Source: Planctomycetota bacterium
GTDB lineage: Bacteria; Planctomycetota; Phycisphaerae; Phycisphaerales; SM1A02
Length of the DNA stretch: 39,239 bases
NCBI GenBank assembly: GCA_026386795.1
Contig: JAPLMU010000038.1
Span: 1 to 39,239 of the forward strand
Reading direction: 5' to 3'
Position 1 is the first letter of the stretch. Every line of letters begins with the position of its first letter. Under the pieces are notes generated by a model. The model did not search any database, was not told where the DNA came from, and saw only the letters and a list, made by a program, of their open reading frames with translations. Position numbers and translations under genes: made by a program. This document shows, piece by piece, positions 1 to 39,239 of the stretch.

Positions 1-85
1 GCCCGCGGCGGTATGGACGATCACGGATCGCTTGGAACGTCGAAGATCACTCTGTGATCTGACGCGACAACTTCAAGAAGCAAAG

Positions 86-124
86 CGCGCCCCGACGGAA
101 ACGTTGGGGCGCTTTCTTTTTTGC
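86..124 (+). terminator. Strong intrinsic terminator with GAAA tetraloop
   Basis: The sequence reads as a long GC-rich stem (GCGCCCC pairing with GGGGCGC, extended by G-T, A-T, C-G and G-C pairs) closed by a GAAA loop. It is followed directly by a T-rich tract (TTTCTTTTTT). This is the textbook layout of a rho-independent terminator for a rightward transcript that enters from outside the window. It is the clearest terminator in the window. Confidence 0.85.
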
Positions 125-141
125 GCGTCGGGTGGTTGCGC

Positions 142-249
142 GGTTTCCAAACCGGCGTTCGTACTGGCTCGCAATCGCCTTGCGAGGACGGCCGCTGAGC
201 GCGGCCCTGTCCTCTCCGGCGAGTGCGGCCAGGGGGAGCGGGTTCCAGA
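142..249 (+). repeat. Hairpin interspersed repeat, copy A
   Basis: About 105 bp, nearly identical (about 93% by eye) to the reverse complement of the copy at 25718-25822 and sharing its core with the copy at 25821-25903. The core contains the inverted repeat GAGGACGGCCGC / GCGGCC..GTCCTC (185-215) with a short TGAGC loop. A second small palindrome (GGTTTCCAAACC) lies at the left end. It sits between a terminator and the first CDS, in non-coding DNA. It resembles REP/BIME-type intergenic elements, but no specific family is recognised. Confidence 0.75.
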
Positions 250-628
250 CTTTGGCGCAGCCGTCCGCTCCGGGGGTCCCGCCCATCGGATGAGCCCAAA
301 AACGCCCAGAGCGCGGAACTTCGTCCGCGCTCCTGAGAACAGGCGCCTGAGCGCCCGTCCGGGTGTCTGGTCTCGCGGCTCAGCAGAGCGCGAGGAAAGC
401 GAAGGCAGCCAGGATGAGAATGCGGCGGGCGTTCTCTTCGACTGAGATCACATGGGTTGCTGCTATGGCGACTGCGCGCATGGTTCTTGTCTTTGCTTTT
501 CGAGTACTTGAGGCGCGGGGGACGGCGTCAGCCGTTGACCCCCCCGCGCTACGATGTAAGTCTTGCCCAATACACCCCGTTCGTCCACCCCTGTGAGCAT
601 GAAACGAACGTAAACTTGTGAAATCATC

Positions 629-2515
629 ATGATTATGCGGTCCTTGGCGGTCAAAGTAACGGTTATAGGGCTTCTTGGTGGAAGCATCGGGCTTCCACGA
701 GCGGTTTGCGGGGTCATTTTGATGCCGCAAGTCGCCCAAACAGCGCTCCCAGAGCCCGGCGGCGCGGTGTCTACCTACTTTGCTGCCCGGGCTTGGCTTG
801 ATGCAGGCGGTCCCGCAGCAGTCGTAGCCACACCTGCCGATATCCACAGCGCCGCTGTCGTCCTTCGCCTGCGCGGACGGATCGTGGGAATTGGCAGCGA
901 TGCTGGTGATTCCAACACAGGCAGCGCGGTGGATCACGCCCTGCGATCCGCGCTCGATGCGGCGCGCGCGCATCGCACGTCGCAGCCGTCAACCGCCAAC
1001 GAAAACGAATCACTCGGAACGCTCGTCACTCTTGAGCTTGAACTTGCCGGCGCTCGCGATCCGCTGATTGGTCGCACCTTTGAGGAAATCGCTCGCAGTA
1101 TCGAGCCCGGTGAATGCGGATTGCAACTTACTGATGCAACACACACCGCGTATGAACCCGCCTCGCAACTCCTTGCGCGGCGCATGGCATCACCAGTCTC
1201 TCGCGCTGTGCTTGCAATGGTCACCAAATTGGGTCTGCCGCCGCGCGACCTCCCCGACCTGCAAGCGTTGGGCGGAAATACAGCGATGTATGCATCGCGC
1301 TCGATTCGGCTGGGACAAATAGATCCAACGAGTAGTCCATTCACTCTCGCTCGCGTGCTTCCGGCAATTTCAACTATGCCCGCAACACGCGCCGATGCAG
1401 CGTCCACATGCAACCAAGTCATCGCGCGCCTCGCTGCACAGCTCGAAGTCGCGCCCGTTACCGAAGGCCTTCCCGCCGATGCTGGCGCGCAAATTGCGCG
1501 CACTGGGTTGCGTGGTGATTATGTAATCGCCGCAGATCGCTACGAGCCGTTCGCTGCTGGCGCAACTGAACAGGCTCTCTGCGCGTGGGCGCTTGCGCGT
1601 GCATGTGCAACATCAAGCTTCCCAGAATCACTGCGAAATCATGCAAAAACTGCTGCTATTGGCGTGCTTCGCGCCTTATCCGAACGCGACAATTCCGAGA
1701 GCAACCCGGCTTCCGAGCCTGCGGCGGTTGCCTACGCGACACTTGCCATGGCGGAACTTGCGGGAACCGACGCGAACATCGACGCCCCGTTTGCGACATC
1801 CATAACGGCAGCGCTCGGTCGCCTCCTCGCGCCTGCCACTCTTGCAACGCTGCGTCCACACGTGCAAGCGGCGGTACTCGACGCGGCCGCGTCACTTCAT
1901 GCGTCGCCAACCCCCGTCATTTCCGATAAGGAACTCGAGGCCGCACTCGACGCTGCCTGGAATGCAATCGAGCCAGCGGAACTTCCGATTGTGGCCCCAT
2001 TTCTTATCGACGCCGAGCAGCGCCGTATGCCAATTGCCCTCGACCAGCGAATTGCTCCACATCGCAGCGCGGTCGATGCGGCACGAACTGTGCTCATTGG
2101 AACCCAAGTACGCGCAGACAATGTCGATCGACCCTCCGCGCTGCTTGACATGCCCGGCGCATATCCGATGGCGGGCTCGATGGCCGGGCGAATTTCCGCG
2201 CAATCAACGCGGCCGCAGTTCTTCATCGCGATGATCGCTGGACTTCCCGCAACGCGATCGCCAGCGCGCGATGATCAAGATCGCGAAACGCTGTCTCTTG
2301 CCATTCGCTTTGTCCTGCAATTGCAAGCCCCTGCAGCAATCGCCTACTGCGCACCGACACCGGAACGGGCGCGCGGCGGCATCCTCGCGTCGCCCGCTGA
2401 CGCTTCCCAGCCAGTGGCAGCGCAGGCGTTTGCCATCTTGGCGCTCACCGAATCGGAACGGGCGTTTGCGCGCCTTGCGCTGCCTGCCGACCCGGCGGCC
2501 CCAAATAAGCCCTGA
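629..2515 (+). CDS. Secreted/anchored alpha-helical protein, function unknown (AMMECR1-like N-half?)
   Basis: The 628-residue product starts with a basic residue and a hydrophobic stretch (about 5-35), consistent with a signal peptide. Residues ~130-240 contain a GTLVTLEL..GR(T)FEE pattern followed by a helical segment ending in SRSIRLGQID, which resembles the AMMECR1-like domain seen in some planctomycete proteins. The rest is Ala-rich and helical with regularly spaced ALARA/LRALS-type helices, suggesting an alpha/alpha toroid. Near the C-terminus a QLQAPAAIAYC..PERARGGI..QPVAAQAF segment looks like the end of such a toroid. The ATG at 629 is chosen for the signal peptide; a second ATG lies two codons in. 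No catalytic motif is recognised, and the AMMECR1 relation is an impression, not a search result. Confidence 0.7.
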   Translation: MIMRSLAVKVTVIGLLGGSIGLPRAVCGVILMPQVAQTALPEPGGAVSTYFAARAWLDAGGPAAVVATPADIHSAAVVLRLRGRIVGIGSDAGDSNTGSAVDHALRSALDAARAHRTSQPSTANENESLGTLVTLELELAGARDPLIGRTFEEIARSIEPGECGLQLTDATHTAYEPASQLLARRMASPVSRAVLAMVTKLGLPPRDLPDLQALGGNTAMYASRSIRLGQIDPTSSPFTLARVLPAISTMPATRADAASTCNQVIARLAAQLEVAPVTEGLPADAGAQIARTGLRGDYVIAADRYEPFAAGATEQALCAWALARACATSSFPESLRNHAKTAAIGVLRALSERDNSESNPASEPAAVAYATLAMAELAGTDANIDAPFATSITAALGRLLAPATLATLRPHVQAAVLDAAASLHASPTPVISDKELEAALDAAWNAIEPAELPIVAPFLIDAEQRRMPIALDQRIAPHRSAVDAARTVLIGTQVRADNVDRPSALLDMPGAYPMAGSMAGRISAQSTRPQFFIAMIAGLPATRSPARDDQDRETLSLAIRFVLQLQAPAAIAYCAPTPERARGGILASPADASQPVAAQAFAILALTESERAFARLALPADPAAPNKP

Positions 2516-2629
2516 TTCCCTGTGATCCGCGGGTCTCACTGCAGAACCATCGCGATTCTCGGATCGGATACCCCTACCGCACCCGTACACTTCAAGGACG
2601 CGGACGGTTCCGCGCCCCCGGTTCACGCG

Positions 2630-2634
2630 AGGAG
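2630..2634 (+). promoter_or_regulatory. Strong Shine-Dalgarno site
   Basis: AGGAG lies six bases before the ATG at 2641 and fixes that start. Most genes in this window lack such a clear site, so this gene may be well translated. Confidence 0.7.
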
Positions 2635-2640
2635 ATATTT

Positions 2641-3741
2641 ATGATGCGCATCCAAACCGCGTTCAGCACCGCACTCGGGCTCGCCACACTTCTGGCCGTC
2701 GCTCCTGCTTCCGGACAGAATCTCTCCGAACGCATCAACACTGTTCTTGAGCAGCGTGCCAACAAACAAGCCACTGCAAAGGCGCCGATCCTTCGTGCGC
2801 TCCTCACTACAACGATCAGCGTAAAGTTTGAGCAGACCAAGGCGAAGGAAGCGTTCGCGTATTTCAAACAACTCGTCGGCGTGGAGATGGTCGTTCGCTG
2901 GTCTGACGATCCGGGCGCCTCTGATGGATTGGATCCCGAAGCACTCCTCACCTTTGAGATGAACAACGCGCAAGCGCTGGTTGTCCTTGAACGGATGATC
3001 GAGATGACCACGGCTGAGCCCGCAACTTGGCAACTGCGCCAGGGCTACCTTGAAGTGGGAACAAAGTCCCGACTCAATGCGCGCGGCTCGCAGGAGACCC
3101 GCATCTATCCGATTCGTGATCTGCTCTTTGAAGCCCCAACCTTTGACAACGCGCCCGAGTTCAACCTGAGCCAATCGGTGCAAACTAGTGGCGGTGGTGG
3201 CGGTGGCGGTGGCAGCGGTGGAGGTGGTGGCGGATTCGGCGGAGGTGGTGGTGGCGGCGGAAGCGGCGGCGGCGGTGGTGGCGGCGGAGGTGTGCCCTTC
3301 GGCACTCCCGGCGAACCACCAGCGCGACGCGCCCCTGAAGAGAAGGCCGACCAACTCATCGAACTGATCAAGTCGCTCGTGGAGCCTGATGTTTGGCTCG
3401 ACGACAGCGTTGCTTCTATTCGCTACTACGACGGTTCGATCATCGTTCGAGCACCGGACTATGTGCAACGGCAAGTGGCGGGATACGGCTCGCTGCCTGC
3501 GGCCGCGCCGACTCGCACCGGCGGCCGTTACGTTGATGTCACCGCGCCGATTGGCGTGTCAAAGGTCACTGGCTTTGGAACGTCGACAGTCACCGGCGCT
3601 GCTGGTGGCGGCACGAGCGGCGCTGGCGGTCGCGGCGGCTCGTTCGTCCCATCGGGCGGCGCACCGACTGGTCCGGGTGGTAGTGGCGCCAAGAGCACTC
3701 CCCCGCCAGCAACGACACCAGGTACCGGCGCGAAACCGTGA
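2641..3741 (+). CDS. Secreted STN/secretin-N0-like protein with poly-Gly linker
   Basis: 366 residues with a cleavable signal peptide (about 1-25, ending APASGQ). Residues ~55-140 form an STN-like unit: an ISVKFEQTKAKEAF pattern, then LLTFEMNNAQALVVLERM, as in short N-terminal domains of secretins and TonB receptors. An IYPIRDLL motif (155-162) matches the phrase that follows this unit in planctomycete secretin-like proteins. A linker of almost pure glycine (184-217) separates it from a second small domain (~235-282, ELIKSLVEPDVW..IIVRAPDYVQRQVAGY) that resembles an N1-type secretin repeat. The tail (~285-366) is Gly/Ala/Pro/Thr-rich. No secretin pore domain is present, so this is probably a periplasmic helper or binding protein. 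It overlaps the next gene at GTGA. Confidence 0.7.
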   Translation: MMRIQTAFSTALGLATLLAVAPASGQNLSERINTVLEQRANKQATAKAPILRALLTTTISVKFEQTKAKEAFAYFKQLVGVEMVVRWSDDPGASDGLDPEALLTFEMNNAQALVVLERMIEMTTAEPATWQLRQGYLEVGTKSRLNARGSQETRIYPIRDLLFEAPTFDNAPEFNLSQSVQTSGGGGGGGGSGGGGGGFGGGGGGGGSGGGGGGGGGVPFGTPGEPPARRAPEEKADQLIELIKSLVEPDVWLDDSVASIRYYDGSIIVRAPDYVQRQVAGYGSLPAAAPTRTGGRYVDVTAPIGVSKVTGFGTSTVTGAAGGGTSGAGGRGGSFVPSGGAPTGPGGSGAKSTPPPATTPGTGAKP

Positions 3742-5150
3742 CGGGACGCGCGCGCGCACACGACCATCGCACCATTCGATCCGACCTCCGCAACTGCACG
3801 GGGGACGGTATCACCCATGCGTTCATGGTTGGGCTTGGGGAAACCAACTTCCCGCTCTTTGCACTCGCGCTCGGCAAGGGTGACGCTGTTGCTGGGCTTG
3901 TCTCCACCGTTCCGCAGCTCGTGGGCGCGGTGCTGCAAACGTGCGCTCCGTGGGGCATCGAGCGGATGGGTTCGCCGCGCCGCTGGATCATGTTGTGCGC
4001 CACTATCCAGTGCCTGAGTTTCGTGCCGATGGTTGTGGCCGCCATGTTGGGCGCCATGCCAACCTGGATGCTCTTTGCAGTCGCGAGCGTGTACTGGGCC
4101 GTGAATCTTGGCGCAGCACCAGCGTGGAATACTTGGGTGGGGGCGCTCTTCCCGCGTCGCATTCGAGTGCGCTACTTCGGATGGCGCTCGCGCATTTATC
4201 AAGTGTCAATCATGGGTTCATTGCTCGTCGGTGGCCTCGTACTGATGCTTGGTGATCCGGGGCGCGCAAAGCGACTGCTCGGCATTGACATGGGAATGGA
4301 CCTCGGATTGATGGCCGCATTCGCGACCGTCTTTGGACTTGCCGGACTATGCCGACTCTGGAGCGTGCTGTTTCTCAAGCGCCAAGGTGAAGCGCCCGGA
4401 CTGAATCTCAAAAACCATCGCCGCGTCGGCTGGATTGATTTCGCACGGCGCGTGCGCGGTGGCGCGGATGGGCGACTCCTCGGCGCGGTGGTCCTGATGA
4501 CCGTTGCCGTGCAGGTGGCGCAGCCCTTCTACGTCCCATACATGAGCCGTCAACTTGGATTCAGCGACGCAGCAGTGTTGGCGATGATTGCCGCAAGCTT
4601 CGCAGCAAAGAGCCTGACGGCGCCGTTGTGGGGGCGAATGGCGCAACGACATGGCGCGCGACGGTTATTCGTTTGGGGCGCGTTGGGAATCGTTCCACTC
4701 AGTGCCATGTGGATGGTCAGCCATTCATTCTGGTATCTCCTTGGACTGCAAGCACTCACCGGCGCCATGTTCGGCGCGTACGAACTCGGCTTCTTCTTCT
4801 TGGCACTCGAATCGATCCGCGAAGAAGAACGCACCAGCATGCTGGCGCTCTTCATGCTCTTTAATAGCTTTGCAGCCGCGGCGGGCAGCATGATCGGCTC
4901 GATCGCACTCACTGGCATGGGATCAATGGAATCGATCGGCTTGATGGGTGGCGCCTATGTGGCCATCTTCGGTATCAGTGCTGGATTCCGCGCGCTGGCT
5001 TTCTTTGCCTGCAGGACAGTTCACGAAGAAGTGGCGCACGCAGTGCCGATTGCAATGCAGACGCTCTCGTTGCGCCCGGCTGCGGGCAGCTTTGATGTTC
5101 CGGAGCCAGCTTCAATTGAAGAAGCGGAAGCGATGGGCTCTTCGCGATGA
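3738..5150 (+). CDS. Major facilitator superfamily transporter
   Basis: 470 residues dominated by hydrophobic helices in two halves, consistent with a 12-helix MFS permease of the inner membrane. The first helix region follows an LRNCTGDGITHAF segment at ~17-30; a basic cytoplasmic loop (RRIRVRYFGWRSRIYQ, ~135-150) and a mid-protein loop rich in Arg/Lys (~215-240) match MFS topology. The proposed GTG start at 3738 overlaps the upstream stop (GTGA), suggesting translational coupling with the STN-like protein. Substrate is unknown. A later ATG-start is possible, but the N-terminal cytoplasmic segment looks conserved in style. Confidence 0.8.
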   Translation: MTGRARAHDHRTIRSDLRNCTGDGITHAFMVGLGETNFPLFALALGKGDAVAGLVSTVPQLVGAVLQTCAPWGIERMGSPRRWIMLCATIQCLSFVPMVVAAMLGAMPTWMLFAVASVYWAVNLGAAPAWNTWVGALFPRRIRVRYFGWRSRIYQVSIMGSLLVGGLVLMLGDPGRAKRLLGIDMGMDLGLMAAFATVFGLAGLCRLWSVLFLKRQGEAPGLNLKNHRRVGWIDFARRVRGGADGRLLGAVVLMTVAVQVAQPFYVPYMSRQLGFSDAAVLAMIAASFAAKSLTAPLWGRMAQRHGARRLFVWGALGIVPLSAMWMVSHSFWYLLGLQALTGAMFGAYELGFFFLALESIREEERTSMLALFMLFNSFAAAAGSMIGSIALTGMGSMESIGLMGGAYVAIFGISAGFRALAFFACRTVHEEVAHAVPIAMQTLSLRPAAGSFDVPEPASIEEAEAMGSSR

Positions 5151-5159
5151 GGCCGCACC

Positions 5160-6608
5160 ATGGATAAAGCGCCGTCTCCAAACTTCTCGCGCCGCTTCAT
5201 GATGGCGATTGTCGGCGCGCTCCTTGTGGCTGCGGCGGTACGTGTGCCGTTTCTGACGGACAGTCTTTGGTACGACGAAATCGCTGCGTTCCTTGGCTAT
5301 TCAATCAATGGCCCGTGGGGCGCTGTCGGCACTTACTACACGCAAGCGAACCACGTGCTGCATTCATTGCTCGCATGGTGCTCTGGCGCCGCGCTCGGCG
5401 TCGACGAAGTAAGCGTACGGCTGCCGAGTTTCCTGGCGGGACTTGGTGCAGTCGTTGCAATTGCATGGCTTGCCATTGAAGCGCTCGGCCGCGACGACAA
5501 GGGCATACGCCTCGCGGTGCTATCGGCATTCATCACCGCGCTGCTTCCGATTGCAGTACTTCCAGCAACCGAAGCACGCGGCTACTCGCTGATGATGCTC
5601 TGCTCCGCGTTGATGACAGCCGCGTTTTTGCGCGCACTCCGCATCGGAACGCGCGCCGCATGGTTTCTCTATTCCGTAGTGTGCGCTCTCGGAATCTGGT
5701 CACACCTCGTGACGGTATGCGTGCCAGCATTTCACGCACTGTGGTGCGTTACGGTTCTCTTGCGCAGCCAGACGCGGTCGAACAGCGTGGCAGATCCGAA
5801 AACGGCGCGCGCTGGGCTCATGGCGATCGGGGTAGCCGCCGCACTCACGCTTCTGGTCTACGCGCCAATTCTTCCGGCAATCTTCGCCATTCGAAGTGAA
5901 TTCCGCGCGCTTGATGGCAATGAGCCCACGCTCTTTGGCCCTGAAGGATGGATGATGCTTCTCTCGATCGGTGGATCATGGAATCTGTGGGCTTCGCTCG
6001 CTGCACTTCCGATTGCCGTTGCTGGAACAGTCGCTGCTGCGCGCGATGGCAAACTGCGCACTGCGCTCTTTCTTTCGCTGGGCGGGGCAATAGTGGCGCT
6101 CGTGTTTCCGCTCTTACTTGGCAGTTGGTTGTATGCACGTTTCTTGGCCTTCACTGTGCCAGGCATTGCACTGCTCCTAGCGGCTGGGTTGTTAGAGATC
6201 AATGCACGCAGACCGATCATCGCGCGCGCGCTCGCTGTTGTTGTGGCCGCAGCATGGCTCGCGACACTTGCAACAATCGGCCCGCGACAACAGATTCGCG
6301 AGGCGGTCATGTATGTTGCGCAACACCGATCGCCAAACGAAGGCGCATTCGCTGTTGGCCTTCCTGATGATGTTCACCGTTGGTACTCGGTGCCATTCGG
6401 TGTGGAGATGCCTGGGAGCGGGCCGTACGGCAAGGATCTCGCAGCCCAACTGCGCGAACCGGGCGCTGCGTGGGCCGTGCTTCTTTATCCGCGCACCCTC
6501 TCTGATGCAGCAGATCGCCTGCGTGTGGCAGGATTTGTGGAGGCCGCACGGTTTCCGGGATGGATCGACCAAGGAAACGGCGAGATCATCGTGTTCCGCC
6601 GCCGATAG
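5160..6608 (+). CDS. GT39/ArnT-like integral membrane glycosyltransferase
   Basis: 482 residues with about ten or more membrane helices. The first helix (~13-30) is followed by the SLWYDE motif (35-40), whose acidic pair matches the catalytic region in the first periplasmic loop of GT-C enzymes (PMT/ArnT family). QANHVLHSLL (62-71) and VRLPSFLAGLGAV (86-98) also match the GT39-type pattern. Such enzymes use polyprenyl-phosphate sugars as donors and modify lipids or proteins outside the membrane; acceptor and sugar cannot be told here. It starts nine bases after the MFS stop, so the two are likely co-transcribed. Confidence 0.8.
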   Translation: MDKAPSPNFSRRFMMAIVGALLVAAAVRVPFLTDSLWYDEIAAFLGYSINGPWGAVGTYYTQANHVLHSLLAWCSGAALGVDEVSVRLPSFLAGLGAVVAIAWLAIEALGRDDKGIRLAVLSAFITALLPIAVLPATEARGYSLMMLCSALMTAAFLRALRIGTRAAWFLYSVVCALGIWSHLVTVCVPAFHALWCVTVLLRSQTRSNSVADPKTARAGLMAIGVAAALTLLVYAPILPAIFAIRSEFRALDGNEPTLFGPEGWMMLLSIGGSWNLWASLAALPIAVAGTVAAARDGKLRTALFLSLGGAIVALVFPLLLGSWLYARFLAFTVPGIALLLAAGLLEINARRPIIARALAVVVAAAWLATLATIGPRQQIREAVMYVAQHRSPNEGAFAVGLPDDVHRWYSVPFGVEMPGSGPYGKDLAAQLREPGAAWAVLLYPRTLSDAADRLRVAGFVEAARFPGWIDQGNGEIIVFRRR

Positions 6609-6619
6609 CATCGGTGGTC

Positions 6620-6925
6620 ATGCCTGGCACCTTTGAGATCATCTCCGAACGCGAAGAACCCACTGGGTGGCGTTTCGATGTGCAGGACATCCGTTCCGAC
6701 GGTTCGCTCGCGGGTGTGGCGCTCACGCTTTCATGGGCTGATTACGACTATTTCTGCCCCGATGGATCGGTTGCACCGGAAGGCGTCGCCCGCGCTGTGC
6801 TTGAGGTTGCCAGCTCATTGTGGCCACAGGGAATGCCAGCACGGCTCGATGCAAGTACCCCGCGTCGCCTTGCAGCTGATGCCGATCAGCGCATCACAGA
6901 ACGCGTTGATATGAGATCAATGTAG
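6620..6925 (+). CDS. Small hypothetical protein (101 aa)
   Basis: The ATG at 6620 begins 11 bases after the glycosyltransferase stop, so this is probably the last gene of that operon. The reading frame extends upstream to 6560, inside the previous gene, but the internal start is preferred. The product begins MPGTFEIISEREE and contains a hydrophilic beta-rich core (WRFDVQDI, VALTLSWADYDYF) and an AVLEVASSLWP helix. There is no signal peptide, membrane segment or known motif. Function unknown; it could be a small cytoplasmic accessory protein. Confidence 0.65.
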   Translation: MPGTFEIISEREEPTGWRFDVQDIRSDGSLAGVALTLSWADYDYFCPDGSVAPEGVARAVLEVASSLWPQGMPARLDASTPRRLAADADQRITERVDMRSM

Positions 6926-6939
6926 GTCGCGCCGCACAT

Positions 6940-8184
6940 TCACGATTTCATCAGCGGACGCAGTTCACGTGGTCGATGCACCAGAGGCACTTCCACCCAG
7001 AAGGTGCTGCCGCGACCCGTTGCGCTGACGAGACCAACGGTGCAGCCAAGCAGTTCTGCCAATTCACGACAAATCGCCAACCCAAGTCCAGTGCCACCAG
7101 CGCGACGTGTGTGTGTCGCATCAACTTGGCGGAACTTCTCAAAGACCGTGTCTTGCATATCCGCAGGCACGCCAGGACCGTGATCAGTGACGCTGATGCG
7201 CACCATTTGCGCCCCGCTTCGCTCCAATACTTCTGCACCCACAATAACCACGCCATCTTCTGGCGAGAACTTGACCGCATTGGACATGAAGTTGTAGAGA
7301 ATCTGCTGCAACTTCCCGGCATCAGTTTCCACTCGCGGAAGCAAATCTGGCATGTGCTGCTCGAAATCGATACGTTTCTGCAGCGCCACCGGGCGCATGA
7401 TCGCCTGCAATCCTTCCAGCAAATCTGCCACGGACGTTGGGCTCATGATGACTTCCATGCGCCCTGCCTCGATTTTCGCCATGTCAAGCAGCTCGTTAAT
7501 CATGTCCAAGAGCGAACGTCCGCTGCGTTGGATGTTGTTGATGTAACGAACTCGCTTCGGATCAGCGGCTGCATCGCCACGAGCAATCTCTTCAAGCAAA
7601 TCTGCGAAGCCAATGATTGAGTTGAGCGGAGTGCGCAGTTCATGGCTGACATTCGCCAAGAATTCGCTCTTGAGCCTGTTCGATTCGCCGAGGCCGACAT
7701 TGGCCTCCGAAAGTTCGCCAATCTTCAGGTCGAGCGCTTGATTCATTCCCGAGAGTTGCTGCTGCATGCGCTCATTCGCGTCGAGCATGCGATTCAAGCT
7801 GTCGGAGAATGATTCCAATTCATCACGTGAACGCACTTGAGCGCGCGCGTTTTCCTCGCCGCGCCCAACACGCTCAACGGTGTCCTGGAGTTGCCGAAGT
7901 GGCGAAAGCACATTGCGGCGCAAGACCAGCCAGAGAAGCGTGGTGCCAGTCGCCACCACCAACGCTCCGCCGATGATGAGAAGCAAACGGATCAGCAACA
8001 GGTCGAGGTCCGCAGATTCGGTCGCGGACGAATCGGGCGTGGCAACGCCAATGGCGCTCGCGTCGTCCACCAGACGCCCCGTCATCAGCCAAGCACCCGT
8101 CACCACAATAGATGTAACTACTGCCGTGCCAATGCCGAAGACGATCAACGCACGCGCGGCGAGCGAACCAATCCTTCGAGGCAT
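6940..8184 (-). CDS. Membrane sensor histidine kinase
   Basis: 414 residues. Two membrane helices (~12-35 and ~60-88) enclose a very short periplasmic loop (~25 residues), then a HAMP-like region (~89-140) and a coiled-coil linker (~140-170). The HisKA domain carries the phosphorylated His181 in NVSHELRTPLNS. The ATPase domain has the N box (Asn302 in NFMSNAVKF), G1 (DHGPG, 334-338), F box (FEKF, 348-351) and G2 (GGTGLGL, 363-369). All catalytic motifs are intact. There is no receiver domain and no response regulator gene next to it, so the partner is encoded elsewhere. The short sensor loop suggests sensing in the membrane or by the helices. Divergent from the zinc-finger gene at 8211. Confidence 0.93.
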   Translation of the reverse strand: MPRRIGSLAARALIVFGIGTAVVTSIVVTGAWLMTGRLVDDASAIGVATPDSSATESADLDLLLIRLLLIIGGALVVATGTTLLWLVLRRNVLSPLRQLQDTVERVGRGEENARAQVRSRDELESFSDSLNRMLDANERMQQQLSGMNQALDLKIGELSEANVGLGESNRLKSEFLANVSHELRTPLNSIIGFADLLEEIARGDAAADPKRVRYINNIQRSGRSLLDMINELLDMAKIEAGRMEVIMSPTSVADLLEGLQAIMRPVALQKRIDFEQHMPDLLPRVETDAGKLQQILYNFMSNAVKFSPEDGVVIVGAEVLERSGAQMVRISVTDHGPGVPADMQDTVFEKFRQVDATHTRRAGGTGLGLAICRELAELLGCTVGLVSATGRGSTFWVEVPLVHRPRELRPLMKS

Positions 8185-8210
8185 GGCGGGGATGATAGGC
8201 TCAACGCCTC

Positions 8211-8576
8211 ATGCGTAAACCAGGATGCAACGAAGACAACGTTCAGATGTCGGATGTGTTGTGCGACTTCTGCATGCAAACATGGACCGAAGAGCGACCA
8301 ATGGTGGAAGGCCACCAAGGAAGTTGCATCTGCGGGGACTGCTTGGCGGCCGCGTACCGCACCTTGGTGATGGTGGAGTCGGCCGTTCCGGAGACCCCTT
8401 CCAAATGTGTCCTCTGTCTTGAGTTGCGATCGGAGCCGTCGTGGCACGCGCCGGCGGGAACGGACCCCCTACGGACCGGCGACGATGCTCCGCGAATATG
8501 CCGCCGGTGCGTTCGGCAGTCTGCCGCCGTCCTGCAAAAGGTCGCGGAATTCGGCTGGCGCAAGCCGACTGCGTGA
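8211..8576 (+). CDS. Small protein with two CxxC zinc-finger units (ClpX-zinc-finger-like)
   Basis: 121 residues (109 if the ATG at 8247 is used). Cys18-x2-Cys21 pairs with Cys41-x2-Cys44, and Cys66-x2-Cys69 with Cys97-x2-Cys100, giving two four-Cys zinc sites. The first (CDFC..CICGDC) is spaced like the zinc finger at the N-terminus of ClpX, and the second repeats the pattern. There is no ATPase domain, so the protein may be an adaptor or nucleic-acid/protein binder. It lies only 26 bases from the divergent histidine kinase and 30 bases before the STAS gene. Role unknown. Confidence 0.7.
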   Translation: MRKPGCNEDNVQMSDVLCDFCMQTWTEERPMVEGHQGSCICGDCLAAAYRTLVMVESAVPETPSKCVLCLELRSEPSWHAPAGTDPLRTGDDAPRICRRCVRQSAAVLQKVAEFGWRKPTA

Positions 8577-8606
8577 GCCGTCAGGTTTGCGATACCCTGA
8601 ACCGCC

Positions 8607-8951
8607 ATGGAGACGTACCTTGGCGAAGCCGACGAGAAAGTGATTGTCATCGTTGCTGATGGTGGCCTGAACAAGGGCACCGCTGAGCAAATCGTTCAGG
8701 TCGTTCAGCAAGCGATCGATTGCGGCATGAAGGGCGTCATCATTGATTGCTCAAAGTTGGACATCTTGTCCAGTGCCGGGCTTGGCAAGATGCTCATGCT
8801 GCACAAGAAGATGAAGCAGCACGGTGGCGAAGTCAAGATCGCTGGTCTCCACGGCATGGCGGTCCAAGTGTTACGCCTCACCCGGCTCGATGGAATCTTC
8901 CAGCTGTATCCGGATGTCGCCCAAGCGCGGCTTGCATTCCGCGGAACCTGA
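8607..8951 (+). CDS. STAS-domain anti-sigma-factor antagonist
   Basis: 114 residues covering a single STAS domain of the SpoIIAA/RsbV type. The segment GVIIDCSKLDILSSAGLGKML (43-63) is the hallmark: Ser56 in LSSAGLG aligns with the serine phosphorylated by the kinase/anti-sigma partner, and Ser55 takes the place of the usual preceding Asp. The tail (KIAGLHGMAVQVLRLTRLDGIFQLYPD) matches the C-terminal helix/strand of the fold. Such proteins act in partner-switching cascades controlling sigma factors or secretion. No RsbW-like kinase or PP2C phosphatase lies nearby. Confidence 0.9.
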   Translation: METYLGEADEKVIVIVADGGLNKGTAEQIVQVVQQAIDCGMKGVIIDCSKLDILSSAGLGKMLMLHKKMKQHGGEVKIAGLHGMAVQVLRLTRLDGIFQLYPDVAQARLAFRGT

Positions 8952-8953
8952 GT

Positions 8954-8966
8954 GGCGACGGTCGCC
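8954..8966. terminator. Small hairpin between convergent STAS and trmB genes
   Basis: GGCGA-CGG-TCGCC forms a 5-bp stem in the 19-base gap between the two convergent stops. It has only a weak T-rich flank (TTCATC on +), so it may be a bidirectional terminator, but this is weak evidence. Confidence 0.3.
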
Positions 8967-8970
8967 TTCA

Positions 8971-9627
8971 TCAAACGCGACGCAGCGTCACCGCGTGAAA
9001 CGGACGACCTTCGCGCTGGTATTTACGCTCAAAATTCGTGCCAACGACCTCGCCATCCGCTGCACTCGCGGGGCGTTCGAAACTGACTGGCGTAAAGATG
9101 TGCCCGTTGCGGGCAATGTGCTCTTGGTACCACGTCCACAGCTCATCGTGGTCGGTGACTAATCGAAGCTCGCCGCCCGGACGGAGCACGCGGTGGAACT
9201 GCGCGAGCGTTGCATCTTGCACCACGCGCCGCTTGTGATGGCGCGTCTTGGGCCAGGGATCGCTGAAGTACAGGTGCACCACCGAGCAGCAACTGTCGGG
9301 CAGCCAGTGCGTCAGAAATTCGGTGGCGTCCGCGTAAAGCATGCGAACATTTGTCAGCTCCGCGCGACGGATGCGGTCCGCCGCGTAGCGATAGAACTCG
9401 CCCGCATATTCGATGCCCAAGAAGTTGACATCCGGGTGCGATGGCGCCTCCTGGAGGAGAAACGTCCCCTTCCCAGAACCGATTTCAAGCTCAAACGGCG
9501 CATCAGGACGGGCTGGAAAGAAGTAGGCAGGGCCAAGGCGCCCCGCTTCTGCAGGCGGCAATTCGCGCTGCGCGAGACCGATGCCAGTGACATCGAGCGT
9601 ACGACCATGACCGAGTCCAAATGACAT
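8971..9627 (-). CDS. trmB: tRNA (guanine-N7-)-methyltransferase
   Basis: 218 residues. The SAM-binding motif ELEIGSGKG (47-55), the acidic residue after it (GIEYAGEF, 71-78) and the family signature FSDPWPKTRHHKRR (121-134) identify TrmB, which makes m7G46 in tRNA. The C-terminal TNFERK segment matches the conserved T-x-(F/Y)-E block. Length is normal. The start lies 59 bases from the divergent haem-protein gene. Cytoplasmic, uses S-adenosylmethionine; probably monocistronic. Confidence 0.95.
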   Translation of the reverse strand: MSFGLGHGRTLDVTGIGLAQRELPPAEAGRLGPAYFFPARPDAPFELEIGSGKGTFLLQEAPSHPDVNFLGIEYAGEFYRYAADRIRRAELTNVRMLYADATEFLTHWLPDSCCSVVHLYFSDPWPKTRHHKRRVVQDATLAQFHRVLRPGGELRLVTDHDELWTWYQEHIARNGHIFTPVSFERPASAADGEVVGTNFERKYQREGRPFHAVTLRRV

Positions 9628-9686
9628 GGGGGGAAAGGATAGTGGAATGCGCAGCGGAGACCCCTCACGCCACTACAAGAGTGACC

Positions 9687-12600
9687 ATGATGATTGCCCC
9701 CGCTGCCGCGCTGCTCCTCTCCATGCTCGCCCCGATCCCGGCCGCCACCGCCGATGGCACCGTTCTTCGCCCATTCGACGGCAAGACGCTTGAGGGTTGG
9801 GATGGGGACCGGACGTTCTGGTCAGTCGAGGACGGCGTCATCGTCGGAAGGTCAACCGCAGAACATCCGCTACCGGCAAGCGGCTACCTCGTGTGGGGCG
9901 GCGACATGCCGCAAGACTTTGACCTGCGCTGCAAAGTGCTGATCACGGGAGGCAACAGCGGCATCCAATACCGCAGCCGTCGAGTTGCCGGACGCACGGA
10001 CATGGCTGGCTTCCAAGCCGACCTTGACGCCGCAAATTCGTACACTGGAATTTTGTACGAGGGGCTTGGTCGCGAAATCATGAGCGGGCGCGGCGAGCAA
10101 GTGGAGTGGGCTCCGTCAGGCAAGCGAGTGGTTGCAAACTTTGCACCCGATGCAGTCTTGAAAGGCGTGATGCGGCCCGGCGAGTGGAATGACTACCGAG
10201 TTGAAGCGCGCGGCACACGAGTGCGACACTGGATCAACGGCACTCTCATGACTGACGTCACCGACGGTGATGCAAGTCGATTCACGCGCGATGGCCAGAT
10301 CGGGTTTCAACTCCATCAAGGTGCGCCCATGGAAGTGCGTTGGAAGGATTTGGAAGTGCGCCCCATCACGGACGCGCCGTCAGCATCGGCACTCACGGTT
10401 CCGGATGGGTTCAGCGTTGCATTGGTTGCCAGTGCACAACCGGGTCAAGGAAGTTGGGTGTCTCTAGCGTTTGATTCGCAGGGGCGTGCAGTGGTCAGCC
10501 CGCAGTCCGGCAAGACGCTGCGCATCGAACTTCCCGGCGTCAGCACCGGCAGCAAGAGCCCCGATGTGCAAGTCACCGAACTCGTTGGAGTACCTGGAAA
10601 TGCGCAAGGTCTGTGCTTTGCAGGCAACGATTTCTGGGTCGATTCCTCGGCACCAGGACCACAGTCTGGGCTCTGGCGGCTCCGTGACATCAACGGCGAC
10701 GGAACATATGAAGAGCAGACGCAGGTGCTCCACTGGAAAGACGACGGCGGCGAACACGGGGCGCACGGTGTTGTACAAGGTCCAGACGGCGCGATCTATG
10801 TGGCTCTTGGAAATCACACCGCCGTTCCGGAAGGCGTCAAGAACGGTGCATGTCGCCCATGGGCAGAAGACCTTGTGGGCGAACGCATGTGGGATCCGCG
10901 TGGTCATGCGGTCGGAATTGTTGCACCTGGCGGCACGGTGTTGCGCGTTGACCCAGCAACCGGCGCAACGAGCGTCTTTGCCAGCGGCTTTCGCAATCAC
11001 TATGACTTGGCATTCAACACCGATGGCGAACTCTTCACCTACGACAGTGACATGGAGTGGGACATCGGCGCACCGTGGTACCGCGCTCCGCGCATTGTGC
11101 ATGTTGTGAATGGCGGCGAGTACGGATGGCGATCAGGCAGCGGATGCTTGCCGTCATGGATGCCAGACACACTTCCACCAGTATGCGAGACGGATTCATC
11201 ATCCCCTACCGGCCTGCTGCATGGCTCGGGCGGTGCGTTCCCCGCGCCGTGGCGGAATATGCTCTTTGCAGCGGACTGGACGTATGGTCGCATTCTGGCC
11301 GTATCACTCAACGCGAGCGGTTCAACCTATACCGGTATCTGGAAACCATTCATCACCGGTCGACCGATGCCCGTGACAGACATGGCATGGGGCCCCGATG
11401 GCGCTATGTACGTAGTCACCGGCGGACGCGGCACGCAGAGTGGTTTGTACCGAATTACAGCTAATAAACCTGCATCCATTACTGAGCGCGGCAATGCTCC
11501 AGACGCAACACATGCACAGGACCGCGCCGCACGCCGCGCGCTCGAGAATCTGAGCTCAACACCAGACGCAACGAAACTGCCCAGTGCTTACGCCGCACTC
11601 GCATCGGAAGATCGCTTCATCGCGACGGCTGCGCGCAACGCAATTGAAACGGCGGGCACCGATGCCGCAAAGCAATGCATCGACATGCCAGCGCCGCGCG
11701 TCCGTGCAGAAGCGATCTTGGCGCTCGCACGTATGCCGAATGCTGATTGGAATTCTGCAGTCCTTGCAGCCGCTGCGATCGGTGAACGAGCGGATGCCGA
11801 CACATGGACGCAACTGATTGCATTGCGTGCCGTTCAAGTGGCTTGGGCTCGACACAGCGCGGACTTCGCTGGCCCGAAAGGCGCAGCGACCACCGCCGCT
11901 GCAGCCCAGCTTGCTGAACGATTTTTCAATCATGCCGATCCACGCGTTGCCGAAGCAGCCCTCGGTCTCGCCTGCGAAATGGGACGACCAGAAGCGGTCG
12001 CTCCCGCCATGAAGCGGCTCGCTGCAGCGAGCGATCGTGCCGACGCGCTGCGTTGGGCAACAATGCTTCGCAACGTGGACGCCGGTTGGACTGACGACTT
12101 GCGCGCAGCCTATTGGCGCTGGATTGATTCAACGAATGACAGCTCCGGCGGCTTCAGTTTGCGGGGTTTCATCGATCACGTGAAGGGCGATGCAGAGAAG
12201 CATGTGCATCGACCGGATGGAGCCGTGGCTGCGAAAGCAGACGGAGCGAACACTGCACCTGTCGCCAATGCTCCTGCCGCACTGCCCGCGCCGGCACAAC
12301 GCACTACCGGCGCGCCCTCCCATACATGGACCGTTGCGGAGCTCTCCTCCAACGGTGCCGGCGACGCCGCCCCAGATCACGTGCGCGGCGCGCAACTCTT
12401 CCAAGAAGCCATGTGTATCCAATGCCACCGGATCAATGGCCAAGGTGGCGCGAATGGACCTGACCTCACTGGCGTCGGCAGTCGATTCGCGCGCATTGAT
12501 CTACTGCGTGCAATCCTTGAACCCAACGCCACCGTGAGCGATCAGTGGCGCGATACCGCCATCACACTCAAGGACGGAAGCATGGTGATCGGACGAGTGG

Positions 12601-12809
12601 TTGGAAGTGATGCAGAAGCCATGACCGTGTCCACGAACCCGCTCGGCCCTGATCGCGAACGCGTGCTGCGTGCTGACATTGCACAGAGTGAACAGATCAC
12701 TACATCAAGCATGCCACAGGGAATGCTGAATTCACACACACGTCAGGAGATCATTGATCTGCTTGGCTACTTAGAGACAGCTGGCTTGTCAGCCGGGCGC
12801 GGTGGCTGA
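9687..12809 (+). CDS. Secreted DUF1080 / dehydrogenase-like / CxxCH haem-binding protein (Planctomycetes type)
   Basis: About 1040 residues from the ATG at 9687; an upstream in-frame ATG at 9621 overlaps trmB and would bury the signal peptide. After the signal (1-20) comes a DUF1080 (3-keto-disaccharide hydrolase/LamG-like) domain at ~25-225 (FDGKTLEGWDG, GNSGIQYRS, GEWNDYRVEARG). Next is a sorbosone/glucose-dehydrogenase-like propeller (~235-600; EHGAHGVVQGPDGAIYV, GFRNHYDLAFN). A helical HEAT-like section (~620-820) precedes the cytochrome-like domain with C910-IQ-CH and GPDLTG. This layout is typical of Planctomycetota and Verrucomicrobia and is thought to serve sugar or polymer oxidation in the periplasm. 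The 3' end overlaps the convergent hydrolase gene by 43 bases. Confidence 0.88.
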   Translation: MMIAPAAALLLSMLAPIPAATADGTVLRPFDGKTLEGWDGDRTFWSVEDGVIVGRSTAEHPLPASGYLVWGGDMPQDFDLRCKVLITGGNSGIQYRSRRVAGRTDMAGFQADLDAANSYTGILYEGLGREIMSGRGEQVEWAPSGKRVVANFAPDAVLKGVMRPGEWNDYRVEARGTRVRHWINGTLMTDVTDGDASRFTRDGQIGFQLHQGAPMEVRWKDLEVRPITDAPSASALTVPDGFSVALVASAQPGQGSWVSLAFDSQGRAVVSPQSGKTLRIELPGVSTGSKSPDVQVTELVGVPGNAQGLCFAGNDFWVDSSAPGPQSGLWRLRDINGDGTYEEQTQVLHWKDDGGEHGAHGVVQGPDGAIYVALGNHTAVPEGVKNGACRPWAEDLVGERMWDPRGHAVGIVAPGGTVLRVDPATGATSVFASGFRNHYDLAFNTDGELFTYDSDMEWDIGAPWYRAPRIVHVVNGGEYGWRSGSGCLPSWMPDTLPPVCETDSSSPTGLLHGSGGAFPAPWRNMLFAADWTYGRILAVSLNASGSTYTGIWKPFITGRPMPVTDMAWGPDGAMYVVTGGRGTQSGLYRITANKPASITERGNAPDATHAQDRAARRALENLSSTPDATKLPSAYAALASEDRFIATAARNAIETAGTDAAKQCIDMPAPRVRAEAILALARMPNADWNSAVLAAAAIGERADADTWTQLIALRAVQVAWARHSADFAGPKGAATTAAAAQLAERFFNHADPRVAEAALGLACEMGRPEAVAPAMKRLAAASDRADALRWATMLRNVDAGWTDDLRAAYWRWIDSTNDSSGGFSLRGFIDHVKGDAEKHVHRPDGAVAAKADGANTAPVANAPAALPAPAQRTTGAPSHTWTVAELSSNGAGDAAPDHVRGAQLFQEAMCIQCHRINGQGGANGPDLTGVGSRFARIDLLRAILEPNATVSDQWRDTAITLKDGSMVIGRVVGSDAEAMTVSTNPLGPDRERVLRADIAQSEQITTSSMPQGMLNSHTRQEIIDLLGYLETAGLSAGRGG

Positions 12810-14653
12810 GCGAGTATCCACGAAGCGATTGTCTCGAGAACTTCAGGGTCGATCGTGATATCAATCTTTGCGTACTCATCAATGGCGCCAGTCTCTGCGT
12901 GCTGAAACAGGTGATTGAATCCAGGCATCACCTTGATAGTGGCTGGTGCTCCGCTCACTTTCAATGCAGCTTCAATCGGCGGAACATTCTGCGTGGCATC
13001 CACCTGCGTGTCGAGCGTTCCGTTCAGCACCAATACCGGGCACTTCACTTTGCGCAGTGCTACTGCGGGGTTAAGTACCAGGAATCGTTTCATCCATGGC
13101 GATCCGGCTTGCTTGAGCGCGGCATCCACTTGTGCATCAAGAGTTGCTGCGGGAATCGCTGCAGGGTCAGCGCCACTCAGTGCTAACTGCGCCAGCACCA
13201 ATTCGCGGGCCCGTGCGCGCAAGACGGCGGTGTCGGCGCCCGTCTTTACTGCATCAAGGAATGCGGCGTGAGTTGCAACGGCTGGCGCGATCTGCGCTTC
13301 AGTGAGGCCGGCAGCGAGAAAGATCCGCTTGTTCTGCTCGCGCAGGATGGCGTCGCCGTCAACGCCCGGCCCGGCCATCATCACAATGAATGCTGGAGCG
13401 GCGGCGCGAACTGCTGCGCTCGCTGAACGATCGTCCATGTTGACCACGGCCATGGGCGCAACCAGTCCGCCCTCGCTGTGACCAATGATTCCCATGCGCG
13501 CTGTATCGATGCCGTCAATAGCGGAAAGCGTGCCGAACTCCACCACCGCGTCGCTCATGAAGTCCTCTGTGACTGCTGACGCAAACGAGCCCGTCGATGC
13601 GCCAACGCCACGGTCATCGCAACGCAAGACGGCAATTCCACGTCGCGCGAGCGCATCGGCGAGTACCAAGAACGGACGGTGCCCCATCAGCGCCTCGTCA
13701 CGATCCTGCGGTCCGCTTCCAGTGACGAGCAACACCGCTGGCACTGGGTGTTCCTTCGATGCTCCATCGGGAAGGAATAGGGTGCCGTCAAGAAAGTGTC
13801 CGAGCGGATGCTTCACGCGCTGCGAGAGCACGGTGTACGGAAACGGCGGCTTCGGATCCTGCGAACGCGCTCGCGAGCCGGGCGCAGGAAGCGGCGCACC
13901 TGCAGGATGTGGCACGAACACGATCGGACCCTTGAATGTCGCCTGGCTGAATTCACCGCGAAGATCTGTACCCTCTTCATGAAGTGCGATGGTGGCGTTT
14001 CCAGGAACTGGCAGACGAATGGAGTAGACCCCATCCGCGCCGCGCTTCACGAAGAGCGGAAGGCCCTTGATGTGCTGCGCGGGAATTTCAATCGCGCCGG
14101 CCCATCGATCTGCTCCATTGGGCGCGATGCTCAGTCCCATCACGAGCGATTGTCCGCCCGCCTCAAGCTGCCCGGCCCACGTGCGAGCGTCCTTCGCGAC
14201 GCGCGCGTCAACAGTGCGCTCCAGATGGAGTGGCATTTCAATGACGTTTGTAGTGCCGGGTGCAGTCGCTAACAGCACGCCGTCGAGCGCGTCACCCACG
14301 CGCGTCACATCAAATTTCACACTGCCAACCATTGCACTGAATCCCCCAGTGAGATGGCCGTCCTTCTCAGCGAGACCATTGATGGCATCACCAAGCGATC
14401 CAAACGCGGGCAGCGCGCCCTGCGCAGTCAACTGACCATTCTTCGTTTCGACGCCCAAGATCACATCTACTGGGCGCGCGCCTGTCGTAGTGCCGAGCCA
14501 CAAGCCGTCGAATACCAACGGCGTGGGCGACGAGGACGGCGCGACCGGTGCAGTTTGCGCCGCTGCATGCACTGTCTGAGCAAGAGCTCCAACAGCAAAG
14601 CACACCGCGGCGATGCACGCCGAAGTGACGGGAAGGGTCACACGATTTTTCAT
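12767..14653 (-). CDS. Secreted alpha/beta hydrolase (serine peptidase/esterase type)
   Basis: 628 residues. A signal peptide (1-31, ending VHAAAQ) precedes an N-terminal half (~45-250) with two beta-rich repeats of the type seen before such hydrolases (LWLGTTT..LTAQGALPAFG). The hydrolase domain (~275-620) shows the oxyanion motif VTGSGPQDRDE (~310-320), RCDDRGVGAS (344-353) and the nucleophile elbow GHSEGG with Ser393. A late Asp (NGTLDTQVDA) and His (PGFNHLFQ) complete the triad. It probably cleaves ester or peptide bonds in the periplasm; substrate unknown. The C-terminus overlaps the haem gene on the other strand. It lies 49 bases after rsfS on the same strand. Confidence 0.88.
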   Translation of the reverse strand: MKNRVTLPVTSACIAAVCFAVGALAQTVHAAAQTAPVAPSSSPTPLVFDGLWLGTTTGARPVDVILGVETKNGQLTAQGALPAFGSLGDAINGLAEKDGHLTGGFSAMVGSVKFDVTRVGDALDGVLLATAPGTTNVIEMPLHLERTVDARVAKDARTWAGQLEAGGQSLVMGLSIAPNGADRWAGAIEIPAQHIKGLPLFVKRGADGVYSIRLPVPGNATIALHEEGTDLRGEFSQATFKGPIVFVPHPAGAPLPAPGSRARSQDPKPPFPYTVLSQRVKHPLGHFLDGTLFLPDGASKEHPVPAVLLVTGSGPQDRDEALMGHRPFLVLADALARRGIAVLRCDDRGVGASTGSFASAVTEDFMSDAVVEFGTLSAIDGIDTARMGIIGHSEGGLVAPMAVVNMDDRSASAAVRAAAPAFIVMMAGPGVDGDAILREQNKRIFLAAGLTEAQIAPAVATHAAFLDAVKTGADTAVLRARARELVLAQLALSGADPAAIPAATLDAQVDAALKQAGSPWMKRFLVLNPAVALRKVKCPVLVLNGTLDTQVDATQNVPPIEAALKVSGAPATIKVMPGFNHLFQHAETGAIDEYAKIDITIDPEVLETIASWILAQPPRPADKPAVSK

Positions 14654-14702
14654 ACATCTGTCCTCAGCGATGGTGCGCCGCGGACCTTGGCATTACTGGC
14701 GA

Positions 14703-15089
14703 TTACGCACGCACTGGCGCAGGAACATCCACCGCAATTCCATCGGCCCACAGCGATTCAAGGTCGTAGTACGCACGTTGGTCGGGTTCAAAGAGGTGAA
14801 CAACCACATCCACGAAATCAACAACGATCCAAGTAGTTCCAGTATCGCGATCCGAACGGAACGGCGGCTGACCAGTCTTCTTGCCGTGGTCTTCAAGCGC
14901 CTGTGCCACGCTCTTCATCTGCCGATCGGATGTACCGCTGGCGATGATGATGTAGTCACATACCTGGCTAATACCACGCAGGTCTGAGACCGTGACGTTG
15001 GTGCACTTATCCAGTATGCACGCTTGCGCGAGTTCCACGGCGAATGCACGAACGGCGGCCGGGTCACCCTTTGATCGGGTTCTAATCAT
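14703..15089 (-). CDS. rsfS: Ribosomal silencing factor RsfS
   Basis: 128 residues from the ATG at 15089; the frame runs further upstream through Ala-rich sequence that is an artefact of the rpsU tail region. The protein carries the RsfS/Iojap signature: DYIIIASGTSDRQMKSVA (45-62), WIVVDFVDVVVHLF (87-100) and RAYYDLESLWAD (105-116). RsfS binds uL14 on the 50S subunit and blocks subunit joining in slow growth. It follows the bS21 gene by 37 bases, so both are probably transcribed together. In many bacteria it neighbours nadD, which is not seen here. Confidence 0.93.
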   Translation of the reverse strand: MIRTRSKGDPAAVRAFAVELAQACILDKCTNVTVSDLRGISQVCDYIIIASGTSDRQMKSVAQALEDHGKKTGQPPFRSDRDTGTTWIVVDFVDVVVHLFEPDQRAYYDLESLWADGIAVDVPAPVRA

Positions 15090-15126
15090 GATGAATGCTC
15101 GCCAAAGTGCTCGCGAACGGTGATGG

Positions 15127-15453
15127 TCACGCGCCGCGACCGCCGCTGCGACCACCGCCGCCGCTGCCGCCTTCACGGCTGCCACCGGAACGTGAGCCGG
15201 CACCTGAACGGCCACCGGTCGTGCGCGCAGCTGGTGCGGCAGAAGGCGAACCTGGACGTGAGCCGGGACGACCGAGCAATGGACGCGGACCAGCGCGACG
15301 AATCGCTGCGCGACGCTTGATCTCGGAAGGCTTCTCGTAATACTGGCGGCGCTTCACTTCTTTCGTCAGCCCGTCTTTTTCACAGAGCTTCTTGAAGCGG
15401 CGGACCATCTGCTCGACGGTTTCGCCTCCACGCGCCTTGACCTTAATTGCCAT
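15127..15453 (-). CDS. rpsU: Ribosomal protein bS21 with Gly/Arg/Ser-rich C-terminal tail
   Basis: 108 residues from the ATG at 15453. Residues 1-54 are a complete bS21 (MAIKVKARGGETVEQMV, LTKEVKRRQYYEKPSEIKRR). Residues 55-108 are a tail rich in Gly, Arg, Ser and Pro, with no homologue known to me; typical bS21 is 60-75 residues. The longer frame (to 15651) is rejected because it reads through the promoter region. bS21 sits near the 16S 3' end and takes part in initiation. A candidate sigma-70 promoter lies at 15523-15551. The tail could be an RNA-binding addition. Confidence 0.92.
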   Translation of the reverse strand: MAIKVKARGGETVEQMVRRFKKLCEKDGLTKEVKRRQYYEKPSEIKRRAAIRRAGPRPLLGRPGSRPGSPSAAPAARTTGGRSGAGSRSGGSREGGSGGGGRSGGRGA

Positions 15454-15522
15454 ATCGAGAAAACCTTTCGTTCTGTTCGTACCCCGCGCGTCGGACATCG
15501 CGTCCGCACTGGGGAACGAGGC

Positions 15523-15551
15523 ATTAGACCCGTTTTCGGTAAGAAACACAA
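15523..15551 (-). promoter_or_regulatory. Candidate sigma-70 promoter for rpsU-rsfS
   Basis: On the minus strand TTGTGT (15546-15551) is followed, after exactly 17 bases, by TCTAAT (15523-15528), matching -35 and -10 consensus at 4/6 and 5/6 positions. It would start transcription near 15516, about 60 bases before the rpsU start. Confidence 0.45.
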
Positions 15552-15618
15552 TCCCCCCTTTCATCGGGGCATAAGATGTCCGATAAGGGGCACACTTCAC
15601 CACCGCCCCGCTGCGCAG

Positions 15619-16101
15619 ATGCTCATCGTCGATGCCTACAACGTCCTGCATGTCACCGGCATTTTGCCGCCGGAATTGGCTGGTTTGGATGCGCCTGACC
15701 TTGCCGACTTAGTGGCGGCCAGCCGCTGGGGGCGCCATCAGGCCGTCATTGTGTGCGACGGAACGCGCCCGAAGGAGATGCGCGCCGTGGAGCGGGGGCT
15801 CGTTCGCGTCACCTACGCAGGAGGCGGTCGAAGCGCGGACGCGGCGATTGAAGCGATGGTGAACGAGAGTTCCCACCCGCGCCGCATCACCGTGGTCTCC
15901 AACGACCGCGCCGTGCAACGCTCCGGCAAGCGGCGCGGAGCCAAGATCTTGGGCGCTGATGAATTCCTGCGACAATTAGCCACCGACGCCGCTCGCGCCC
16001 CGCGCAGCAAACGCAGCCTTGCCAAGCGCGAGCATGGGCCTTTGACTGACAAACAAGTCGACGCGTGGTTGCGCTACTTTGGAATCGATCCAACGGAGTA
16101 A
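15619..16101 (+). CDS. YacP-like NYN-domain endoribonuclease
   Basis: 160 residues. The N-terminal MLIVDAYNVLH (Asp5 as metal ligand), then VIVCDGTRPKE, TYAGGGRSADAAIEAMV (Asp as second ligand) and ITVVSNDRAVQ are the four acidic motifs of the NYN/PIN-like fold of the YacP (Rae1) family. Rae1 in Bacillus cleaves mRNA at the ribosome. The C-terminus (PLTDKQVDAWLRYFGI) is the usual short helix. All metal-binding residues look present. It lies divergent from rpsU, whose start is 165 bases away, and six bases before pdxH. Confidence 0.85.
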   Translation: MLIVDAYNVLHVTGILPPELAGLDAPDLADLVAASRWGRHQAVIVCDGTRPKEMRAVERGLVRVTYAGGGRSADAAIEAMVNESSHPRRITVVSNDRAVQRSGKRRGAKILGADEFLRQLATDAARAPRSKRSLAKREHGPLTDKQVDAWLRYFGIDPTE

Positions 16102-16107
16102 TGAGTC

Positions 16108-16746
16108 ATGATGAAACATCCACCGATTGAACATCCTGCTAGCGCACTCAACTTTGACCACCCGCCACAAGCGCCGATGGACGCGTTCACACGCTGGTAC
16201 GAAGCAGCGCACGAGGCGACCACCGTTCCCAATCCAAACGCGATGAGTCTGGCAACCATCGACCCCGATGGCAAGCCGAGCGTTCGCGTGGTGTTGTGCC
16301 GCGGATTCGACACACGCGGCGTCGTCTTCTATACCAACCGCGATAGCCGCAAAGGTGAGGCGTTGCGCGCACACCCGCGCGCGTGCGTGAACTTTCATTG
16401 GGATCAACTTGATCGGCAAATACGCATTGAAGGATCGGTAGCACACACCACCGAAGCCGAAAGCGACGCGTATTGGAACAGTCGTCCGCGCGAGAACCGC
16501 GTCAATGCGTGTGCAAGTCAACAAAGTCGCCCGATCGGAACGCGCGCCGCGCTTGAAGCAGCGGTGCAGGAATTCGAAACGCGCTTCGCTGGTCAAGATA
16601 TTCCGCGGCCATCACATTGGGGCGGCTTCCGAATTGCGCCGGAACGCATCGAATTCTGGCAAGGTCACAAACATCGGCTGCATGACCGGATGATCTACCT
16701 CCGGCAAGACGACGGTTCGTACGTGACCACGCGACTTTGCCCATGA
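16108..16746 (+). CDS. pdxH: Pyridoxine/pyridoxamine 5'-phosphate oxidase
   Basis: 212 residues, normal length. Motifs that identify the FMN enzyme are MSLATIDPDGKPSVRVV (~46-62), VVFYTNRDSRKGEAL (~72-86), FHWDQLDRQIRIEG (~97-110), YWNSRPRENR, and the C-terminal EFWQGHKHRLHDR..RLCP. The enzyme converts pyridoxamine- or pyridoxine-phosphate to pyridoxal-phosphate with oxygen. The start is the first of two ATG codons (16108 or 16111), with GGAG upstream. Its stop overlaps the next start at ATGA, implying coupled translation. Confidence 0.95.
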   Translation: MMKHPPIEHPASALNFDHPPQAPMDAFTRWYEAAHEATTVPNPNAMSLATIDPDGKPSVRVVLCRGFDTRGVVFYTNRDSRKGEALRAHPRACVNFHWDQLDRQIRIEGSVAHTTEAESDAYWNSRPRENRVNACASQQSRPIGTRAALEAAVQEFETRFAGQDIPRPSHWGGFRIAPERIEFWQGHKHRLHDRMIYLRQDDGSYVTTRLCP

Positions 16747-17726
16747 ATCCACTGCACACTGATGATGCGGGGGCCAGTGATGCGCACGCAAGTGCTGCCG
16801 GACAGACGCCGCACTCCACCGAGGCAGTGATGCCCGCATGCGTGACAGTGCGGCGCTGGAGATGGCGCGTCTACGTGCATCCGGCGTCATGGATGCTGGG
16901 CGTCTTCACCGTAGTTGTTGCAGGCCTGATGGTTGCGGCAATGATTGCTGCGTGCTTCGCGGTCAGTTTCGTCTTGGGACCAAACACTCCATTTTCACAG
17001 TGGAGCACGATGCAGCAAGTGATCGTCATCGTCACCGATCTGGTCATTGTCGCTAGCGGCATCGGTCTCGCGGCGCTCTTCATTCGCAGGGCTGCCGGCA
17101 TGGCTGCGCGCACCTTTGAGGCAACTATTCCAGCTTCAGAACCTGCACGGGGATTCATGGTCGCGGAACTACAGGAATCAGGTCCACCCCGCGATAACTG
17201 GACGAAACGAAAGACCCAACGATGGATCAGGAAAGTGCGCAGTGCAAGTGATACACGTGCCTATCTATCACCACGGATTGCAGATCGCGCGGCGAAGTTC
17301 GAGCGCACCGATCGACCGCTTGAACCCGAACAGATCGACAGCGGTATGGCAAGTGGCGGCAGCAAGCTAGTCTTCTACGCCATGATTTGTGGGTTTGCCG
17401 TGTGGCGCTTCGGAGCTTTCAGCCCGATCCTGTTCGGCTTCGGCATTGGCGCCATATTGCTCTTGATCCGCCTGATCCAAAGGCGCGCGCTATTTACACC
17501 AGTGATGGTTGGGCAAGGATGGATCCAGCATGGTGTGGTGCGCTGGACAGTTGAGGATTCTGTCCTCTTCGCCGACGGTTGGCTAAACTCGCGCGTGCGC
17601 GTCATTGGGCCGCAGGGAGTGCTCACCATGAACGTGAGTACCAAGCGAGGCCAGAACTTTGAATGCCTATGGATGCGATGGATGCATCCGCACCCAAATC
17701 TCACGCAGCAGGCGTTCGACGCATAA
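16743..17726 (+). CDS. Integral membrane protein, function unknown
   Basis: 327 residues from the ATG at 16743, which overlaps the pdxH stop (ATGA). Four probable membrane helices: ~48-74, ~88-110, ~207-222 and ~225-243. Between the two pairs lies a hydrophilic segment with many Arg/Lys (WTKRKTQRWIRKVRS). The last ~80 residues form a soluble, beta-rich region (GWIQHGVVRWTVEDSVLFADGWLNS, RVRVIGPQGVLTM). No known family is recognised. The close coupling to pdxH may reflect compact gene packing and not shared function. Confidence 0.75.
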   Translation: MNPLHTDDAGASDAHASAAGQTPHSTEAVMPACVTVRRWRWRVYVHPASWMLGVFTVVVAGLMVAAMIAACFAVSFVLGPNTPFSQWSTMQQVIVIVTDLVIVASGIGLAALFIRRAAGMAARTFEATIPASEPARGFMVAELQESGPPRDNWTKRKTQRWIRKVRSASDTRAYLSPRIADRAAKFERTDRPLEPEQIDSGMASGGSKLVFYAMICGFAVWRFGAFSPILFGFGIGAILLLIRLIQRRALFTPVMVGQGWIQHGVVRWTVEDSVLFADGWLNSRVRVIGPQGVLTMNVSTKRGQNFECLWMRWMHPHPNLTQQAFDA

Positions 17727-17789
17727 ATCGAGCGGCATCGTTCCACTGTTTGGAATACCAATTCAATTTCCCCGCCTACCATCCCAACC

Positions 17790-18113
17790 ATGTCGGACTC
17801 ACCGCAAACTCATGAACACGCGAACAGTAACGCCGAGCCAGGGCACCGCGTTACATTCGCCGAAGCTCTACAGCTCGGTGGCCGACCGTTTGGTTGGTTC
17901 CTAGGAACCCTCGGAATCATGATCTGGGTGATTTGGGAAACGCCAAAGTCTGGCGCTTCACCATGGCCGAACGTTCGCTGGGCGGTTACCGCGATGATCG
18001 TGCTGGCGTGGATCGTCCCAACGTACTTGGTACCGGTGCCGACCGCTGCGCGCGCATGGAAATGGGCTGCGGTGTTGACGGCTGCTGTTGCGCTCCTGAT
18101 TTCAACCCATTGA
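17790..18113 (+). CDS. Small three-helix membrane protein, unknown
   Basis: 107 residues with three hydrophobic stretches (~33-49, ~63-81 and ~88-106), ending almost at the last helix. The N-terminus is polar (His, Asn, Glu). The last 128 bases overlap, on the other strand, the 3' end of the transglutaminase-like gene. The start ATG follows a 63-base gap from the upstream membrane gene. No family assigned. Confidence 0.65.
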   Translation: MSDSPQTHEHANSNAEPGHRVTFAEALQLGGRPFGWFLGTLGIMIWVIWETPKSGASPWPNVRWAVTAMIVLAWIVPTYLVPVPTAARAWKWAAVLTAAVALLISTH

Positions 18114-19194
18114 GTGAACTACCAGACTCCGCAAGGAAGAGCGTCTGTAGTCGTTCACCGCGAGTGCGTACTGCGACATGCCCAATCGGCCAATCGTCCG
18201 TTGTTTCCACCAAGACAAAGGTGTGACCATTCGGTCGCACGAGGCGATCGCCGGGAATCACCGGAATCTCCGCAGCCGCAAGCATGTGCTGGTGATCAGC
18301 ATCACGCACCAAGTGCACTTCACATAAGTGAATGCTGCGCGTGAGCGCAGCGAGCAACACCGCACGCGTGTCACAATCGCCGGTGTCTGTCGCAAGGCAC
18401 CAGAGCGGCATCGAAAGACCAAAGCGATGTTTCGTATCGCCCGGGTCCGGCGTGTTTCCGTATTTCAGTTGCTGCACGAAACTGGCAAATGCACCGAATT
18501 CATCGCGCAAACCACTGGCGCCACGGTGGTGGGCTTCGGCGAGAATTGCGAGAGCCAATGGTCGCAAGTCGTCAAGGCTCGCAGCGATCATCCATTCATA
18601 ATCTGGTGAAAGGACGTCGCCGTCCTGCGTGCGCCGACGCTGCACTCCATGGAGCGCAAGAACACCATCAAGCGAAGCGCGTTTACCAATGAGATCTGCA
18701 TCGTCGCTGTAGTGAATCACCGCGCGATCGATCTCGTAGCCAAAGGCCCGCTCCATGGCGAGCGCTCGCGTGACATCAATCGGGCCGCGAAACGTAAGCG
18801 TCCGACCTGTTGAACCTGGCTTCACAACGCGAGTGTCCCCATCCCATCGCACGATTGGAACGGTGTTCACGTCCTCCCACGTCCAACGCCGCTGTTCGAC
18901 GTCCTGAGAGAGCGCCGCGAGGGCACGCAGATCCGGCCCGTGCGCACCGGGGGCAAGCCACGGATCGCGCTCAGTTCCGTTCCCGCGACATGTTGGAAGC
19001 CGCACCGGACCACTCTCCGGCGGCACGCCCAGTGGAGTACGTGTCTCCGCGGCGACCGCTCGACGAATGAACCCGCCTGCCAGCACTCGAACGGCTGGTT
19101 CACGACGCCACGCAACAACTCCAATCGCGATGGCTGTGATTGCCAGCGCTAACGCCCACAGCGCGCGTTCGATCCGAGTAGTTCCTGACTTCAT
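17986..19194 (-). CDS. Membrane-anchored transglutaminase-like protein
   Basis: About 402 residues from the ATG at 19194; another ATG at 19224 adds ten residues. A single N-terminal membrane helix (~10-30) would place the rest outside the membrane. Late in the chain, FVQQLKYGNTPDPG..LATDTGDCDTRAVLLAAL matches the catalytic block of transglutaminase-like cysteine proteins, with the Cys in GDCDTRA; GHTFVLVETTDDWPIG supplies a candidate His and acid. This recalls the extra-cytoplasmic transglutaminase-like domains of bacteria, which may cross-link or cleave proteins. The ~40 C-terminal residues are low complexity (Gln/Ser/Pro) and overlap the convergent membrane gene. The fold assignment is moderate. 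Confidence 0.68.
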   Translation of the reverse strand: MKSGTTRIERALWALALAITAIAIGVVAWRREPAVRVLAGGFIRRAVAAETRTPLGVPPESGPVRLPTCRGNGTERDPWLAPGAHGPDLRALAALSQDVEQRRWTWEDVNTVPIVRWDGDTRVVKPGSTGRTLTFRGPIDVTRALAMERAFGYEIDRAVIHYSDDADLIGKRASLDGVLALHGVQRRRTQDGDVLSPDYEWMIAASLDDLRPLALAILAEAHHRGASGLRDEFGAFASFVQQLKYGNTPDPGDTKHRFGLSMPLWCLATDTGDCDTRAVLLAALTRSIHLCEVHLVRDADHQHMLAAAEIPVIPGDRLVRPNGHTFVLVETTDDWPIGHVAVRTRGERLQTLFLAESGSSLNGLKSGAQQQPSTPQPISMRAQRSAPVPSTLGRSTPARSSR

Positions 19195-19314
19195 GCCCCA
19201 CCAACATCGGCTCACGAAGCGCATCCCTTGAGCACAGTTTGCCGTGTCCGGAAATAACAGCTGCTCGCACGCTAGGAACGCGATGCATTATTGATCCCCC
19301 GCCACTTTCGTTCA

Positions 19315-22300
19315 TCATTCCGCGCTGTCAGCATGCGCCGCGCGCCGCTGTTGCCACTTCGGACGCTCGCGCTGCGGAACAAATCCACCCAATACGCGCA
19401 CGCAACCCACGCCCTCGAGCGTTGCTGCCAACTTCGAAAGCAGTGCCCGCTCCGGCACAACATGCAGCGAATTTGAATGCATCAATACATTCCGCCCATT
19501 CACTTGCACGCGAATGTTCACATCCACTGGCCGCCCGTGCAGTGCAACAACCGTTCCTGAAGCTTGCCGAAGAATTCCGCTCGCCATCTGCAGGGCCGAT
19601 GTCACCTGCCGCGATTCCGGATTCGAACCATCAACGGTGATTTCGATGCGCGTTGCCAGATGTTGCGCGGCATCATCAATAGGAATGACGCGATCAACTA
19701 CGAGTTGCGGAGATCCGCGCGCATGATCGAGTCGCGCCACCATGACCACCACACCATCTTGTTGCATGAGTTCACCGAATGTCGCGAAGGTCTGCGCAAA
19801 CAGCACGCCTTCGATGGCGGTCGCCTGATCAGCGATTGTGAACATAGCCATGCGCTGCCCGGCACTCTTGCCAGACTTTGCCACCACTGCGCGCACGCGT
19901 GTCAGCATGCCACCCACTACGACCGATGCGTCCTGACCCATTTGGGAAATCTTCTCAATGGATCCCGAGCAGAATGTGGCAATTTCGTCCTTGTATTGGT
20001 CAAGTGGATGCCCACTGACATGGAAGCCAAGCGCCTCCTTCTCATACGCCAGCGCCTGCATCCGCTCCCAAGGAGCCGTCTTGCGCAGCGTGGTGACTGC
20101 AGCGGAACCGGCAGCTCCAGCGGGCGCGCCAACTTCAAACTCACCAAAGAATGTCATCTGTCCAACGCGGCGATCTTCGTTCTTGGTCTGGCCACTGCGA
20201 ATGGCGTCCTCGATGGTCGCCACCAGGGCCGCGCGTGATTCCACTCCATGCAAACCATCAAAGGCACCGCCCTTGATGAGCGCTTCAATGGTGGCGCGGT
20301 TCACGGCGCGTAGATCCACGCGATCACAGAATTCAAAGAGATCCTTGAATCGCCCGCCCTTCTTACGCTCCGCAATGATTGCAACGATTGCACTTTCGCC
20401 AGAACCCTTGATCGCCTTCAATCCAAAGCGCACATGTCCGTGGCAATTATCAACTTCCTCATTCTCGGCATAGACAACCGAGAAATCCGCGTCAGAGAGA
20501 TTGACGTCAGGCGGACGAACTTCAACGCCAACATGCGGACGCGCATCCGTGCTGTCGGGATACACCGTGCGCCTGCACTCATCGAGATAAACAGCCCAGT
20601 CCTCAACCTTTTGCGCTTGGCTTTCAAAGGTGAGCACTGCCGCCATAAAGTGGTTTGGGAACCAAGTCTTGAGATACGCAGTCTGATAGGCAACGATTGC
20701 GTAACCCGTGGAATGGCTCTTATTAAAGCCGTATCCAGCGAATTTCACGATGAGGTCAAAGAGTTCGTTCGCGCGCGCCTCATTCAGACCGCGTCCTGCA
20801 GACCCGGCCACAAACTCTGCTCGCGTGGCAGAGATCATCTTCTCGTTCTTCTTACTGATTGCCTTGATCAATGCATATGCCTGGCGCAGCGGAATACCGC
20901 CGAGCAGATGCACCACCTGCATCACCTGCTCCTGATAGACCATGATTCCGTAGGTTTCCGCTAGGAGCGGGTCAACCGCTTCATGCACGAGCGGCACCAC
21001 ATGTCGGCCATGCTTGCGAGCGTTGTAATCAGGAATCAAACTCATCGGGCCGGGACGAAACAGCGCATTGGCAGCGATCAGATCCTCGAGTCGATCCGGC
21101 TGCATGTCAGAAAGTAGCCGGCGCATACCGCCCGACTCAAACTGGAACACACCGCCGGTTTCTGCGCGACGAAACAGACCAAGGACGCGCTGGTCATCCA
21201 ACTGAATACGATCAAGATCCAGTGGATGCGGGCCACCATCACTGCGCTCGCGCCCGGTGGCGCGCCAGATCGCTTCGTCAGACATCGAATCACGAATCAA
21301 CTTCTTCGCCAACTCAATGGTTGAAAGCGTCCGCAGTCCCAGGAAGTCCATCTTCAGCAGGCCGGCCTTCTCGCAGAGCGGACCTTCCCACTGCGTGACC
21401 ACTTCCTCGCCACCGCCAGTTGGTCTGCACAGCGGCACAATGGTGTCGAGCGGCTGCGTAGCAATGACTACGCCCGCTGCGTGGATTCCTTGCGTTCGCG
21501 CGTGATTTTCAAGCTCCTTTGCCGCGTCCACTACGCGTCGAACCTGCTCGTCGGAGTCATACGCTTCCTTGAACTGCGGGCTCAGCGCGAATGCCTTGTC
21601 AAAGGTCATGTCGGGCGCTTCCGGAATCAAGTTGGCGATGCGCTGCCCTTCTGCAGGCAACAGACCGAACACACGTGCAACATCCTTGATGGCATTCTTC
21701 GCCTTCAGGCGACCGAAGGTTGCGATCTGCGCAACGTGGCCGTATTTCTGACGCACGTGCTGAATGACCGCCGCGCGTCCGTTCTGGCAGAGATCGATAT
21801 CAATATCCGGAAGCTCACTGCGATCCGGATCAGTGAAACGCTCAAAGAGAAGACCGTAACGCACGGGGCACGCATTGGAGAGTCCCAAGACATAGCCAAC
21901 CATCGTGCCAACGCCAGATCCACGCGCAGTTGCAGGAATGCCATGCTGACGCGCCCAATTGACGAAGTCCCACACAATCAGGAAGTATGCGCTGATCGCT
22001 TTGTCGGCAAGCTCGCGCAACGCACGGTCGCAATCGGCACGCAACGTTGCCTCCGTGACATCGGCATCCTTCGTACTGTCAAACGGAAAGAGCTCGATGG
22101 TCTGGCAGTAACTCTTGAACCACTCCGTCAGGTCGCCGTCCTTCTTTGGGTCATACTTCGGCTTCTTGCCCCCGTGGCGAATCCGCACCACTGGCGCGTA
22201 CTTCATGTCCTTCGGAAGCGTCACATTGCAGCGGTCGGCAATACGGACGGTGTTGGCGAGCGCCTCGCGCTCGGCGTCGTCTTCTGCAAAGAGAGCGTGC

Positions 22301-23151
22301 ATTTCTGCGGGAGATTTGACATACAGCTCCTCCGGGTAACGCAAACGATCCGGCGCATCCTTCGTGCGAGCCATGGAGATGCAGCACAAAGTGTCGTGCG
22401 CATCATGGTCTTCCTTGCGAAGGAAATGCGCGTCATTATCACAGACAAGCGGAAGCCCAAGCTTCTTGGCAATCTTCTTCAGCAGCGGATTGATGCGCTC
22501 CTGATCCTCGACATGCCGCTGCAATTCGATATAAAAGCGCGGCTCGCCGTTGGCGTCCGGCACAAAGTTCTCTGCATGCCAACGCGCCTCGTCGAGTGCA
22601 GCTTCCCAGTGCTTTGACTGATTGGTCTTGACGAATTGATCAAGATGGAATGCGATGCTTGAACCAAGGTGACCATTGATGGCAATGAGCCCGCGATTGA
22701 ATTCCGCGAGCGTCGACTTATCCATGCGCGGCTTGTAATAAAAACCGTTGAGAAATGCGTCGCTCGAAAGTTTCAGAAGATTGCGCCACCCTTGGAGGTC
22801 TTGCGCAAGAAGTACTAAATGGAATCCACCATCGGCAACACCAGTGTGCGTACGGTCGCGGCGATCACCGGGAGCAACATAAGCCTCAATGCCAAGGATC
22901 GGCTTGATCCCTTGCTCGCGCGCCTCAAGATAGAACTCGAGCGCGCCAAACAGATTGCCGTGATCGGTGACCGCTACAGAATCCATACCGAGCGCCTTGA
23001 CGCGGCTCACGAGTTTCTTGATGCGATTGCCACCGTCAAGCAACGAGTACTCGCTGTGCAAATGAAGATGCACGAACTTCGGCGACCCGTCATCAATTGC
23101 TGATGCGGTTCGGGGGGCTTCCATGCCGGGGTTTGCGCGCTCGTCTGCCAT
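19315..23151 (-). CDS. dnaE: DNA polymerase III alpha subunit
   Basis: 1278 residues from the ATG at 23151, which has AGGAAG just upstream; the longer frame to 23370 would overlap the divergent small gene. The PHP domain begins at once (FVHLHLHSEYSLLDG) and keeps its metal ligands (AVTDHGN, GIEAYV, CDNDAHF), so it may be active in proofreading. The polymerase palm shows PATARGSGVGT, the acidic cluster PDIDIDLCQNGR and KMDFLGLRTLS. A helix-hairpin-helix region (FAGYGFNKSHSTGYA) and a C-terminal OB fold with the NGRNVLM segment follow. This is the replicative polymerase of the chromosome. Somewhat longer than E. coli DnaE (1160). Confidence 0.97.
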   Translation of the reverse strand: MADERANPGMEAPRTASAIDDGSPKFVHLHLHSEYSLLDGGNRIKKLVSRVKALGMDSVAVTDHGNLFGALEFYLEAREQGIKPILGIEAYVAPGDRRDRTHTGVADGGFHLVLLAQDLQGWRNLLKLSSDAFLNGFYYKPRMDKSTLAEFNRGLIAINGHLGSSIAFHLDQFVKTNQSKHWEAALDEARWHAENFVPDANGEPRFYIELQRHVEDQERINPLLKKIAKKLGLPLVCDNDAHFLRKEDHDAHDTLCCISMARTKDAPDRLRYPEELYVKSPAEMHALFAEDDAEREALANTVRIADRCNVTLPKDMKYAPVVRIRHGGKKPKYDPKKDGDLTEWFKSYCQTIELFPFDSTKDADVTEATLRADCDRALRELADKAISAYFLIVWDFVNWARQHGIPATARGSGVGTMVGYVLGLSNACPVRYGLLFERFTDPDRSELPDIDIDLCQNGRAAVIQHVRQKYGHVAQIATFGRLKAKNAIKDVARVFGLLPAEGQRIANLIPEAPDMTFDKAFALSPQFKEAYDSDEQVRRVVDAAKELENHARTQGIHAAGVVIATQPLDTIVPLCRPTGGGEEVVTQWEGPLCEKAGLLKMDFLGLRTLSTIELAKKLIRDSMSDEAIWRATGRERSDGGPHPLDLDRIQLDDQRVLGLFRRAETGGVFQFESGGMRRLLSDMQPDRLEDLIAANALFRPGPMSLIPDYNARKHGRHVVPLVHEAVDPLLAETYGIMVYQEQVMQVVHLLGGIPLRQAYALIKAISKKNEKMISATRAEFVAGSAGRGLNEARANELFDLIVKFAGYGFNKSHSTGYAIVAYQTAYLKTWFPNHFMAAVLTFESQAQKVEDWAVYLDECRRTVYPDSTDARPHVGVEVRPPDVNLSDADFSVVYAENEEVDNCHGHVRFGLKAIKGSGESAIVAIIAERKKGGRFKDLFEFCDRVDLRAVNRATIEALIKGGAFDGLHGVESRAALVATIEDAIRSGQTKNEDRRVGQMTFFGEFEVGAPAGAAGSAAVTTLRKTAPWERMQALAYEKEALGFHVSGHPLDQYKDEIATFCSGSIEKISQMGQDASVVVGGMLTRVRAVVAKSGKSAGQRMAMFTIADQATAIEGVLFAQTFATFGELMQQDGVVVMVARLDHARGSPQLVVDRVIPIDDAAQHLATRIEITVDGSNPESRQVTSALQMASGILRQASGTVVALHGRPVDVNIRVQVNGRNVLMHSNSLHVVPERALLSKLAATLEGVGCVRVLGGFVPQRERPKWQQRRAAHADSAE

Positions 23152-23210
23152 TGACTTCCTGTCAGGAAACGCGCATCGTAGATGGCACTGCGATACGATC
23201 TGCGCCCGAC

Positions 23211-23567
23211 ATGGAAACTCGCACGATCGTTGTGAAAAACATTGAAATCGGTCCTGCCTCGGGTGGCGGCGCGGGCGGGGGCACGGGCGGCGGCAATCCC
23301 GTCGCGGGGCTCGTGCGCGTCTTGATTCGCATCGCACTGGTGGTACTGGCGCTCGCGATCGTGATTCCAATTGTGGTCCTTGGACTCGGTTGCTTTCTGA
23401 TTGCTGCAGTCGTCGGACTTCTGATCTGGGGCATGCGCCGCATCTTCGGCGTGCGCGGCGGGTCGCGGATCAGCGTGAGCGCAGGAAGTCTGGGCAACAC
23501 CCAAGGTTCCTCCAATGGCAATGACGCTGACAACGATGGACGCGAGGGCGTGCGCGTCAAGCGCTGA
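23211..23567 (+). CDS. Small membrane protein with Gly-rich N-terminus, unknown
   Basis: 118 residues from the ATG at 23211; the frame opens earlier (23097) inside dnaE but lacks support. An N-terminal METRTIVVKNIEIG segment is followed by a Gly-rich stretch (~15-27), then one long or two short hydrophobic segments (~32-70) rich in Val/Ile/Leu, and a polar tail with Asn/Asp/Arg. Divergent from dnaE, with a 59-base gap. No family recognised; it may be a membrane scaffold or small regulatory protein. Confidence 0.55.
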   Translation: METRTIVVKNIEIGPASGGGAGGGTGGGNPVAGLVRVLIRIALVVLALAIVIPIVVLGLGCFLIAAVVGLLIWGMRRIFGVRGGSRISVSAGSLGNTQGSSNGNDADNDGREGVRVKR

Positions 23568-23591
23568 GCCCCCGGCCGCGGCACTACCAAC

Positions 23592-24500
23592 TCAACCGCG
23601 CGCCTTCACCGTCTCCCGATCAATGCGTTCAAGTAGCGCGGCGCGCAATGTGCGGGTGACTTCTCCTGGAGTTCCTGCACCGATGGTTCGTTGCTCCAAA
23701 CTCACTACTGGCAGTACCTGCCAACTGGAGTTCGTCAAGAACACTTCGTCGGCCTGCAGTACGGCCTCAATTTCAATGCGCTCGCGGCGCACCGTGATAC
23801 CGCTCTCTTCCGCAAGCACAATAATTGCTGCCCGCGTAATTCCTGGCAGTACGGGACTACGAAGCGGCGTTGCCTTCGGTTCTTCGCCACGCGCCATCGG
23901 AGTAATGAGCGCGCCATCTTTCACAAGAAACACATTGGAAACACACCCGCACGCGAGCGCGCGAGTCACATCAAACCAAAGTGCCTCGTGCATTCCGGCG
24001 GCCGCGGCGCGCTGCAGCGCATGCAAGCGCGGCCAGTACCAGAGCGTCTTGTGAGACGCGAATGGATCGGCAACATTCAACTGCGCATCAGCAACGCGCA
24101 CGCCAATTCCCTGCTCAAAGAGGATCTGTGGATACGGCGTGGGCGGCTGAACATGGATGAGGATTGTTGGATCATGTTGCACCTCAGCAGCGGTGCGCGC
24201 CAAGAGATTCATGTCACCACCGGTGAGCGTGACCCGAACGCGCGCGTGCTCAAGCGCATTCTGAGCGAGTGTCGCCTCTGCTGCGTCGACGAGTGCTTCT
24301 GCGCGCAGTGAATCTGAGAGCCCAAGGATGCGCGCGCTTTCACTCATGCGCTCCATATGTTCAAGCCCGCGGAAGATGCGCCCATGGCGCGCGGCCATGG
24401 TTTCAAAGAGACCAATCCCGTGCTGAAACCCCGCGTCGAACGCTGAGATCTTCGCATCAGTCATGGGAACGAAGGCGCCGTCGATCCAAGCTTGGAGCAT
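23592..24500 (-). CDS. Class IV PLP-dependent aminotransferase/lyase, variant active site
   Basis: 302 residues from the ATG at 24500; a GTG at 24548 would add 16 residues without matching the family N-terminus (WIDGAFVPMTDAKISAFDAGFQHGIGLFETM). This family includes branched-chain aminotransferase, D-amino-acid aminotransferase and aminodeoxychorismate lyase. The PLP-binding Lys is Lys151 in ASHKTLWYWPR. The block ALACGCVSNVF (181-191) aligns with the usual (V/L)xEGxxSNxF, but Cys184 stands where most members have the Glu that contacts the PLP ring nitrogen. The exact reaction is therefore uncertain. It is the last gene of a probable operon with 24566-25168 and 25181-25630. Confidence 0.85.
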   Translation of the reverse strand: MLQAWIDGAFVPMTDAKISAFDAGFQHGIGLFETMAARHGRIFRGLEHMERMSESARILGLSDSLRAEALVDAAEATLAQNALEHARVRVTLTGGDMNLLARTAAEVQHDPTILIHVQPPTPYPQILFEQGIGVRVADAQLNVADPFASHKTLWYWPRLHALQRAAAAGMHEALWFDVTRALACGCVSNVFLVKDGALITPMARGEEPKATPLRSPVLPGITRAAIIVLAEESGITVRRERIEIEAVLQADEVFLTNSSWQVLPVVSLEQRTIGAGTPGEVTRTLRAALLERIDRETVKARG

Positions 24501-24565
24501 GGCGTGAAAGCGTAGCGGCTCGGCGCGGCGGCGCGGCAGAATTACCACAGAATCCGAGCGGGCGC

Positions 24566-25168
24566 TCAGTTCACCCGCAGCAGCGTTTCATGTCCGGCCG
24601 GGCATACAAACTGGTCATACGTCTTAAGACCCGTCGACACTCGACCCTGCAGGACCATCAACTCTGCGCAACGACCATGCGGGCAAGTGCCCTTGGGAAA
24701 GCGCTGTCCTTCCGGAACATTGAGTTCATGGAGCGGCTTCTGCCCGGTCGCATATTGCAAGACTTGGTCAAGTTCCACAGCCACTTGATCGGGGCCCTTG
24801 CCCTTCATGCGCGCTGTCACATAGATCTGTGCCAATGTCTCATTCTGCTTCGACTCTGAGAGCGCTGGCAACGGCGCCTTGGATCGCATCGGATCAATGA
24901 TGGCTGCATCCGCGAGATACACCGAGGACGGGTCTGAAGGATCAAGGCTGAATGCCTTCAGGAGTTGGGCAGCATCTTTGTGCGAGCGCACCTCAGCGCG
25001 AATCGCGTCAGCCAATGCCTGTATGCGCCGAGTGCTACTTGATGACGATGAATTGCCATCCGCATGCTTCGGTGGCGCAGCGCCCCACACCATCTGCGCG
25101 GACGGCAGTGCGATCCCCGCAACACAGAAACACACCATGAACGCCCCGCGAAGTCGTAGATGTCTCAT
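24566..25168 (-). CDS. Exported protein with Cys-pair motif, unknown
   Basis: 200 residues with a signal peptide (about 1-29, ending VWGAA), then a Ser-rich linker (~38-45) and a mostly helical polar domain. Near the C-terminus TCPHGRC and FVCPAGH place Cys/His residues that could bind a metal. No family is recognised. It starts 12 bases after the stop of the upstream gene (25181) and precedes the aminotransferase by 65 bases, forming a three-gene minus-strand unit. Confidence 0.65.
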   Translation of the reverse strand: MRHLRLRGAFMVCFCVAGIALPSAQMVWGAAPPKHADGNSSSSSSTRRIQALADAIRAEVRSHKDAAQLLKAFSLDPSDPSSVYLADAAIIDPMRSKAPLPALSESKQNETLAQIYVTARMKGKGPDQVAVELDQVLQYATGQKPLHELNVPEGQRFPKGTCPHGRCAELMVLQGRVSTGLKTYDQFVCPAGHETLLRVN

Positions 25169-25180
25169 GGACTTAGCGTA

Positions 25181-25630
25181 TCACGGCGTCGCATTCCGAA
25201 ACCCAACGATCGCCCCGCCCCAGCTGCCATCCGCGTGCTCCGACCACTGCACATCAACCTCGGCACGTTTGCCAAGCAGCACGAGGTCTGCGCGGTGAGT
25301 GGCGATGCCATCTTGATTTCCAAAGAACCCAGTATTGAGTGCCGTCACCGTGATCGAGGGATCAGCTGCCGCGTTGGCGGGCACCGTTCCCCAAATCCAA
25401 TCCGCGAATGTGCGGGCAACAATCGGCTGAGTGCTTCCCAGCAATGGCGTTTCCGTCCGATTGCCTTGCGAAGTCCGAACTGCTTCTCTCACCCACGTAC
25501 CCACTGAATCGACACTTGACTCCTTCTGATTACGTCCGCCGCGCCACAGCAAGACGGCGATCACAAAGATCATGCCTGACAAGAACAGGCTGCGCGCACG
25601 GAAGCGAAACTTTGGCAACGGGAATCCCAT
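25181..25630 (-). CDS. Single-pass membrane protein, unknown
   Basis: 149 residues. A basic N-terminus (PKFRFRARS) and one hydrophobic helix (~14-30) suggest an anchor with the rest outside the cytoplasm. The remaining ~115 residues are polar with a beta-like pattern (SITVTALNTGFFG, RAEVDVQWSEH, WGGAIVGFRN). No motif recognised. It is the first gene of the minus-strand unit ending in the aminotransferase; the repeat-bearing gap lies upstream. Confidence 0.6.
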   Translation of the reverse strand: MGFPLPKFRFRARSLFLSGMIFVIAVLLWRGGRNQKESSVDSVGTWVREAVRTSQGNRTETPLLGSTQPIVARTFADWIWGTVPANAAADPSITVTALNTGFFGNQDGIATHRADLVLLGKRAEVDVQWSEHADGSWGGAIVGFRNATP

Positions 25631-25717
25631 GCCCTCAGCCTAGTAGGAGTACGCGGCTCGCGCGGATGAAGTGAACTGAGCCGTCCACCGCCAACGCAAC
25701 ACACATGCATGCGCAAT

Positions 25718-25822
25718 CTGGAACCCGCTCCCCTGGCCGCACTCGCCGGAGAGGACTGGGCCGCGCTCAGCGGCCGTCCTCGTAAGGCGAATGCGGGCCA
25801 GTACAAACGCCGGTTTGCAAAC
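25718..25822 (-). repeat. Hairpin interspersed repeat, copy B
   Basis: Reverse complement of the copy at 142-249 with about six substitutions and one single-base indel over ~105 bp. It has the same GAGGAC / GGCCGC inverted-repeat core and a GTTTGCAAAC palindrome at the end next to copy C. Confidence 0.75.
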
Positions 25823-25903
25823 ACGCTCACCCTGGCCGCACTCGCCGGAGAGGACAGGGCCGCGCTCAGCGGCCGTCCTCGTAAGGCGATTGCGGGCCAG
25901 TAA
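25821..25903 (-). repeat. Hairpin interspersed repeat, copy C
   Basis: Head-to-tail with copy B, offset 99 bases. The core (CTGGCCGC..GGGCCAG) is identical to copy A across the hairpin; similarity decays after 25901. The tandem arrangement suggests local duplication of one unit. Confidence 0.72.
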
Positions 25904-26050
25904 GAAGGCGTGATGCAACAACGCGCACCCCAACGACCTGCCCAGAACAAATCGTGCCACCTTGTCCAGGATGCAATTTCGCCTCGCTCGGCCGCAGATT
26001 CGCAGCACATCGTGGAATGAACGGCTTCGCGTACCCTGCGTGGTTCCCCT

Positions 26051-28078
26051 ATGCCTATTGCCACTCTCACCAACGTCCGTTACGGCTTCGGCACCCACAT
26101 CGTGCTCGATGGCGCCACTGTATCTATCGAACCTGGCGAGAAAGTTGGCCTTGTCGGTCGCAATGGTGGCGGCAAGAGCACGCTCATGAAGTTGATCGCC
26201 GGTCTGTGGCAAGTGGAGTTCGGATCCCTTGCTTTGGCACGAGGCACGCGCGTTGGCTATCTCGCGCAGGACCCAAAGCTAGAACCAACGGACACGCTTC
26301 GCCATGCTGCCGCGCGTGCGTTCGAGCACCTTGACAGCCTGCATCGCCAGATGGAAGAAATTTACGAGTTGATGGCCAAGCCGGACGCGGACATCGACAT
26401 TCTGATGAAGCGTCAAGTAAAGATCGAAGAAGAGATCGAACGCGCGGGCGGATACGCGATTGATCACAAGATTGACGAGACGCTGCACGGCCTGGGCTTC
26501 ACCGATGAACAATTCTCTGTGTTGGTTTCCAAGATGTCGGGCGGCCAGCGCGCGCGCGTTGGACTTGCACGGCTGTTGCTCGAGCAGCCTGATATCTTGC
26601 TGCTTGATGAACCAACCAACCATTTGGATATCGAAGGCCGCCGTTGGCTAGAGAATTTCCTAGCCAACGAGTACCCCGGCGCCGTGCTCGTGGTGAGCCA
26701 TGATCGGCGGCTCCTTGATACGGTGGTGCACCGAATCATTGAGGTGGACCAAGGTCGCATTATTGAATATCCCGGTAATTATCGCGATTTCATCAACCTT
26801 CGACGCGAGCGCATGATGAACAGCCAGCGCAGCCACGAGAAGCAACTCGGGAAGATCCGCGCCGAAGAGCAGTACATCCTGAAGTACAAGGCTGGCCAGC
26901 GAGCCAAGCAAGCACGCGGACGCGAAACACGCCTTGAGCGCTTCAAGCGCGATGAACTGGTGGATCGTCCAGCTGAACTCGATGTGATGAGTCTCGAACT
27001 TCCCAAAGCACCCCGCGTCGGCGATTATGTCATGCGCGGTGCGGGCCTTTCAAAGCGATACGGCGACAAAGTGCTCTTCACTGAGTTGGATTTTGCAATC
27101 AAGCCCCTCGATCGCATCGGAATCGTTGGCCCCAACGGCGCTGGCAAGACCACGCTCGTGCGCGCGCTGCTCGGCGATCTTGAGCCGGATGCAGGCGAAC
27201 TCAAAGTAAGCCCGCAGATGAAGGTCGGCTACTTCCGGCAGACGCAGGAACACATTGACCCAATGCTGACGGTGTGGGAATACCTGCAGCGCGTGATTGC
27301 TTCCAACGAGGGCGGACTGCGCGCGAGTGAGCAACAGGCGCGCAACCTTGCGGGAGCGTTCCTGTTCTCTGGCCCCGAGCAGGAAAAGTGCGTTGGCAAT
27401 CTCTCTGGTGGCGAGCGCGGCCGGATGGTGATTGCTGGAATTGTCAGCGCGGCAAACAACCTGATTGTCTTGGATGAGCCGACCAACCACTTGGACATTC
27501 CCAGCGCCGAACGCCTAGAAACTGCCCTTTCCATGGACCCAAAGGATGGCGGCTATGACGGCGCGCTCATTCTCATTAGCCATGATCGCGCACTTCTTTC
27601 GGCGTGCTGTGACCGACTGCTGATCTTGGATGGCGAAGGCAATGCCCGCGACTTTGACGGCGGCTGGGATGAGTGGGAAGCGAAGGAAGCCGAAGAGCGT
27701 TCGCAACGCGAGGCGGTTGAACGCGCTGCTGTCGATCGCGAGAAGGCGAAGGCTGAGCAACGCGCCCGACCCGAGCAGTCTGGCAAGAACGCTTCCGGAA
27801 ACAAAGGTTCCACAAACAACACCAACAAGGGCGCTGCTGGTTCAAAGGGATCATCGAGCGCCACGGCCGGTGATCCAAAGATCGCACGCATGAACCTTGA
27901 ACAGATCGAGGCGCGTATCACTGCTATCGAGACGCGCACGCGCGCCATTGATACCGATCTCATGAATCCCAAGGTCTACGCCGATTCCGCCAAGTCGCGC
28001 ACGCTCACCCAGGAACGCGAACGGCTCCAGCAAGAGCTGGAGCCGCTGGAGTTTGAGTGGAGCCGACGGAGCGAGTAA
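26051..28078 (+). CDS. ABC-F family ATPase (ribosome-associated type)
   Basis: 675 residues with two ABC domains and no membrane segments. The first has Walker A GRNGGGKST, signature SGGQRARVGLA and DEPTNHLD; the second has GPNGAGKTT, LSGGERGRMVI and DEPTNHLDI. Between them lies the ABC-F linker (~250-320, ERMMNSQRSHEKQLGKIRAEE, rich in Lys/Arg). The C-terminal ~110 residues comprise a low-complexity Lys/Gly/Ser/Asn segment and a coiled coil (LEQIEARITAIETR..ERLQQELEPLEFEW), as in Uup-like members. ABC-F proteins bind the ribosomal E site and rescue or tune translation. All catalytic motifs are intact. The stop codon directly abuts that of the convergent anti-sigma gene. Confidence 0.93.
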   Translation: MPIATLTNVRYGFGTHIVLDGATVSIEPGEKVGLVGRNGGGKSTLMKLIAGLWQVEFGSLALARGTRVGYLAQDPKLEPTDTLRHAAARAFEHLDSLHRQMEEIYELMAKPDADIDILMKRQVKIEEEIERAGGYAIDHKIDETLHGLGFTDEQFSVLVSKMSGGQRARVGLARLLLEQPDILLLDEPTNHLDIEGRRWLENFLANEYPGAVLVVSHDRRLLDTVVHRIIEVDQGRIIEYPGNYRDFINLRRERMMNSQRSHEKQLGKIRAEEQYILKYKAGQRAKQARGRETRLERFKRDELVDRPAELDVMSLELPKAPRVGDYVMRGAGLSKRYGDKVLFTELDFAIKPLDRIGIVGPNGAGKTTLVRALLGDLEPDAGELKVSPQMKVGYFRQTQEHIDPMLTVWEYLQRVIASNEGGLRASEQQARNLAGAFLFSGPEQEKCVGNLSGGERGRMVIAGIVSAANNLIVLDEPTNHLDIPSAERLETALSMDPKDGGYDGALILISHDRALLSACCDRLLILDGEGNARDFDGGWDEWEAKEAEERSQREAVERAAVDREKAKAEQRARPEQSGKNASGNKGSTNNTNKGAAGSKGSSSATAGDPKIARMNLEQIEARITAIETRTRAIDTDLMNPKVYADSAKSRTLTQERERLQQELEPLEFEWSRRSE

Positions 28079-29002
28079 TCAGCTACTCATGACGACGTCG
28101 CCGGAACTATTCACCAGTTCGAGCGTGCCGGACTTCAGTAGCGTTTCAATGTTGCTGTCCACATGGAATTCTGCTCCCCAAATGGTCCGCGCCGCGGTGA
28201 ATGTGGCCACGTCGACACTCGGGGATCCAATTGCTGACCGAACGCGCAATGTGTAAGAACCTCTTTTCACGCCGACTGCCAACACCATCACCGTGTCAGT
28301 TACGGCGTCGACAGCCACCGTGAGTGTTCCCGAATTCATTGTGGCGGACGCGTCAGTACTGCGTAGACCACGCAGATAACTCGGCGACTCGAATCGCTGC
28401 AACGCGCCCGGGTGACCCAAGGCCTCAAAGATCTGCGCTGGCGCCGCGGCGCCGAGTGCGTACTCCGAGACCTTCAGCGCGAACCCACTGCTCATCAACT
28501 GGAAGACCAGCGCCACCGACAACGCCGCCGTCAGCGCGATCGACGCAGCACGCCAGTAGTACGAACTGATCGTGAACCGCTCCACATCTTTCCGGAGCGC
28601 GGCAAGTTCCATCGCCTGTTCAATCAAGTCCTTGGTATCAACTGACCGAGCTACACGGCGTCCGCCGCGCGATCCCATCCGGCCAATCAGCGCGATCGGT
28701 GCAAATTGTGATTCTTGTTGCTCCACTGCAGTCATGACGCGCGTGAGCGTTTGCAGTTTCAACTCGGGCGACGGCTCCTCAGTGGCCAGGAACGCCGGAT
28801 CAGAAACGGCCGCGGCCTGCACCACACGCAAGTCCGCCTGCATCGCAGCCGGGGCATCGCGGAAGGCGCGGTCAAACTGTGCCGCATCAACATCATCAAG
28901 CAACCCTAACGCGTCCAACACTGCGAGCGCGCGCAGATCAGTACCGCGACCACTATCGGAGGCGGGTCTGTCACTTGGATTGTTGCCATCACTGAACTGC
29001 AT
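28079..29002 (-). CDS. Transmembrane anti-sigma factor (RskA-like)
   Basis: 307 residues. The cytoplasmic part (1-148) starts with an acidic/Ala-rich helical segment (LRALAVLDALGLLDDVDAAQFDRAFRD, ~23-49), the style of the sigma-binding domain in SigK-type anti-sigma factors. One membrane helix lies at ~150-172 (WRAASIALTAALSVALVFQLM). The external part (~175-307) is beta-rich and ends VNSSGDVVMSS, as in RskA C-terminal domains (GTLELVNSSG). It lies 54 bases after the ECF sigma gene on the same strand, the usual pairing. Release probably requires proteolysis of the membrane protein. No zinc-binding HxxxCxxC motif is present. Confidence 0.85.
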   Translation of the reverse strand: MQFSDGNNPSDRPASDSGRGTDLRALAVLDALGLLDDVDAAQFDRAFRDAPAAMQADLRVVQAAAVSDPAFLATEEPSPELKLQTLTRVMTAVEQQESQFAPIALIGRMGSRGGRRVARSVDTKDLIEQAMELAALRKDVERFTISSYYWRAASIALTAALSVALVFQLMSSGFALKVSEYALGAAAPAQIFEALGHPGALQRFESPSYLRGLRSTDASATMNSGTLTVAVDAVTDTVMVLAVGVKRGSYTLRVRSAIGSPSVDVATFTAARTIWGAEFHVDSNIETLLKSGTLELVNSSGDVVMSS

Positions 29003-29056
29003 TGAAATCCCCTTTGTTGCTGTGGATTCATTCGCAGACCAGACTCGGTCGGCTCC

Positions 29057-29641
29057 TCATGCCGAAGAATCTTGCCCGTGATTTTTGTTATCAGACATTA
29101 ATCGGTCACGCAGTCGAGCAAGTCCTCGGCTGAGCGCACTCTTGATCGTCCCGAGCGGCGCGCCGAGCTGCTCACTGACCTCGCGGAGCGTGAAACCTTG
29201 GATGTACGTTCGCTCAATGACCACGCGTTGCAGTTCGGGCAGTTCCGCCACTCGGCGTTGCAGGATCTCAAGATCGTGATTTCCACCCGGGTCGCGCGGT
29301 GGCATCACTACTGGGCCAAGGAAATCGACCGACGAATCAAGCCCCAATTGCTCAGGACGGGCGCTCTTTCGGCGCAATCGATCGATCAGGTGCCGCCGGG
29401 TGATCAGCATGACCCACGTGACAAGTTTGGCGCGATTGGGGTCAAACCGGTCGGCGGTCTGCCAAAGCCGGATGAACGTCTCCTGAACCGCATCCTCCGC
29501 CTCAGCCCGAGATGGCATGATTTGCCGCGACGTTTTGTAGACCAACCCGACAAAGCGGTCATACAGCTCAGCCATCGCCGCTTCGTCACCCTCTCCTACC
29601 TTCTGCATCAGAAGCCAGTCATTGTGTTCGGCGGGTTCCAA
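29057..29641 (-). CDS. ECF sigma factor (SigK-like)
   Basis: 194 residues. Region 2 (~22-88) has the core-binding and -10-recognition helices (LYDRFVGLVYKTSRQIM, AEDAVQETFIRLW, WVMLITRRHLIDRLRR). Region 4 (~132-182) ends with the helix-turn-helix TLREVSEQLGAPLGTIKSALSRGLARLR. The linker is short, as in group 4 sigma factors. Paired with the downstream membrane anti-sigma gene. An 11-bp-spaced direct repeat lies upstream at 29727-29746 and may be a control site. Confidence 0.93.
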   Translation of the reverse strand: MEPAEHNDWLLMQKVGEGDEAAMAELYDRFVGLVYKTSRQIMPSRAEAEDAVQETFIRLWQTADRFDPNRAKLVTWVMLITRRHLIDRLRRKSARPEQLGLDSSVDFLGPVVMPPRDPGGNHDLEILQRRVAELPELQRVVIERTYIQGFTLREVSEQLGAPLGTIKSALSRGLARLRDRLMSDNKNHGQDSSA

Positions 29642-29726
29642 GGGGCCTCCCTTCCAGAAGTGGCGTTGACGGGGCAGACAACACAGAGTGTGCTTCGAAC
29701 TCTCGGGGATTGGGACATGATTCCGC

Positions 29727-29746
29727 CAGAATTCGTTCAGAATTCG
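29727..29746. promoter_or_regulatory. 11-bp-phased direct repeat upstream of the ECF sigma gene
   Basis: CAGAATTCG occurs twice (29727-29735 and 29738-29746) with a two-base spacer, i.e. one helical turn apart. It lies in the 182-base gap between the divergent sigma and pseudopilin genes, about 90 bases from each. A regulator dimer could bind here; this is inference only. Confidence 0.4.
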
Positions 29747-29823
29747 ATTGAGTTTCGCTCAGAAGGTGGCAAACTACCCTTGGCTGACACTGTGCGTCCA
29801 CCCAGCCGTGTGCGAAATACGCG

Positions 29824-30621
29824 ATGACCAGGAACTCAGGTCTCCCATATTCGTCGTTCATCAAGCCGTCTCACAGCGGCACGAGGGGTCGCGTTGGCTT
29901 CACCGTCATTGAACTGATCGTGTGCATGGGCGTGGTGGCGATCATGTGCGGAATCCTGCTGCCGTCCTTGCGTGCGGCGCGCGAGACGTCACTGCGACTC
30001 CGCTGCCAGTGCAACATGCACGAGATCGGCATTGCCATCAGCGCTTATGGCATCCAGTCTGACAGCCGCGTGCCGCCGAGCAACAATGTGATCGGCGCGG
30101 CCCCGGCGCGGCAAGAGCTCATGGCCGCGCGTTTGCAAATCGGTGGCGCAGCTGGTCCAACTGGTTGGGACGGTCTTGGAATCTTGGTCAAGGGCGGATA
30201 CATCGGCGACTGCCGGTGCCTGTACTGCGCGAGCCACCACGGCGAGCATTCATTTGATCGCTACGCGGCTGACTACGAGCAGAAGGATTCCGCTGGCGTC
30301 CAGATCTACACGAACTATCAATACTCCGGTCACATCCGTCGACAAATTGCCGACGGCCTGCAAGCGCGCGAAACACCCATCACCCTCGACTCTGGCAGCG
30401 GTGTACTTCTACTGACAGACGGATTGCGAACGCGCGGTGATTTCAATCACGTCACCGGTCTCAATCGCATGTTCGCCGACCTGAGCATTGAGTGGTGGGC
30501 TGATACCGGAAATCAACTGCGCAACCAGATCCCGGAGAGTGCTCTCGCCGCGGGCGCGTCATCAGCAGCGTTCCAGTCGATTTGGGATGAAATCACCCCG
30601 CCATCAGCAGAGACGCCATGA
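29824..30621 (+). CDS. Type II secretion pseudopilin / prepilin-like protein
   Basis: 265 residues with a 24-residue basic leader and the prepilin cleavage motif G-FTVIELIVCMG (cleavage after Gly25; Phe at +1, Glu at +5), followed by a ~20-residue hydrophobic helix. The soluble part has the planctomycete-style layout with a CRCLYCASHHGEH cluster at ~135-147 and GLNRMFADLSIEWWAD near the end (a common H-x-G-x-N..FxDGSV-like site). Many such single pseudopilins exist in this phylum without an adjacent secretion operon, and none is seen here. Confidence 0.85.
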   Translation: MTRNSGLPYSSFIKPSHSGTRGRVGFTVIELIVCMGVVAIMCGILLPSLRAARETSLRLRCQCNMHEIGIAISAYGIQSDSRVPPSNNVIGAAPARQELMAARLQIGGAAGPTGWDGLGILVKGGYIGDCRCLYCASHHGEHSFDRYAADYEQKDSAGVQIYTNYQYSGHIRRQIADGLQARETPITLDSGSGVLLLTDGLRTRGDFNHVTGLNRMFADLSIEWWADTGNQLRNQIPESALAAGASSAAFQSIWDEITPPSAETP

Positions 30622-30679
30622 CGGCCTGACGCGCAGCGCGGGCTCGCATGACGCACTGCTATTCAAAGGTCATTGACAC

Positions 30680-31684
30680 TCAACGATCGCCACGGGGAAC
30701 CGCCAACACACCTTGTTGTGCGCGATGCTCGCTGAATCCCAAGTCAAATGTGCGATATCCGCGCCATCCAAGCCGAGGGCCCGCCAGCATCTGATCGATC
30801 CGCAACAGCGCCCACGGACGCTCAAACGTGCACAGCCAACCACTCGCGCGCCATGGCGGCGCAGGCGTGCACCCGTTGGCTAGTTCTTCAATCACCACGC
30901 TGCCGGGCGTGCAGTTGAAGTCGCCAAGAACGATGTCAGGTTGCGCCGGCAACGCCACGCGCTGCAGCACTTTATGCACGGCATTCGCCAAGTGACCGCG
31001 CGCCACCCACGGAGCGGACGGCATGTCGACCACAAGAATTCGAATCGGCACACCGGAAGGCGACTGCACCACCATCCACGCGAGCCACACCGTACCGATC
31101 CGCGCGATCGATTCGCGACACAGAACGTGGCACTCGATGATAGGAAGGCGCGAAGCAATCGCGACAACTCCAAGATCAACGCCGCGCATCCCCTCCGGCA
31201 TCCATGCGTCGCGCGCAGCGGAGCGCAACATTGAGCCAGGGCCACTGATGATCGTCACATCTCCCATCACTCCCGCGAGCGCGCGGCCGCATGCAAGCGC
31301 GTTGTCACCGGGCCACTGCGGATTCCAATGAGTGATGACCACATCATCGGCTGTGACTGAAGCGGCTATTGGGCTCCAACCAACATCATGTCGAAGGAAC
31401 CGTCCCGCACTCCACACCGCGACCACAGTCAGTGCAATGAACAATGCGCGTGCCGGCCGGCGTGATCCGAAAGAACGCCGCGCCATCCACGCAGCGAAAG
31501 CAAACACAATGAACATCACCCACGCTGGAACCCAGAACACGCACTGGCTCCACAACCACTGATCACGCGCGATCTGCGCGGCAACCCACACAACCGCAAC
31601 GACTGACACTGGCAGCACCACGCTCACCGCAAGCGCGAATGCCCATCCGACAACCGATCGCATTCGTGTCCGACGCGATCTCAC
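30680..31684 (-). CDS. Membrane endonuclease/exonuclease/phosphatase-family protein
   Basis: About 334 residues from the GTG at 31684, which overlaps the upstream stop (GTGA); an ATG at 31663 is an alternative. Three N-terminal helices (~10-100 span) anchor a soluble domain. The C-terminal EEP domain shows ILVVDMPSAPW, PDIVLGDFNCTPGS (metal and catalytic Asp/Asn), RIDQML and FSEHRAQQ (catalytic His). The early Glu motif is not obvious: VVITHWNPQWPG replaces the usual (N)xNxxxxN region. Related proteins hydrolyse phosphodiesters in nucleic acids, lipids or sugars; the target is unknown. Confidence 0.8.
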   Translation of the reverse strand: MRSRRTRMRSVVGWAFALAVSVVLPVSVVAVVWVAAQIARDQWLWSQCVFWVPAWVMFIVFAFAAWMARRSFGSRRPARALFIALTVVAVWSAGRFLRHDVGWSPIAASVTADDVVITHWNPQWPGDNALACGRALAGVMGDVTIISGPGSMLRSAARDAWMPEGMRGVDLGVVAIASRLPIIECHVLCRESIARIGTVWLAWMVVQSPSGVPIRILVVDMPSAPWVARGHLANAVHKVLQRVALPAQPDIVLGDFNCTPGSVVIEELANGCTPAPPWRASGWLCTFERPWALLRIDQMLAGPRLGWRGYRTFDLGFSEHRAQQGVLAVPRGDR

Positions 31685-32772
31685 GCCGGTACCGCTCCCG
31701 CGAGTGCGGCAATCGCTGGCAATACCCGTGCTTCTAAGCCACGCGCAGTGCACACGATGCCAACATTCGCAGCCAATGTTTCGCCATGCGAGAAATCAAG
31801 CGGACGTCCATGCGCATCAGTGATGCACGCGCCGGCAACTTCCGCGATCAACGTTCCAGATGCGTGATCCCAGATGCACTCCGAATGCCCGGGTGCGCGC
31901 GGCATGCGAATCACAAGATCAGCATCGCCGCGCGCTAACAGCGCGTACTTACATTGACTGTCCATTTCCTGATTCGTAAATGAACCGATCGTTGCGATAC
32001 ATGGCTCGAGCCGCGATGGAAATGCGTTCTTGCTTCGATTCAATGAACGCGCCCAACGCACCGTGGAGCCGTTCCAGGCGTCGACTGTTAATCGCGACTG
32101 CGCCGCGCCCGATGCATCGCACTCGAATGCGCCCACTCCGAGCGCCGCCGCGTAAATCACACCGGGCCCGTCCGTATGCACCGATAGGTCACCGCGCGGG
32201 CCCATGCGTGGGCAGCCCAAGACGCCGATCGTGGCGCGGCTTCCTTCAATGCGCGCAAGACACACTGAACATTGCATGCCAAGGAGAAATCCTTTCGTCC
32301 CATCAATTGGGTCGATGGTCCAATACGGCTCGCCAGCGCGTGGCTCATCACCATCGATCGCGCGCAGTGCGGCGGCGCGGTCGCGCCAACCGAGCATGCT
32401 GCGAATGGCATCGACGACGAGGCGTTCAACATCCGGGCGTCCGCTGGTTGCCAACACGTCGGCATGCTCTTCACCCAAGAGCGGCACACGTCCGTCGACA
32501 GAGCGGGCGCGCAGCCCTGCCACCACGAGCGCCTGCAACACATAGTCAGCGGCGGTGACTGGCGAACCGTCGCCCTTCTCAATGGGCGGGACCGATGCCA
32601 ATGTTGCACCCAAGAGTCGGGCGGCGGGAAGCGCGGGAACCACGGCGGCGATCGCATCGGCCAAGGGGCTGCCGGTGGGAATCTGCGCGGAGGCATTCGA
32701 GGCGGAGTTCTGGGCGAAGTTCTTGGGGGACTTCTGAGCGGAGTTCTGGGAACGGTCCTGGGAGCGTGTCAT
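31681..32772 (-). CDS. HAL2/CysQ-like 3'(2'),5'-bisphosphate nucleotidase (inositol-monophosphatase family)
   Basis: 363 residues from the ATG at 32772. The N-terminal ~30 residues are a Ser/Asn/Gln/Ala-rich run (QNSAQKSPKNFAQNSASNAS) encoded by a degenerate repeat. The catalytic domain then shows GDGSPVTAADYVLQ, LLGEEHAD, WTIDPIDGTKGF (metal-binding Asp cluster) and HSECIWDHASG, all family signatures. The wording resembles HAL2-type PAP phosphatases (KYALLARGDADLVIRMP) more than inositol monophosphatase. Role is probably turnover of 3'-phosphoadenosine phosphates from sulfate metabolism. It is the first gene of a two-gene unit with the EEP protein. Confidence 0.87.
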   Translation of the reverse strand: MTRSQDRSQNSAQKSPKNFAQNSASNASAQIPTGSPLADAIAAVVPALPAARLLGATLASVPPIEKGDGSPVTAADYVLQALVVAGLRARSVDGRVPLLGEEHADVLATSGRPDVERLVVDAIRSMLGWRDRAAALRAIDGDEPRAGEPYWTIDPIDGTKGFLLGMQCSVCLARIEGSRATIGVLGCPRMGPRGDLSVHTDGPGVIYAAALGVGAFECDASGAAQSRLTVDAWNGSTVRWARSLNRSKNAFPSRLEPCIATIGSFTNQEMDSQCKYALLARGDADLVIRMPRAPGHSECIWDHASGTLIAEVAGACITDAHGRPLDFSHGETLAANVGIVCTARGLEARVLPAIAALAGAVPA

Positions 32773-32900
32773 GGGGGTCGCGGATGCTAGAGGGAAGCGC
32801 ACCTGCACCGTGTGCTGCCAGAACGGCAGATCGATACGGCCAGTACGCCGAATAGGACAGGAAATCGACCCACCACGGCCTCGATTGACCCCCAACGGAC

Positions 32901-32916
32901 TGGCACGCGGGTTGCT
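32901..32916 (+). promoter_or_regulatory. Candidate sigma-54 promoter upstream of dnaK
   Basis: TGGCAC (32901-32906), five bases, TTGC (32912-32915) then T match the -24/-12 consensus (TGGCAC-N5-TTGCW) at all conserved positions, including the required GG and GC. The start point would be near 32927, about 70 bases before the dnaK ATG. No CIRCE inverted repeat was seen in this gap. Enhancer sites and RpoN activity are not shown here. Confidence 0.55.
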
Positions 32917-32996
32917 TTAACACCCTCGAGCGCGGGCATCCGCCCCCTCCCCCCCCACCGCACGAACCAACTCCCACGAAAGGGACTCAACTCACT

Positions 32997-34913
32997 ATGT
33001 CAACCAAATCAATCATCATCGGCATCGACCTCGGCACCACCAACAGCGTGGTCGCGGTCATGGAAGGCTCCCAGCCCAAGGTCATCATCAACTCGGTCGG
33101 CCAGCGCACCACCCCCTCGGTCGTCGGCTTCACCGAGAAGGGCGAGCGGCTCGTCGGTCAAATCGCCAAGCATCAGCAGATCACCAATCCAACCAACACT
33201 GTCTTCAGCATCAAGCGCTTCATGGGTCGTCGCCACAGCGAAGTGGGCCACGAAGAGAAGTTGGTGCCGTACGCCATCAAGGGCGCACCCGATGAACTAG
33301 TGAAAGTTGCCATCCGCGGCAAGGACTACACGCCGCCGGAAATCTCCGCCATGATCTTGGCTGACCTCAAGCGTCAGGCCGAAGAGTTCCTTGGCGAAAC
33401 CGTCACCCGCGCCGTCATCACTGTGCCCGCGTACTTCAACGACGCGCAACGTCAAGCCACCAAGGACGCTGGCGAAGTTGCCGGCCTCAAGGTTGAGCGC
33501 ATCATCAATGAGCCAACGGCCGCGGCACTCGCCTACGGTCTTGAGAAGAAGACCAACGCGAAGATCGCTGTGTTCGACCTCGGCGGCGGAACGTTCGATG
33601 TGTCCATCTTGGACATTTCCGACGGCGTGTTCGAAGTGCTCTCCACGAACGGTGACACTCACCTCGGTGGCGATGACTTCGATCAGAAGCTCATCGACTT
33701 CTTGGCCGAGGACTTCCGCAAGAAGGAAGGCATTGATGTCCGCAAGGATCCAATGGCTCTGCAGCGCCTGAAGGAAGCTGCCGAGAAGGCCAAGATTGAA
33801 CTCTCCACTCAGGTGGAGACCACCGTCAACTTGCCATTCATCACTGCGGACCAGAACGGTCCGAAGCACTTGCAAGTCACGCTAACCCGCGCCAAGTTTG
33901 AAGAACTCTGCAAGGATCTGTTCGAACGCCTTGCTGCGCCGTGCGAGAAGGCGCTTGCTGATGCAAAGCTCAAGCCGTCCGACGTGCAAGAGATCGTCAT
34001 GGTTGGTGGTTCGATTCGCATCCCCAAGGTGCAGGAACTCGCCAAGAAGATCTTCCACACGGACAATCTTGACAAGAGCATTAATCCTGACGAAGTGGTC
34101 GCTATCGGCGCGGCGATTCAGGGCGGCGTGCTCATGGGCGATGTGAAGAACGTGGTGCTCCTTGATATCACCCCACTGTCGCTCGGCGTTGAAACGCTCG
34201 GCGGTGTGATGACCAAGCTCATCGAACGCAACACGACCATCCCAACCTCGAAGAAAGAGATCTTCTCCACTGCGCAGGACAATCAGAACGCCGTGACGAT
34301 CGTGGTGCTGCAAGGCGAGCGCCAAATGGCTGCAGACAATCGCGTCCTGGGACGCTTCGACCTGCAAGGCATTGCAGCCGCACCGCGCGGCGTGCCGCAA
34401 GTGGAAGTGGAATTCTCGTTGGACGCCAACGGCATCCTGAATGTCATGGCAACGGAGAAGGCGACTGGCAAGAAGCAGGAAATCAAGATCACCGGCTCGA
34501 GCGGTATCTCCAAGGACGAAGTGGAGCGCATGCGCAAGGATGCCGAAGATCACGCCACCGCCGACAAGGCGCGTCGCGAGCTCGTCGACACCAAGAATCG
34601 CGCGGAGCAGGTGGCGTACCAGGTCAAGAAGCAGCTCGAGGAGATGGGCGCGAAGGTGCCAGCCGAAAGCCGCAACAAGATTGAAAGTGCGATCAGCAAT
34701 CTTGAGGACAAGCTGAAGGGCGACGATCAAGCCGCCATCGAAGCTGCGCTCAACAACCTGATGAACGCCTCGGGCGAACTGCAGCAAGCTGCAGGTGCCG
34801 CGGGCGCAGGAGAACCTGGAGCTGCTGGCGGATCTGCCGGATCGTCCGAAGGTGGCCCCAAGAAGGACGACGTCATCGACGCCGAGTACGAAGTAACCGA
34901 CGAGAAGAAGTAA
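32997..34913 (+). CDS. dnaK: Molecular chaperone DnaK (Hsp70)
   Basis: 638 residues, normal length. The ATPase domain has [17 protein letters not shown] (phosphate 1), [50 protein letters not shown] (phosphate 2) and [10 protein letters not shown] (adenosine motif; Ile340 where Thr is usual). The linker [18 protein letters not shown] joins the substrate-binding domain, and the C-terminus ends in an Ala/Gly-rich lid and [15 protein letters not shown] lies ~12 bases before the ATG. There is no grpE or dnaJ beside it. A strong hairpin follows the stop. Confidence 0.97.
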
Positions 34914-34921
34914 TTATGCGT

Positions 34922-34953
34922 GGCTAGCGGCAAGGCTCCCCTTGCCGCTAGCC
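34922..34953 (+). terminator. Perfect 14-bp hairpin after dnaK
   Basis: GGCTAGCGGCAAGG and CCTTGCCGCTAGCC pair without mismatch around a CTCC loop, eight bases after the dnaK stop. The following T content is modest (TGCATTGCTT), so termination may be partial; it could also stabilise the mRNA end. Confidence 0.7.
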
Positions 34954-35035
34954 TGCATTGCTTCGGTACCGCTCCGCACAGCCTGATGCGCAACTTCGCG
35001 CATCACGCCGACCCGGGCGCAACGCCGCATGCACC

Positions 35036-36735
35036 ATGCAGATCATCAAGGGTATTGCCGTCAGCCCCGGCATCATCGTCGGACGCGCATTCTTGGTGGG
35101 AACAGCCGAACAGGTCGTCCCACACCGCACCATCGATCCAGCAGAAGTCACCGCGCAACATGCGCGGTTGCACGCTGCACTTGCTGCGGCCAGCGCTGAA
35201 ATTGATGAACTGCGCGAACGCACTCGCCGCGAGCTCGGCCCTGAGCCAGCCAAGATCTTTGAGTTCCACGCCGGACTCCTCCGCGACCGCGTGTTGGTCT
35301 CCGCCGTCGAGCGCCGCGTCGCCAACGATTTCGTGACTGCCGAACAGGCGGTCGCTGATCAGTTCCGCGTCTTGGTCGATCAATTCAACCGCATGGGTAA
35401 TGAGGTCTTCGAGCAGAAGGCCAACGACATTCTGGATCTTGAGCGCCGCGTGCTCGGTCGACTCATGGGCGAAGAGAAGAGCCGACTGGCGCAACTTGAT
35501 GCCCCTGCCATTGTGATCGCCCATGAACTCACGCCAAGCCAAGCTGCCGGCATGGACCGCAGCAAAGTCATCGCCATTGCTACTGACCTCGGTGGTCGCA
35601 CTGGACACACCTCGATCGTGGCGCGCGCGCTCGGCTTGCCAGCGGTGGTTGGTTGCCAGCGGCTTTCAGTGGAAGTGGAAGACGGCGATCAGCTGATTGT
35701 TGACGGCAACGACGGCGTCATCATCCTGCGCCCGGATTCACGCACGCTTGAGGAGTACCGCCGCAAGCAAGAGCGCTCGCAACGCTCCCGCGCGGCGATG
35801 CGCGAACTCTCGGGACATGAGGCCGTCACCAAGTGCGGCGTACGTATCCAACTCATGGGCAACATTGAGTTCCCGGAAGAAGTGGAGGCGGTCCTCGCCA
35901 ACGGCGGCGACGGCGTTGGTCTCTACCGAACCGAATTCCTCTGGCTCACCCGCAAGGAGCCGCCCACTGAACAAGATCACATGGACGCGTATCTCCGCGC
36001 CAATACACCCAGGCGCAAATGGAAGAGCCGGAGCGAAATCCCTTCTTGGGCCTTCGCTCCATCCGGCACTCCTTGGCGAACCCCGCCGAATTCAAATTGC
36101 AGTTGCGCGCCATCTTGCGAGCCAGTGCCCACGGCCCGGTCAAGATGATGTTCCCACTGGTCTCCAACCTCATGGAGCTCCGCCAGGGCAAGCTCATGCT
36201 GGCCGACATCAGCGAGGAATTGGAGGACGAAGGCATCACCTTTGACCGGCAGATGCCCGTTGGGGTGATGATCGAAGTGCCCTCTGCGGCCTTGATGGCC
36301 AGGGTTTTTGCCGCCGAAAGCAACTTCTTTTCCATCGGCACCAATGACCTTGTCCAGTACACCCTGGCGGTCGACCGTGGCAACGAGCGGGTGGCACATC
36401 TCTACCAATCAGCCCACCCGGCGGTCGTTTATCTGGCCAAATCGGTGGTCCGAGCTGCCCGCAGTGCCCAGATCGACTGCAGCCTGTGCGGCGAAATGGC
36501 CGGCGAACCGCTCTTTTCCATGTTGCTGTTAGGCATGGGTTTGCGTACACTCTCCATGGTTCCTGACCAGATCCCCGTCATCAAACGAGTGATCAGATCA
36601 GTAACGATTGAACAATGCGAACGCCTGGCCCGACGGGTCGGTTCGTTCGACTCGGAGCGTCAGGTTGAAACAGCCTTGCGCGACGAACTCAGGAAACTTG
36701 ATCCCGATGTGTTTGGACAGTGGGTGTCCGAATAA
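35036..36735 (+). pseudogene. ptsI: PTS enzyme I, interrupted by an internal deletion and frameshift
   Basis: From the ATG at 35036, residues 1-322 are a good PEP-protein phosphotransferase N-half: MQIIKGIAVSPGI, phospho-His191 in GGRTGHTSIVARALG, and GVGLYRTEFLW. The frame then runs into unrelated sequence and stops at 36146-36148. From about 36001 another frame reads QYTQAQMEEPERNPFLGLRSIRH and continues to 36735 with GTNDLVQYTLAVDR and the catalytic CGEMAGEP. Compared with E. coli EI, about 19-20 residues including RT(M/L)D(I/L)G(G/A)DK are absent, and the shift needs a loss of 1 mod 3 bases, so ~58 or 61 bp. Either a true mutation or an assembly error. EI carries phosphate from PEP to HPr. 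Confidence 0.85.
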
Positions 36736-37127
36736 GCACGGATCGCGGCTCCAAGGCGCGTGCCTCGAGCCAAGTAAGGACAACGGGTTGAACCGTCGCT
36801 CGAAACGACAGGTCTGCCCCACGGTGCGAAGCGGGACGATGCCCTTCCGGCGTTGACCCCCGACCCTCGGCGTGGCGGACCCCAAGAGCGCTCCATAGCG
36901 GAGCGCGCGAGACGACGGCACCCAGGCGGAACACACGGTGCGATTAACGAGCTTGTGTCACACAAATCCGACGGACCAACCGTCGCCCGAATTGGATCGA
37001 TCATCGATGAACATCGTTGATCACCGATCCACCGGGCGCGCTTGTTCATTCGTCGAGTGCTGACTGACACGGACTTGCACCTGAAGGTTCCGCCACGAAC
37101 CGCCGCTTGACGCGGCAAGGATTGAAC
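36736..37127 (+). other. Structured leader/intergenic region upstream of the RNase E/G gene
   Basis: A 392-base gap without a gene. It contains several hairpins: 36747-36771 (GGCTC..AGGC-GCGT-GCCT..GAGCC) just after the ptsI stop, 36888-36906 (GCGCTCC-ATAGC-GGAGCGC), and a long imperfect one at 36994-37030 (GGATCG ATCA..TGAT..CGATCC). A short palindrome TTGTG-TCA-CACAA sits at 36953-36965. No tRNA, tmRNA or RNase P signature was seen. It is probably a terminator region plus a long 5' leader; RNase E leaders in enterobacteria fold and mediate autoregulation, but this is analogy only. Confidence 0.5.
36994..37030 (+). promoter_or_regulatory. Long imperfect hairpin in the RNase E/G leader
   Basis: GGATCG pairs with CGATCC at the base, ATCA with TGAT further in (with a three-base CAC bulge), and CGATG with CATCG near the top. 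It lies 98 bases before the GTG start. It may act in RNA-level control. Confidence 0.45.
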
Positions 37128-39239
37128 GTGGCAGACGCCGATACCAAGCATGACGGACTCGAACCGCACGACGGGGATTCCAACGGAGCCAACTCCGAAG
37201 GACATCACGCCGCGCACGAGCATGAACACGACACCGAAGAGGAAAGCGCGTCGATCGACTCGGCCGCCTTCGCATCACTCGAGGCGCTCGAGAGCGGCGA
37301 GGATGCACCCATCCTCCCGGTGCGCGCAATCGATGACGAGGAAGGGAACGAGGATGTCACGGATGGCGCGGAAGCGTCTGCCGATGACTCTGATAACTCT
37401 GATGATGATTCCGACGACGAATCAAGCGATTCTGACGACGACTCATCCGAGGATTCCGAAGACGCCGAAGACGCCGCATCCGGCGAAGATGGCGCGGAAT
37501 CCACAGATACTCCGAGCGATGGCAGCAAACGTCGCAATCGCCGCGGTGGTCGTGGTCGCAAGAAGGAAACTCAGCAGACTGCGCCAGCCGGTTCCAAGCG
37601 CCGCCAACTGATCGTGGTCAACGATGTCCCGGGTGAAGAGTGCCGCATCGCCGTCCTTGAAGACGGACGCCTTGAGCAGATCTTCGCAGAGCGCGAGAAC
37701 ACCGCCACCCACGTCGGCAACATCTATAAGGGCCGCGTCATGAATGTGGAACCCGCCATTCAGGCGGCGTTCATCGACTTCGGCGAAGGCCAGAACGGCT
37801 TCCTGCACATCAGCGATCTGCACCCGCAGTACTTCCCCGGCGAAGAGCGCACCGAGCGCGTCGGCAAGAAGATCGCGCGCCGCGATCGTCCACCGATTCA
37901 GGAAGCGCTCAAGCGCGGACAGGAAGTCATCGTGCAGGTCCTCAAGGAGGGCATCGGTACCAAGGGTCCAACGCTGACGAGTTACGTATCGATTCCCGGC
38001 CGACTGCTGGTGATGATGCCGCAGATGGACAAGGTTGGCGTCAGTCGCAAGGTGGAAGACGAAGATCAGCGTCGCGAAATGCGCCGCATCTTGGACAGCC
38101 TTGAGCTGCCAGAGGGCTTCGGATTCATTCTGCGCACTGCCGGCTTCGATCGCACCAAGACTGAACTGCAGCGCGACGCCATTTATCTGCAGCGTCTGTG
38201 GCAGGCCATGGAGCGACGCATGAGCTCCACCGGCGCGCCCTGCGCCCTGTACACGGAAAGCGATCTGCTGGTTCGCACCATCCGCGACATCGCCGACGAC
38301 AGCGTCGACGCCATCGTGGTGGACAGCGAAAGCGCCTTCACGCGCGCCAAGACCTTCTTGCAAGTGGTGGCGCCGATCAACGCGCCGCGGCTTCTGTACT
38401 ACGACCGCATTGCGCCAGTCTTCGAAGCGTTCGGCGTTGAACGGCAAATTGAGCAAATTCACGCGCGCGAAGTGCCGCTGCCTTCGGGCGGGGCACTGGT
38501 CATTGACCAGACCGAAGCCATGGTGGCGATCGATGTGAACAGTGGCAAGAGCCGCAGTGCACGCGATAGTGAGACCAACGCGTTCAACACCAACCGTGAA
38601 GCCGTTGATGAAATCGCCCGTCAGTTGCGCCTGCGCGACCTGGGCGGAATCATCGTCAACGACTTGATCGACATGCGCATGTCCAAGCACCGGCGCGAGA
38701 TTGAAGCGCGCTTGGAAAGCAATCTGCGCCGCGATCGTGCCAAGACCACCACGCTGGAGATCTCTGACTTCGGCATGATTGAGATGACCCGCCAGCGCAT
38801 GCGCCCGGGTCTTCACAAGGCGCACTTCATGGACTGCCCGCACTGTCACGGGGCCGGCGAAGTCCGCGTGCCCGACGCAGTGGCTGCAGACATTCTGCGC
38901 CGCATCGCCCTGTTCTTCTGCCACGACCGCATTGCGCGCGTCGAGGTGGTGTGCAGCGCGCGCGTTGCTGGCGTGTTCCTGAGTACGCGCCGCAATGCGC
39001 TTCATGAACTTGAGGAGCGATCCGACAAGCGTGTTGATATTCGCATCAGCGAAGCCTTCGCCATGGATCGCGTTGAGGTGTATGCCTACGACGACCGCGG
39101 CGCGGACATTGAGCTTGATCGTCTGCCGCGCGTTCCTGCGCCACGCCTTTCGGATTTGCCGGACAGCGTGGTGGTTTCTGACGATGATGATGGTGATGAC
39201 GATGTGGTGGACGGAGGCGGACACCGTCGCCGTCGCCGT
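37128..39239 (+). CDS. rne: Ribonuclease E/G with acidic/basic N-terminal extension (3' end beyond window)
   Basis: The frame is open from the GTG at 37128 (AAGG seven bases upstream) to the window end, 704 residues so far. Residues ~1-125 are highly acidic (Asp/Glu/Ser runs), then a basic RRNRRGGRGRKK patch (~130-145). The core starts at ~157 (RRQLIVVNDVPGEECRIAV), with the S1 RNA-binding domain (IYKGRVMNVEPAIQAAFIDFG), RNase H-like and DNase I-like parts. Catalytic Asp469 (AIDVNSGKS) and Asp512 (NDLIDM) are 43 apart, and the zinc link C570-PH-C573 is 58 further, exactly the E. coli RNase E spacing. Cleaves mRNA and rRNA precursors, sensing 5' ends. The C-terminus begins another acidic/Arg-rich tail. 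Confidence 0.95.
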   Translation, partial: MADADTKHDGLEPHDGDSNGANSEGHHAAHEHEHDTEEESASIDSAAFASLEALESGEDAPILPVRAIDDEEGNEDVTDGAEASADDSDNSDDDSDDESSDSDDDSSEDSEDAEDAASGEDGAESTDTPSDGSKRRNRRGGRGRKKETQQTAPAGSKRRQLIVVNDVPGEECRIAVLEDGRLEQIFAERENTATHVGNIYKGRVMNVEPAIQAAFIDFGEGQNGFLHISDLHPQYFPGEERTERVGKKIARRDRPPIQEALKRGQEVIVQVLKEGIGTKGPTLTSYVSIPGRLLVMMPQMDKVGVSRKVEDEDQRREMRRILDSLELPEGFGFILRTAGFDRTKTELQRDAIYLQRLWQAMERRMSSTGAPCALYTESDLLVRTIRDIADDSVDAIVVDSESAFTRAKTFLQVVAPINAPRLLYYDRIAPVFEAFGVERQIEQIHAREVPLPSGGALVIDQTEAMVAIDVNSGKSRSARDSETNAFNTNREAVDEIARQLRLRDLGGIIVNDLIDMRMSKHRREIEARLESNLRRDRAKTTTLEISDFGMIEMTRQRMRPGLHKAHFMDCPHCHGAGEVRVPDAVAADILRRIALFFCHDRIARVEVVCSARVAGVFLSTRRNALHELEERSDKRVDIRISEAFAMDRVEVYAYDDRGADIELDRLPRVPAPRLSDLPDSVVVSDDDDGDDDVVDGGGHRRRRR

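Follow-up and report, generated by a model that had tools for sequence, protein, structure and literature searches.

A 58-bp gap divides ptsI between two reading frames in a planctomycete MAG with no second enzyme I found

Has this planctomycete lost its enzyme I through a deletion in ptsI, or is the broken frame a product of the assembly? The window (the whole stretch of DNA analysed, 39,239 nucleotides) is contig C117 of a 2.79-Mb MAG that comprises 203 contigs at 86.65% completeness, and no other assembly of the species was available. The ptsI locus, at 35036-36735 of the forward strand, falls into two pieces in different frames, each well conserved as PTS enzyme I sequence, just as the original prediction had described them. 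The N-terminal piece (35036..36001, frame 2) runs for 322 codons from the ATG at 35036 and carries, in frame to the junction, the HPr-binding domain, the phospho-His domain and the first part of the PEP-binding barrel. The C-terminal piece (about 36003..36735, frame 1), which is 99% identical to loci L005-L007, holds the remaining part of the barrel; an ATG lies in frame at 36019, and the piece ends at a normal stop. Model TIGR01417 matches both pieces with E-values below 1e-70 (3.3e-77 for the N-terminal, 5.9e-74 for the C-terminal), such that model positions 1-317 fall to the first piece, 349-562 to the second and 318-348 to neither. Matches to PF05524 (E-value 4.1e-27) and PF00391 (E-value 2.7e-22) on the N-terminal piece establish that the HPr-binding and phospho-His domains are present. 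The PEP-binding domain, PF02896, is not complete in any one frame: its first 69 positions (matched over 5-69) are in the N-terminal piece, positions 99-291 are in the C-terminal piece in another frame, and the middle is gone. The ORF that contains the N-terminal piece, 34958-36148, adds an out-of-frame tail at 36002..36148 before its stop, and TIGR01417 finds no enzyme I match in this ORF past the junction.

The size and position of the missing segment follow from comparison with 13 congeneric genomes that have a ptsI orthologue. These are MAGs labelled Phycisphaerales, Planctomycetaceae and similar, several of them derived from lakes or ponds by isolate name, and ten were used for a DNA alignment. 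In that alignment a single gap interrupts the window sequence at 36001/36002; it spans exactly 58 bases, and a one-base ambiguity (A) permits the alternative placement 36002/36003. A loss of 1 mod 3 bases, for example 58 or 61, had been anticipated, and the former is the actual value. BLAST against the closest congeners (93-96% identical) returns two gapless pieces that meet at the junction with an overlap of at most 1 base, between which these relatives hold 58 extra bases; neither BLAST nor the DNA alignment reveals any further indel within ptsI relative to them. Alignment to enzyme I of related Phycisphaerae, proposed earlier as a check, finds the orthologue open across the site in 13 of 13 congeners (frames of 601-654 amino acids) and the 58-bp gap in the window only. 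The ten-congener alignment has no flanking repeat at the junction, where the microhomology amounts to 1 bp, and there is no strong hairpin (fold z-score -0.85). On these two grounds a repeat-mediated or hairpin-mediated deletion was ruled out.

The conserved loop RT(M/L)D(I/L)G(G/A)DK had been predicted to be missing near 36000, and the 19 or so residues removed by the 58-bp loss do include RTCDLGADK, lost at 36001/36002. Arg332 of enzyme I binds PEP. When aligned to the E. coli enzyme (2kx9 chain), RTCDLGADK corresponds to Arg332 to Lys340. None of the three forward frames of 34900-36800 contains the motif RTxDxGxDK. A wider scan found it in 97 of the 99 other enzyme I loci fetched; one exception is cut by a contig end (L098) and the other is a partial, distant match (L103). 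Each of the 97 other loci that span the site has the motif.

Translation from the ATG at 35036 would shift frame at the junction and stop at 36148, giving a product that would retain the HPr-binding and His domains. Because most of the barrel and the Arg332/Lys340 loop would be missing, this truncated product should not autophosphorylate from PEP, and we infer from the sequence that ptsI as assembled cannot make a working enzyme. Programmed frameshifting was ruled out, since the conserved residues are themselves missing. The loss of 58 conserved coding bases, with no other enzyme I found, supports the deletion that the original prediction had preferred. It could also be imagined that the two pieces are made separately, or are joined by frameshifting, and act as a split or altered enzyme I, given that both are conserved and that the C-terminal piece has its own in-frame ATG. 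This is extremely improbable: frameshifting cannot restore the lost residues, among them the one aligned to Arg332, no ribosome-binding site is seen in the sequence ahead of 36019, the gene is split in no congener, and at so low a divergence selection would have had no time to shape such an arrangement.

A search of the MAG with the PF05524 and PF02896 profiles found no other enzyme I. PF05524 matches once, and the sole other PF02896 protein is a PEP-utilizing enzyme on contig C69, which was rejected as a second enzyme I: its open frame is 1013 amino acids long, and it aligns weakly with an enzyme I C-terminal query. A single 58-bp loss would have put the MAG's one detected enzyme I gene out of action. 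Enzyme I was found in 61 of 61 genomes in a wider gene-presence survey.

The remaining sequence bears on the age of the break. Against its five closest relatives the window gives dN/dS values of 0.03-0.04, close to the 0.007-0.035 among intact copies; both ptsI pieces show strong purifying selection, so that the break must be very young if it is real. The window has 11 silent and 3 replacing codon changes of its own (3/14 nonsynonymous), against 72 silent and 5 replacing (5/77) summed over the other five copies. With a Fisher p of 0.10 for this comparison, relaxed selection in the window ptsI is not established, and the codon counts are at most a hint of it. A genuine loss would be so recent that the rest of ptsI would show no clear decay.

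We favour the view that the deletion is genuine and occurred in one strain or population, a reading to which we assign a probability of roughly 0.55. The chief alternative, which falls a little short of even odds, is that the gap stems from an assembly, gap-closing or chimeric-read fault and that the organism has an ordinary, intact ptsI. Such a fault would accord with purifying selection that shows no clear relaxation, with the presence of enzyme I in every genome surveyed and its integrity in every congener, and with the fragmented and incomplete state of the MAG, the one available assembly of its species. Moreover, false pseudogenes arise in draft assemblies, and assembly errors are known to be a main source of them (PMC11017572). 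Like recent deletion pseudogenes and the false pseudogenes of drafts, the window ptsI has one frame-breaking indel in an otherwise conserved and selected gene, but the indel here is 58 bp, rather than the one or two bases of those cases (PMC11017572). In favour of a real deletion, the junction offers an assembler neither a repeat nor a strong hairpin to collapse. The loss of 58 bp where the flanks overlap by 1 bp and no repeats occur is unlike the usual homopolymer or repeat-collapse error, and such damage was judged to be present in no other gene of an aligned sample. To look for frame damage in the MAG at large, about 194 kb of the MAG (sampled contigs) was compared with about 1.15 Mb of congener G002 and some stretches of other congeners, of which 54 kb aligned above 85% identity. 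Full-length matches were obtained for 77 congener ORFs, and split matches for ptsI (three congener copies) and for two ORFs in contig C47. Both of the latter were judged spurious, one being the upstream overhang of an ORF whose L123 orthologue starts later and the other an ORF antisense to ptsN. In about 80 gene comparisons on the sampled contigs, no frame change besides that of ptsI was judged genuine, and a generally poor frame quality of the MAG was not seen there. We lean slightly, then, towards a real deletion in some cells over a fault.

What such a deletion would disable depends on the chain that ptsI serves. The EI-R group, to which planctomycete enzyme I has been assigned, is regulatory and covers Planctomycetes and other taxa without PTS transporters (PMC2405797). 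The window gene looks like part of a transporter-less chain of this kind (EI, HPr, EIIA): it shares with PtsI (TIGR01417) of the EI-R group the domain order, the single copy and the stand-alone gene. It differs from that group in having lost the 58 bp, the unbroken frame and the RTxDxGxDK loop. A PF02378 search of the MAG, at 86.65% completeness, returned no EIIC permease; two EIIA domains (PF00359) were found. The genome search proposed alongside the original prediction returned no second ptsI, no match to HPr kinase and no HPr, the last only by the accident of a contig end. In congener G003, ptsH directly adjoins a ptsN-like EIIA gene, beyond which comes an ORF named from its sequence as ribosome hibernation factor-like. 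The matching contig with ptsN, C47, opens on caacat; reverse-complemented, this reads ATG TTG, the two codons that begin ptsH. HPr is missing from the MAG because C47 breaks two codons into ptsH, and its absence was accordingly ruled out as support for a broken chain; the lack of an HPr kinase match lends none either. Were the whole chain being lost in the lineage, ptsH gone along with ptsI, the failure to find HPr would fit; given this contig break, and the occurrence of ptsH in 57 of the 61 genomes surveyed, including all 44 of high quality (the four without it are 67-87% complete), this is very unlikely.

The predicted 'broken PTS' needs revision as to the system that would be broken. Because no permease was found, it would here describe a regulatory relay gone silent and would not imply that sugar uptake had failed. 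That a lake planctomycete population has just switched off its regulatory PTS chain through a genuine loss of part of its sole enzyme I gene, with HPr and EIIA left permanently unphosphorylated by PEP, is a tentative reading to which we give somewhat less than an even chance. Biologically the case is ordinary: a well-known gene, not one of a new kind, has either become a null allele very recently or been misassembled, and the case has little significance beyond this genome. If the deletion is real, a strain has lost a regulatory phosphate relay that is conserved throughout the order; if it is false, it cautions against inferring metabolic loss from one draft assembly.

Several other features of the contig were observed. 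The spacer between dnaK and ptsI (34914-35035) varies in length among congeners: G010 matches the window, G003 has 27 bp more, and G002 and G011 have about 95-120 bp more. Identity to congeners steps at dnaK, from about 79-82% upstream (25832-32900) to 92-97% from dnaK onward (32988-39239), as though the part upstream had a separate history or had evolved faster. A 25.5-kb block is bounded on either side by a GC-rich repeat of 80-93 nt (143-235 and 25730-25822, inverted, 94%), with an extra direct copy at 25830-25909; synteny with the ptsI contig of G002 begins just past this repeat, and that contig also has copies (L115, about 8725-9130). On the minus strand, 15127-15651 encodes a ribosomal protein S21 domain in a 174-amino-acid ORF, long for S21, which may reflect an N-terminal extension or a later true start. 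Downstream of ptsI, a ribonuclease E/G-like ORF (37107-39239, named from sequence) bears a long acidic tail at its N-terminus and is cut off by the contig end, and a piece of matching C-terminus lies at G000:C13:436-792.
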